Shown: positions 1 to 64,000 of the stretch, in pieces
Layout of the letters: each line of letters begins with the position of its first letter
How positions within the stretch are numbered: position 1 is the first letter of the stretch
From: Craspedostauros australis
Taxonomy: Eukaryota > Bacillariophyta > Bacillariophyceae > Mastogloiales > Achnanthaceae
Length of the DNA stretch: 64,000 nucleotides
Direction: 5' to 3'
Assembly (NCBI GenBank): GCA_026770025.1
Contig: JAMXDE010000016.1
Span: 186,001-250,000, forward strand
Notes under the pieces: generated by a model
The model's database searches: none
Seen by the model: the letters and a program-made list of their open reading frames with translations, nothing else
What the model was told of the DNA's origin: nothing
Position numbers and translations under genes: made by a program

Positions 1-78
1 TGTTGCCGCTGTTACGCTGCTGTGCGCCACACACCAAAACTTCTTGCAACTTCGACATGATGTGATGACTCTCGCCAC

Positions 79-2838
79 ATGGATGAATGCATGAATACAC
101 ACCAACATGAAAATGAACATGAACACGAATATGAACAACAAAAGGTCCCAAGACTTGACATATCATCTCCATCCAACCTCATTGAGTACCATCCTGCGCT
201 ATTGGCGCATGCGGATGATAGCAACGGTGGGAGTGGAGGCAACAACTCAGCTAGCGTTGCAGCGGCAGTGGCAGCAAATACACACTTGGCCCCAGTAGTC
301 GCCGCCCCGTCGGCATACTCCAGGGGCGGATCATCCAAGCTGAATGGAGCAGACAGTGATTCCGATTCGGATTCGGACTTGAGCGATCTCTCTGATGGCG
401 ACCTTTCGATCACATCACTCGACTCCGTCATGTCTGCGTCAGACCTGCAGGCCATGACGCCCGCGGAGAAGGCCGAGTACGAATCCTTCGGCCTGGAGTA
501 CAAGGGTCCAGTGATTTCAGACGATGAAGCATCCCGTCTCCTCACCCTCATGGGCCATGCGTCGACATGCCCTTGCCAGTAAGTCATGCCTTCGATGTTT
601 GTCTGCGGGATGCATTTGTAATATTCTATTTTATGCTTGCCGTGAGAACCCAAGCAATTTGAAGATATCTCCGCGAACCAGGAGCGAGGATGATGATGCT
701 GCACTGTGCCGTGCCATCATGCGGGGTGTACATCGGAGGATTCATTTGCACTTCCACTCACGTCCACATTCGGACGAATTGTTGTTGTTGTTGGTTTTTG
801 CCATCACACGTTTTTCTCCTTCCCTCGCCACACGATCACGTTGACAAATAGACACAAGTCACCAAAGCATAGAGATGTGTGCAGAAGCACCAAGTACATG
901 ATGCTGCACGTCCGAGATTGTCCCGGCACCACAGCTTCATTCGATGTCTGCCCATTCCCGTGGTGTCGCAAGGTGAAGCATCTGCTCTTCCACTTGGTCT
1001 CCTGCGTACACCCAGAATCTTGCGCCATTTGCAAGCCCGCAAATCCATCTCCCGCCATGTTCAATTTGATGAACCTAAATGTGCACAGATACGAAAAGCG
1101 GAAGCTGAGGATGCAAGCAGCCATGAAGGCTGCTGCTACGGCCGCTGTCATCAAACCAAAGCCCACATCGAAGAGCCACACCGGAGGCAAGAAGTCGGGC
1201 AGTAAAGCAAGCCAACGGTCTGGTTCATCCCGAAGCAAGACGTCCAGGACGACGAAACAAGCCAAGGCATCCGCATCTGCGAGGGCCACTGTGCCACGAG
1301 CGCTGCCTCCAGCCGCCATCGTTGCCAGACAACCTGTACGCGTGATCCAGCAGGCTCCGCGGAGAGCCACAGCCAAGATGCACGTTCAGGCTCGCACTCA
1401 CGTCCCGATCGCGCCATCTACAGCGGCCCACAAACCTGCTCCTGTTGTTTCGACCCGCGTTGCCGTTCAACCGGCTCCGATGCATGTCACGACCGTCCAG
1501 CGAAAGATGGTTGTCGCGCAATCGCCAAGAGTTGTGCCTCTGCAGCAGAAGGCCGCCACGCAAACGCTGCCTCCGAAGCTATCCGTTCCCAACCCAATGG
1601 CAGCCTCAACCGTGATGCAACACTCGCCCCATGTCGCCGCAGTTGCGAGGGCGCCTGTTCCTCTTCCCGCAGCTGCTACAACGACAATTGCTCCAAGCCT
1701 ACCAGCACAGCCGCCCAGCAGAGTCGAACAGTCGATCAAGCCTATGGTTACGCAAGCAGTTGGTCAGCATGCTACTCAGCTTGCTGTGGACAATGTCGTG
1801 CAACAGCCGCAACCTCAGCATCAGCACCAACTCCAGGCGCAGCAACACCAGCAAATGGCGATGCCCAACGGGGCAGTGCACGTTGGCACGGCAATCGGCA
1901 AGCCAACCATACGATCACAGCCGACGAGTGTTCCCATTGCCCAACGAACTCATGTTGGTCAGATAACACAGCCAATGGTCGTTCCAAACCAATCACTGCA
2001 ACCACGCGTGGCGATCGCTTCTAAACCCCTCCAAGCCCCACCGGCACCAGCTGCACCAACCCCCGTGGCTGGCGTTTCGTACGCTCCATCTCCCGCCATG
2101 GCCATCAGTGCTCCCGTGGCCGTTGCCAATCCAGCGCAGACTTACAGAGCGAAACCGGTGGCAACAATGGCGGCACCGGCAGCGTCCCATCCCAACGCTG
2201 TTTCCTACGCGAAGCCCATTTCGGCAGCAACCGTCCAGCCTCCAATCCAAGGGTCCGTTCAGGTGCTGACGCAACCGAAGGCGCAGCCACACGTACAGGC
2301 ATATATACAGGCACAAGCACAACGACCGGCAACCATGCCTGTTGCCGTAAAGACGGAGGTGGCACAACAGCAGCGACAGGCAGCAGGCACGGTGACCATG
2401 CATACAAGACTGACGTCGCCCACATTGCTCCAAAACATAAAGTTGGAACCTCACGATGGAGTCCACCCCACAACGACCACCGCTGCTGTTGCTGCACCAG
2501 CAGCTCCTCCTCGTGCGGGGCCTGCGCTGGCGAAGCAAGAGGACGCGACTCCAGTGACCAGAGTCCCGCAGCCTGCCGGGGTGCCCATCATGAACCAAGC
2601 GCCGCCAGCACAACAGAAGGCGATTGTTCCAGCGGGAGGCGCACCGAACGTAATGGCTGCGAATCCTACGGCAACAACGACATCCACCATCTCTCATCCA
2701 CCGGTTGCAGTTACGGCACCTCCCGCACCAGTGGCAGCAGCCACCGCACCTGCACCAACAAACCCGAATGCAAACACGGGACCACCAACGGTAGCCTCTG
2801 GCAACGACATCGTCGAACAAACGGTGAAGGTGGCGTAA
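79..2838 (+). CDS. TAZ zinc-finger protein with long Pro/Ala/Gln-rich tail (2 exons)
   Basis: Exons 79-578 and 852-2838 give 828 aa. The GTAAGT donor at 579 and TAG acceptor at 850-851 preserve phase, and the join completes a TAZ finger at about residues 160-227. The second zinc site (H186, C190, C200, C205) and third (H214, C218, C224, C227) fit the HCCC spacing. The first uses H160, C164 and cysteines on both sides of the intron. TAZ fingers of CBP/p300 and plant BT proteins bind transcription-factor activation segments. No acetyltransferase, bromodomain or BTB domain is visible here. Upstream is an acidic Ser-Asp run. Downstream are a Lys/Ser/Arg-rich stretch (possible nuclear signal) and about 550 residues rich in Pro, Ala, Val, Gln and Thr. 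ATG 79 is the first in frame after a stop at 58-60. A nuclear co-regulator role is inferred. Confidence 0.8.
579..851 (+). other. Intron of the TAZ protein gene
   Basis: 273-nt intron with a GTAAGT donor, a pyrimidine-rich run around 810-829 and a TAG acceptor. Reading through the donor gives an immediate TAA. Removal joins the two halves of the zinc finger in frame. Confidence 0.8.
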
Positions 2839-3768
2839 AGCAACAGCAGGATCAGCCACCGAATTCTGTTCAAGCGCGAGGACACAAAGAGCCCCAAATG
2901 GAGGCAAAGCTATTCTGCCTTCCAGCCACAGGTGTGGCACGTACATTCATCATTTTCAAAAGCCTATTCCACTCTAGTGCTCTATTTTTTCTTCAGCTGC
3001 TGTATCACATTCTGTTATACTCTACTCATCGTTAATGCAGAGTGACAACTTCCGCATACACGCATTATATTAGGCATGGTTTGGTCCTGCGATGGTGTGC
3101 TCGTACCGTTACATCTGCCAGCCTGGGATGCCAAGACAAGAGTCGCGACGAACTGAGAAACGAATGAGATCCGCAGCAGTCGTTTTTTGCGCATGGCAGA
3201 CGCGTGGTTGTTGATTCACCAGTGAAAGATCCATATGGGTTTAGCGGTAATAATATAATATTTATAATACACATACGTTTATATTCAAATATTATTTCAA
3301 TTGCCTATAATATATCGCGATGTATGTTTGCCGCGGCTTACAATGAGTACTGATAGAGTCTCGTCATTGACGATGAGTGGCAAACAACGTGCATTTGGGC
3401 AGCCAAGAGCGAAAACACGATGACCAGCACCCACGGAGCCTGTGGGCGAAGCCGAACGAAATGGCAAACCTCCTCGTGTGTGTGAAGCCGCCGGTCTCCC
3501 CCCGAACGAGCCGTGATCCAACCCAAGAGCCAAATCAATCCGAGTCAATCAGAGTCAATCCATTCGTGCTGGGTCGAGTTGAGGTGAACACCATTCCGCA
3601 AAGCACCAACGGCCTGCCCAAGCATTCGCATTGCCGCCTCTCCCAACTGGATCTGTGCTTCTCAGACGTTCGCAGGCGCCGACTTGAGGCTTCATCGACC
3701 GACAGCAGCTGACGACCAAGCACCCACTGCCATACTCGTACGAGGGCGACAGAGAGAGACGATCCAAC
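2839..3768. other. Intergenic, TAZ gene to VPS54
   Basis: No supported gene. It holds an AT-rich stretch (about 3245-3320) and the presumed 3' end of the TAZ gene and 5' region of VPS54. Open frames here are short and on conflicting strands. Confidence 0.5.
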
Positions 3769-6700
3769 ATGGAGGCATCAAAGCCAGTGGCCAACGGTGA
3801 CAAATATGGCAGCAACAATGGCAGTAACGGCAGCAATGGCAACAACGGCGGAGCAGCGCGAGAACCAGACCGAGATGAGGCGCTGCGCGAAGCCCAGCAA
3901 TGCCTCGATCTGCTGCGGGAGGAGGACTTCCTGCTGGATGGCTTCAACCTCCTGGGCATAGTCGCCAACCCGGGAGGTCCGGCGCACCCAAGCTCTCACC
4001 CCAGCTCTCACCCTCCCCGCTCTCCGGCGGCCCCGCAGCCACCCAGCGGAGCGCCTGCGACCGCGACAACGCCAGCTGCAGGCGCAGGCGAGACGGATGC
4101 TGCACCCGCCACCGCTGCCGGCGACGCGGATCCAAACGCTTCCTACTACTCTGAATACCTGAGCGGCACGGTGCAGTCGCTGGAGCAGACGCTGGGCCAG
4201 GTCACCGAGCAGATCGACACCCTCAACATGTTCCTGGAGGAGCTGTCCAAGGAGTACCTGGGCGAATACGGCGACGAGACGGCGCACTTGGAGTACTACC
4301 TGTCGCAGGAGGAAGAGGAGGAAGAGCTGGACATCACGGGGATTCCAAGGGAGCTCCTCAACACCACCACCGGCGCGGACACGGTCAGGTCGTACCTCGC
4401 GCAGTCGGGGGCGTTGGCGGATTCCCTCAAAAACAATGAGCTGCGTCCGTCACCGCACGTGCTTCCAAACCCAGAAATGCCGCACATCGTCATGGCCCGC
4501 AACACGATCGAGGACGACCAGTCGCAAGCGGCCAGCACGCACGACAAGGTCGAGGCCCTCCTCAAACACCTGCCCCCGCTCATCGTCAACCCGGATCTAG
4601 ACCTCACGGACCCCTCGGCCTTCGCGCGCCTCATCATGGGCAAGGACCTCGATCAGATCTCGGAAGTGCCCGCCGCCAAATCGTTTGCGAAGCGACCCAT
4701 GTCCGTCAAGGAGAGCATGCTGCAGCCAACGACCGAACTCGTGGCCGCGATAGATCACGAGACATTCGTGCACCATCTAGAAAAGGTCGAGCTGGCGCTC
4801 CTCGAACAGGTCCGAGAGAAGAGCGGTGCGTTCTTTCAGGAAACAACGCGCTTTCGCCAGCTTTCCACCGGTGTCATAGGCCTGCTGGGTCAGACTTCCA
4901 AGCTTCGGAGGGTCGTTCGCAGCGTCCTGGACTCCTACAGCGGGGTGGGCGACATCCCTTCGTTGGATCAGGCCAGAGGCAAGCTCGACACCCTCCAGTG
5001 CGTGCTGGAACAGATCGTCGACCTCCTCAATGTCAAGGGAAGCATCGGCGGTCTCGTGTCAGCGAACGATCACTTCGGAGCGGCCGAGCAGATCCAGTAT
5101 GGGCAGAGCCTCCTCCTCGGCAAGACGGATGAAACTGCGGACGCCGCCAACGCGGAAAGCACAGCAAATGGGATTGCCGCAAGACCCAGCGACATCGCGC
5201 GTCTGGATCAGCTCAATGCGTTGCGATCATGCGGAGAACAGTTCAAGCAGTACCAGTCTCTCGTGGCCCAGAATCTCTCAGAGGAAATCACGGAAATATT
5301 CTTGAACTGGACGATACCGCCGCCGGGTCGGACCTCCACGCAGGATACATCTCGTGTCGTTGGCATGGTCGAGGCCCTGCGCATGTGCAACTCGTGGAAC
5401 TCAGCAGGGCAGGTTTACATCAAACGGATGCACCAGACGCTGCGCATGACCGTCCGGACCACGATTGCGGAATTCGTGGATTCCAACAAAACCAACAAGA
5501 AAGGTGGCGGCGGTGGTGGCGTGGTCAAGATGCCATACGCCAGCTTCTCCAAGTGCCTGGACATGCTCCTGGAAGAATTGCTCAGGATATTACACGCGGC
5601 CAAAGCGGTGGACGATTTCTGCCTCGCCAACAACGTCTTTGATGATGATGAAAACAGCCCGGAGAATGGCACGACCAAACATCAGGCCAACGCCGCGAAT
5701 GGGAGCAAGCAGAGTACGTGTCAGAGGTGGACCATGGAAGCGGTCGCGACCGGTGTGGAGATTGCATCGGAAGATATTGCAAGGATCCTCCGACAAAGAC
5801 GCGAGGCGCATTCGCTGATTGCGCTGGACGACATGCGACGGCTATGGGATCGATGTTCGGACTTCAGCACACAGGTGGAGAAACTATCCAAGACGAAGGC
5901 GAACGGTTTGAAGTCCACCCTCGTGGGACAGGCGAAGGCATTCTTGGAGCGCGCACACGAGAGGAACATGTCAGCTCTCGCGGCCGCCATGGAATCGGAG
6001 CGGTGGACGCAATGCGAGGTGTCCTCAGAACGCCAGGATGCTCTCACGCGGTTATGCTCCGGGCGAGCCGTCGTCTCCAACTCCCAAAGGCGTCGCAACG
6101 CGGAGGATGCTACCTCCAACACTACAGTCGCCCGCAATCCAACGGCCATCGTAGAGGGAAAGGAATACAGGGTCGTTTGGTCCTGCCTCCTTCTCGTGGA
6201 GATGGTCATGACGAACATATCTGCGGCGGCACATTTTCAAACCCTTGCGGCCAACGCGGTTGGCAAAGTATCCGAGCTGCTGCGCTTGTTCACCACTCGC
6301 GCGACGCAGCTTGTGCTCAATGCTGGTGCCATGCACTCGGCCGCGAGACTGAAATCCATCAATGCGAAGCATTTGTCCATGGTCACACGATCGCTTGGGA
6401 TGATGCTTGTCTTGTTCCCGCATATCCGCGCAGCCTTGATGGCCCAGCTCCTCCCCAAGCAACATGCGCTTCTGAATGATCTGGACACCATCCGGGGTGC
6501 GTACGTGGATCACAACGAAAAGGTGATGAACAAGTTCGTCATCATCATCGGTGGCATCGTGGAACGAGGGCTGGCTCCGACCATCGCCAGCACCAACTTT
6601 GATGCGAGGGGGAAAGAGCTGCCAGAGAACGAGATCGGCGACAAAGCCAACAAATGCTGCGCATTCATGGACGGTGTCATCACGAGCACGAAGAAGCTGC

Positions 6701-7269
6701 ATCAGGTGCTCAGCAACCTGCTTCCGCCGGACAATCTGCAGGATGTCTTTTCCAGAATATTCGCGTACGTCGACGAAAAGGTCCCTGCCATCCTCATTGC
6801 TGCCGATTCGGCCTCTTCGTCAACAAGCACGGCGAAGAATGCAAAGACACCCACGCAGCGCTTTGCGTTCCCAAGCACGGAACCTGGAAAACGTCGTTTG
6901 CTGCTCGAGTTGCAGCACATGACGCTTCAACTGAATGGCTTGGAAGGCGTGTTGGGCTGGGACTTTAGCGCCGTTGGCATCATCGAAGGTCGGATAGATT
7001 GCCAGCTGAATCCGCCGATGGAGGAGGAGGAGGATGGCGAACGCATCGACAATGGCGATGCTGACGCGGTTGCAGCCACAGAAAATGGTGATGCGGCAGA
7101 GTCAGTTGACAAGGATGGCGCAAAACCAAACGGAGGTGACGAAAAGAAGGAGGAAAGCGAGACGCAACCTTCTTCGGAAAATCAGGATTCCAAGAAAGAA
7201 GCAGAGGAGCAAAAACAGCCGAACGGCAATGCTGATTCATCGGCGGAGGTCGAGTCTAAAGCTGATTAG
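3769..7269 (+). CDS. VPS54: VPS54, GARP complex subunit
   Basis: Single exon, 1166 aa, starting at the first ATG. It resembles VPS54, the subunit of the Golgi-associated retrograde protein (GARP) complex that tethers endosome-derived vesicles at the trans-Golgi. The amphipathic N-terminal coiled-coil region (about residues 120-170 and 330-480) contains the VPS54-like stretch LLNVKGSIGGLVSANDHF, matching the segment in which other VPS54 proteins report repeated helical pairs. The C-terminal domain (about 800-1030) has the family signature around TRATQLVLNAGAMHSA, LKSINAKHLS and LLPKQHALLNDLD. It is longer than the usual 950-1000 aa because of an Asn/Gly-rich N-terminus, a Pro-rich insert (about 75-120), a Gly run near 580 and an acidic Lys/Glu/Asn tail after 1085. 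No intron is seen. It converges on the Nudix gene with a gap of only 111 bp. Confidence 0.88.
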   Translation: MEASKPVANGDKYGSNNGSNGSNGNNGGAAREPDRDEALREAQQCLDLLREEDFLLDGFNLLGIVANPGGPAHPSSHPSSHPPRSPAAPQPPSGAPATATTPAAGAGETDAAPATAAGDADPNASYYSEYLSGTVQSLEQTLGQVTEQIDTLNMFLEELSKEYLGEYGDETAHLEYYLSQEEEEEELDITGIPRELLNTTTGADTVRSYLAQSGALADSLKNNELRPSPHVLPNPEMPHIVMARNTIEDDQSQAASTHDKVEALLKHLPPLIVNPDLDLTDPSAFARLIMGKDLDQISEVPAAKSFAKRPMSVKESMLQPTTELVAAIDHETFVHHLEKVELALLEQVREKSGAFFQETTRFRQLSTGVIGLLGQTSKLRRVVRSVLDSYSGVGDIPSLDQARGKLDTLQCVLEQIVDLLNVKGSIGGLVSANDHFGAAEQIQYGQSLLLGKTDETADAANAESTANGIAARPSDIARLDQLNALRSCGEQFKQYQSLVAQNLSEEITEIFLNWTIPPPGRTSTQDTSRVVGMVEALRMCNSWNSAGQVYIKRMHQTLRMTVRTTIAEFVDSNKTNKKGGGGGGVVKMPYASFSKCLDMLLEELLRILHAAKAVDDFCLANNVFDDDENSPENGTTKHQANAANGSKQSTCQRWTMEAVATGVEIASEDIARILRQRREAHSLIALDDMRRLWDRCSDFSTQVEKLSKTKANGLKSTLVGQAKAFLERAHERNMSALAAAMESERWTQCEVSSERQDALTRLCSGRAVVSNSQRRRNAEDATSNTTVARNPTAIVEGKEYRVVWSCLLLVEMVMTNISAAAHFQTLAANAVGKVSELLRLFTTRATQLVLNAGAMHSAARLKSINAKHLSMVTRSLGMMLVLFPHIRAALMAQLLPKQHALLNDLDTIRGAYVDHNEKVMNKFVIIIGGIVERGLAPTIASTNFDARGKELPENEIGDKANKCCAFMDGVITSTKKLHQVLSNLLPPDNLQDVFSRIFAYVDEKVPAILIAADSASSSTSTAKNAKTPTQRFAFPSTEPGKRRLLLELQHMTLQLNGLEGVLGWDFSAVGIIEGRIDCQLNPPMEEEEDGERIDNGDADAVAATENGDAAESVDKDGAKPNGGDEKKEESETQPSSENQDSKKEAEEQKQPNGNADSSAEVESKAD

Positions 7270-7380
7270 AGTACATCCGTTGGTTGCAACCATTGTCCTG
7301 TGACGAGAAGAAGAGCATGGCTGCAGCCGTTGAAACCTCCCCTTCTTTTCTTTTTGGCCTGTGTGATGACGAGATCATCA

Positions 7381-7977
7381 TCATCGCAAACCGTCGAGAT
7401 GTCGGAAGAAGGCATCCTTGTAGTGCTCAACACGAGGAACGTACTTCTCATCTTGTCTTTGCCATGCCGCCCTCAACTCGTCGATTGGCAACCAGCAGTA
7501 CGCATCCACTTCAGCCGTCCCAAGCTCGAATTTGCACGTCGCCTCTTGGACCGCGAGGAAGTACACATCCTCGAAGCAGTTGCAACCGCCGATGGGTGCC
7601 TGCTCCGCCGGACACGTGAAGGCACGATCGATCTGATGAGGTTGGATGACCAACCCGAGTTCCTCCTGCACCTCGCGACAAGCGGTTTCCTTGGAATCGT
7701 CGTTCGTCTCGATGTGACCGGCCGCGCTGATATCCCACCGGCCAGGATAGGTGTCCTTCTGCATCGATCGTTTCTGCAGCACGACCAGCTGCTTCTCCAC
7801 ATCGACGAGCCAAATATGGACGCTGCGATGCCAGTCGCGATCCCGATGCACCAACGCGCGCTTCTTCCGCACGCCCGTGGAAGTCGGTCGATCCTGGAAC
7901 ATGTCGAACCCAGCGGATGGTGGCGCCTCCATCACTTCGAACATCTCGTCATCGTTCTGCGCCATGGCTTGTGCCAT
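7381..7977 (-). CDS. Nudix hydrolase
   Basis: 198 aa from ATG 7977; the open frame continues upstream without another ATG. The Nudix box lies at residues 87-109, starting GHIET and ending REVQEELGL. The internal REVQEE supplies the metal-binding glutamates. The isolated glutamate of the consensus (G-x5-E) is replaced by aspartate. The preceding YPGRWDISAAGHI resembles the IPP-isomerase-like or MutT-like Nudix group that acts on nucleoside or isoprenoid diphosphates. Substrate cannot be deduced. The C-terminal part (VDAYCWLPIDELRAAW) fits the Nudix fold. It converges with VPS54. Confidence 0.8.
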   Translation of the reverse strand: MAQAMAQNDDEMFEVMEAPPSAGFDMFQDRPTSTGVRKKRALVHRDRDWHRSVHIWLVDVEKQLVVLQKRSMQKDTYPGRWDISAAGHIETNDDSKETACREVQEELGLVIQPHQIDRAFTCPAEQAPIGGCNCFEDVYFLAVQEATCKFELGTAEVDAYCWLPIDELRAAWQRQDEKYVPRVEHYKDAFFRHLDGLR

Positions 7978-8639
7978 TTGTGGGAGTATTTCTCGTTGGC
8001 TTGATCGATTGGTTTGTGTCACGACGGTGCGGTGCTGGAACGCTCTACTCTGTACAGTATGGCGTGCATCCGACTTGATGAACGCAGCGAAGATCTGTGG
8101 ACTTGGGGGAGGATGATTGGGTTTGGGCTTTGACACTGGTGAGCAGAAATGAAAAGATACGATGATCGTACTGATGTTCGTCCTGATGTTCGTCTTGATG
8201 TTGTGCGACAGAAGAATGGAAAAGCGGAAAGGTCAAGCACAGCAATAACATCATCAACAACAATCGATCAGGTCGGTGGGAACAACGTGTCCCACTGTTT
8301 GTATATGTTCGAGCGAAAGTGCTACACTGACACAATCGTAGCGCGATGGCCGAAGCAAGCGATACCCCAGATGGTTGTCTGTTCTGAAATGAGGCTGCCG
8401 GACACCCAAGCATGCACAGTGCGAACGAACGTGTCTGCAAAAGAGTTGGTACAGGTGGATGCCTGCTTACTTTGGTGCGCGTGTGAGTATTGGGATCCTC
8501 TCAATCATGTGCAGATCTCGTGAGCACGTGAAGATGGCCACACCAGAACCCAACAGAGTTGCCGCCATGTTGCCGAATCACCACATTCCACCCAACAACA
8601 CGTTCCTGCAAACGGCGCAGTTTCCGCGACAAGCAAAAG
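7978..8639. other. Intergenic, upstream of the Nudix gene
   Basis: Presumed promoter and 5' UTR of the Nudix gene. A short imperfect tandem of TGATGTTCGTC-type units lies near 8170-8200. The plus-strand frame at 8149-8523 has no recognisable protein features and is not called. Confidence 0.4.
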
Positions 8640-8710
8640 TGCAACGTCCGGGAATCGAACCCGGGGCAACCGCTTGGAAGGCGGATATTTTACCACTAAA
8701 CTAACATTGC
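8640..8710 (-). tRNA. tRNA-Gly(TCC)
   Basis: 71 nt including the discriminator A. The acceptor GCAATGT pairs with ACGTTGC (one T-G wobble). The D arm is short, the anticodon stem CCGC/GCGG encloses a loop with TCC, and the T arm is CCGGG-TTCGATT-CCCGG. The 5' flank carries TGCAGCAACAGC, which also precedes the two other tRNA-Gly copies at 38.4 and 39.2 kb. Confidence 0.93.
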
Positions 8711-9479
8711 TGTTGCTGCATGAAAGAGCAATCTACCATTACTTAAACTTTTTCATTGGAGAAAGCCCTCTCTGTGGAGTGGTCTGCTCCGACAGGGCAG
8801 CGATACGAGACAACCACCAGCACAACCATCTCGAGCCTGCGGGGGCTTGCATCGTCCACAAGACCATCATTTTCCAATGTTTGATATCATCCACATCCTG
8901 TGATAGAAGTGTTGCTACTTCTGATGTACACCATACATTGATGAGGCGTGGTAGAGCAACACATTCTCCCCGCAACAAGGCTTGTCGTTCAAACCCTGTC
9001 TTCCTGGGTCCGGGAGGTCGCCTCATCAGACCATAACGGCCATGCTGCAATAGATTTAACATATATTGCACCATTCTCCTTGCTATTACATTGTTTGTAC
9101 TTCGATGGTGCAAATTGTACAAGCTTTCTCTTTATGGAGCGCTTGCAGTGCGTGGAGCGGCAGCTTCGTCGAAAGAGCACCAACGAGAACGAAAGCAGGA
9201 ATCGAAGACTGCTTCGCGAGTGTGACAGTCCGAGTTAGGAGAGTTGTGAAGTCGCGGCGAAAGATCGTTCAGTACTCTTACGGGAAGGCCAGTGTGGTCA
9301 TGCAGGGGTGGCTGTGCGGTGGTTGCATTGTATGCACTATGGAGTACATGTTTGATGTGAGTAGTTGGAGTTGCATGCTGGTGCTCAGACGAGGAGAGCA
9401 CCCAAGAGTTGGAACTCAGGCAGCGTTGTCTGGTTGGCGCTTCGGCGGCGTTGTCTAAAAGGATATAGAGATGTTTGAT
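8711..9479. other. Intergenic between tRNA-Gly and tRNA-Met
   Basis: No supported gene. It contains complementary segments TGATGAGGCG (8939-8948) and CGCCTCATCA (near 9020) enclosing about 70 nt, listed under findings. Confidence 0.4.
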
Positions 9480-9666
9480 TTCTTTCCACAACCACCAAGT
9501 TGAGTGCCCCTATAGCTCAGTAGGCAGAGCGTCAGTCTCATAATCACAATAAGGAGTCAGCTGAAGGTCAACAGTTCGATCCTGTTTGGGGGCACTTTAC
9601 TTTTTGGCTCGCGACGGTGATGTTATGGAGCGTTGTTGTTTCATTTTTGTCGTCGCCGCATTGTTG
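9480..9666 (+). repeat. Left arm of tRNA-Met inverted repeat
   Basis: This segment, including the tRNA-Met gene, is repeated in reverse complement at about 16655-16850. The 3' flank of the tRNA is nearly identical for about 75 bp (TTTACTTTTTGGCTCGCGAC onward). The 5' flank is more diverged. Homology stops exactly at the Harbinger insertion point and resumes for about 15 bp at 15870. Confidence 0.85.
9506..9594 (+). tRNA. tRNA-Met(CAT), elongator, with 16-nt intron
   Basis: Acceptor GCCCCTA pairs with TGGGGGC (T-G wobble at pair 6) and the discriminator is A. The D arm is GCTC/GAGC, the anticodon stem TCAGT/GCTGA, and the T arm AACAG-TTCGATC-CTGTT. The anticodon CAT is at 9539-9541. An intron of 16 nt (9543-9558) sits at the canonical site one base 3' of the anticodon. 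The stems do not close without removing it. Confidence 0.92.
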
Positions 9667-9703
9667 GGAGTCATCGTAAAAGTCACAAAAAGAAATAATT
9701 TGT
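9667..9703 (+). repeat. Harbinger left terminal inverted repeat
   Basis: Begins GGAGTCATCGTAAAAGT and continues with AATAATTTG. It matches the reverse complement of 15833-15869 with scattered mismatches. Confidence 0.85.
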
Positions 9704-9906
9704 TCTTAGGTCACGAATCAATGGCATTTCGTCGCACTTGAGTGAATCCACAACGGCAATCCCTTCGGTGGCTGGATCTCGCGCTGCGACAAGTCAGGTT
9801 TGTTGTGTTCGTTACTGTGACTACTAACGGTATCGGCTTATTCTACTGGTGCACTGTTTGTTTGTGGGTGTTTGTGGGTGTTTTTCGATTTTTGTGGTGT
9901 TGTTGA

Positions 9907-9925
9907 TGTGTGTGTGTGTGTGTGT
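9907..9925. repeat. (TG)n microsatellite
   Basis: Simple GT dinucleotide run inside the left non-coding end of the Harbinger element. Confidence 0.9.
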
Positions 9926-10019
9926 TTTTTTTGGTTGGTGCTCGTTTTTTCTCATTGTGCATTTTTTCTGTTTGATGTGTTGATCGAGCATCCTCTTGTG
10001 ACATGCAATTGGATGGGTC

Positions 10020-12148
10020 TCATGCATGCACAGTTGATGCAAGCCCATCCTCAGAGACAGCAGCTGAATGACTTCCTGTTGTGACAGAGGCTGGGACACC
10101 ATCCATTCGTTGGCGAACAGAATCGCCTCGGCTTGGGACATGGTCATTCTCGCGACGATGCACAAACCCTGCTGTGGGGGCTTGTGGCATGTCCGAGATG
10201 GAGAATCCGGTATCGTCAATGTTGCTCGCTGCTGCTGTGCGCTGCTGCTCCACCATGCGAGCATACTTGGCCTTCTCCTCCTCAAGCACTCTCATTTGCT
10301 CAATGAGACGAGCATTGTGCGCTTGCGCAGCACGGACCTGCGCTTCTGCCTCGGTTGCCGCCCTCTGTTGTGCCAAGTTCGCGCGAGCGTTTGCCTGCTC
10401 AATGAGAGCACGGGCTTCCTGCTCCGTCTGGCGACGACGAGCCTCCTCCTGTTGCGCACGAGCCTCCGCTGCTTGGTTGTGGGCTGCCTCTTGCTCATTC
10501 TTGTGGCGCCCAGTAGAGCGCGGCACGAAGTTTGCTGCTTGGGGGATGTTGCCAAATTGGTTTGCTGCTCCCTGTTGATGTGGTTGAGTTGGGGTTGCAA
10601 ATTGTTGTGCTCCGAACCCAGTAGCAGCAAATCCATGCCCGTTGGCAGCGACGCCATGGTGTCCTGAGAATGCTGGGGCTCCTGGTGGAGAGAAGACGCT
10701 GGGTGCAAACCCGTTGTGGCTGCGTTGTGGTGTCCCAAATGGTGTTCCACCAAATGTGTTGTTTGGCGCCATTCCCTCGATGGTGCGCGAGATGGTGTGC
10801 CCGAGCGGAATCGCTGCCTTCTGCTGCCGCTCAAAACAAAACGCTGCGATGGTGAACGACCCCAGCCCGTTGTAAATGATGTGGTACTGCTCAGGCATTG
10901 GCATCTTCGTCACAGCATGCCGGAAGTTGTTGTCCATCTGGAAGTCAACACTTACCCTGCGCGTGACTGCGAGTTCACCGTTCTCATCGGCTTGCGATTG
11001 TGCCATCGAGCGAAGCGCTTCTTGTCCCTGACGAAGGCCAACGGAAAAGTGAGGACGATCCGTGAATGGCCCGTAGATGCTGCTTGCGGAGTAATAAGTC
11101 GCCGGTAGCTTGTACGCCAATTTAACGCTCCACCCATCATCCTCGCTGGAGAAGCGAATAGATTCCGGGTTGACAAGCGGTTCGAGCACAAAGAAGATGT
11201 GAACTCCGCGGCGGTTGTGGATCAGGCCGCCTCCCAACACCGGATCGGGCGCATTCTCTCGGAACGATCCTTGCTTGACCATTTCGGCGCTCGAAGTTGC
11301 CACAATTTCCTCCTTTCCTTTCTCGTGGTTGATGTTGAGGCTGCTCATTGCCTCTTCGATGTTGTTGTTGCCGCGGCTGGGCGTTGCGCGCTTTGTGATG
11401 GTGGTTGGTGCGAACTTCGCGGATTTGGGCACTGTGGTACGACGAGGCATGATGAATGGTGGAGTGGCGAGGCTGAGCTCGTCGTCGATGAAGTCGGGCG
11501 GCAGTTGATCTGCGGAAGCTTCGTCCGATTTGGATCCAGCGAAGAAGAAACTCTCGTCAGTGCTGTCGCTGATGTCGTCGGTACCGCTGGCTCTGTTGGA
11601 GCGTGATGCGTTTACAACTGTTGGTGAATTAGAAAGCTCCTCCTCGTCGTCGCAGCTGGCGTCGTCCTCGTCTTTGTTGATGGGTTCGAAGTCCTCGTCG
11701 TTCGTGTCGTTGCTGTTGTTGCGGCCTGATGGGTGGTACTGGAGGGCGTCTTGACGTTCCTTCGGCAAATCACTGTAATTTTCCGGCGTGCTCAATCCAC
11801 ACTTGGCACGAAACTCGAGTCCAAAGCCTGAAAGCACAGAGAGGAAGTGAGTGGTTGCAACCAGCAATGCAAAGCCAACATCAAACAACCATCAAATGCT
11901 CTCAGTCAATTCGTACCTTTGCCAGTTTGCAGAAACTTTTGCAAGCGCTTGTGACAGCTTCTGTAGTTGCGTTGGAGGTTCTGTTTCTTGTATTTGGCTT
12001 GCCAATCAGTGTGTGTTTCCCAGAAATGGTTGAACCCTTCGATGGAGGGGTGGAAGCGTGGAGGTGTTTCACTGAAGCCTTTGATGATGTACGCTGCGTG
12101 GTCGCCTGTTGCTGACCAGCGGCCGTCGTCGTTTCGATTTTGTGACAT
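10020..12148 (-). CDS. Harbinger companion protein (2 exons)
   Basis: Exons 12148-11917 and 11827-10020 encode 679 aa. The GTACGA donor at 11916 and TTTCAG acceptor at 11828 keep the frame. PIF/Harbinger elements normally carry a second, MYB/SANT-like gene needed with the transposase for DNA binding and nuclear import. This protein occupies that slot, but I cannot identify a MYB repeat. Visible features: a basic, Trp/Tyr-containing N-terminal region (residues 1-80, with HFWETHTDW and KNQ/RNYRSCHKR-type basic runs); an acidic Ser/Asp region; a predicted globular section (about 280-430, around HIFFVLEPL and YGPFTDRPHFSVGL); a Gly/Phe/Gln-rich linker; and an Ala/Glu/Gln coiled coil (about 530-620). 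The first ATG giving the conserved-looking start is 12148. Its DNA-binding role is inferred from position only. Confidence 0.72.
11828..11916 (-). other. Intron of Harbinger companion gene
   Basis: 89 nt, donor GTACGA, acceptor TTTCAG. The frame is maintained across it (phase 1). Confidence 0.75.
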
Positions 12149-13752
12149 CGTGCATGATTTGTGAACACACGACGATCTGCATCCATCCTGCAACAGCAGC
12201 ATGAGTTGGGAGGACAATAGATTGATCGAAATGCGCAACCTATCGGTGCGATGCTTGCAAGTCAGGGTCAGCCCATGCACAAGTTCCATCGAGAGAGCGC
12301 ACCTCTGATGAACAGAGGAGGCAAAGTCATCCAAAGCCACGAACGAGGAATCGGTACGACTAGCTTGCACTACAACTAACAGTAAGGTTTGGAACGAGAC
12401 GGTTTAGAACACTCAATCATTCAAATGGATTCATCATCGAACATCATTGCAGTATTCATGTCTTGCCATTTGCAGTTTGAGGAGGAGGACACTTATTTTG
12501 TGGCGCTGTTGTGCTCATTTCGTGATTGATTTTCGCATGTGGGAAGCCGCGTAGCCTCGCTTGTTGTTCAGTGTTTGGTTTGCGGGACGGACACAAATCA
12601 TGTTAACGTGATCACATGTCGTCGGTGACGACAACTCGAATTCTTGCGACGTCGTCATGCCAAAATCGTACGACAGGACACGGTTTTTCTACGACAAAGC
12701 AAGACTTCAAGTCGTGTCGTACTATCAACAATACGTGAACGCCAGCCGGTTCTCCGTAGAAATCCAGTAGGAACTGTTCGTAGGATCTTCCCTCAGGGAT
12801 CTTTTGTTCCCCAAATGACGACAAAACGAAACACAACTCACCAGCCACCGTTTCAAACAGAAATGAGAAGAAGGCCCGGTGCGATTCTTGTCTGTCGTCG
12901 AATTTTTTTGCGATGTCGTCAATTTATTTTGCGATGTCGTCACTGTATTTTGATTTGTCGTATCGGACGGCAGGGGGTGTCGTTGTGACAGTTGGTTCCG
13001 TTAGATGGAACGAATTAAACTGGTTGATGCTGGCCCTTGAAGTCCCGTCTCGCACTAAGTTTCCATGACACTGTGTGCACACATTCGCGCGCCCGTTTTG
13101 GTGCTGGGTGTGCGCGCTGCATTGTTCTGACTCGTTCATGTGGTGTTTTCCACCAGCAGCACCAACTTGACGTTCGATTTTCGTGGCGGAGCAGCTTCCC
13201 ACCAGAAGTTGCGCGGAGAAACGAACCAACAGCAACACCTGTGCCAGTTGGATGGCGAGCAGTGCTTCTTGAGCACCAATGACAGTTCATGCATCTCTCA
13301 CAAGATGAAACTCCTCCAAAGCAGCTGATGAACTCAATTTGACTCCACTTGGTACGTTTGATCTTCTGAACATTGCTGCCATTGACAATCCTTGAATTGA
13401 GTGTCGTTGCTTTGATCCCACCGCTCATCATGACGAGCACACTGAGGATGAGTGGTGTCAGTCTTTGCTGTCGTGGCGTGTCATGTGGCATTCGTACCAA
13501 AGGCGGGTTCCTTGATCTGCATTCCATGTTGATTCTCACACCATCCATCTCCATTTCCTTGTTTGTACATTGATACATTCCAGCTAGCTGAGGTTGACAG
13601 CCACAGAAGATCGTCAAGATGCCATCCTGGCATTCAAACGCAAGCAACAAACAAAAACGTGCACCCAACATCATCATTGAGCGCATACTTTCGAAATTTT
13701 GATCGAACAAAAGCCATCGCAAGCACCATCACAAACACCATCACCATCGCAC
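12149..13752. promoter_or_regulatory. Bidirectional intergenic region of the Harbinger element with repeated motif
   Basis: Lies between the divergent companion and transposase genes. The 14-mer TTGCGAYGTCGTCA occurs three times in the same orientation at 12644-12657, 12908-12921 and 12929-12942. The last two are spaced 21 bp apart, about two helical turns. Variants of TACGACA and GTCGT are frequent between 12615 and 12990. A subterminal or promoter binding site for an element-encoded protein is plausible but inferred. Confidence 0.5.
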
Positions 13753-14753
13753 ATGAAAGCAAGCATGGCATCTCGCTTCGACTACGCCAATGTGGATGTC
13801 AGTGACTTCGTGACTGTCGGTCAGTTCTTGATGAACATCACTCTGAAGGCCAGAAATGGTAACCACCCTCTTGCGCAGTCTCAGTTCGGAGAGAGCTTCG
13901 CATCCACATTCGGTGTGAATCCACACTTGTGTCTTCGCATCTGGGAGCACTGCGATTTTGCTGCTCCATTCAAGCCCAAACATCTGTTGTGGACGCTCTA
14001 CTATTTGCGTCACTATCCAACTGTCCGCATGGCTTGTGTCTTCCTTGGAGTGGCAGATCGGACTCTCAAGAGATACACGTGGCTTGTGATCAAGCAAATT
14101 GCTTCGAAGCTCTACACTCTGGTAAGTCCGCATGAAGCCTGTCTGGATCTGCTTTGCTGTGATGATGTGCAATTGCTTGATTCCCAATGAACACACTCAC
14201 ACCCATTGTGCATATTCCTTTTCAGGTTGTGTGGGAGCGCCGCAACCTCGGCCAAGTTGACCACTCATGCAGGATCACAGTGGATGGCACCGATTTTCAA
14301 ATTGAAGAACCAACCCCATTCAACAAGAAATGGTACTCCCACAAATTCCGCGGACCTGGTTTGCGATATGAAGTTGGGATCTCCATCCAACGCGGCGACA
14401 TTGTTTGGATCAACGGACCCTTCCCTTGTGGGTCTCATCCAGACCTCAAGATCTTTCGGCTCGGTCTCAAGAATTACCTCGACGATGGTGAGATGATCGA
14501 GGCGGACCGTGGATATCGTGGTGATGAATGCGTCAGAACATCTGATGACTTCGTCTCCATGGCAGAGAAGAGGGCCAAGGGCATCGCACGAGCACGGCAT
14601 GAGACCATCAATGGCAGATTCAAGAACTGGAAGATTCTTGAGCAGCGCTTCCGCCATGATCGCAACCTGCACAAGTATGTGTTCAAGGCCATTGTTGCTA
14701 TCACACAGATTCAGATCAATGCAGGCAATCGCCCATTCCATGTCACATACTAA
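13753..14753 (+). CDS. PIF/Harbinger DDE transposase (2 exons)
   Basis: Exons 13753-14121 and 14226-14753 encode 298 aa. The GTAAGT donor follows a CTG codon and the TTTCAG acceptor precedes GTTGTG; both are in phase 0. The catalytic triad of the DDE_4 family is visible: D in VDGTDF, D in EADRGYRGD, and E in RARHETINGRFKNW, followed by the typical LEQRFRH. The N-terminal part includes the helical region preceding the RNase-H-like domain (YLRHYPTVRMACVFLG). The protein catalyses cut-and-paste excision and integration of this element, with 3-bp targets. No stop or frameshift is seen. An ATG at 13765 is an alternative start. Confidence 0.9.
14122..14225 (+). other. Intron of Harbinger transposase
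   Basis: 104 nt, GTAAGT donor, TTTTCAG acceptor. Splicing joins the N-terminal helical region to the catalytic core. Confidence 0.85.
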
Positions 14754-15832
14754 GGAATTATTTACAAATCAACTGCTGATTGCCATGACAAAGATGGCCT
14801 CGATCTGGTTCATCAATAGCACAGAATAACCTGAGAGCAATTAAGTTAATATGGCAGTACACCTCTTCTCTATTCTACTCTGTTGTGTGCAGATTGGAGC
14901 CACTGCAAGTGCAAGCGGTATGCTTCACAGAATAGCATTCATTTCATTGTTGGTTCCAAGCATCTCGATAGTGCGATTGACCATGTGGAAATTGTGTGAA
15001 CCAACTCATCACGTCGATCGACACAGGATGCACTGCATTCAGTGTTTCTGTTCCACACAATATCGCATGTGACATGGCATGCAATTCCAATACTCTACAG
15101 CAAGCTTGATGAACGACGACGAGCCATCGTGCACAACACTGTCACAGCAATGAATATGCCAGGTATTCAGCTGTACCGACCATGATCTTCGAGCGCAGAC
15201 CATCATGGCAGAATTCTGGGACGAACAAGAGCATGACGAAGAGAAAATGATGGTGGTGTAACCAGGACTTGCAGACCATGCCAAGCTTGTCTTCACCATT
15301 GGTAAGGAATGATGGACTCCTACTATCTGTTGCAACAAACACCATTCGATAACAAACGACCCTGTCAGGCAAAACACCAACCGCAACTTGTCCTGGCGAT
15401 GAAACGCGACGCAAAGCAGGTTTGTGTTGTTCGATGTTTTGGGCCCTCTTGCGTGGATCGCAGGCGTCGTGTTGTGAGACGAGAAACAGGGAGGACAACG
15501 TTTGGTTGGCGTGGTGTGATGTGATGCGATGGGATGTGCGGCAAACGGCCATCGGTCGCGACCCGACGTGTGAGACAGAACACACCACACCAATACGCCA
15601 GAATCGTTGAAGCGGAAAAATAGAGCCTAACTAAGTTCTTTGTGGAGGGTCATTCGAAGTAGTCATCTCCAATGTTCTCGAAGTCTGACCAGGTCACCAG
15701 CGCTGAGGCTGATCGTGTTGTGCTTTGGTCGAGTGGGTCGACAGTCTTCGTTTTGCTTTGATCGAAGTGGTCATTGTCTGCGCAACAACTTTGTCCTCTT
15801 GTTGTTGTGGGACCCGTGAAGTCGGCAAAAAA
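14754..15832. other. Harbinger right non-coding region
   Basis: About 1.1 kb inside the element downstream of the transposase. No supported gene. Short frames on both strands (for example 15039-15593) have no recognisable features. Confidence 0.5.
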
Positions 15833-15869
15833 GCAAATTAGATTTATTTGCAACTTTTACGATGACTCC
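15833..15869 (-). repeat. Harbinger right terminal inverted repeat
   Basis: Reverse complement begins GGAGTCATCGTAAAAGT, matching the left end. It is followed by the TTG target duplication. Confidence 0.85.
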
Positions 15870-15872
15870 TTG

Positions 15873-16654
15873 TGGAGCAGGAGACAACAATGACAAATGG
15901 CAACTCGCGATGATTCCTTTTGATGAGATGGACGGTTGCAGAATCACTCTCCATGCATTAGTTCGTGCCATCACAGAACAAAACACAAGAACTGACTGGG
16001 TGGGAGACCTTTTGGTGGTCTTATCCGGTGTCCATGGGTATGACGCGTGGATTAGTGGCGGAACATTTCTTGTACCGACCAGTACGAGGTACTCTTCTAT
16101 TCCCATGTTCGTAGCCGTGCCATGTTGCGCAGATCCACTCCTCTGCCTATGCACCGCCACCATACTGGGGCAGTACGTCTGCATCGGTGACTTTTCTCTT
16201 GGCTGACACAAGCATTCATCACACCGACTCGCCTCGAAGATCTTTGCTTTGGTGGCGAACGCTTGAGTCTCGCGATGAAGTGAAATGCTGAGTTCGTCCA
16301 CGGTTGTATGTGGAGGGGCAGAAGACAGAGGTATGGCAATTCGGGCGCACAATGTGCCGTCCTGGGCATTTGATGGCGGTGACACCACAACACGGCAACA
16401 GTGATGACCATCCCTTCATGAATTGTGAGGCAACTTCTGTCCCTTGCGCAGGTGTGATCAAAACTCGGCAGAAATGGCTCCAGATAGGTCCGGTACATGC
16501 GAGACAAATAAAATTGGTGGAGGGTGGCGCGGTGATCCCAGCGAGAGTCTGTGGTAGTGTAACAATGGTGTTGTTCCCGTCCAGTTGTGCCAAAAGGAAT
16601 GCTCGTTTGTTGTCATTATTATTCATGGGCCTGTTGTGTGTGGTTTCATGATCT
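15873..16654. other. Spacer of the tRNA-Met inverted repeat
   Basis: The first few bases continue the left arm of the inverted repeat. Two small ATG-initiated frames overlap head to head: 15862-16206 (+), 114 aa, and 16219-16626 (-), 135 aa. The minus frame shifts register into another long open frame reaching 15771. Neither has a recognised domain, so no coding call is made. Confidence 0.35.
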
Positions 16655-16850
16655 GCTCAGCAACAATGTGGCGACGACAGCAAAAATGAAACGGCAACGC
16701 TCCATAACATCACCGTCGCGAGCCAAAAAGTAAAGTGCCCCCAAACAGGATCGAACTGTTGACCTTCAGCTGACTCCTTGTTGTGATTATGAGACTGACG
16801 CTCTGCCTACTGAGCTATAGGGGCACTCAATTTGGTGACAATCCGAAGAA
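16655..16850 (-). repeat. Right arm of tRNA-Met inverted repeat
   Basis: Reverse complement of the segment at 9480-9666 plus about 15 bp at 15870, including the whole tRNA-Met gene. It is uninterrupted here, so it shows the pre-insertion sequence CATTGTTGCTGAGCAG. Confidence 0.85.
16736..16824 (-). tRNA. tRNA-Met(CAT) with 16-nt intron, second copy
   Basis: Same structure as the copy at 9506-9594. The only difference seen is one T-to-C change inside the intron. It lies in inverted orientation. Confidence 0.92.
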
Positions 16851-19078
16851 ATCAAAACAATATAATACCTTACATTCAATGACACCGAGGAGTCAACCAG
16901 ACTACACAGCCCATGTTCCGACTCTTGGATGCTCTTCTTGTATGACCACAAACACCAGTACAACCACAAGAGCACTCAAAGCAATAGCAGAGACTTTATT
17001 GGCCACACATGAAGACAGAGCATGTATCGTTGTTGGGACGCAATCATGAATGTCCCACGCATCACACCACCTTTCTGCGCCAACCGGCGCTATTTCCAAC
17101 ACTGAAGCGAAGCATGAAGCTCGCAAAAAGAGCGCTCTGTATGCCAAAGAACATGTTTGCTGGCACTTTCATGGAATCTGACATGGCCTCTCTGACACCA
17201 AGGGTGGCGATACAGTGTTGTGGTGTGCGCAGAAGAAAGGCAATGCCACGATGGTGTTGGCACTGCTCGCATCGAGGTTGGCTTATCATGCCTCGGTGAA
17301 AAACAGTGAAACAGAGCCACACTTCCGAAACGTCAGCGGAAGCCAAGCCGACGACGAAACGACAACGGTATGTGATAAACGTATTTCATTTGACTTGCCA
17401 TGCCATCCATTACTGCCCATCGTCAGATCCCTCCATTATGCTCTATTCTACGCTTCAAGTCATCGCTCCGTGTTCGTTTGCAGCACATTGATTAGTTCGT
17501 GCACAGGGGAGATACTCGCGTCGCGGATGTGGAAAAAATGGAAGTTCCGTGGCGTGCACAATGGCACTTGTATGCAGGCGTCGCCCCACACGATGGCATC
17601 TCGATTTTCTGCCGAAGACGTCACCTGCCGCGTCCGTCTCTTCTTTATGGCACCGGATTCCCAACCTGCCATCGGCCCTGGCATCAACTTCATCTGTGGC
17701 TGTTGCGTAATGATGCACAGCAGCTTCGTTGGTGCCGACTCAGTTCGCGCAGGACCTGATGTTGCGAAGCGCTGCGCCGTGTGTCGTCGCCAGCATTGGT
17801 TCCGCCACGTCGCCGCGCAGGATACTGCGATCCTCCAAGTCTTTCGCTGCCCTGCATGATGTCAAGTTTGCGACTTCTGCGTGATACTAGCGCGATGTGT
17901 TTGCGTGTATGCCTTCCGATAGCAGCGCGCATCCCCGGCAGTCTCACATCGTACTCCTGTACCAAGTCTCAATCGTTGTGATCGTATGGAAGTTCGATCA
18001 GAGCATCAGGCGGGCGTTTTGCTGCGGCAACTAGCCATGGAAGGTTCCATGCAGTAGCTCGTAGTCACGGAGAAAGTGGAGTGCCTTCACGCAATCCTTC
18101 TTGGACGTTGATGCCTCATCATGTCGTCCCATTGTTTGTTTTCATGGTGCGAAGGGATGCGATGCAGAGCGGCCACGAACAGGATGATAAAGAGGTATGT
18201 GTGTTCGTCCTCTGCTTTTCCGTCACGGCGCCGCACTTCCTCGTCTTGTCTCATTGCTTTGCAAGCCTCACGTTGGGTATCATGTCTGATCATTGGGGAG
18301 GGTCATCATCGCGGTTGTCGAACGGAGTTGCGATTGAACAGAAGTGATGATGGTGTCTGTGAGAGTGTGTTCGTGTGTGTCATCGTGGACAACTACTACT
18401 CCATGGTTGCTCAACCACAACAAATTCAAGCGTGTCATTCAACAACAATGAGTTTCGACTCGATCGACTCTTTTTTGGCGCGAGTTTGATGTTCGTGTCC
18501 GTTCGTGGCATCAACAAAAAGAACAAGAAGGATGGCGACAGAACATCCAATTGCGGATGGCAAGGAACACGCCACGATCCGTGTTGACTCTCATTCTTTG
18601 CGTGATTCCATGCTGGCAGGATCCTCGATCGTCTCCACGTTCCAATAATGATGATACGCACAATGATGACTTCCGACACCTTCGGCCACGATCAACTTTC
18701 TCCTTCTGTGGCTGGCCACGGCCACGGCCAATACCACGCACACGCTCAAGCCAAGGTCTAAGACTACGTTCACGCCCAAGCCAAAACTGATGGGGACAAT
18801 CACAGAACGGCATCGCGGCAACAAAGTGAAATGTGAAATGAAAACATCGTGAAACAACAATCAACACAATGCCATACACGCTGGGTGAAACGGAGCACGG
18901 GATGCCACCACCAACGACAATGAAACAGGCCACCAGCCTCATAAAAGCAGACAGAGACCCGATCAAGGGACTATGACCACACAAGCAATCAAGCAATCAT
19001 TCGATCACATCGAAAAAGCCCGCCGCATTGGCCTGATCTGAACAATAAATCATCCCTTTTCGAAACAACAGCTCCGTT
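16851..19078. other. Gene-poor stretch before the ankyrin gene
   Basis: No confident gene. The plus strand has frames at 17009-17299 and 17215-17859, and the minus strand frames around 17690-18110. They overlap in register and are broken by stops. The minus frame around 17940-18110 reads like decayed coding sequence (fragments KKDCVKALHFLRDYELLHG and YDVRLPGMRAAIGRH in different frames). This may be an old mobile-element or gene relic. The last about 90 bp should be the ankyrin gene 5' region. Confidence 0.35.
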
Positions 19079-21154
19079 ATGGTCGTCATCCTTCCACGAC
19101 TTTTGGTCAAGCTTGCTTCCACAACAGGCATCCGCAACCTCCGGGCTTCGTCAACACAGACCGCAAAATGGTCGTCTCTTATTCCGTTCAAGTTGACTCC
19201 TGGTGATGCACCCCCGCCAACCATCACCAACCAGGATCTCCTTCGCGCCGCAGACCAAGGAGATGTGGACACCCTCACCGCATGGAAGACAGCATTTCCA
19301 CAAACCTCCATCGACACGATCAAGGACGACCGTGACAAGACTCCACTCCACCTCGCATGCTCCAACGGCCAGCTTGAAACGATCAAACAGTTGATGGAGT
19401 CATGCGGAGCGGACGTCAATGCCCAATCCATGGATGGAGAGACTGCGCTACACTATGCATGCGCACAGGGCAACCTCGATGTCGTAGAATACCTGGCTGG
19501 GTCGCATGCTGCAAATGTCAACCTCCAGGACAACTTCGGCAAGGTGGCACTCCACGACGCATGTACCGAGGGGCATACAGCCATCGTGAAGACTCTGATC
19601 GAGTCATATTCTGCAAGCGCTCTCGTGCAAGATGAGAAGGGTGAGAATGCCCTCCATGCCGCGTGTCTTCATGGACACTTGGATGTTGTGGAGTACCTCG
19701 TTGGATCATGTGGAGTGGAAATCAATGCGCAAGATGATTTCGGTAACACTGCGATCCACAATGCGTGTCTGAAGGGTCATCTTGATATCTTGAAGTATGT
19801 GATGGAGGCTCGTACTGTGGCCATCGACGTCCAGAACAATGACGGCGATACCGCGCTTCATGTTGCTTACAGAAATGGGCATATGGATGTTGCAGAGTAT
19901 CTGGTGAAGTCGTGCAAGGCAGATGTTCATGTTGAGAATGAAGCTGGCGGCACGGCTCTTCAGTCTGCATATTCCAAAGGTCATCTGGATGTTGTGAGAT
20001 GGTTGGTGGAGTCAGGTCAGGTGGACATCAATGCCAAAGACGAGAATGGCGACACTTTGCTTCACTGTGCAAGTGCTGGGGGCCACCTGGATGTGGTGAA
20101 GCATTTGGTGGGCTCAGGCAAAGCCATCATCGATGTCAGCGCCGAGAACAGGGCTGGCAACACTGCACTCCATCTCGCAAGTGGCGATGGCCACCTCGAT
20201 ATTGTGAAGCGGCTGGTTGAATCCGGCAAGGCCGATATCAACGCTGAGAACAACAGCCGTGAGACTCCAATCTTCAAGGCATGTCGCAACAGCCACTTCG
20301 ACGTTGTCGAGTATCTCATCGGAACACCAAGCATACATCCAAACTTCCGACACAAGGATGGCAACACCGTGCTCCATCTCGCAAGTGGCGATGGCCATCT
20401 CGATGTTGTGAAGGTGCTGGTTGAATTCGGCAAGGCCGATATCAACGCTGAGAACAACAACCGTGAGACTCCAATCTTCAAGGCATGTCGCAACAGCCAC
20501 TTCGACGTTGTCGAGTATCTCATCGGAACACCAAGCATACATCCAAACTTCCGACATACGGATGGCAACACCGTGCTCCATCTCGCAAGTGGCGATGGCC
20601 ACCTCGATATTGTGAAGCGGCTGGTTGAATCCGGCAAGGCCGATATCAACGCTGAGAACAACAACCGTGAGACTCCAATCTTCAAGGCATATCGCAACAG
20701 CCACTTCGACATTGTCAAGTATCTGGTCGCAGCACCAAATGTCGATTTGGACTTACGAAACTGGGATTGTCAATCGATACTCCATCGCGCAAGCGCTAAT
20801 GGCAATCTCGACGTTGTGAAGTTGTTGGTTGAAGAAGGCAAGATCGATATCCACACCAAAACCAGCAAATTTGGCAACACTGCACTGCACTTAGCGTGCT
20901 TGAATGGTAGATTGGAGGTCGTGAAGTATTTGGTGAAAGTCTGCAACGCAGAAATCAACATTCAAGACAAGAATGGCAGAACTGCACTTAGGAAGGCAAG
21001 TTGGAATGGTAAATTGGAGGTGGTCAAGTACTTGGTAGAATCGTGCAACGCAGACATCAGCATCATTGGTTTCGATGGCGGCACTGCATTGGATATTGCG
21101 AGAAAACGGGACCGCACTGATGTTGTCGACTACTTGACCGCTCTTGTGTGCTGA
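19079..21154 (+). CDS. Ankyrin-repeat protein
   Basis: Single exon, 691 aa. After a basic, hydroxylated N-terminus (residues 1-35, MVVILPRLLVKLASTT, possibly a mitochondrial-type presequence), about nineteen ankyrin repeats fill residues 55-690. Each has the pattern G(N/D)TALH-A...GH(L/M)DVVKYLVESG-ADIN. No other domain is present, so it is probably a protein-interaction scaffold. Several repeats are almost identical because of a 204-bp DNA duplication (see repeat). Partner and pathway are unknown. Confidence 0.9.
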   Translation: MVVILPRLLVKLASTTGIRNLRASSTQTAKWSSLIPFKLTPGDAPPPTITNQDLLRAADQGDVDTLTAWKTAFPQTSIDTIKDDRDKTPLHLACSNGQLETIKQLMESCGADVNAQSMDGETALHYACAQGNLDVVEYLAGSHAANVNLQDNFGKVALHDACTEGHTAIVKTLIESYSASALVQDEKGENALHAACLHGHLDVVEYLVGSCGVEINAQDDFGNTAIHNACLKGHLDILKYVMEARTVAIDVQNNDGDTALHVAYRNGHMDVAEYLVKSCKADVHVENEAGGTALQSAYSKGHLDVVRWLVESGQVDINAKDENGDTLLHCASAGGHLDVVKHLVGSGKAIIDVSAENRAGNTALHLASGDGHLDIVKRLVESGKADINAENNSRETPIFKACRNSHFDVVEYLIGTPSIHPNFRHKDGNTVLHLASGDGHLDVVKVLVEFGKADINAENNNRETPIFKACRNSHFDVVEYLIGTPSIHPNFRHTDGNTVLHLASGDGHLDIVKRLVESGKADINAENNNRETPIFKAYRNSHFDIVKYLVAAPNVDLDLRNWDCQSILHRASANGNLDVVKLLVEEGKIDIHTKTSKFGNTALHLACLNGRLEVVKYLVKVCNAEINIQDKNGRTALRKASWNGKLEVVKYLVESCNADISIIGFDGGTALDIARKRDRTDVVDYLTALVC
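20158..20729 (+). repeat. 204-bp tandem duplication inside the ankyrin gene
   Basis: Period 204 bp, coding for two ankyrin repeats (68 aa). Copies begin near 20158, 20362 and 20566 (last partial). Copies differ at only a few positions, for example SRETP versus NRETP and KDGNT versus TDGNT. This suggests recent unequal exchange or gene conversion. Confidence 0.9.
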
Positions 21155-21597
21155 GAGCATCGCTGTAAATTGGACAAGAATAAGCCAACCACCCGTCATA
21201 GTAGTCTCCCTTAGCAGCTATCAAGTGCTCAACATCCATCGTTGACGTAAATCAGTCGTTGGTTTCTATTGTTCAGTGAACACCAATTATTGTACAATGA
21301 GAAGATGGTGTGCTGTTCTGTGCTCAACGTCGCTTCGTGTTGCAAGGTCATGGTACCTCTGTCTAGCCCATGTGTTGTAATATATTGTGTTGTGCTGTAG
21401 CAGGTATATGTACGGCATGCGATTGTGCTTTGCCTTTCTTGGAAGCAAGCGGCGCCATGGTCTGAGATTCACGATGCATCTCAGAGATACCATTGGCGCC
21501 GTGATGCGGGTGATGCGTTCATCCGCATGTTGATGTGTGTTGTTGTGTTGTTGTGGCGCATTGTGGTGGCACCTCAACGCACCAAGTGGCAACGTGC
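21155..21597. other. Intergenic, ankyrin gene to silicon-transporter relic
   Basis: No supported gene. A frame at 21425-21799 on the plus strand is antisense to the transporter relic. Confidence 0.4.
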
Positions 21598-23040
21598 TTA
21601 CTTCTGCATGCCCATCTCCTCATCAGTGTCAGCCTCGGAGCTCTGGTTCTCCTCGTCCTGGTTCAGCTTGTTCATGGCAGCAGTCTCCATGCGAAGGGCA
21701 GACTCGAAGATGTGGGCATCCTCCTCGTTGCTGCACGAGTTGATCTTCTCGCGGAGTCCCTCGATGTTCGACTGGATGCGCTCGCGACGGACGGCGTAAG
21801 ACTCTTTCTGTGTGGCGAGGGCCTTCTGGAGCTCCAGATACTCGCGTGGGATGGCGGTGGAACCGGCCTCGTTGACAAGGACGTTGGTTCCAAGGTGCAG
21901 GTTGCGGTTGCTCTGGTGGTCTGGCTTCATGCCGGCGGCACGCTCCTCTGGGGTGCCAATGTACACCTCATCGAGCTGGAAGCCAGAGACAGCCTTGTGG
22001 ACGGAAGCGAGAACTCAGGCTCCTGAGCAGATTCCGGTGGCTTCCAACAACAGACAGAACTGGAGGAAGATGTAGACGATTGGGTTGGAAAGGAAGGCGA
22101 TTGGGAAGACGGATGCAACCAGCTGCCATGTGATGGAGGCGATGATGGTGGTGATTAGGGCTCCGAGAAGTCCGGTGCTGAAGAATTCCTGGGTGCTGTC
22201 GGAGACTCTGAAGATGTTCTTGCCAGTTCCGACCTCGACATCGAGAGTGGTGACACGGGCGATAATGAAGAAGCACATGGTCACGCAGATCTGACGTCCA
22301 ATCTTGAATCCTGGAAGGTTGCGTCCGTCACCGCGGAAGAGGAGGTCGCAGGTCTTGCGGGCCATTGGGTGGTGTCCACGATCCTCCTTTGGAAACTTGG
22401 CGACGGCGAAGAAGGCGATCTACATACCCTCAAGCATACCAACGATGGACATGAAGAGGAAGAAGAGTATGACTGCGACTCCGTTTGGCACTCTGGCCCA
22501 CATGGTGGTCTTTCCATCGAACAGGGCGACCAGGGTGACGGCCATAGCGTAGCACAGGATGGCGAGGGAGATGAGGATGCGGCCCCAGAAGAAGAGGTTC
22601 TGGGCACCGTCGCGTGGTGGTTCCTTGGACTCGATTTCCTTGCCGGGGGCCCACACGAAGAACATCTGGACGAGGTAGCACGAGTGCAGAAGTCCGGAGA
22701 ACTCGATGGCGAGGGCGACGTAGAGGGTGAAGACGGCGAAGAAGTTGTTGCTGTAGTCAAGCATGCAGAGGGAGGCGTTGACTTGGGTGGGATTCGACGC
22801 AGAGGTTGCGGTCGACTGGTGGGAGACCGGCGAGGGAACCCTGTTCTCCCTCCACCATGTTGAGCCAGATGAGGGCAGCGATCATGATGACGACGGCGAC
22901 CACTGGGTGGACCTCGGACGAGACCTTGGTCTGCTCATTGAAGATGAGTCCGCAGACGATGGTGATCGAGAAGATGAGGAGTCCAGTGGAGTACACCGAC
23001 TTGACGAGCTGAATGGGATCCGTGGTTACTTGTCTGTTTG
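21598..23040 (-). pseudogene. Silicic-acid (silicon) transporter pseudogene
   Basis: Reads on the minus strand as a diatom silicon transporter (SIT), the plasma-membrane family that imports silicic acid for frustule formation. Family landmarks: EGEQ near 22850 (EGxQ motif), CMLDY near 22760, KIGRQ near 22295 (GRQ motif), several hydrophobic helices, and a C-terminal coiled-coil tail ending at 21598. Breaks: (1) near 22785 the frame shifts, and ESHPS runs directly into QVNASLCMLDY, so a segment between these landmarks is missing; (2) TAG at 22420-22422 falls where EGMQ would be read (EGM then stop), fitting CAG to TAG; (3) TGA at 22015-22017 follows SGA, fitting TGG to TGA. After the deletion the frame is otherwise continuous from 22764 to 21598. 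No ATG lies in the open frame upstream of GTG 22996. Loss of function is inferred. Confidence 0.88.
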
Positions 23041-24127
23041 TTGCTGTTGCTCTGGTTGCCGCTTCTTGTTGCTGTGATGTGTTGCAGAACTTGCAATGAT
23101 TGATATTGTGAGTGATGCAATGTCAGGTTCGGCGGATGCCGCGGAGGCATTTGTGGTTGTGCGTGATCGTACGTGGTCGTATGCAGTTGCATATGATGGT
23201 TGTGTTTGTTCTCACGATTTCCTGTTCGATTGTTGGCTTGGTTTGTTGTTGTTTTCTCGTGAAAGATGAGCGAAAGACAGTCCATGAAATTCGCCGTGAT
23301 GACTGGCGCACGCGACATATTGTTTGAATGATGAGTGACAATGTCTGAATTACGTGAAATGATCATGTTAATGCCAACGAGGACTGGCGTGACATTTGTT
23401 TCGTGATGGGGCAACGCAGTGGTTTCGAAAATAACTGACACGAAGCCATCGCATCGGTATGGAATTCATAAGAGTGTTCCAGATTCAACTTCTATCATTC
23501 TATCCCTCCGATGTGTCTTGCCATTTTGTTGTTGAAGCAGACAATTCATGACCAAGGACAAGAATCTAAATTCGACACGTCCAACAACAGACATGTTTGT
23601 GACGTCGATGGGACCTGCATTCGCACGTCTGCAACACTGCGTCACAATCTGTTCACGTTCAAAAGTGCGGCTTGCTGTCGCTCGGACTCCCCACTGAAAC
23701 AGACATCCCCAAGGATAACGAGACAACAATGATGTTGTCCTTGTCGTAGTCCCGTGTTGACGTCACTTGAAACAGATAACGCCCAAGCGGGCGTTTTCTC
23801 ATCCATGAGCGACATCCCAAGGAGATGCACAAAAGGCACCAAGATCAACATCGAATGATGTCTCTGATTGTTGCGAATCCATCCGACGCAGCCAGGCACC
23901 TCCAGGTGCAGGCGTGGGAGCAACAACAACAGATCAACGGCGACACTACCATCCGCACCGACGAGATTGAAGGCGACCACGATTACGGTGGCAACAAATA
24001 GCACACAACACCCATCGCATGACATCTCACCGGCCTTCGAGCTTCTCTGCAGCATCTTCGTGGCACCATCCGAATCTATTTGTTGCTCAGCATCCATCTT
24101 TACGCTGGACTCCACAAGCACAGCAGG
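23041..24127. other. Intergenic, transporter relic to STAND ATPase
   Basis: No supported gene. It includes whatever remains of the transporter 5' region and the presumed promoter of the ATPase gene. Minus frames at 23466-23729 and 23642-24133 lack recognisable features. Confidence 0.4.
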
Positions 24128-27100
24128 ATGCAATCTCCCTCCGCTCCTGCCGCCACTTTCGCTTCAGACACAATGCAAGACACAATGCAAGGCACTCAGC
24201 CATCGCCCAAACACCAATGCAACAGAACATCACTTCGCCTGCACGACAACGTTTTGACGTCAGGCAATGAGTTCTACGACGATGGATACAACGAGACCGA
24301 GCTTGAGACAGAAGTGCCAAACGGTCTCTTCTCAAATATCGGCGGCAGCAATGGCGAAGCGGACAGCGATAGCATCCACCAATTCTTTGGACGCGAGAAT
24401 GAGTTGAAACAATTGCATCGTGCATTCGATCGGATGATGCGTCATTCCAAGTCCAGCAAGCCAACCAGAAAGACGAAGGGAACTGCCCAGCACCCTTCAT
24501 CGGATGCCATCCCTACATCTGGATCATCTGCGGATGCGTCCTCTAGTCGACCCTTCGTCCCAGCTGCGTTCGTTTGGGGTACCAGCGGCGCAGGCAAGTC
24601 GAAGCTCGTGGATATCTTCTGCAACCAGTTGCTCGATCCCGGTCGCAACACAAGTAAGAGCAACGGCATCCGTGTGCTCAAGGGGAAATTTCAGGAGCAT
24701 CAGCAAGGCAACCCGTTCTCAGCCATCACTCAGGCGTTGTCCGATTGGTGCAAGCAGCTGACTTCCTCACATGTGCAATTGGCACCAATCAGGGAGACTG
24801 GCAGCGAAGCGACGGCTGAAGCAACAACTGACGATGACACAGATGCAAACGTCGATGCAGATACAGATAAAGATGGTCATCCAAAGCCAGTATCAAATCA
24901 CAGTGACGGTGACGATGATGAGGAGACGGACAGGCATCGCCGCCATCATATTACGAGCCAATCATCAGAGCTGCATCGGCTTCGATCCATTGTCGCGTCG
25001 AGCAATCTCACAATGCAGCAGAAGGACGTCCTTGTCGCGCTCGTGCCAGCACTATCCATTCTCTTCAGCGAAGACGGGAGTTGCGACGCATCCATCACTT
25101 CCACAACTGCACAGCAGTCTCAGCCTCAGCCTCCACAAATCCCATTGACCGAGACATCGTGGAACCGGTTCCAGTACGCTTTCATTCAATTCTTGTCCCT
25201 TATCTCATCAAGGCGCCATCCCGTGGTGATGGTACTAGATGATCTGCAATGGGCGTCGCAAGAGTGCATGGACATCATCTCCACTGCCATGTATCAACCT
25301 CACTTCCTGTGGATTGGCACGATCCGGCAAGAGATCGATCCGCAGTCTCCCAACAAGCTCATGGAATTCAATGGAGATCTCCCCCTCATGCAGTTCCTCG
25401 ACGATTTGCAAACGCAATACGCGGAATCACCCTCCAATCCAACGAAGACACCCTACATCGACATCCATCTGAAAAACTTCAGTCAACAGGAGCTACACGA
25501 GTGGGTGTCGCAATTGTTCGACCAGGAGGATGACGTTGTAGATGAGGTGGTCGAGCTTCTGCACAACCAGACCGACGGCAACATCTTCCACACGATACAG
25601 CTCCTGCAAGACATGGAACGCACGAAGGCCTTGACGTACAGCCGCATCACGTTCCAGTGGGAGCTTGATTCCTCCCTGATCAGTTTCAATCAGCCCAGCC
25701 ACAACAACAGTGGCAATCGCAGTTGCAACGATGCCATGAGTGGTAGCGGCCATGTGGCAACAAACAACGTGATCAAGCTCATTTCATCCAAGCTGCGATC
25801 TCTGCCTGTTCCTTTGCAGAAGGCCCTCATACTGGCATCGTACATTCGATCCTCGTTTGAGCTGGACCCTCTGCAGGCGGTCTGGGACTACGAAGAGCAA
25901 AACAATCCCACAGGAGGTGACATTCTTCCCGCTCCAGCTCATAGCTCTGAACACGAAACAAGTACGCCACTTGCGGAGTGGCTGGAACAGGCTGTTCTGG
26001 AGGGCCTTCTCGCGAACTCCATCGGTGGTGCAAGCTACCGCTTCGCACACGACCGCATCCAACAGACAGCACGCAATCTCGTGCCGTTCGGAGAGGTTCG
26101 AACCAAGCTCCGTCTGCGAATTGGCCAGTGCTTGTGGGAGTTCTGCACAAGGAGTGATGAAGCAAACAAAGCTAGAGATCAGGGAAATGACGGCAGCATT
26201 TTCTTCATCGCAGCCGATCACCTCAACTGCGCCCCAACCAAGGACCACCTCGCAGCGGCTCGACGAAATCTTCGGGTTGGCGAGCACGCGCTCCAAATCG
26301 CCGCATTGGTGCCTGCTGCAATGTATCTCCAACTTGCAAGCACTGCATTGCGCAAGGTGAGAGGTGACGCATGGCAGGAACACTACGACTTGATGATTCG
26401 GTTAGTGCGCGCACGGTGCGGTGTCGAGCTCACGCTAAATCGATTCGACTTGGGGTATTCGCTGGGAAACGAGCTGCTGAATCATGCTCGATCCATCCAC
26501 GACAAGATGCTTACGTATATTGCGATGGCCAATGCCCTTGGCAAACAAAATGAGCACACAAAGGGCTTGCAGTTGGCTCAACAAGGTGCCGAGATGTGTG
26601 ACAAGTACCCGAAGCGATGGTTCCTGTTGCATGCTGTGCCACAGCTCCTTTCTGCCAGAGCGTACTTGAAGAGAACAACTACGGAGCAATTTTTTGACCA
26701 GAATCCCATCACAACCAATCCGCAGACGTTGCTCTCGATGGATTTAATGCAAGAGATCACCATCAGAGCGTACTCATGCCAAGACATCCTATCATGGATG
26801 CTGACGACCGTGAGACTGATCCAAATCACGAGGAGGGATGGCATCTGCGAGTACTCTGCTGGTGCTTTGAATGGCTTTGCTGTCGCCCAGACAAGATGGG
26901 GCGAGTTTGCGGACGCTTGCAAATCTGCCAAGCTTGCGAAGGAGATCATTCGTAGGGTGGGCAGTGGTACGAAGACGGAGGGGTGGATCTATTACACCGT
27001 GGCGCTCTACGTCGATTCGTTCTACAAACCATGGCATGAAGTAACATGCGACTTCCAGCATGCTTACAAGTCAGCCATGGCAGTTGGTGACGTTGAGCTC

Positions 27101-28177
27101 AGTGTGATGGCACAAAATACCAGTCTCTTCTTCTCATTCTTCCACGGACGTCCTCTGACCGAAGTGGTGCCAAACGCTCTCTCTCACCTCGAGCAGATGA
27201 GGATGTACAAGATTGATGCATTCAAGGGTGTGGTGACTGAAATGTTGACTCTGTACCAAAACATGCAAGGCACAATGGAGTTGGATTGGAAGGCACTCAT
27301 GGATGTTGGCAAGTATGAACATGCTGGTCCATTTGAGCGGGACCCTGCTTATTGGGGACGACTCCACCTTGCGGTGTACTTCGGAAAGTTCAAACACGCA
27401 GAGAAGTTGAACCATCTGCTCATGACGCACGGCACTGGTGAAAGCAACTTTGCCTTTGTCACATCCGTTGCCATTCTCAGCGGCGTCATGGCCTCTCACC
27501 GATACCGACAAACGAAGAAGCGCAAATACCTCAAGATGCTGCGACAGCGAAAGCAGCAGCTGAAATACATCTGTGATAACCAAGGAACTTGCGCACTCCA
27601 TCGGTACTTGATTCTACGTGCTGAGTGGAAAGCAATCAAGGCAGGAAACGCGAAGCCCGCCCTCGTGGGATCCTTCTACAATGACGCCATCAAGCAAGCA
27701 CAAGAAGGAGACCACCTCCACGAAGCAGGACTCGCGTGTGAGCTGGCAGGCAAACACATGCTGAGGAGCTGCAACCAAGACGACCCTCGCATCAGCAACT
27801 ATTTCACTCAGGCATTGGGATTCTACGAAAGGTGGGGCGCTATTCCCAAATGCAAGCTCTTCCGTGAAGCCTACAGCGATTACATTGATGAAGATCGCGT
27901 GCGCGAGATGAAGATGCAAGGCAGCCTGGCAGATCAAATCAAATCTCTCACCTTTTCGCAAGAACATCATGGCAGGTCGAGCGTCAACCAAGATCTGACG
28001 TCGGAGCGAACCCCAAGCAATGCACTAATCCATTCTGGTCCGGATGTAGATTCGATGGGGCAAGCGGGCGACTCTCGAACAGTTACATCATCGAAGGACG
28101 GCAAAATGGGCAGCAAAGGCGATATGGAAAGTGGCAGGGACCACAGCGGTTCGATATTGACAGATACGGACTTGTAA
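24128..28177 (+). CDS. STAND-type ATPase (predicted ATPase module with helical repeats)
   Basis: Single exon, 1349 aa from the first ATG in frame. After FFGRENELKQL (the entry of AAA_16/Orc1-like ATPases), a Walker A loop GTSGAGKS lies at about 151-158 and Walker B VVMVLDDLQWAS at about 365-376. A sensor/arginine region (IGTIRQE) follows. An acidic low-complexity insert sits between A and B. The C-terminal about 700 residues are TPR-like helices of the type that follows the ATPase in bacterial proteins joining a Ser/Thr kinase, ATPase, GAF and histidine kinase; LACELAGKHML and the closing FYERWGAIPKCKLF fit that family. Neither a kinase nor a histidine-kinase module is present here. A signalling or scaffold role is inferred. 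The Ser/Gly-rich tail is probably disordered. Confidence 0.8.
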   Translation: MQSPSAPAATFASDTMQDTMQGTQPSPKHQCNRTSLRLHDNVLTSGNEFYDDGYNETELETEVPNGLFSNIGGSNGEADSDSIHQFFGRENELKQLHRAFDRMMRHSKSSKPTRKTKGTAQHPSSDAIPTSGSSADASSSRPFVPAAFVWGTSGAGKSKLVDIFCNQLLDPGRNTSKSNGIRVLKGKFQEHQQGNPFSAITQALSDWCKQLTSSHVQLAPIRETGSEATAEATTDDDTDANVDADTDKDGHPKPVSNHSDGDDDEETDRHRRHHITSQSSELHRLRSIVASSNLTMQQKDVLVALVPALSILFSEDGSCDASITSTTAQQSQPQPPQIPLTETSWNRFQYAFIQFLSLISSRRHPVVMVLDDLQWASQECMDIISTAMYQPHFLWIGTIRQEIDPQSPNKLMEFNGDLPLMQFLDDLQTQYAESPSNPTKTPYIDIHLKNFSQQELHEWVSQLFDQEDDVVDEVVELLHNQTDGNIFHTIQLLQDMERTKALTYSRITFQWELDSSLISFNQPSHNNSGNRSCNDAMSGSGHVATNNVIKLISSKLRSLPVPLQKALILASYIRSSFELDPLQAVWDYEEQNNPTGGDILPAPAHSSEHETSTPLAEWLEQAVLEGLLANSIGGASYRFAHDRIQQTARNLVPFGEVRTKLRLRIGQCLWEFCTRSDEANKARDQGNDGSIFFIAADHLNCAPTKDHLAAARRNLRVGEHALQIAALVPAAMYLQLASTALRKVRGDAWQEHYDLMIRLVRARCGVELTLNRFDLGYSLGNELLNHARSIHDKMLTYIAMANALGKQNEHTKGLQLAQQGAEMCDKYPKRWFLLHAVPQLLSARAYLKRTTTEQFFDQNPITTNPQTLLSMDLMQEITIRAYSCQDILSWMLTTVRLIQITRRDGICEYSAGALNGFAVAQTRWGEFADACKSAKLAKEIIRRVGSGTKTEGWIYYTVALYVDSFYKPWHEVTCDFQHAYKSAMAVGDVELSVMAQNTSLFFSFFHGRPLTEVVPNALSHLEQMRMYKIDAFKGVVTEMLTLYQNMQGTMELDWKALMDVGKYEHAGPFERDPAYWGRLHLAVYFGKFKHAEKLNHLLMTHGTGESNFAFVTSVAILSGVMASHRYRQTKKRKYLKMLRQRKQQLKYICDNQGTCALHRYLILRAEWKAIKAGNAKPALVGSFYNDAIKQAQEGDHLHEAGLACELAGKHMLRSCNQDDPRISNYFTQALGFYERWGAIPKCKLFREAYSDYIDEDRVREMKMQGSLADQIKSLTFSQEHHGRSSVNQDLTSERTPSNALIHSGPDVDSMGQAGDSRTVTSSKDGKMGSKGDMESGRDHSGSILTDTDL

Positions 28178-29899
28178 GTTGGAGACGGATAGAGTAGGAC
28201 ATGGTGAATGTATAGTACGCAAGTGTGGGGTATCTCAACGTCCGTTCCGGAATGCTCTTACCATATGTACAATATACACTTCAGCACCAGCAACAATGGA
28301 CAATCCGTTGCAGTTTGCGTGCGTTGAAGTGCTCCATCCCTCCTCGTAGTTGCTTGTCATGTGCCCAGCATTCATGGTTGTTGGCAAGTTCCGGATTGGA
28401 AGCCTACGATTGTGGAAGACAATGTTGGTTGATAGTCGTTTCGTTTGCTACTTCATTAGTTGAGCACTTCAATCCTCTCAGTGTCTCCGTTCTCTTGCCC
28501 GATGCTCTCGGCACATTTGTCTGTTTCATAGATTGGGTCATCCAACTATGAGTCAGTACGTGAGATGCTCTCTCACTGCTCTTCGTATTCTCTCTCTCTC
28601 TCCATATCATGCATTTTAATAACACATCGAACACTCCAACTACACTCGTCTTGGTAGTATTCGAATGAGTCGTGTGATATTCGTGTACTACAGGACGAAT
28701 ACTGATGCAGTCACGAGACTCCTCGTGTGTGATGAATCGTAATGTCTTGATATCCGCAATTGCCGCAACTCACATGTGGGATCGCTTTCTCGTCTCACAG
28801 ACTGACTCGCAATTCAGATATATTGATTCCTCAATTCCACACCATCTTGTTGACACCTTGCAATTCAGATATATGGGTTCATCCAATAGATCTGAATAAG
28901 AGGTCCTCAATTGCACAGCTTCAGAATTATGGCAGTACTGGTCATCGTGGACCTGAACGTGCCATCTGATCTTGTCTTCACCTCTGTGCTTGCAAACATA
29001 CATTTCCTCCCACATGTGAATACAACAGTGCAAGGCATCATTTTACAGCAGTATTGCTGTGTGCAACTTGTGCAATCTCATTTCATCATCATCATCATCA
29101 TCTTGCATTGCACTCTTCATGCTCACAATTCTGACTTCAACAGATCAGAATTGGGCCAGCTTTCATTAACTTAATCACCTACTTGAGCACACACACACAA
29201 TACCAACCATCTACATACTGCATTGTCGGATCTGATCAGTCTCTATTTGAAGTAAGTACCCTGTATTGTATTCTGTTCTATCACATTTGCACTAAACAAT
29301 ACTCCGCATTCGATGCATGCTCCGCATTCGACACTCCATTTGTTCATTGCTGGGTCCTACTCCATGAGTACTTACCATTTGAACTCCTCTTCATGTATCC
29401 ATGATCTCGATGCCCTTCAGTCATTGAATCTTCACCTTCTGTTTCTGACATGGAGACAGATGTCAATGTGGTGACATGATGACATCCTGTTGATGTCAGT
29501 AGGCGTCCTTCTGCTCTCCAGATGTCATGTTCCCTCAATGATGCAGTAGTCTGTCAGATGTTATCATCATCTGGGGGCTAGTTGGGAGGCACATCCAGCT
29601 TCGCTCGATACCATACGTTTCCATTGATGGATGGACGGACGATGTTCCTGATTCTCTCAGAAATCGTTGATTGCAAATCTCCTCCAGAAATTTTGCTCAT
29701 TTTCGTGTGTTCCATTTCCACTGCGATTCTGACAAATCACAGCATACTATCTACGCGAGTGTAGTTATACCGTCCAACTATGTAGAAGAGAATAGCAGGT
29801 GAACGATGCACATATACACGTACATCTTGACATGTACACGCATGTACATCTCGATAGGCATGCTCCAATTACAAATTGTTGGTAAGTGTAGGCAGAACA
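28178..29899. other. Intergenic, probably transposon-derived
   Basis: 1.7 kb without a supported gene. It contains a direct repeat CAATTCAGATATAT near 28810 and 28860, an ATC trinucleotide run near 29085-29102 and AT-rich DNA. It borders the decayed Harbinger relics. Confidence 0.4.
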
Positions 29900-29964
29900 A
29901 TCATGTACAAGCATTTGATCATGTGTTTCACTCTGAGTTGCTATATAGGTCACTATCTTCACAG

Positions 29965-31137
29965 TTATGGCACCAGTGCAATGTACTCCTCAAATGTTAT
30001 GCAGGGCCCATCAAATCGAGCAGAATGCTGGTTTCCATAGAGAGTGCAATGGCTGTTGGTCAAGAATGCGGCAACGTAGTAGATGCGAGTGAGAGGCGCA
30101 ATTTTAATACGCATGACCTTCCTCACATCAAGGAGAGGAAAGAGCTTGACAATCCCATTGAATGCCCATTCGACAAAAATGCGCACGGAGGGCATGTCCC
30201 TGTTGCAGAGGGCCTCTGTAGACCCAGGAATGGTGTCCTTGTATGCGCCGAAGACAAACAGCGTGTTGCCGTATGCAGGATCCCCATAGATCCAATAGAC
30301 TGGATCCGGGCCATCCACTGGCATCAGCATTGCCATATCCTCTTGGATGCGGCTCTCACTGAGCATGAAGCTATCATGACTGTCCTCTATGATGGGACCA
30401 AAGTAATGCATCATGATTCCATCGGGTGCTGCGATGCCTTGGAATTTGATACCGTGGCAGCGTTTGTGTCCCAAGTACGCAAATTCTTGGAAACAATGTG
30501 GTCAGCAGGTCTTGCGCAAGGTGCCATCGACGAACCTGACGACGTTGTTCATCAGACCATTTGTCACACGTTCGACGTATGCTGCATATGAAGGGAAACG
30601 AGGAGTGAACAAGGAAATATCGACCAAGCATGGGAGTGCAATTTCGTAGAAGTACTCGTAGAAGGTGAGAGCCACAACAGAGATCTTGCCAAATCGGACA
30701 CCGAAGGCAGCCTCCATGTCCATGAGAGTTCCGCGATGCGACAAGCGGGAAAGTATGATCATCATGCCTGTCTCGATAGAAATGGAGTACCTGTTCCTCA
30801 CTGGTATGTTTTCTGGGTCAGTAGCACCAGAAACAGCTTGGAACTTTGGCCACAGAGCTTCCTTGATGAGATACAAAGCATCCTTGCGGAATCAGAAATG
30901 CGAAACAGCTTGCATCTCCGTCAGCTGCTCAATCCGGAGCTCAGCTGACATCGGCGTACGTGGAGGTTCGGCTGGAAGCAGATACTTCGGGTACAGGTCG
31001 AGGACTTGCACACCCATGTCGATGACGAGGTTGAATTGATGGTGCAGGTCGGATGGCATGTCAGTATCGATCTCTTCCTCATGCATGTCGATGAGGTCGG
31101 TTGCTGCGTCGATGCACGCAAGTCTGGCGTGCTTTCA
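29965..31137 (-). pseudogene. Decayed Harbinger-like DDE transposase
   Basis: The minus strand reads through as one frame with three in-frame TGA codons (31135-31137, 30892-30894, 30502-30504). Catalytic-core landmarks remain: RFVDGTLRKTC (first Asp) just before the third stop, then AYLGHKRCHGIKFQ, YGDPAYGN (second Asp) near 30280, and VEWAFNG (Glu) near 30160. This order and spacing fit PIF/Harbinger DDE_4 nucleases. It differs in sequence from the intact transposase at 13753-14753, so it belongs to another lineage. No intact start is seen. The TGA after FVDGTLRKTC sits where an Arg codon (CGA) would be expected. Confidence 0.78.
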
Positions 31138-31640
31138 AGCAAGGTGCTCAGGAAAGATGTTCCAAGTCCAGTTGCTCATGATGGAGATGGAAAGAGTAGA
31201 GAGAGTTGATGACTTTCTGACAAGCACTTTGCAACTTCTCAACTGAAGGGGAACTTTGTCAGCGGATGGCAAGTCGCTGAGAACGCAGATGGAAAAGCAG
31301 GGGAACGTGGAAGTCGACAAAAGAGAGTGCTGTTCACACATGCAAAACCGAAATTCAATGAAAAAATTGTTCGACGGTGGCAAACACAACGGAGGGTAGT
31401 ATACTGAACAAGATAGAAGAATCGACGAAGACGAACTGATGCAGTGGCATGGCGGAACTATTCGATTAATTTCTGTATTCACGAAACGCTCAGAAATAGG
31501 CTCCAACGAACAACTTTTTTTCCGATTTTGAGACCAGCCAGACCCGCGCCGCATCTCTGTCTTCGCGGGCGCTTGAAATCGGGAAGCGTCTACTTGCGAG
31601 AATTCTCTATTGTAGGTGAGAAGAGGGATATCGCATTTCA
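31090..31640. repeat. Dispersed repeat, copy 1 (5' part of relic element)
   Basis: Aligns in the same orientation with about 32050-32600. Shared blocks include CACGAAACGCTCAGAA, CATCTCTGTCTTCG and GCGAGAATTCTCTA. Copies are clearly diverged, with indels. Confidence 0.7.
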
Positions 31641-32049
31641 CATTGCAAGTTCCACGATACAAAATAACCTGATAGAGATATGCTTAGAGGGGCAACATGC
31701 AAACTTCCCCCTAGGAAAGTGAAACTCGATTGTGTTGTAGGAGCCAAAAACACAATTGAGTTTCACATTGCAGTCCCGGAAAATCAACCTTCCACATGTT
31801 GAAACAAAACAAAATGGTTGATAATAGAGAATTCTCGCAGCCCGATTTCGGAGTCCCACGGAGGAACCATAACCAGATAGAGACATTTCTTGTGGGGTCA
31901 CCCCAAAAACCATGATCGGAATCTGGTTTCAAATTGGCTCTTGAAACCGGGATAATCATTTCTTCCCGATTTCGTTGTGTCCCGCGAAAAGGTCTTCCAC
32001 GTGTAGCAATTTCGGAACTGACCAATCACAAAATTCTTTCGTTGTAGAC
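31641..32049. other. Sequence between the two relic copies
   Basis: About 400 bp with no supported gene. It has its own small inverted repeat around AGTGAAACTCGATTGTG (about 31718) and CACAATTGAGTTTCAC (about 31750), so it may be a separate small insertion. Confidence 0.4.
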
Positions 32050-33110
32050 TGCGCTCTTCTGTCCAGATGTAGACTGCTCAAGCAGGCCAATTTGGCTGAT
32101 TGCTGTGTTGATGAACGCACGTCTGGCCCATTTGCAAGCAAGTTGCTCATAAACGTTGTTCCAAGTCTTCTTGCTCATGCTGGAGATGGTTAAGAGTGGA
32201 GAGAGTGGTTGGGTTTGTGACGAGCACTTTCGAACTTCTCAACAGACGAGGACACCTTGGCAGAGAATGACAAGCCTCTAAGACCGCAGATGCAAAAGCA
32301 ACGAAGCATGGAATTCAACAACAGAGAGTGATAGTCACATAAATGATACGACAAATTCATTGAAGATTGTTCATCAGTGGCAAACGCAAACGAGGGTAGT
32401 AGACTCAACATTATCGAGGGGTAGACTAATGGGGACCGATACAGTGCCACTGAGGAACTGTTCGAGTTCTGTTTTGTTCACGAAACGCTCAGAACTTGAT
32501 TCCTCCGAACAACTTTTTGCGATTTCGGAGCAAACCAAACCGGTGTCACATCTCTGTCTTCGTGGGTGCTTGAAATCGGGAAGTGGCTGTTTGCGAGAAT
32601 TCTCTAATGTCTCTTCATTTGCAGCAATGTTGAGTCGTCCTTGTCGTGCTGATAATAGTTTTACTGAGATGCTAGCGACGATGAAACTAGCATTCCAGTA
32701 TGAAAGGTGCATGGAGCGATAGAGAGTGATTACGATGTCGAATATGCCTGTAAGCTCCATAGATGATATCTGCATGCACGTAGCAGAGGCCCCTTCATGG
32801 TCCAGCCAAGTAATATTTGCTCATATCTTATTCCATCCGGTACAACATACGCGGTGTGTTTCTGGATGCTCTGAGGATTAGTGTGCTTGGATACGACCAG
32901 GAACTTGGACCAACACATATTTGGCATCCTTTGGAGATCCTGATTGCCATAACGGAAGTCGTTGGTGGCTTCCAACCAACCCAACATGCAATCGCAATGG
33001 TTCTGTGTAGACTGCGTGAAGAGCTTCTATTAGACAACAAAATGCAAATCCATCTCCACGACACGATGATCAAAAGGTCTCTTCCATCGACATCGGCAAT
33101 AGAGACTTGA
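32050..33110 (-). pseudogene. Further decayed copies of the same transposase family
   Basis: 32050-32600 repeats the 5' region of the relic at 31090-31640. 32730-32987 on the minus strand encodes DFRYGNQDLQRMPNMCWSKF, aligning with the FRKDALYLIKEALWPKF segment of the first relic. The order of pieces is not collinear with one element, so at least two truncated copies are present. No complete catalytic triad remains. Confidence 0.6.
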
Positions 33111-33499
33111 AAAAGTCATGAAACAGCAGGGAAGATGTGCTTGCGCATCTGTTACTGGGACTCTGTGAGTGGCAAGGTTGAGACAGAAGAGATGGCAACG
33201 AGAATCTCACAAAAGGAAGCTATGAAGAGGAGAGAGAGAGAGATGTGCGTTGCGTGCAACTCAGGACACACCCATTCACGATCTCACTGTCCTTTTGGCC
33301 CAACACGTGATGCGATAGCATGCAACAGAGCATTCAGACCAGAGCAGTCTAAACTAGAACTCTATTTTACAAAAAAAGAAGCCGATCCAGTCATTTTGGT
33401 CGTCTTTCTGTGTAGGTCACGAACGAGTCATGAGTCCCGATGTGAAATCCGAACGCGAGTGCCAGATGTGACATGAAGGATGTTGCTATGCTCATTGCG
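33111..33499. other. Left flank of the 4.7-kb element
   Basis: Plus-strand frame 33135-33476 (113 aa) contains a cysteine/histidine cluster (CVACNSGHTHSRSHCPFG), possibly a remnant zinc-binding domain. Not called as a gene. Confidence 0.35.
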
Positions 33500-33503
33500 A
33501 TAT

Positions 33504-33694
33504 CCGTAAGGAATTTTTTGTGTGGGCGTTTTCGTAAGTGGACTGGTGAGTCCACTTACGACCCCCTTGCATTTTTGGGCTTCGTAAGTGGACTCCTCAA
33601 TCCAGTTACCGTAAGTGGACTGAGGAGTCCACTTACGACCACAAAAAAAGTAGTCGAATTTCGCTCATCTGAGAAAAGACTACTTTGACCACTC
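33504..33694 (+). repeat. Left terminal inverted repeat with three palindromic 28-mers
   Basis: 28-nt units at 33533-33560, 33583-33610 and 33610-33637. Each is self-complementary or nearly so. The inner part (from about 33581) is almost identical to the right repeat in reverse complement. Confidence 0.88.
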
Positions 33695-33969
33695 CACCTC
33701 TTCCAAATTGCCTGTTTCTCTCGGTTGCGTTCTGGTTGTGATGCTGGCTTCGTATTTTGTCGCGTTGATTTACGTGTTGTCAACGGCATCCTTGGACTTC
33801 AATAGACTTGTAGACGGTAACACAACAACTTTGTGTGTGACCACAAGCTTTTTATCGTAATTGCTGTCCCCTTCAGTACCATCAACGTCTTTCATCATCA
33901 AATGTTCCTCTACTATAACACTGTTTAGGTTCCCACCAGCTTCAAGAAGCTTGTTTCATCGTAAGTACT

Positions 33970-36900
33970 TTGCCTGACATCGCATCCCTCATCGAGCACA
34001 TAGCAGACGCCACCAACCACAGCGACAATGACACCGACAGTTCATACGAAGACTGGGTTGTTGATACCCCAATCGATCTTGACAGTGACAACAATGATGA
34101 CATCCTTGGTGTCCACAACGAAAGCAATGTTGACGCCAACAACGTTGATACTGGAGTCTACCTTGTTGGCAATGCTCATGTGGCCAACGATGCACCAGCA
34201 GCCATGCTGATTGCTGCCATTGTTGCTGCCGCCAACATCATCATCCCCAATGATGTTCACACTAACACAACTACAACCAGCACATCTGCAACCGGCACAT
34301 CCGGAACTGTTGAACAACCAGCTCTGACAGAACCAGAACGAGTGGCTTCTATGGGCCTGCAATGGAAGATGCTGGATCCCAATGCAGCAGAGTTTGTGTT
34401 GCTGTGGGAAAGGCCTTGCTTGATGCAAAGGTGCACTACAAGGGGCTCACAAATGAACAAGACAACTCATTGAAATTGGAGGCCAACCTGCGAGCCTCTG
34501 TTGCGCAATGGTCAAAGGATGACTGCTCAGCAGAAAGTCTGCACCTGTCTGCGCTCGCGCAATGAAACAAGCGTCCAGCCAAGACGTTGCAAAAAAGCTC
34601 AGCCTCACCCTGAGCACCCATGGGAAGGCAAATCGCAAGCACTGCACAATGCCGCCAAACTGTTTTCAACGGCTGTGCATGAAGCAGCTTTCAAAGGACA
34701 TGGACATCCTCTACAAGACTGCAATGATGGCTGCTTCGACCAATCCAAACCATTCCATCCCATCTCCTAGCCAGACAACAAACAACTGCAGGACCCGCAC
34801 GGCATCGCCCGTGAGAAGGGAGTCAGTGTTGCCCAGGCTGCTGCAACCCAGCAGTCAAGTGATGCTGCAGCCAGCATCAACTGCGACTCTGGCAGGTATA
34901 CAATTGCACCTAGTACATGCAGTTGTTGTGCCTCCCCTTCATTCACATCGTCCGCATTGATGTCTGCCACATCAGCTCCTCCTCCATCCGCATCTACAAC
35001 GCACAGCACGAGGTCATCTGCTTCTAGATGGACGAGGCCATCTCGACTCACACCAGCATCAAGGCGCACAAAGTCCGTCCACTGCCATCAAGGACAATCT
35101 TTGTCTGCTCAGCAGACTTGAACATCTACAACCTCAGTCGCCAGCACTTTTGCTCTCCCTTCATCTCCAGCTCAATCCTCCATATCTTCAAACTTCGGCA
35201 TGCAACACACACCTCACTGAAGAAGCTGCAGCTGCAGCATCTGCACCCAAGACTTCAGGCTCACCTGCCTCACAATCCACATCGTCCACATTCAACACAC
35301 CAACCCCTTGCACATCAGGCACGCCAGCTTCCAACACTGCAGCATCGAGCACATCTGCCTCTGGTCCACCCACTACTGCCACATCCGCGTCGAATGCAGG
35401 TGCTTCCAGTAGAGCAGAGGCTGCAGACACATCAGCATTCACTGACGCATGCCTACCAGATGATAGCACAGCTGCACGCAAAAATAGAGGTAGCTCAGAG
35501 CACAGCAATCCTTCATCCCCATCCAATAATGCAGACTAAGCCACAGCAGCAACAAGGAACAGTAACTCCAGTCTCCAGACTGATACACAAGGAGAACACA
35601 ATGAAAATGATGTGCTCAGCAATGGAAGTGATGGTACTGCATCACCCCAGTTGCTGGAACTGCAGCAACGGCTTGCAAAGACGGCTTTGCAGGCATGGTT
35701 CATGAAGGCCTGGCATGGTAAATCCTATGCCTACACATGTCTGGGACACGCAAACGAGGAACTACTGATGAGAGCAGCCATGGACTGCGAACATGTGGGT
35801 GGAATCAACACAACCATCAAGGCCGCATTTCATGCTGGCCTTGTCCGGAACAGATCAAAACCTACGTACGTGCCTCCATCGATTTCCTGAGCATTGTGGG
35901 GGATCCAACCAATGATGCACACAATGAGGTATTCATTGTAGAGATGAAGACGAGAACAACTCAGAACACAAAAACTGAAAGGGGAGTCGCATCGGAAATG
36001 TGGAACGTTTGCACAATTTCCCAACTAGCACCCATCTATATCTGAATGCACAAGATGAAACGTATCGCTCACTCTTCCAGGCAGATGAAGAAATGATTCA
36101 GGTGCTTCACCATGCATATGTGTCTATGGTGTGAGAGGAGCTCTGATTGTGATCGGTAAGTGTGCCTTGTGGCAAATGCAACACAGGTTCTCCATGTCCG
36201 AATGGCTTCACCTTGTTCCGTACCAACCTCATCTGTCTTCTCACACAACTGTGGATCCCTTTTCCACAACCACTGACTCACATGAACGCTCGATTGGGTG
36301 ACAGGAGACAAAAAGGGAAACATCCTGTGCATTGTAGGAACGAGGTTTTCCCTTGGCCTCTTGCATCATTCTGAGAACGTTCCTGAAGATGTATCCCGTT
36401 TGCTCTTGGCGTTTGCCTTCCCCGAAATTCCAGAGGTAGATCAGCAATCATCCAAGACGCTCCATACAGAGTTTCTCAAGCTGAACCCAAAGACGAACAA
36501 GTGCTGCAGGGCAAGCAAGAACCTGCGGAACATCACAGGGGATGGTGTATTCCATCACAAGAAGACTTGACAAACCCACCACAACATTCTTGCTTTCCCA
36601 GTACCTCCAGTGAATACGTTCCTCCCCTGAACTGTGCTGTATGGAAATGCCTGAATGGTGGGTCTGACATAACAACAAAGCTCATCCAGCAGCACAAAGC
36701 ATCCCCACTCATTGCAACAATCCATTGCATAGCAGTCGGTTGACAGCTACAAACCATGTTTGTGGCACTGCATTGATTGATTCACTACGCAACAGAGGCA
36801 CAATCCGAGCGTGAAATTGAAGCAGGCCACACTGGCACCATCGAACATTATCCCAGCAGAGTAAATCATGAGTGAAGCCTGAACAAGTTGATGGGATGAA

Positions 36901-37740
36901 TCATTGCTCGGTTGCGCAAGTTGCTCGCAGTCATGGCTGCAGACGAAAGAAAGGGCAAGAAACAAAAGGGAGGCACGGAGACAGCGACCCACAACACTGA
37001 TATCATTCCAGCAGGCGGGTCAGCCATCGAAGATGGCGAGATGCAGCCATGGGGATGCCCTGAGGACCGTCAAAATAAAAAGGAATGCTTGCCAGCCTAT
37101 CCACGATGGATCCCAAGGAGGAGATCAAAATGACCAAATGATTGCGGCAGGGTGAGCATGCAGCAAGGTACTGTCCAGATGTGAGGGGAACCTGTGTTGC
37201 CTGTTCAGTGTGTAGACACTGGATCTGTCCAGGATGCAACTTGTATGCTTGCTGATACATCGAAGCTGACAAACAGGAGTGGCTCATGACATGTGGCATT
37301 GCCCTAACCATGGCATTAAGAAGCGTCGCAAAAGGAGCGGACGCAATCATTGTTCACAACTTATGTCATCGAATTGTGCACAAGGAGCCTGTCGAATGGG
37401 TAGAGAAGGTGAAGGCCCAGCATCAATGAGAGAAGCCACCACAATGAACGCCTTTATCAGCGCAAACACAGATGAGACAACCACCACAGCTACAAATGCA
37501 GTAACAGAGATAGCAAGAGAGATGAGCAACGAAAGCAATGACAATGCCGATGGTGAAGCCACCACTGCCAAGGCACATCAAACAAACACGGCCACAATAA
37601 TTAGCTCAAGGGTGCCTGTCCTGAATCTGGAAGCAGCAATACAAGCTGCGCACAAGGCAGCCGCTGAAGCCAGGATCCAGAGCAGAGATATAGAGGTCAT
37701 AACTCACGGTCTGCATGGAAAGAAGCAGAAACGATGATAT
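33970..37740 (+). pseudogene. Degenerate coding relics inside the 4.7-kb element
   Basis: Protein-like segments in changing frames: 33970-34473 (acidic Asn/Asp-rich start, then QWKMLDPNAAEF), 34362-34565 in another frame (VAVGKALLDAKVHYKGL), 35612-35890 (LAKTALQAWFMKAWHGKSY, then GHANEELLMRAAMDCEHVGG), 36150-36374 (cysteine cluster CVPCGKC), and 37151-37255 (a cysteine-rich segment RGTCVACSVCRHWICPGC) followed by another open stretch to 37735. Stops and frameshifts separate them. They probably derive from one element-encoded protein with a Cys-rich zinc-binding part. No ATG-initiated full frame survives and no catalytic signature is recognised. Confidence 0.5.
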
Positions 37741-38017
37741 GCAATACGAATAATGTACACCAACGTATTCCACGCACAAGAGGCTCGCAAGGATGACTGT
37801 AGCATAACAGTAGCATAACAGAAGCACAACAGTATCATAACAGTAGAGAAAGACAATTTAATGCAGAGTAGAGTCAGTGTTGATTGCTGTTATTGTAGGG
37901 ATGGAGAGAGTATTTGTGTAAGGAAAGAACGGAGGAGGTGCGTCTCAATGCAAAATCGCTGTGTGCACAAGTTTACACGCAACAACACGAAGAATCCAAA
38001 AAATGTGACAGGGTTGG

Positions 38018-38206
38018 GTGGTCGAAGTAGTCTTTTCTCAGATGAGCGAAATTCGACTACTTTTTTTGTGGTCGTAAGTGGACTCCTCAGTCCACTTACG
38101 GTAACTGGACTGAGGAGTCCACTTACGAAACAACAAAAATGGTAAGTGGACTGAGGAATCCACTTAGCCGTAAGTGGACTCCTCAGTCCCGAAAAATTCC
38201 TTACGG
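38018..38206 (-). repeat. Right terminal inverted repeat with palindromic 28-mers
   Basis: Units at 38073-38100, 38100-38127, about 38142-38166 and a half unit at about 38169-38189. Reverse complement of the left repeat, with the inner 100 bp almost identical. Confidence 0.88.
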
Positions 38207-38404
38207 ATATGATGTGATGATCTGTCCCCATGTTCTGAAGCGACAGATCAAAATCTCGACAGCAATGTTCTGATGTTGTGCGAATGCATGTCGATCTGGA
38301 GGTGTCGGGGGTTGTGTCAGTGTCGCTTGCGTTTGTTTGTGGCTGCGCTGTGTCTTGCCTTGTTTTCAATGCGTTGAATCAATACTGCACGTACGTAAAT
38401 TAAA

Positions 38405-38605
38405 TTTCCGCCTACGATTGCAGCAACAGCAATGTTAGTTTAGTGGTAAAATATCCGCCTTCCAAGCGGTTGCCTCGGGTTCGATTCCCGAACGTTGCAC
38501 TTTTGTTGTCGTTGGTGATCATTATGGAGGCGCTCCCACTCTCCACTTTTGGTTCGGAGTTGTGATGGACATCGTCGCGTCCCAACCCTTTTCCATTCCA
38601 TCTCT
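38405..38605 (+). repeat. Left arm of tRNA-Gly inverted repeat
   Basis: About 200 bp containing a tRNA-Gly(TCC) gene, repeated in reverse complement at about 38995-39203 with high identity, from TTTCCGCCTACGATTG upstream of the tRNA to CGTCCCAACCCTTTT downstream. Confidence 0.88.
38429..38499 (+). tRNA. tRNA-Gly(TCC), second copy
   Basis: Same cloverleaf as the copy at 8640-8710, except the T stem, which is TCGGG/CCCGA. Acceptor GCAATGT/ACGTTGC, anticodon TCC. Confidence 0.93.
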
Positions 38606-38994
38606 ATCATGTAAAGTTCCTGTCGTGCGTTTCCGGGTTGGTTTGGGTTCGTTTGGGTTTGATGCCATCCTCACAATCTTTCAATCCAACAAGCGCAAAA
38701 GTGCCTCGTTTTGTTCGCAAATCAAGCTCATCATCAATACCTGTCGTTCTCAGCCCTATCAGGGTAATTCCTCGAGGTGCGCGCGGCAAAGTGACTACTC
38801 GTTCAGCCTGCATGTGAATCTGAACATAGTGTCCTGATCGCCAGAAGTGACCAATTTGGGGCGTCCACATTCACAATGTTCTAGAGCGGCATCAGCTTTG
38901 AACACATGTGCTCCAAAAGAGATGATACACGTCTCCGACGGAAGCATTGAGATTCTCCTCTGACTGTGTCGCAAAAGTATCACACAATCGCAAA
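38606..38994. other. Spacer of the tRNA-Gly inverted repeat
   Basis: About 390 bp. A plus frame runs 38562-38837 and minus frames run over the same bases, without recognisable features. No gene called. Confidence 0.4.
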
Positions 38995-39203
38995 TGACAA
39001 CGATAGCATGCAAAAGGGTTGGGACGTGACAATGTCCACCACAACTCCGAACCAAGAGTGGGGAGTGGGAGCGCCTCCATAATGATCACCAACGACAACA
39101 AAAGTGCAACGTTCGGGAATCGAACCCGAGGCAACCGCTTGGAAGGCGGATATTTTACCACTAAACTAACATTGCTGTTGCTGCAATCGTAGGCGGAAAT
39201 TAT
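38995..39203 (-). repeat. Right arm of tRNA-Gly inverted repeat
   Basis: Reverse complement of 38405-38605, a few substitutions apart. Confidence 0.88.
39105..39175 (-). tRNA. tRNA-Gly(TCC), third copy
   Basis: Identical cloverleaf to 38429-38499, in inverted orientation. Confidence 0.93.
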
Positions 39204-39783
39204 CTTTAATCACTTACAATATTGAAACGGCTCAGAAATGAGGAAAGCCGAAATCAACACAACAACACAGGCCACACCCACAGGCGGAAGCGACGAGCAA
39301 GTGGCGAAAGAACTATGCGGGTTGGGATCCTGTAGACATTGCCTGTAGTGCGAGACACAACCTCGACCATGCCCACTTCGGGCCGGTGACTGAGACGATG
39401 CACCCACGCAATTGGGAAATCATGTGTCTTTCTTTTCGAGTTTGGTCGTACTTTGAACGAACTTTAGCCTGTCCTTCGGCCGTGCGCATGTCACCAATCA
39501 TTCTGCCTTGATGTGGAGGTTTTCCTTTTTGTTCTGTGGCGGCGTTGTGATGTGTCTTGTGTTTTCTTCAATGAACGACATCAGCCATCACGAGCACGAC
39601 GTAACACACATCAACCCAACTGAGTCCAGGTGTAGGTAACCCGACCCTGGAAGGACAAGCGAAGACACAACAACCAGATAATCGACTGGCCATCCAGAAA
39701 TCGCGGGCCCATACAAGTACACTCAGATCGTAACACGCACAAAGCTTCGGGGTTCCACCACAGCAACGATAGGACGCAAGGCG
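39204..39783. other. Intergenic, upstream of the DEAD-box helicase
   Basis: No supported gene. Presumed promoter and 5' UTR of the helicase. Confidence 0.4.
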
Positions 39784-42463
39784 ATGCACACCACACGGGA
39801 TATCTTGGTGCTCTGCACCATCGGAGTTGCCCTGCTGCCATCATGCACGCACTCCTTTGCAGTCATTGGGCATGTCTCCTTCTGGCAGAAACCAACCCAG
39901 CTCTTCGCGCTGGGCAACCCCAACAAAGGTCCCCGATTCTCGCAGAAAGTGCATAACAAGAAGGGGAAGAAATCGAGATCATCGTATGGAAACAAGAACA
40001 AGAAGAAGGCCAACAAGGTACCGGAGGCATGGGAGTCCGGCAAGTCCATTGATGATCTCGAGTCTTCCATGGTGGAACGCTGGGGGAAATTCTCCTCGCC
40101 TGCTGATGGCGCCTTTGAGATGGACTTCGGACTTGCAGATGATGGTGCGAAGCCCGCAAAGAGAAGCAAAAAGAAGAGCCAACGCAAGGACGACACGCCC
40201 GCTACGCTCAACCTGCGAAGGCCTGTGTTTGATCCTTGGACCAAGGATGATGGGAAGAAGCCACCCGAGGGCGACGATCAGAGAGAGTTTTACGACAAGG
40301 ACGACGAGGTACTCGAAGAGATCGAGTGGGAGGGCGACGGATCTGGCGTCGATGACACGTACGACGATGGGTCATTTGACACAGCCCCCAAAACTCCGGG
40401 CTTTTTCTTTAACCCATCAGCGAATGCCAACAGAGCTGCTACCCAACGAGAGAACGAGAGGAAGCAACAAGAAGCGAACGCGATGCGATATGCTTCCACA
40501 CTCGAAGAACTGGCCGCGAGTGAACAAGAAGAGGGTGGTGCCATCGCCAAGCCACAAAAACGCGTCAAACCGCCACCAGCCATGCCCGTTCTGGATGAGG
40601 AAGGTGATACAGTGCTGTTGACCGTGGATGAAGCGATGTACCGTTTCCAATCGTCTTTGGTTGACGACGGCGAAGAAGTTGAGATGGACGAAGATTCGGA
40701 CTGGATGGATTTGGACTCGCCGCTCATCGCTTCTTCATCCCTCCGACCATCGTTGAGTTGGGAGGATGCTGGGGTGACACACGAACGTCTTTTGGAAAAC
40801 CTGGAAGAGATGGAATGCCCCTCGCCTCTTGCTGTCCAAGAAAAGGCCGTGCCGCCGGCTGTCGAAGGAAAGGATGTCTTGGTGGGAACCTACACAGGCA
40901 GTGGCAAGACCCTGGCATTTCTGACTCCATTCGTACAGCGACTACTCGCAGATATCGAAGAGAACGACGAGGACCCACGCAGAATGGGAGTTTCGTTGTT
41001 GATTATTGCTCCAGGCCGAGAGCTGGCGAGTCAGATTGCCAGCGTTGCGCGTCAGCTCATCGCCGATACTGGACTGATAGTTCAGCTCTCCATCGGAGGC
41101 ACGACCTTCACCAGGAATCTGGAGCAGATCCGAAAACGAAAGCCGAACATCCTGGTTGGAACTCCTGGAAGAGTTGCTGAACTTGTCGTGGGCAAACCGG
41201 GCGAAAAGTAAGTGCTGTGTTGTGCAGCGAAGATCTCACGCAACGACTGTGCTTGCTACCGTGGCAGTCAGGTGGATGGTTTGCATTGGCACATGTGGGC
41301 ATTCGGTGGATTTTTATTGATTTTGCTCGCTTACTCTATTTTCTTGATTGAATCAAGTCGAGATGAACTGGGCTGGGCTGAGCTGAACTGGGCTGAACTG
41401 GGCTGAACTGAGTTGGATTCATCTAGTTCCTTGCCATGAATCACTCGCCAAAGACACGAATGGGCAGAGATGATGCCGCTCCCACATCTTCTGTACTCGT
41501 ACCGTGCTCTCCACATTGGTGACCAATGAATACCTGCGTGCTCACAAACGGAACCCACATGCACTATTTTCTATCACTGTTTGCCTTCTTTCTATCAATT
41601 CTTTTTCTGCCATTTTCACGCTTGCAACGATGTGCCTCAGGTCTGGTCGACTCAAGATCGGCGACTTGCGAGCCTTGGTCATGGATGAATTTGATGCATT
41701 GTTGGAATACAAGCCCCACAGAGATCCCACCCAAGCAATCATGCAGCATCTCCGTCGCAGACATGGTGATGCGTTGCAGTCGATCTGGTGTTCCGCCACA
41801 GCATCGGACCTTGTGGGTTCGTCCAAGGTGAAAGAGTTCTTGAGGCCGGGATACGTCGAGGCCATGGCGGATCAGGATGACATGCTGGTGACGAAATCCG
41901 ATGGAGGCAAGAATGCACCAAGAGTGAGCAGAACGGTGATGCATGGAGTTGTTCATGTGCCCCACCGTCGATTGTCTCTTTCCACTGTGCGGAGGATACT
42001 GCACACCGAGCCAGTTCCGCAGCAAATTCTCATCTTCGTCGAGAATGCCCGGAAGGTGGACATCGTCGTCGAACGGCTTGGAGGCATGGGCATTCTGGCC
42101 GCGGCACTGCACGGTGGAGTTGGAAGTGACAAGATGGATCGTGCCGAAGTGAGCAGAGCCTTGCGGGAAGGGTACGTCGGTGTTGTCGTCGCCACTGAGC
42201 TCGCGGCTCGAGGTCTTGATGCGCCCTTGTTGACGCACGTGATCAACATGGACTTGCCGACAGATGCCTCTCACTACGCCCACAGAGCAGGGCGATGCGG
42301 TCGCGGAGGGAGACCTGGCGTTGTCATCAACCTGACGACATCCCCAAAGGAGCGCAAAGTCCCGCTCAAGTTCGCAAATGCGCTTGGTGTGGAGCTCTAC
42401 ACAGCGGAAGCCAGATCGGGGCAGCTCATCCTCGTGGATCCAGAGACTGTCAGCGTAAGCTAA
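39784..42463 (+). CDS. DEAD-box RNA helicase, probably plastid-targeted (2 exons)
   Basis: Exons 39784-41207 and 41641-42463 encode 748 aa. The N-terminus is a signal peptide followed by a phenylalanine at the likely cleavage site (CTHS/FAV, about residue 25) and a Ser/Lys-rich transit-like stretch. This is the bipartite pattern that sends diatom proteins into the four-membrane plastid. After a long acidic region comes a complete two-domain helicase: Q-motif region SPLAVQ, motif I TYTGSGKT (about 370), Ia APGRELASQ, Ib GTPGR, II DEFD (490-493, a variant of DEAD), III SAT, V ATELAARGLDAP and VI HRAGRCGRGG. It probably acts in plastid RNA processing or ribosome assembly (inferred). The intron interrupts between motifs Ib and II. 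Confidence 0.88.
41208..41640 (+). other. Intron of the DEAD-box helicase, with GGGCTGAACT tandem repeat
   Basis: 433 nt, GTAAGT donor and CCTCAG acceptor, phase 2 across AA|G. About 41366-41410 holds imperfect 10-15 bp repeats of GAACTGGGCT. Confidence 0.85.
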
Positions 42464-42878
42464 ATTGAGCAAACCCTGTTTTTTTTCTCCTTTCTGCAGC
42501 ACCCAATTATTCTCTACTTGACTCTGCACTGGTACGTAGTGTGCCACTAAGCATCAGTTGCTGGAGTGCCCACACCAATACTAGCAGCAACAATACAAAC
42601 ATGATACAATGCAGGTTTTCCAAAGTGTTTGCATTTCTAAAGTAGGACGTGTGTATTAACTCGTCAAAGGAAATGGAAAAGAGCGCGGCAGAACATGATC
42701 CCCTCCTCTGTCATGATACGAGTACATACCAGCAAGCACTCGAACATGCTGATGCGTGTATGGTATGTGCATCACACGCGTTCTCGTCCACGCGGCTCAA
42801 ACAAGGAGAAAGGCACAACATGCAGAGCAAATACTCACCGCCAACATTGCGCCCGTCTTCTACCCAGTCTCAGGTGCT
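42464..42878. other. Intergenic between convergent helicase and ClpB genes
   Basis: About 415 bp between two 3' ends. No gene seen. Confidence 0.5.
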
Positions 42879-45800
42879 TCAGGTGCCGTGCATCGGACCA
42901 CCATCATTCCCGGCGCTGAGCTCCTCCTGAGCTGAATGGCCACCCTCTGCGCCTCCAACGCTGTCGCCGTGCGTTGGTCCTTTTTCATGGTTGCGGAGAA
43001 TCACAACGTCGTTCTTGTCCTGGGATGTCTTCGTTGCACCCGTCTCCCAACCAAACGAATCCCCGGGATTGTCCTTCTGGAGTTTCAGCGCCTCGGCTCT
43101 GGTCACCACCCGAACATGGTCTTCATCCGCGATCGTTCCCTCCAGAACAAGGCGACTCAAAGGATTGAGGATCTCCTTGACGAGGACTCGCTTCAACGGA
43201 CGGGCGCCGTACCGGACATCGTATCCACGTTCCGCCAAGCACACCTTGGCTGCTTGGCTAACTTCGAGCTCCATATTCTGACCATCGTGGAGACGATGCT
43301 TGATTTCGTCGATCCCCATGTCTGCGATCTGGTCCATGTACTCCCGTTGCAAACGATTGAAAACGACGATCTCGTCGATACGATTGATGAGCTCGGGGCT
43401 GAGTTGCTTCCGCACGGCGTTGTCCATGACGTTTTGCACGACATGCGGTTCGCTGCCCAACATCTGCGGTGGGAGTTCTGCGAGGATCTTTGCACCCAGA
43501 TTGGATGTCATCACAACAATGACATTCGTGAAATCTACAACATTGCCGTGCGAATCTGTCAACCTCCCGTCATCGAACAGCTGCAGAAGCAAATTCCAGA
43601 CCTCTGGATGACCCTTCTCGAATTCGTCGAGGAGCAGAACTTGGTACGGTCTCCTGCGAACGGACTCCGTGAGCACGCCGCCTTGTTCGTAGCCGACGTC
43701 TATATCAAAGGATCAGAGCGATGGCGGTGGCACGTAGCATGTGGCGCAGGATCGAGCGAAAGAAAGTTGGAAGATGTTCGTGTCAGTCACTGGGCTTCAT
43801 GCCAAAACGTGCTGCCGTGGGCAGGGAAGAAGATGGAGCAAGAGAACAACAACATTGATTTGGTGGAACTTACAGCCCGGCGGTGCACCAATGAGACGGG
43901 AGACGGTATGCTTCTCTCCAAATTCGGACATGTCGATTCTCGTCATGGCGGTTTCATTGTCAAACATCAGCTCCGCCAAAGCTTTGCACAGCTCGGTTTT
44001 CTGCGGAGCGACCAACGGAGTAGATTCATGCGCAGGATGCGTCAATTGGTTCAGAAAATGCGCGTTAAATATGGGTGAGACGGGTTGAGGAGACAATCAT
44101 GCCATGCAGTGCAACAAGATTACTGCATGAAAAGCCCAGCTGCATCAAGACGAAATAAAACAAGAGCAGGACTTTACTCGCACTTGGTTCAAACAAGCGC
44201 ACCCTGCCATACTCGCGCTCGCACAAGCAAAGCGATCAAACAGACCAACAGCAACTTGTCGACGCTGACTTACTCCAACACCTGATGGCCCGAGAAACAA
44301 GAAGTTCCCGAGCGTTTTGTCCTTGGCCTGCAGGCCAGTGCGGGAGAGGCGGACGCAGTTTGCCACCGACTCTAACGCATGATCCTGACCAACGACCCTT
44401 GTGCGTAGCGTGTCTTCCATGGCAAGCAGTTTTTGTCCCTCCTGACCCGTGAGCTTAGTGATGGGGATGCCGGTATGGCGGGCCACGACTTTGGCGATGG
44501 TCTCGGCGGTCACGGCATGATCCAGCAACTTCCCAGTCGCCGTGCTCGTATCAGTCTCTAGATCTTGCACCTGCTGTTCCAGGCGCGGAATGGTGCCATG
44601 GAGGAGCTCACCGGCCTTGTTGAAATCTCCCCTCGATCTGGCGACTTCCATCTCGTGCTTCTTGGTGGCAAGCTGCTCCTTGAGATCCTTGACCTTCGTC
44701 AGCTTGCCACGCTCATCCTGCCATTCCTTTGTCATCTTCTCCACTTCGTCCTGCAACATCGTCACCTGATCTCTGATCACCGATCGTCTCTCCTTGACCT
44801 GCGCGCTTGGTTGCTCTTCGTTCTCCAACGCCGAGAGCTCGATTTGTTTCGTCATGAGGTGACGTTCCTTGTTCCAAAGAGGCTCCGGCTTGGATTCCTG
44901 CTCCAACCGAAGCTTGGAGCACGCCTCGTCGATGAGATCTATCGATTTGTCCGGTTGGAAGCGATTCGTGATGTATCGATCGCTCAAGGTGACGGCGGCG
45001 ACCAGGGCCTCATCCTTGATTCTGACACCGGCGTGGTGAAGCTCGTACGTAGGCTTGAGGCCGCGCAGAATTGAGAGCGTGTCCTCTGTGTTGGGTTCCT
45101 TGACGTACACGGACTGGAACCGACGGGCCATCGCAGCGTCCTTCTCCAGGATGCGGTATTCATCCAGCGTTGTGGCACCGAGCAGCTGAAGTTCCCCGCG
45201 CGCCAGAGCCGGCTTGAGGAGGTTGGACATGTCAACATCCGAACCGCTCTTTCCAACGTTCATGATCATGTGGAGTTCATCGATGAAGAGGATGATCTTC
45301 CCGTTGCTGTCCTGGATCTCCTTGAGGATCCCCTTCAGCCGTTCCTCCAGCTGGCCACGCATCACAGAGCCGCTGACGATGGACGCAACGTCCAGGCTGA
45401 GAACCCTCTTGTCTTTCATGGATTCAGGCACCTGGCCGGCGACGATACGTTGGGCGAGACCTTCGGCCACGGCAGTCTTGCCAACTCCCGCATTGCCGAT
45501 GAGCACGGGATTGTTCTTCGTCCTGCGGGCAAGGATCTGCAAGCATCTTCGCGTCTCCTCGTGCCGTCCAATGATGGGATCCATCTTCCTTTTTGTGACG
45601 GATGTTGCGTCTGTTGGGTCTGCCTTCTCGTCTGTATTGGCAGCATCTTCTGCCAGCTTGGTCATGTCCACGGTGAACTGCTTCAGGTAGGATTCCTGCT
45701 GCCCCTGCTGGCCAGGGAAGATGCTCCCCATGGACGAAAAGGGACGACGCATGCTGACCGCGCCATCAGCACGCGAAGGTATCTGCGTCCTGAGACCCGT

Positions 45801-46040
45801 GAGTTGTTGCGTCGCAACGAAAGCACCTGCACGGGCTTGCTTGTTCTGCGGTTGCCAGCTGAATGATGCGGGTGATGGCGATGGCGATAGCGATGGTGTG
45901 AACCATCTCTTCACACTTGCGCATGCAGCGTCGTCTCCTGCGATATTCCACGCAGACTGTGCGAATGGTGCGGCTGTGCTTCGTCGCAGTCCGCTGCTAA
46001 AGACGCGACGTGACACCATCAGTGGCTGTCTTCCCAACAT
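42879..46040 (-). CDS. clpB: ClpB/Hsp78 chaperone, probably mitochondrial (3 exons)
   Basis: Exons 46040-44274, 44000-43874 and 43699-42879 give 904 aa. Both introns fall in the second ATPase domain and keep phase: the first splits GPSGVG|KTEL and the second splits APPG(Y)VGYEQ. It is a Hsp100 disaggregase that threads aggregated proteins with Hsp70 help. Domain 1 has GNAGVGKT (about 182-189), Walker B LFIDELH and GATTLDEYR. The ClpB-specific coiled-coil middle domain (about 390-520) is present. Domain 2 has [19 protein letters not shown] and the C-terminal [13 protein letters not shown]. The N-terminus, [16 protein letters not shown], is basic and hydroxylated with no Clp-N repeat domain, as in mitochondrial Hsp78. 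ATG 46040 is preferred because the upstream frame has no ATG-led presequence. Confidence 0.9.
43700..43873 (-). other. ClpB intron 2
   Basis: 174 nt, GTAAGT donor, TATAG acceptor, phase 1, within GAPPGY. Confidence 0.85.
44001..44273 (-). other. ClpB intron 1
   Basis: 273 nt, GTAAGT donor at 44273, CGCAG acceptor, phase 0. It interrupts the second Walker A loop. Confidence 0.85.
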
Positions 46041-46364
46041 GATTACTGAATGATTCTTGTGCTGCTGTCGATTCTTGTGTTGGCCTTCTTTTGTGAGAGT
46101 CTGGCGATGGCGACAGCAACGATGGCCACAGCAACGGCAGCGGTGATGGAGTTGTAGCGTATCGTGCTGAGATTGCGCTTGCTTTGCGCATTCGTGTGGC
46201 GTTTTCACATATCTTGCTCCATGTGGAGAACAGTTGCCACCGACGAAGCCGAAGGTTGATGTCAGCAAAAAAGAGTTCGAAAGAAAAATGATAGATCCTG
46301 GCGCACGTTTGCGCAGTGCCGCAAGTCACAATACAGTTTTTTGCTCGACAGGATGGGGCAAAAG
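46041..46364. other. Intergenic, ClpB promoter region
   Basis: About 320 bp between the ClpB start and tRNA-Asn. No gene seen. Confidence 0.4.
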
Positions 46365-46437
46365 CTCACCATACTGGGATCGAACCAGTGGCCTTGCGAT
46401 TAACAGTCGCACGCTCTGCCAACTGAGCTAAAGGTGA
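46365..46437 (-). tRNA. tRNA-Asn(GTT)
   Basis: 73 nt with discriminator G. Anticodon arm TGCGA-CTGTTAA-TCGCA, D arm GCTC/GAGC, T arm ACTGG/CCAGT. The acceptor TCACCTT/ATGGTGA has one T-T mismatch at the sixth pair. No intron. Confidence 0.88.
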
Positions 46438-47684
46438 CGCCGATCAGTGCTGCTGTAAACAACCGAATCAGGGTTTCAAAATAATGCAAGTTGAGTTTTC
46501 TGCACACACTCGGAAACCTTCCTGTCTGTCGCCGAAATCGACGCCTGCAACACAAGACACAAGCCCAATTGAACGCTCGTGATCGTCACGTCTTTTTTGC
46601 CTCGGAACACTCACAGCTCACACAGTCTTTCACAAAGGTACACTGTTCGATTTCCATGGTTGTGCTGTGTGCGAAAATAGTGCACCAAACCACACCACGA
46701 ACACTTCCTGTGGTGTCTGTGCTCGGGCTGGTGCTTCGCGTGGGTGCGTTCTTGCTTTTTTGGCAGTATTGTGCGGGTCTGTGGAGGGTTGGTCGTGGGA
46801 ACGCGTGCGCAGCAATTCGATGTGCCACGCTGTGCCATCTACCTGCGCGAGTGGAGCACGTACTTAGCTGCTATTAAGACGTTTCGTACGTAGGTACGCG
46901 TACGATGGTGTGCCATGGCTTGTACTTCTCTGCAAGTACAATCGCTTTCCTTGTTTGTCTGAGCGGCCTCGCAGAGCACAGCCCGCGATCGGTGGTTGCG
47001 CCGACCCTGCCAGAATCAGCGCAGAACACCAGACCGATTTTGGCGCGAAAAGTTGATGACTGTGTGTGAAGTCGAACTTGGTATTTATTGGAATGACATT
47101 TCTTCGTGTCGCTCTTGGCAAATCGCTTCATGACGCTTGTTACCGAGGTTCTCGTGCCAATCGCGGCGGCGGGCACATGGTAGATTCAAAGCATGTAGGA
47201 TGCGCCTACCGAGCGTACTGGGACAACAAAACTGCGGAAGCACAAAAGGGTTCTGTGGCCTTTTCCCATCTGGTTTCGTGCTTGTTCTTTCGCACAAAGC
47301 AACAGCGATGGCAACCACGACAGCAACAACAGCGTAAGTGCTTTGGTCTTTCTTGCTCGGCGTCGTTCTCTCGTTTGCGGCAGCGCATTGAACGGACCAA
47401 GCAAGAAAACATCCACAGTATTGGTGCGACCTACTCTGCGCTACATCGCGTTGCACCATCCACCAAGACACAAGCCCAGTCACAGGGCGCAGCGGAAAAG
47501 GCATCGAAGTGCAGTGCAGTGCAGAGCGTATTAGTATGACACACACACACACGCACGCAGAGAGAGAGAGAGAGAGAGAGATCAACAAAACGCATACGTA
47601 ACGACTACGCCTTCGAGATTCATTCCCCTTCGTTGATCTGTTCAGCAAGACGCCACAAGCAACACAAGGAAGGAATCACAAAAT
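46438..47684. other. Intergenic, tRNA-Asn to hypothetical gene
   Basis: 1.2 kb. No supported gene. Frames such as 47066-47539 (+) and 47085-47648 (-) overlap each other without features. A CA/GA microsatellite lies near 47539-47581. Confidence 0.4.
47539..47581. repeat. (CA)n/(GA)n compound microsatellite
   Basis: Run of AC dinucleotides followed by GA dinucleotides, upstream of the hypothetical gene. Confidence 0.9.
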
Positions 47685-48689
47685 ATGCTTCCACGAACTC
47701 CACAGAAGCAGAAGCAGAAGCAGAAGCAGCAACCAAACAAGCAACAACAGACGCTGCTCCAACCATCGGATCACCTCCGCTGCTCGAAGCCCAGCGCTGG
47801 TCACACCACCGAGCACATGGAGACCCCGATCGAAACACCACAGCGATGGGAGGCGCTGTCTCCGTTCATTCTCTCGCCTCCACCCACCCGAAAGATGGCG
47901 TGGCCGCGGCGTGACCATCTCGTCACATCCACCCGTGCGCCCAAACTCCCTCTTAACGACTCCGGCAAGGCCTGCAACCCCGCTCTGTTCCCGACACCTT
48001 CTGCTCATCCGTTCGGAGAATACGCGCACCGCACCCGTGATGATCTCGTCGTGGCGCCAGTTGCCAAGCACGCCACAGAAACCACGAGCACCCTTATCAA
48101 CGACCTTCCGAAGACCCACGGGGCGACTTCCAAGAGACCGAGGCTGTCGTTGAATGGAGCAGCGTTCGGGCCCTTCGTGCCACCACGCCAGGCCGACATC
48201 GCACGACCGATGGATACAGGCGCACACACCGACGAACATACGAGGGTATCAAGCGCGCCTCGTCACCATGCACGAACCAAGACGATACCACCGCTGCTGC
48301 TCCGTGGAAGTGATGCGCCGTTGGCGTCAAGTTCGCTGCCCGAGCGCTCGTTCTTCCGGCGTGTGGTGCCCTCCATGGAGTCGCCACAACCAAGCGACGC
48401 ATCCACAGCTGGCTTTTCCAACGGCGCCATCATCACCACATCGATACGTCCAACACCAGGCGCAGAGAAGATGCGGACGACAACAACCAACGCTACCCCG
48501 GCGCATGGCCACGACGATGGAAGAGGCCAGTGGAACAATCTGAAGCTGCCTACCCGGTACCCGCAGCCACGGCCCCACGCAGCGGGCAAGACGTTGGTCA
48601 AAGTTGCGAATGATGACGATGCGGCGCACACCGGTGATCACCCCCTGGTGTTTGCACCCTCTGAGTTACCAACATTTCCAGCCTTGTGA
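47685..48689 (+). CDS. Hypothetical low-complexity protein
   Basis: 334 aa, single open frame from an ATG. It starts with a Lys/Gln run and is rich in Pro, Ser, Thr, Arg and His throughout, with no recognised domain, signal peptide or membrane helix. Short Ser/Pro/Arg patterns (SSAPRHHARTK, TSIRPTPGAEKM) suggest an intrinsically disordered, possibly phosphorylated protein. Both alternative frames and the opposite strand are also largely open here, so this may be a coincidental frame. The coding call rests only on length and ATG. It lies upstream of ATAD3 in the same direction. Confidence 0.4.
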   Translation: MLPRTPQKQKQKQKQQPNKQQQTLLQPSDHLRCSKPSAGHTTEHMETPIETPQRWEALSPFILSPPPTRKMAWPRRDHLVTSTRAPKLPLNDSGKACNPALFPTPSAHPFGEYAHRTRDDLVVAPVAKHATETTSTLINDLPKTHGATSKRPRLSLNGAAFGPFVPPRQADIARPMDTGAHTDEHTRVSSAPRHHARTKTIPPLLLRGSDAPLASSSLPERSFFRRVVPSMESPQPSDASTAGFSNGAIITTSIRPTPGAEKMRTTTTNATPAHGHDDGRGQWNNLKLPTRYPQPRPHAAGKTLVKVANDDDAAHTGDHPLVFAPSELPTFPAL

Positions 48690-49374
48690 TCGGGGAGGAT
48701 CGGGAGAGGGGATGGCAGACATGGGGAACGGGGACGGAGAAGAGCCACATACATCCCGAGTCAACAGTTTTTGTCTACATACTATACACAATATTATATG
48801 ATAGTATTCTCGCGGGGTGCTCAGCTGGAATCTGACAACGCCTTGCGCCATTATTGATTGTACATTGTATTTCAAGTTACTATTATTCTGTCTAGAGAGA
48901 GAGACAGCAATCTTGCAGCCAGTGTTAGCCTGTTTCGTGTCAAATGAGTCAAAGACGAAAAGAGTCTGCCATGCGTTCGCGATTTCATCGGATGGTTCTC
49001 GTTTTTTCGTTGTTGTTCTTCGTTCGTTCGCAACCTGCCACGACACCCACACAACCACAGAAAGAGACGAAGAGTTGGTGTCCCTTCCCACCAACCGACC
49101 ATCTGCCGCAACCCCAAACACGAAGCATCGCGGTGGATGCCGTTCGTTCGGTTTCCGTCAGGGCCGACACATCACACCAACGCAACCGCACGCCCACCAA
49201 CCAACCAAGAAGAAGATCGTGGTCCACGTTTCACCACAACCACCTGTTCGTCGGATACGGATTGCCGCACAGGAACATCCCACAAGAAGGCAATTCACCA
49301 TTTCCCACCACCAATTCCATTCCATTCCATTCCACCAGATCACCACAGCAGAATAGTAAATCACCAGAGCCAAG
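48690..49374. other. Intergenic, upstream of ATAD3
   Basis: About 685 bp, presumed ATAD3 promoter and 5' UTR. No gene seen. A minus frame (48666-49121) has no recognisable features. Confidence 0.4.
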
Positions 49375-52041
49375 ATGTTCGGAGGCAGACGCAACAACGA
49401 CAGAGAATCCTTGTCCAAGGCCATGGCGCCTGAAAACGCACCCAAGGCTAGCGGTGGTGGCAACGTCACGGGATTTGATCCAGAGGGGTTGGAGCGTGCC
49501 GCGAAGGCTGCCAGGGAGCTCGACGGCAGCCGCAATGCATCGCAAGCGATTGAACTCATCAAGACGCAGGAGGTCACGAAGCAGGTACGCGACGCATCCT
49601 TGATATCGTCATGATGATGATGTTGACGTTGATGGCAACGGTGACGGTGATGGTAACGGCGACCACGATGATCGTGATGACGTGGATTGGGGAAACTTGG
49701 CCTGAACCTGAAAGATCTCACGCCTGCTCGGATTTCTTCTTCTTTTGATTCCCCACCTTCTGCTTTCTCCTTTGCTCTGCCTTGCATCTTGGCGGAATCG
49801 ACCGTGCTTCCATGCAATCACGATGGAAAAACGATTATGGCAAACGACGATGGCAATCGCCATTTTGACGACTCTGCCGCATTCCACAGCATGAAGCATC
49901 TGCGAAGCGTGCAGAGATGGATGCCTACACGCAACAAGCAAGGGCGCAGAACATCGAACGCGAAGCTGAGGAGGCACGCAAGACATTGGATGCGCAGACC
50001 CAGCATGAACGTCACCGTGCCGAATACATGGATGAGCTGGAGCGAAAGCGTCAGGTGGACATGCTCAATGCTCAGAAGTACATGCAAGAGTGAGTTGGGA
50101 CTTGCGCATTTTTGGTGTCGATGCTGTTGCTGCCGCCGATTGCCGCACTCGGTTGGCGTTCGTTGCGATATGCTGTCACGCCATGCCATGCAATGCAATG
50201 AACTGTGTTTGCGGAATCACTTGCCATGCTGTGCGTCTTTTTTTCTGCTGTCCCCGACATGTTGACGCGATATAAGAAATGCAAATCAATGCCGATGACA
50301 AGAAGCACATTCCATCGTCCGACAGCATCTCATCTCATTCGAACTTGAATTTTCATCAAACTATCTGACGTCATGGTTGCGACGGCATCACTGCAACAAC
50401 GGTGCAACATTGTGACGATGCGATTGCAAATTATATTTGATGAGTAGGGAGCAATTGAAGAAGCAGGAGGAGATGGTGGCCCGCCAAGAGGAGATGCGCA
50501 GACGGACAGCAGAGCACGAGGCTGATCTTCGCACAAAGACAGAGCTGGCAAGGGCCAGGGCCGAGGCGGATGGCCGAATCCGACAGGAGCGTGAGAATCA
50601 TGACCTGATCTTGGAGAAGGTCCGGTTGGAGGCCATCGAACGACGCGATACCGTCTTGAAGGCAATCCAGGATGGAGGCAAGCTCGTCGGGGAAGGACTG
50701 CAAAGCTATTTGGACGATCCGAACAAGCTGCGCAACACGGCGTTGACCATCACTGGAATTGCAGTCGGTGTCTACACAGCGCGGACATCCATCGGGATTA
50801 CTGGAAGGTTCATCGAATCGCGGCTTGGCAAGCCCAGCCTCGTGCGTGAAACCAGCCGAATGACGTTCAGCCAGATGACCAGCAACCCATTCCAGAGCTT
50901 CAAGAGGACGTTCGGAATCGGCGTGCAAGAGCAGGATGCGCTCAAGGGAATCGTGTTGGAGAAGAGTCTGGAGTCGCAGTTGCGATCCATCGCCGTTTCT
51001 ACGGCCAACACCAAGGCAAACCGTGCCCCATTCCGACACTTGCTGCTCCATGGTACGTGCCAAGATGCGGATGCCATACCTCGCCAGCACTCCTTCGCAT
51101 TTCATTCCGTTCCATCAAATCGAATTGGATTGAATTGAACCCGGCTTGATTCGATTCCATCAAACGCATCATCCTGTGCTCATGTCACACTGGTCGCAAC
51201 CTGACTCTGCGTCTGCCTCAATATCAAACCATCGCTAACCGTGTCACTTTGTCATTGCGATTGCCTTTGCTATTTTCTATGTTCCACTCCAAAACGATCC
51301 ATTTCTGCGCGATATTGCCGAATGATAGGTCCTCCTGGAACTGGAAAGACAATGTTCGCGAGAGGGCTGGCCCATCATTCTGGATTGGACTATGCGGTTT
51401 TGACCGGTGGAGACATCGCGCCGTTGGGAAGGGACGCTGTCACGGAGCTTCACAAGCTGTTCGATTGGGCCAAAACCAGCCGCCGGGGGTTGCTTCTGTT
51501 TGTGGATGAGGCCGACGCCTTCTTGCAATCCCGTGAAACCTCCACGATATCAGAGGATCAGCGCAATGCCCTGAATGCCTTCCTGTTCCGCACAGGAACC
51601 GAGTCCGACCACTTCATGATGGTGTACGCGTCCAATCAGCCATCCCAGTTCGATTCCGCCGTGCTGGATCGTATCGATGAGATGGTGGAGTTCGATTTGC
51701 CAACCGAGGAGGAGCGAAGAGCGATGATTGCAATGTACATCGACAAGTACCTGCTGAAGCCACCGGGTCGCTGGGCCAAGAAGGTGGAGACCCTCGACAT
51801 TGGGTCGGAAGAGATCGAGAGGGTCGTCAAGGAAACCGAAGGATTCTCTGGCCGTGCCATCTCCAAGCTTGCCATCGCGTGGCAGGCAGCTGCGTACGGA
51901 ACGGAGGGCGCCGTTCTTGATCAGGCAGCATTCTTCCACACTGTCCAGCTGCACAAGAAGAGCATGCAAACCAAGGACAGCTGGTTGCAGAACGCAGAGC
52001 ATTACGCAGACGCCTTGACCACTGACAAGAAAGTGCTGTAG
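49375..52041 (+). CDS. ATAD3: ATAD3, mitochondrial inner-membrane AAA+ ATPase (4 exons)
   Basis: Exons 49375-49584, 49890-50089, 50448-51052 and 51329-52041 give 575 aa. All junctions are GT-AG and frame-consistent. ATAD3 spans the mitochondrial inner membrane and organises nucleoids, lipid transfer and contact sites. The order is typical: short Gly-rich start, long Lys/Glu/Arg/Gln coiled coil (about 40-220), membrane segment LTITGIAVGVYTA, the family signature RLGKPSLVRETSR, then the AAA+ domain with GPPGTGKT (Walker A, completed across intron 3) and LLLFVDEADAF (Walker B). ASNQP and an arginine region follow. Exon 3 could instead start at 50445 (adding Asp-Arg in place of Glu). No frame break is seen. 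Confidence 0.92.
49585..49889 (+). other. ATAD3 intron 1
   Basis: 305 nt, GTACGC donor, CCACAG acceptor, phase 0. Confidence 0.8.
50090..50447 (+). other. ATAD3 intron 2
   Basis: 358 nt, GTGAGT donor, acceptor TAG at 50445-50447 (or GAG at 50442-50444), phase 2. Confidence 0.75.
51053..51328 (+). other. ATAD3 intron 3
   Basis: 276 nt, GTACGT donor, GATAG acceptor, phase 1, just before the Walker A loop. Confidence 0.85.
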
Positions 52042-52546
52042 GGTCGGAGGCTATCCCACTCCACTACGAGCAGCACAAGCATTGGTACGACTACTCGTAA
52101 CAAGCAATTAATCTCATCCACAACCTCCTCGTGCGAGCTACACTCGATTCGTTTCGTTGTTGGTAGTTGGCGCGGACCACAGATCCAAAGATCGAGCGTT
52201 TGGCTTCGGTATACGACTCGTTCGACTTCTCCCTTGGCAAAACAAAGTGGACAAGTTTGTCCGTTTTTGGTTTGCGTTCGCGTTCGTATTTCTGTCATTG
52301 TCATCATCGTCGTCAGTTGTGTTCCTCCCACCAACACCGCGTTCCTCCCTCCCTCTCCTCGTGCCTTTCGTCTGCCTTCGGCTTCGGTGTTGCTGTTGCT
52401 GTTCATCAAGTCATTCGTGCGGTGCGATTGCATACGTTACGTACTTATATACAATACCTACATGCGAGCACACACTCGTAGTACGAGAACGAGTGGGGCA
52501 GCAAGTAGTGTCGACGACAGAGATAACGAGGTGACCAAGAACAACG
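52042..52546. other. Intergenic, upstream of phosphomevalonate kinase
   Basis: About 505 bp, presumed promoter. No gene seen. Confidence 0.4.
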
Positions 52547-54037
52547 ATGGCGAAGATCACGAAGGTCTCGGCGCCAGGCAAGATCCTCTTCGCCGGTGGC
52601 TATCTCGTGCTGGAGTCACCGAACGTTGGGTATGTCGTCGCCGCGGACAAGAGGTTCTACTCCACCATCACGTCCCAGTCCGTTGGAGATGCTGGCAATG
52701 ACGGTGAAAACACAACAACCATCACAGTGGACAGCCCGCAATTCCACTCGAAGTGGACCTACCGCTTCACCGCAGGCAGCAACGATGACAATGACAATGA
52801 CGACGACGATGGAGATTGCTCGTTGACCCCCGCATCCGGAAATGCCTCCAATAATCCCTTCGTCGAGAAATCGCTTCGTATCGTGCTGGCCTTCCTCAAG
52901 GACAAGTGCACCATCGAGTCCATGGACATCACCATTCAGGCTGACAACGACTTTTACAGCATCATCCCGCACTTGGAGGGTCAGGAACGCACGTTGGAGA
53001 ACATCGGCAAGCTGGGAACGTTCCTCAACTGTCCCCAGGACCCAACAACAGGCAAAGCCATCATCAACAAGACTGGCTTGGGGAGCTCCGCTGCGTTGAC
53101 CACCAGTTTGGTGGGGGCACTATACGAGCACTACTTGCCGCCGCAGAAGGAGACCGCGCCATCGGAAGATGACAAAGACAGGATGAACGAAATTCACAAC
53201 CTCGCGCAGATCTGCCACTGCCACGCCCAGGGCAAGGTCGGCAGCGGGTTTGATGTCAGCGCCGCCATGCACGGATCGCACCTATACCGTCGATTCCCCA
53301 AATGCACCTTGCCGGATCTGCTGCAGGGGCTTGGAAGATCCCCCACCTCGATCAGCAGCGGGACGTGCCGATTGCTCGATGCCGCGGCGCAACAACGGTG
53401 GGTGCGCGCCGACTCGCCCAACCCCATGACGACGCCTTTGCCCATCCCGGCAGGTCTGCAGGTCATGCTGGCCGATGTTTGCGGAGGATCCGAGTCGCCC
53501 AGTATGGCACGCAAGGTGCTGGCGTGGAAACGGGAGCAACGCGGCGTGGTGGGAGCAGACGGTGACATTCCGCATTGGGATGTACTGAAGGAGACGAACA
53601 TGCACATCGCCAAGCTGCTGCAAGATCTGGCGAAGGAGACGATCGACGCGGCGACTTTGTCGACCTTGCCCGCATCGGAGTGGCCCAAGACACTGGCAGA
53701 TGGCAGCACGTCATCGTCGACTCAGCTGCTGATCGAGCTGCATCAATCGTTCCTCACGACAAGGCGGCAATTGAAGGCGATGGGAGATAGTGCCGGTGTG
53801 CCCATCGAGCCGGCGGAACAGACGGAGATTTGCGATGCCACGATGCAGCTGCCCGGAGTCGTCGCTGCTCTGGTTCCTGGTGCAGGTGGATACGACGCCG
53901 TCGCATGCTTGTACATCGACACCGAGGAGACGAAGAACGGAATTGGCAAGCTGTGGTCAGAATGGAACAAGAACGGCCAGATCATCTGCCCGCTGGCTGT
54001 TCAAGCTACTCATCAAGGACTTCAGGTGCATTTCTAG
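52547..54037 (+). CDS. Phosphomevalonate kinase (mevalonate pathway)
   Basis: Single exon, 496 aa, no targeting extension, so probably cytosolic or peroxisomal. Converts mevalonate-5-phosphate to the diphosphate using ATP (ERG8 type, EC 2.7.4.2), an isoprenoid step feeding sterols. It is a GHMP-family kinase. The N-terminal APGKILFAGGYLVLE is the family start, the Pro-X3-Gly-Leu-X-Ser-Ser-Ala loop appears as KTGLGSSAALTT (about 175-186), and GKVGSGFDVSAAMHGS is the third motif characteristic of phosphomevalonate kinases. The C-terminal PGAGGYDAVACL closes the active-site region. An acidic Asp/Asn insert lies near 80-90. No break is seen. Confidence 0.92.
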   Translation: MAKITKVSAPGKILFAGGYLVLESPNVGYVVAADKRFYSTITSQSVGDAGNDGENTTTITVDSPQFHSKWTYRFTAGSNDDNDNDDDDGDCSLTPASGNASNNPFVEKSLRIVLAFLKDKCTIESMDITIQADNDFYSIIPHLEGQERTLENIGKLGTFLNCPQDPTTGKAIINKTGLGSSAALTTSLVGALYEHYLPPQKETAPSEDDKDRMNEIHNLAQICHCHAQGKVGSGFDVSAAMHGSHLYRRFPKCTLPDLLQGLGRSPTSISSGTCRLLDAAAQQRWVRADSPNPMTTPLPIPAGLQVMLADVCGGSESPSMARKVLAWKREQRGVVGADGDIPHWDVLKETNMHIAKLLQDLAKETIDAATLSTLPASEWPKTLADGSTSSSTQLLIELHQSFLTTRRQLKAMGDSAGVPIEPAEQTEICDATMQLPGVVAALVPGAGGYDAVACLYIDTEETKNGIGKLWSEWNKNGQIICPLAVQATHQGLQVHF

Positions 54038-55920
54038 TCGGCTTTGGCGTATACCCACCACTCCGTGAGTATGGAATCGCTCATGCTATCTTCTCTCTTT
54101 GGTGCTACGACTATACGCCATACATTATGATAGCGTACTTGATTGTACGAGTACAAGGACGAGTGCAGAACAGAGCAGAATGAAACGGAGACTCCATGCA
54201 GGCACGAGCATAAACTACAATAGAATAATAGTAATGCTTGCCATGGTCGAGCTCTCAGTTGGGGGTGCAGGAAGTTCTCCGAGACGCGATGGGCTTGCCC
54301 ATCCCTTTGACAGCGGTTATGTGAGTTGCGCGGCGCAGACAAAGAGAGAGAGAGGTCGTAGTATGCTACGACTATACGACCTAGTATCTGCAACAGACAG
54401 AACCACTCCGAAGAGCGAGGTGATGGCCATGAGAGCCGGTGCTCTATACTCGCTTCTCCGCATAGTCTACTCCCACTACGTAATTTCTCTAGTTCGCGCC
54501 ATGCTCTCGCGCGCTCTCGCAGACTCTCCGATACAAGAACCGGAGGTTCCGAGTGCGGTTGGCTGTCGGATGCTCATTTAGTTGGCGTTTGTCCGATGAG
54601 GTCATTGCCACCACCGACGCAGCAGCTGCGCCGTGTCGCGCTTGAGATTCGGGAACTCTCTCATACCCAAGATTCAAATTGTTCACCGAAGTCACGATGC
54701 ACATGCAAACTCATTCAAGAAAGTGAGGCAATCCGAATTTAAAATACGTATAATTTGTAACTTCATGTACGAATACAAATCAAATATTCGTCGGAAGCTT
54801 GCGTTGAGAATAATAGTGATTGCTCGGCGTCGTTTCGCGCTTTTTGAAAGTCACCTGATTTGTAACCACCGCGACGGCAACCACATGGCGGGAGACCATG
54901 ACGCAAAGTGCCAACAGACGCAGCCGAGGGCAAGCAATGAAACACGGGAAGCAAAACAAGAACAAAAGTACCACCACCACGCGCTCCGCTGCGCGTCGTC
55001 ACGGCCAACACATGCTCAGCGTCGCGGTCTCCCCCGACCGCCCGCCAAGAACAATCGAGTTTCCTTCCCTCTTGTCTTTGTCTTGTCTCTTTTCTTGGTA
55101 GTCGGACACGAACTTGTGCGCGCAGACCCGAATGTGGTTTGGGCATTCGTGCGAGTGGGAACGCGGGCGCAAGGCGCGAGGGTGTGAGGATGCTCTCTCC
55201 CGACACTGATACTCTCTGCGGATACTCTTCGGCAGCAAAGTCGCCTCCGCCACCACGCAAATGTGTTCACAAGCAGCGCTTCGCCAGCACACAGGTTCCG
55301 AGCCAACACACTCGTCGCATCAACCTCATACGACCACCACTCTCCGGGGCATCACAGTGCTCGAACTGCGGTGCCAACAACAACAACAACAGCAACAATA
55401 ATAATAATAATAGTAATAATAATAATATCGGTATCAAGGTCTTGCACTCGAGTTCCAAAGCACCAACTCGGCCACCCATCACAAATCGCAATTTGCTCCT
55501 CGAGCATCAGGCAACGTTCGTGGGAGCGAAGTCCTTGCAGAGCAACAGAGAGAACGCTTCGAGCCATCGTCACCAGCAAGAACGACTGCGCAGAAGTATC
55601 AGTGGGTCGTAAACGCAGGCGAACACCGATAGAGCAGGGAGAACAGTCTTGGTTGGGAAGCTTCCGTCTGCCACCCTCGCAGCCGTGCAAGACGGATACC
55701 ACCCACCACAGATCGTGCTCAGCAAGAAACACTCCTGTCGGAACATCCACGGAGACACACCGTGCAAACAAGACGTTACACGAGCACAGGCACCACTGGC
55801 ATCGCTGATAACACCTCCATCACAGCTGTGACTCCAACAGGTTGTGCAGAGGCTCCTGGCATTCGTACGCAGCATCCACTATACTCGATCGCGCTGGACG
55901 AAAAAGGCCACATTTCAAAG
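54038..55920. other. Intergenic, upstream of PT-rich protein 1
   Basis: 1.9 kb without a supported gene. A trinucleotide AAC/AAT run lies near 55374-55428. The plus frame 55139-55612 reads low-complexity Asn from that run and is rejected. The 3' part (after about 55620) should be the 5' region of the next gene. Confidence 0.4.
55374..55428. repeat. (AAC)n/(AAT)n microsatellite
   Basis: Trinucleotide run in intergenic DNA. Confidence 0.9.
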
Positions 55921-58900
55921 ATGGCTTCCGCGAAAACTCCACCTCGCGCCAAGAATGCAAAGACCGAACGCAACGGGGACAGCGCTGCCGCATCAAGAGC
56001 TTCATCCATGAGCACCAATGCGAGGTTCGGCGTTGCGGCGATGCTCATCGCGACTCAGATCACAGCCGCGTACGCAAACGCGCAGGCACAAGCCAACGCA
56101 CAGGAAGCGCCATCATTCGCGGCCGAGATGGCCGCTGCAGGAGGATCGACGAGCATGGCAACGAGCATGACAACGAGCAGACAAGCGAACAGAGCGATGG
56201 AAGGCACCCAAGGTTCTGAAGATGACATCGAAGAGGTCACAGTCAACAGTATTGCGAACACAACGAGGTCCCAGGAACTAGAGGCCGTTGACAAGCAGAA
56301 GCAGGATTGCCTCGACGCTCTGTTCTTTGCCGACAGAAATGGAGACCGCAAGATGGTGGAGAGCGACTACGTCACGTTCGTCCAGATCTTGGGACCCGAC
56401 GACTTTGCCAGGGGCATCGAGTTCTTCAGCGAGCTCCCCAGTGGCCTCAGAAACAACTTCGAGCTCCTGTCATGTCTGTGTCTGTCGTATGACGGCCTTG
56501 GCTGTTGCGGTTCCGGAGTGCGCTTTATCTCCAACCTCGGAGCCTTTCCGGGAGAAGTCCGGACGAGGGACCAGGACAACTACTTGGACACCGTCTGCGA
56601 GCTGTCGCAGGCTTCGGTCAACTTGGCAGCCAATTCCCCGGCGCCCACGATGCACCCGAGCACGTCGCCCACATCGGCACCAACGGGCGCCCCAACCAGC
56701 GCACCAACCGCGCAGCCAACCCTGGTGCCCACCTCAGCTCCGTCCTCCATGGCTTCTGACGCCCCAACTGCGCCTCCAACCAGCGCCCCAACAGCAACGA
56801 GAACCGGATCCCCCACAGATACGCCAACGAGTGTCCCTACGTCCCTGCCCACCTCATCGCCGACGGCTGCCGCGTCCGATCTTCCCACCGTCCTGGAGAG
56901 TGCAGCACCAACATCGGCACCGTCATCGGTTCCATCCCATCGACCATCGTCTCTTGGATCGGCACCTCCAACAACCACGAGCAGTCCGACGGCAACGCCA
57001 ACGGGATCGCCTTCGGAAACCCCATCGAGCCAACCGACCGGATCACCCAGCGCGTCGCCTTCCGTTGCACCATCATCGACGCCCACATCGTCGCCAACGA
57101 TCACGGCGTCAGTGTCGCCAACCGAATCCAGCATGCCGACTGCAACTCCATCGGAACCGCCGAGCTCCAACCCGACGCTGACAGCACAGCCCACGAATCA
57201 ACCGTCAGAATCGCCATCGGCGCAGCCAACAACGACACCGGGACCAACGCAAGTGCCGACAGAACTTCCGCCTGATGCCATTGCCTCGGTTAAATTCTTG
57301 ATCTCGTTGGAGAATGGAACGACGCAAACGTACACGAGAAACCAGTACATTCCAGACATCGAAGCAAGTCTGGATCAGTACGCAGCAGATCTCACTAATG
57401 CTCTCAACGAAGGCAGCAGCCGACGTCGCCTGCAGGTGACGGTGGAGCAGTCTTCTGTCAGTGGTGTCGTCCGACAGGGTAAGTGCGAGCGTGCTATCAA
57501 CGTGCTACCAACGTGCTTCCCTTCTTGAATCGAGGCTGGATTGTGTGTGAGCGCCTTCTCTGCGTCTGATTGTATCACCGTGTCAAGCATCAGCCGTGAT
57601 ATGTACGAGTACGCACATGCCCTGCGTCGTCGGAACATGGTGGCTTGTGAACGTGCCACTTTTCAATCATGATCAAGCACTTCGCCACGCGCGTCCTCTC
57701 ACACCCACCTACATGGAAACCACACCTTGGCGACTCCCTCATACTTGTGCACGTGCACACCACATATGACACAACAGACTGCCCGGAATCAATTTCAGAG
57801 AACGATAGCTGCGAGGAGGTGTCGGCATCGATTGGGATTTCCGTCACGGATGAAGACGCAGCAGCGACCCAGACAACCATGGAGAAGGGAGCGACCGAAG
57901 CGGTCAACAGCGGCGATATGCAAACCATCTTGCTGGGAATCAACCCTAACACTCCAATCAGAATCCTCGATGAATCTGCCTTTAGCGGAGGCACGAACCG
58001 GTCGACGGGAACTGGCAATTCCTCAGAGCCCATCGGTGCTGGTCCAATTGTTGGCTTCGTTGCTGCCGGATTGCTGCTGGTGGGTTTGGTGTCCTTCTTC
58101 CTTGTACGCCGCGGAACCCAGGACGTCAGCAGCGAGAGCTACGAGGACAAGAGATCTTACGAACTAGCCGAGGAGGATCATCTTGCCCTCGAAACCTCGG
58201 AGGGACCCATCCATATGATGGACACCGGCACATCCGACGAGGAACAAGGCATTTCGACGCCGGAGCCATCATCTCCGGACAGAACCTACATGACGCCTGG
58301 CAGCACAGGAAACGTATCGCGCATCTCGGCTGCCGCGATCGCTACCGGCGCAGCCGGACGGTATAACGACCACGAGTCAGCCTCAGCGGGGTCCTCCGGA
58401 TGGTCCTCGCGAGATGGACTTTCCTCCGTCGATGAAAGCAGCCACACGAGCGACGACGTGGAGAACATGCTGAGAGACGCAGATTCGAAGCGTGGCGGAA
58501 CCACGCAAGCTAGAATGCTCGCTGCCTCGTCCCTCCCAACTGAGTACGCCAACCGCAGCATGAGCTCAGCATCTCGCAGCGGCGATGAGGAGGATGGCGA
58601 CGAGATTGCTACCGCCTTCTCCGAACTCGACCAGGCCATGCACCGTGGAGATTGGGCGGCCGTCGGCGTCACTGCGGCGCTGCTGGCATCGAGATCCACC
58701 GAGTCCATGTCATCTGGTGGCGGATACTCAACCGATTCCCCCGTCAAATCCAAGGTCATTGACGCCAACAGGGCGGCCGAGCTCGATCGCCTCGTGGCAG
58801 CAGGTGATTGGGAGGCCGTCGTTTCCGCGGCGGCTCGATTTGATGCGGAGGAGAATCGAACGAATCTGCTGAGCTCCCACGCGGCGAATGCATCGCAATC

Positions 58901-60130
58901 GTCCGTGTCTGTCGGGTCGGGCTCAGGCGTCGAATCGACGGGATCGGGCACAGTGCCCTCAACGTCGTTCGCCGGGACGTCTATCGCAGGCAGCACCCTC
59001 AATACGAACGATTCACGGGGAACCACCGACTCGAAGGCCAAGCGCCGATCCGAGTATCGCGCCGAAATCACCACGCTTGTCAAACGTGTCGTGCCGGAGG
59101 AAGTCGACAACATCGACGAGATGATGGTCCAGTTCAAGGGCCGCGAGGAGGAATTGTTAGAGACGCTGAGAACGATGCATGAGCGCGAGGTTGCAAAGAG
59201 AGCTCGGCTTGCAGGACACAAACAGGCCAAGCGCGCCGCACGATCCGCGATAGAAGACAAGACCGATCCTGTCAACCCAAGCTCAAGCAGTGGTACGGTC
59301 GCATCCATGGCCTCTTCCATCAACAGCAGCTCTGTCGCCTTCGTTCCTGCGGACGGGCAGGACGAGCGCAGGGCAGGTGACCGCAGCGCAACCAACGACA
59401 GCACAATCTCGAGCAGATATGCTGCGCCGATCGATGCTGGTGACTGGGATACCGGTGCTGCAGGCGTCGCCAGAATCGAGAACGACGCTGGCTTCAGCAG
59501 CGAAGACAACTCCAATTCCACAGGATCGAGCACGACAGAACCGGACGCTGGCAATGATGGAGGATGGGCAGGAGCTGTGAAGAAGCCCGAGGCGGACAAG
59601 GAAGAGACTGTGGACGAGAAGAGAGCAAGACGCCTCAAGAGACTGCAGGAGGAAGAGGAAGCCTTTGCGCAGGCTGATATTTGGAGTGCCATCGCAGAGC
59701 AGACAAAAACTGATACCGAGGATTCAGAGAGTGAGTGTGGTTGCTTGTTGTGTTGTGATGTGCCACGTGCTGTTCATGACACCACATAGTCACAGGATCG
59801 TCTTTTGTGCCATATCCCAATGCCAGTGCCAAACTCTATTCATTCTTGCCTTTGTGTGACTAACAATGTTGATCTTGGACTGATCACTTTTCTACATTTT
59901 CCTCTTGTCGACTTGGACTTGTAATTGCCAATGTCATTTGATGCTCCTCCCATTCGCCGTCCCTTTCGTATTCCATAGACGCCGGAGCCAGCAACGCTGC
60001 TACATGGGCCATCGATCGCAGTTTGAGCGCACTCGTGCAAGCAGAAGGCACGGGCCAATTGAGAGATTCCTTCTCCCGAAGTCGACCTCCATCAGAGAAG
60101 CGAGGAAGTAACCATGAAGACGAAGTGTAA
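55921..60130 (+). CDS. PT-rich single-pass membrane protein with EF-hand-like loop, paralogue 1 (3 exons)
   Basis: Exons 55921-57478, 57778-59730 and 59979-60130 encode 1220 aa. Donors (GTAAGT, GTGAGT) and acceptors (ACAG, CATAG) fit the codon phase, and the last exon ends in TAA. Order: hydrophobic N-terminal segment FGVAAMLIATQITAAYANA, probably signal peptide or anchor; an EF-hand-like loop DRNGDRKMVESD (138-149); a Cys-containing globular part; a PT/SAPT-rich mucin-like stalk (about 241-450), as in diatom adhesion or cell-surface proteins; a short domain (520-605); a transmembrane helix (about 606-632); and a long cytoplasmic Ser-rich tail with a repeated GDWEAVV motif. Near residues 946-991 is a helical module starting AEITTLVKRVVPEE and ending FKGREEELLETLRTM. 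Function is unknown; a surface or frustule-associated receptor role is inferred. The neighbouring gene is a paralogue. Confidence 0.82.
57479..57777 (+). other. Intron 1 of PT-rich protein 1
   Basis: 299 nt, GTAAGT donor, ACAG acceptor, phase 1. Confidence 0.75.
59731..59978 (+). other. Intron 2 of PT-rich protein 1
   Basis: 248 nt, GTGAGT donor, CATAG acceptor. The joined frame reads on to a TAA at 60128-60130. Confidence 0.75.
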
Positions 60131-61273
60131 AGTCCAACCAATTGGATGCGCGGCGCACGACTTCAACGTGCTTGTCTTCGGTCAACTGTGGCCGTTCCTT
60201 AATGTCTAGAGTACCATCAGCACTGCACAATCAAGATGAACTGCTGTACGACTGTATGAGTATGTCGTTTTTAGAATGTTCTGCCGACACGAGTGCCATG
60301 CCCTGCCGAATTGAAGAGCCAGGTTGATCCTGCTACTCACTGAAGTGCGAACCAAGCCAAACGCACGGAGTGGAGTGCTCCGCCGTACGTGCACACCCGT
60401 ATGAGTGGGGACTCCCTTCTGTTCGCACGAGCACGAGTAGTCCGCCGCCTTTCGCTGTTTGAGACTTGCTCTGATACGAGTACGTGCAGTCGTATCGCGG
60501 TGAAAGTTTCAATCATGTCTTGCTCCGTCGCCGCCGCTGCCACCGTGGCCGTGACCGTCATCGTTGTTCACTTGTGCAAGTATAATACGATGCAGACGCT
60601 TTGCGCGTGTTGCGTGTTTTGTGTTGCGTGTGTTCTGTCTTGGGTGAGTTGATTCGTTCAGTTGTCGATCGCGCGATGATTTTGTGATGTGATGGCTTCG
60701 TTGTTTGGTCGTGCGGGAAATTGTGGCGCCAATGGACAGGTGCGACACGTTGCACATGAGCAGGCGCAGACGGCTGTCTCGAAACGTGACGAAATGCGCA
60801 GGTGCAACCCACGATTTGTGTGGCGACTCGGAATGGATCTGCGCGGCTCCTGGTGGCCCCTGCTTTTTGGGGGCCAAGACCTCGTTGTGCACAACACGGG
60901 TCGCCATCTCCATTCACAACAACACGATCGTCGTGCCACAACCCCATTCTCCCGAAGTGAGAGACGACGACGACATCAATCGCTACGGCACTCCTTCATA
61001 GAATATATTACAAGCCCACTGCATCACAGCACTGTGCATCAAATTGCATTGCATCGCGCTGAGCTGCATCCAGGAAGGGGCTCTGCGATACTCCATCAGG
61101 ACAGTCCCCACCTTTGGATACGGTTGCGCGCAAAAGGCGAAGGCTCGTGCTGGTATAATAGATCGTACCACACCAATACTCGTACGAGCGAAGCGTTCGT
61201 GTGGTTGGCCTCCCACACACGGATACGAGTGCGCAGAGACAAAAGAGAACCGCAACAGCGCTCGCAAGAAATC
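60131..61273. other. Intergenic between the two paralogues
   Basis: 1.1 kb without a supported gene. Presumed 3' end of the first and promoter of the second. Confidence 0.4.
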
Positions 61274-64000
61274 ATGCTGCTTGCGCAGTGTTGGCGCACA
61301 GCGTGGATGACGATGGGGATCCTCATCGTGACATCGTCCACCATCGCCGGCGCACGCGGGACAATCCACGATGCAAGATATCCAGCACGGCGCATGGACA
61401 CCTCTGACATCGATGCATGTCACCAGGCTCTCGTGGACGCCGACGCCGATGCTAACTTCCTCATCGATCGTGAGGAGTACGTCACGTTCGTCACTCTGTT
61501 GGGCGACGATGACATCCTCGTCAACTCCACGATGTTCGATCAGCTTCCTGGAGTTCTGCGTGATAACTTCCGGTTGGTGGGATGCCTCTGCGATACATGC
61601 TGCCTCAATGGCTCGGAATCGCCGCAGGTCATCGACATCAAGGCGCTGCTTCCTGAAGAACAAGAAACCGATGGGACTCTGCTATCCTACCTCAACGACG
61701 TCTGCGTGTTGGCGGAAGAATCGTTGGAGGAGTACAGCGATTCAATCGAGGATGGTGGAGGCGATACGAATTCGACGCAGACGGCGCAGCCAACAGCGGC
61801 TCCCAACAATTCATCGTCGCTCTTTCCATCCCAAATATCGTTGAACACGACAACGATGGCACCATCACTCATGCCATCATCCGCGCCATCTGAAGCACCA
61901 TCAAATAGTGAATCTTCTCTGCCGAGCGCAATCCCCACCGCATTTGAGAGTGACCCACCGAGCCTGCATCCCATGGCGTTGCAATCTGCGAAGCCGACCG
62001 ATACGCCGTCGCCACCGCCACCTCCTGAGGCAGCAGGGCCGACAAATGCTCCGACGCACCAGGTTGATCTGCAGGTGCAGATTGAATACACAATACAACT
62101 GGCAGAAAACACGGCACCCGCGGATATTCAGATATCGAATTTGATCGATGCGATGGACGACCTCGCAACCGATGTTGTCAATGAGGTCGTCTTCACCAGG
62201 CCATCAGAAAGTCGTATGCGCGTGCGCAATCGTCATTTGGCCGTGCTGGTGGATTTGCCGACGGAATTGGTCGCGGCCGATGGGAGCCCTGCGACCACCA
62301 TCCAGGATGCTTCGGAACAGGTGGACTGTCCGACATCCGCATCTGGAACAACGTCCTCGACGACATTGCAATGTCAAAATGTGACCGCCTTGATTGGCTT
62401 GATTCTCGATGACGAACGGCCGCAGGTCGCGAAGGCGCTCTACGAATCTGCCATGAACGCAGCGATGGCCAATGGGAGATTTCAGGAAGTTCTGGAGGAA
62501 GTCAACGCGACCATTCCTGTCCTGGTCGTAACTGCCGTACCGTCCAGCGCCCCGCAGACGGATTCAGCTGACGAACCATCTAGCGACTCATCCGACGGTA
62601 TATCGTTCGGCGTGATCATCGGAATCATCGCGGGCGTGCTCATCATCATCCTCGCGATCCTTGCCATCTTCAAGCTCAAACCGAAGCAAACCGATGAAGG
62701 ATACAACGACCTCGAAGTGGCCCAACCGCAGGAAGACAATTTCTTCTCACTGCAGGATGGACTCGAATTCCAGCGCAAGGATGATGACGACGTCGCGAAA
62801 ATGGCCGTCACACCTGTGAAAAGCCCGACCACATCCTTTCGTTCGCATCAGAGCCGTTCCGACGATCCTCGTCTCACGCGTGTGTCTGACACGGGAAGCA
62901 TATACTCGGACATGCACCCGGCGTCGACCGACTCCATTGAGGTCACCGGGATGGATGCGACGGATGGTGTCATCGTTGGCATGAATCGCACTTCGTTGTA
63001 CGCCTCGGGCCGCAGCCCCGATAACCAGCAAATCGAGATCCAGAACATGGTGGAGTTGGAGACCGCATTGGCGGACGGCGATTGGGGTGCCGTCGGGCAT
63101 TCAGCGCAGTACCTTGCCACGCAGGAGCATATCATGGATTCGGATTCTTCGTACTCGTCGTACAGTCAGGTGTCGTCCTTGAGAGGCGGCTCGTGGCGCA
63201 AGCAGTTGGATTTCGACAAGGTCGACGAACTCGATCGTTTGATCGAAGATGGCAATTGGGAAGGGATCGTGGCCGCTGCTGCCAGGTTCGACGATCAAAG
63301 CATCCGGTCGATCAGAACGGGCATGGACACGGCGGATGGGCTGTCGGTGGATTCCAGATTATCATACGCGGATTCCAGAATGTCGCAGACGGATTCCAAC
63401 GTCGAACCCGCAGCCTCCATCGACAATGAATCCGGCAGAACGACACCATCTACGCTCTTTTCTGATTCAGCAGCCAACACGGGCGATACTTCCGTCACAG
63501 CAAGCACCACGCCGACAGTGAAAAGGAGCCGCGAAGAGATTCGAAAGGAGGTTGTAGATCTCGTGACGAAGGTCGTGCCGGACGAAGCAAGCCACATCGA
63601 TGAGATGATGCTCGAGTTCAAAGGCAAGGAGGAGCAGCTGGTGGAAGCCCTCCGAGGCATGCAGGAGCGTCAGCTGACCCGTAAAGCACAGGATACTACC
63701 AATCAAATCGCCAAGATGGAGGCCCGCAATCAATCCACCTTGGCCCGAGCGCAACGAGAAAAAGAGTCCTCTACGATACTTCCGACCCAGCAGCAGCAAC
63801 AGCAGACTTTGTCAAGTCGAGACTCCGCGCTTTCCCCGCCTCACGTTGGAGGTGCTCAGCAGACCCAACTGCGGGGAGATGCCTTGCTCGGACCTGATGC
63901 TGCCAATCAATCCATGGAATCTGATGATGTGCTGGACACCAGCAATACCGCTAGCACAGACATAGGTGGTCAACCGGATGAAGGAGGGCAGGATGTAGGG
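61274..64000 (+). CDS. PT-rich single-pass membrane protein with EF-hand-like loop, paralogue 2 (3' partial)
   Basis: At least 909 aa, open from ATG 61274 to the window edge without a stop. The signal peptide is MLLAQCWRTAWMTMGILIVT, followed by small residues. An EF-hand loop DADANFLIDREE is at 57-68 and is followed by the same EYVTFV as in paralogue 1. A Cys-rich globular part, then a short PT/AP-rich stalk with PPPPP, an extracellular domain (about 260-440) with several Cys, a transmembrane helix IIGIIAGVLIIILAILAIF (about 443-469), a Ser-rich tail, the motif LADGDWGAVG and EDGNWEGIVAAAARF, and the shared module (about 749-796) reading EVVDLVTKVVPDEA and then FKGKEEQLVEALRGM. A Gln run follows. 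Tandem arrangement with paralogue 1 suggests duplication. Role unknown. Confidence 0.8.
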   Translation, partial: MLLAQCWRTAWMTMGILIVTSSTIAGARGTIHDARYPARRMDTSDIDACHQALVDADADANFLIDREEYVTFVTLLGDDDILVNSTMFDQLPGVLRDNFRLVGCLCDTCCLNGSESPQVIDIKALLPEEQETDGTLLSYLNDVCVLAEESLEEYSDSIEDGGGDTNSTQTAQPTAAPNNSSSLFPSQISLNTTTMAPSLMPSSAPSEAPSNSESSLPSAIPTAFESDPPSLHPMALQSAKPTDTPSPPPPPEAAGPTNAPTHQVDLQVQIEYTIQLAENTAPADIQISNLIDAMDDLATDVVNEVVFTRPSESRMRVRNRHLAVLVDLPTELVAADGSPATTIQDASEQVDCPTSASGTTSSTTLQCQNVTALIGLILDDERPQVAKALYESAMNAAMANGRFQEVLEEVNATIPVLVVTAVPSSAPQTDSADEPSSDSSDGISFGVIIGIIAGVLIIILAILAIFKLKPKQTDEGYNDLEVAQPQEDNFFSLQDGLEFQRKDDDDVAKMAVTPVKSPTTSFRSHQSRSDDPRLTRVSDTGSIYSDMHPASTDSIEVTGMDATDGVIVGMNRTSLYASGRSPDNQQIEIQNMVELETALADGDWGAVGHSAQYLATQEHIMDSDSSYSSYSQVSSLRGGSWRKQLDFDKVDELDRLIEDGNWEGIVAAAARFDDQSIRSIRTGMDTADGLSVDSRLSYADSRMSQTDSNVEPAASIDNESGRTTPSTLFSDSAANTGDTSVTASTTPTVKRSREEIRKEVVDLVTKVVPDEASHIDEMMLEFKGKEEQLVEALRGMQERQLTRKAQDTTNQIAKMEARNQSTLARAQREKESSTILPTQQQQQQTLSSRDSALSPPHVGGAQQTQLRGDALLGPDAANQSMESDDVLDTSNTASTDIGGQPDEGGQDVG

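Follow-up and report, generated by a model that had tools for sequence, protein, structure and literature searches.

Silicic-acid transporters (SITs) belong to a gene family whose size varies widely between lineages, as can be gathered from the accessible portions of the published surveys. SIT numbers are typically three to five, with one to six in 37 Thalassiosirales genomes (PMC10700740), and other counts are three to eight in diatoms and one or two in Parmales (PMC10328945); a survey of 2026 covering both groups extends the range from two or three to more than 30 (PMC13403384). SIT duplication and loss have occurred repeatedly, mostly on a small scale and in a species-specific manner (PMC10700740). 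Copy number and turnover of these genes are thought to tune the uptake of silicon, a nutrient that can limit diatoms. The family described here resembles SIT1-2 and SIT3 of the Thalassiosirales in its PF03842 domain, its GXQ and CMLD motifs and this repeated gain and loss, but differs in scale, with 28 uninterrupted and many broken copies as opposed to the one to six SITs in that order (PMC10700740). Large SIT numbers in some genomes of the 2026 survey imply that the count alone is not new, although its homology criteria appear loose (SITs are credited even to Bacillus). In its accessible text no pseudogenes, segmental blocks, core/tail mosaics or names of the species with the highest counts were found (PMC13403384). 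Another close parallel is Synedra ulna, in which gene conversion has been suggested for the identical SIT genes SuSIT1 and SuSIT2; each of them, however, consists of three concatenated SIT units, and conversion was proposed from identity alone (PMC6114903), whereas the present genome contains single-unit SIT genes on many contigs and a mapped breakpoint between core and tail. In 2018 the authors of that study knew of no non-crossover conversion in diatom genomes, as far as its accessible text goes (PMC6114903). A mosaic, highly amplified SIT family is not described in the accessible portions of the literature searched (one library, without supplementary files).

The window, that is, the whole stretch of 64,000 nucleotides that was analysed, carries a SIT on its minus strand that had been called a pseudogene in a preliminary description, a call borne out by its profile matches, its lesions and its lapsed constraint (Table 1). 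A profile search of the whole genome recovered the gene as two PF03842 pieces with E values of 3.7e-160 and 1.5e-26 and bit scores of 537.5 and 98.1, against a curated cut-off of 26.8 (G000:C14:207637-208800 and 208784-209020). The minus strand of positions 20500-24500 was read directly, both gene pieces were translated, and lesions were defined by reference to uninterrupted copies of the same genome, 28 of them in one alignment and 22 of the main type in another. Four disabling lesions were found, namely the loss of the start codon, a frameshifting deletion and two nonsense codons. Of these, the preliminary description had named the last three and overlooked the first. Both stop codons, proposed as CAG to TAG and TGG to TGA, were confirmed by direct reading at the exact places given, and the junction of ESHP to QVNASL with a change of frame was likewise found; alignment with intact SITs sizes the segment missing there as a single gap of 227 bp, reference CDS 237-463, which is not a multiple of three and thus shifts the frame. 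At both ends of the deleted segment intact copies carry the 5-bp repeat CCCAA, and the deletion probably occurred by microhomology-mediated end joining or by slippage between the two repeats. As for the motifs described for SITs, CMLD and four GXQ (PMC6114903), these are present by eye in the main-type intact translations among those listed. The window copy retains CMLDY, the first GXQ in the form GEQ and the fourth, while the second (MGRQ) disappeared with the deletion and the third is broken by the TAG. The EGEQ by which the gene had been recognised as a SIT is indeed present, but it is a private change from the EGGQ found in 22/22 main-type intact copies. Judged by these features, the window copy is a decayed member of the family rather than a working SIT. 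An open frame runs antisense across it (22159-22863, plus strand), with similar antisense frames in the copies L034 and L038; such long frames opposite SIT coding sequence are probably a by-product of codon bias.

Table 1. Position of the SIT pseudogene, its lesions and the surrounding duplicated block in the window.
Feature	Position	Strand	Extent or basis
SIT (silicic-acid transporter) pseudogene	21598..23023	-	former start codon (now ACG) to original stop TAA; PF03842 matches and alignment with uninterrupted copies
Lost start codon, ACG	23021..23023	-	ATG in 22/22 main-type copies
Junction of 227-bp deletion	22783..22787	-	alignment with intact copies
Nonsense TAG	22420..22422	-	CAG (codon 277) in 22/22 main-type intact copies; third GXQ motif EGMQ
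Nonsense TGA	22015..22017	-	TGG (codon 412) in 22/22 main-type intact copies
Segmental duplication span	18780..27436		whole span with L013 (C37); with L017 (C37), 24927-27311 plus parts of 19-21.6 kb
Ankyrin-repeat gene, convergent neighbour, in duplicated block	19049..21154	+	Pfam Ank_2 E 1.1e-134; homologous to L011, L013 and L017 flanks
AAA_16 ATPase-domain open frame, upstream neighbour	24023..28177	+	Pfam AAA_16 E 1.6e-21; 24927-27436 within duplicated block

The family to which this copy belongs is large. The PF03842 search covered the whole genome (74.8 Mb, 90 contigs) and returned 88 rows, which were merged into one place when on the same strand and less than 2 kb apart, giving 56 SIT-matching places on 22 contigs, a lower bound since the search scores the best candidates only. 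Half of these places (28/56, on 13 contigs) are single uninterrupted matches over at least 480 of the 513 profile positions, and the remaining 28 comprise matches that are interrupted, partial, shifted or divergent, one of them (C20:715937-717493) having an open frame of 614 aa. For 13 of the latter 28 DNA was examined (the window copy, L034, L035, L037, L039 and L041-L048), and 14 are known from the profile-match table alone. In the open copies the SIT frame is free of introns. The main-type set of 22 copies used as a standard excludes L038 and L040, which are open but have internal deletions and a raised pN/pS, and L025, L028, L033 and L036 as divergent. Two divergent SITs on contig C2, L042 (C2:2644500-2647500) and L043 (C2:2623200-2626200), have frames of 597 and 516 aa, counted between stops. 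Their CMLDY motif is replaced by SMLDY or SMLDF, the N-termini are longer and the C-terminal tails short, and the profile match of L043 extends past a TAG. Haplotype duplication was considered as a source of the copy number and is unsupported by the two control families tried, which gave no sign of uncollapsed haplotypes: the Vps54 domain has one match in the genome and the RNA polymerase second-subunit domain four, one of these on C90, the contig that carries rbcL.

We consider it very probable that the window copy is a dead gene in a SIT family that has been greatly amplified, follows a birth-and-death mode of evolution and includes recombinant intact copies. A SIT pseudogene by itself is ordinary; what is unusual is an amplified and recombining SIT family with heavy gene death. 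The preliminary description had spoken of the loss of one SIT copy, which is right as to the loss and missed its context of 28 remaining uninterrupted copies and ten other copies with lesions. On the evidence of their flanks, multi-kilobase SIT blocks have been copied within and between contigs. As their codons indicate, the 22 main-type copies are open and strongly constrained, and others have lost start, frame or conserved residues and now evolve near-neutrally. The intact copies show in their alignments the signature of recombination, with a core and a C-terminal tail that differ in history. These mosaics would have been produced by ectopic gene conversion, or by unequal exchange, between copies, a process that may also help to keep the transport cores alike; copies might be kept because a large demand for silicon calls for a high SIT dosage, and those dropping out of the conversion or exchange pool would decay. 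With 28 uninterrupted SITs, 22 of which resemble one another closely under strong constraint, at least 11 broken ones, and recombinant cores and tails, the genome represents a natural experiment on gene dosage and on a possible role of gene conversion in shaping a transporter family.

Recombination among intact copies was examined in the 28 uninterrupted ones by separating the core (the first 448 codon columns) from the tail (from column 455). The core tree unites 24 copies with support 100, leaving L025, L028, L033 and L036 outside, and L033 groups with L028; the tail tree places L033 with L026 and L030 (100), and L025 with L014 (93) and L023 (95). When tail groups were forced on the core or core groups on the tail, all five clades, which had been chosen after the trees were seen, were rejected, with AU p values from 3e-4 to 3e-69 and log-likelihood losses of 44-166. 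The conflict can be followed in single copies. L026 differs from L009 at 37/1344 core and 105/273 tail nucleotides and from L033 at 116/1344 and 26/273, respectively, and its breakpoint falls at codons 445-450 (maximum chi-square 121.9, reached in 0/2000 shuffles). The two parts thus have conflicting trees and meet at a sharp breakpoint. L025 resembles L028 in its upstream flank, core and downstream flank and L014/L023 in its tail, a pattern compatible with an internal tract; the change may equally have gone in the other direction, with L028 as the altered copy. Taken together, these data make ectopic recombination among SIT copies well supported, and conversion is a likelier form of it than crossover.

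A more far-reaching reading, in which the SIT genes form a modular system, with cores kept uniform by ectopic conversion, tails that are exchanged and diversify beyond a fixed boundary, one transporter thus coming with many tails, and pseudogenes being both waste and sequence source, is improbable, if the least so of the alternatives weighed here. Were it true, the tails could serve different partners, targeting or regulation. General homogenisation of the cores does not emerge from the fourfold sites, at which the cores are less alike than both flanks in seven of 14 pairs with shared flanks, between them in two and more alike in the remaining five, and codon-usage constraint could explain part of these five. 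Somewhat less probable still, and on balance unlikely, is that the conflict between core and tail merely reflects faster change in the tail than in the core, recombination being absent: tails can diverge far more than cores, as in L032 and L009, which differ at 55/95 tail residues and at only 4/448 core residues, but a difference in rate cannot reverse relationships, as those of L033 are reversed, nor does it accommodate the rejection of the forced groupings.

The window copy itself lies within an 8.7-kb block made up of an ankyrin gene, the SIT and an AAA gene, to which two blocks on contig C37 are related. The main flank pieces shared with L013 and L017 are 80-85% identical, with a 259-bp piece by the start (68%) and a 731-bp piece in the ankyrin repeats (92%) as outliers; the part of the AAA_16 frame that belongs to the block is 80% identical over about 2.5 kb to the flanks of both copies. 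A downstream flank is also common to the window copy and L011 on C54, with 80-83% identity in its two longest pieces. Since flanks and neighbouring genes are common to these paralogues, the window copy must have arisen by segmental duplication at the DNA level. That the copies were made through mRNA, with the window copy dead on arrival, would agree with the intronless frames of the open copies and with the median of 406 pairs, in which shared sequence reaches only some 90 bp upstream of the coding region and is absent downstream of it. Such an origin is nonetheless very unlikely, because kilobase flanks and neighbouring genes are common to the window copy, L011, L013 and L017, and because nine of the 14 pairs compared (picked from the 406, mainly for the longest shared flanks) are 92-98% identical over 1 kb or more of the flank on one side. 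Retroposition as a general mechanism is ruled out for blocks with kilobase flanks and may apply to copies without these. Death on arrival is further contradicted by the reading frame of the window copy, which is more similar to its relatives than most of its flanks are, with 89-94% identity to main-type copies over the 3' part (and, in the first 239 bp, 94-96% to 12 listed copies) versus the main-flank values given above. After its block had been copied, the gene thus passed through a period of constraint or homogenisation, and its lesions and decay came later.

Loss of constraint was assessed from private codons, defined as core codons absent from all other main-type intact copies. In 371 codons compared, the window copy has 21 non-synonymous and 9 synonymous private codons (pN/pS 0.72), scattered along the core, the non-synonymous ones including the start and the two stops (18 without these three); the 22 main-type intact copies together have 6 and 89 (pN/pS 0.02; Fisher p 7e-12). 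The remaining frame, which had been described as intact, is open but, to judge from these 21 private non-synonymous changes, no longer constrained. Private non-synonymous change amounts to 21 in 850 sites, or 2.5%, as against a main-flank difference of about 15-20%, half of which is about 8-10%. Assuming equal neutral rates, this suggests that the window copy has been decaying for about the final third of the interval that followed the block duplication, and the recent loss proposed earlier holds only relative to that duplication. A residual role for the broken copy, whether through a truncated protein or through regulation of the intact copies by an antisense or competing RNA, could be read into its high identity to the intact copies and the long open frame on its opposite strand, but start, frame and two of the four GXQ motifs are gone and coding constraint has lapsed, which makes such a role slightly less probable even than retroposition. 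Least probable of all is that the gene is intact and its lesions are assembly or consensus errors: three of them are single-base differences, but random errors would hardly combine a clean deletion of 227 bp with a lost start and with private codon changes at a pN/pS so far from that of the 22 sister copies, and an artefact is unlikely.

The evidence for strong constraint is confined to the 22 main-type copies. In the divergent open copies L025, L028, L033 and L036, private pN/pS is 0.40-0.56 versus the main type, a between-group figure that is not taken as decay. L038 (C42:233300-236400; pN/pS 0.93) and L040 (C9:433400-436400; 0.48) have open frames with internal in-frame deletions and are probably dead or dying. 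Copies of this last type would escape a search for stops alone. Ten further SIT copies were read and each has a lesion, so that at least eleven are broken including the window copy; L045, with many single-base alignment gaps, and L048, which aligns poorly (pN/pS 2.3), were not used for claims on selection. Lesions recur between copies on different contigs, and their combinations are not nested: a 2-bp GT insertion at CDS 27 is common to L037 and L047, a 39-bp deletion at CDS 149 to L038 and L041, a 1-bp deletion at CDS 303 to L041 and L047, and a TGA at codon 200 to L034, L037 and L039. Such mosaic combinations among dead copies fit the idea that lesions, too, pass between copies, and are suggestive of copying between pseudogenes. 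As proof of conversion the recurring lesions do not serve, given that slippage in short repeats could have produced the GT insertion and the 39-bp deletion more than once, and that TGG to TGA at codon 200 is a single transition. Two broken SITs 14.8 kb apart (G000:C10:625480-627840 and C10:640294-642654) have identical scores and layout, and are apparently a pseudogene duplicated in tandem.

The host genome is likely that of a diatom, as the preliminary description had assumed, rather than of a closely related non-diatom ochrophyte. This is supported by the presence of PF03842 genes, by 61 profile matches for the chlorophyll-binding family in the genome, by one fucoxanthin-chlorophyll-like protein and by rbcL. 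The best PDB matches of rbcL are the Rubisco chains 7yk5, 5mz2 and 5n9z, which we take to be from diatoms, and those of one chlorophyll-binding protein are fucoxanthin-chlorophyll proteins, presumably also from diatoms; another chlorophyll-binding protein had no PDB match at 1e-60 and matched mixed light-harvesting chains at weaker scores. Chlorophyll-binding genes are clustered at C2:2566528-2578082 and C2:2918273-2950245 (G000), with eight matches, seven of which have near-equal scores. Recent amplification may thus extend beyond the SITs, for example to these genes.
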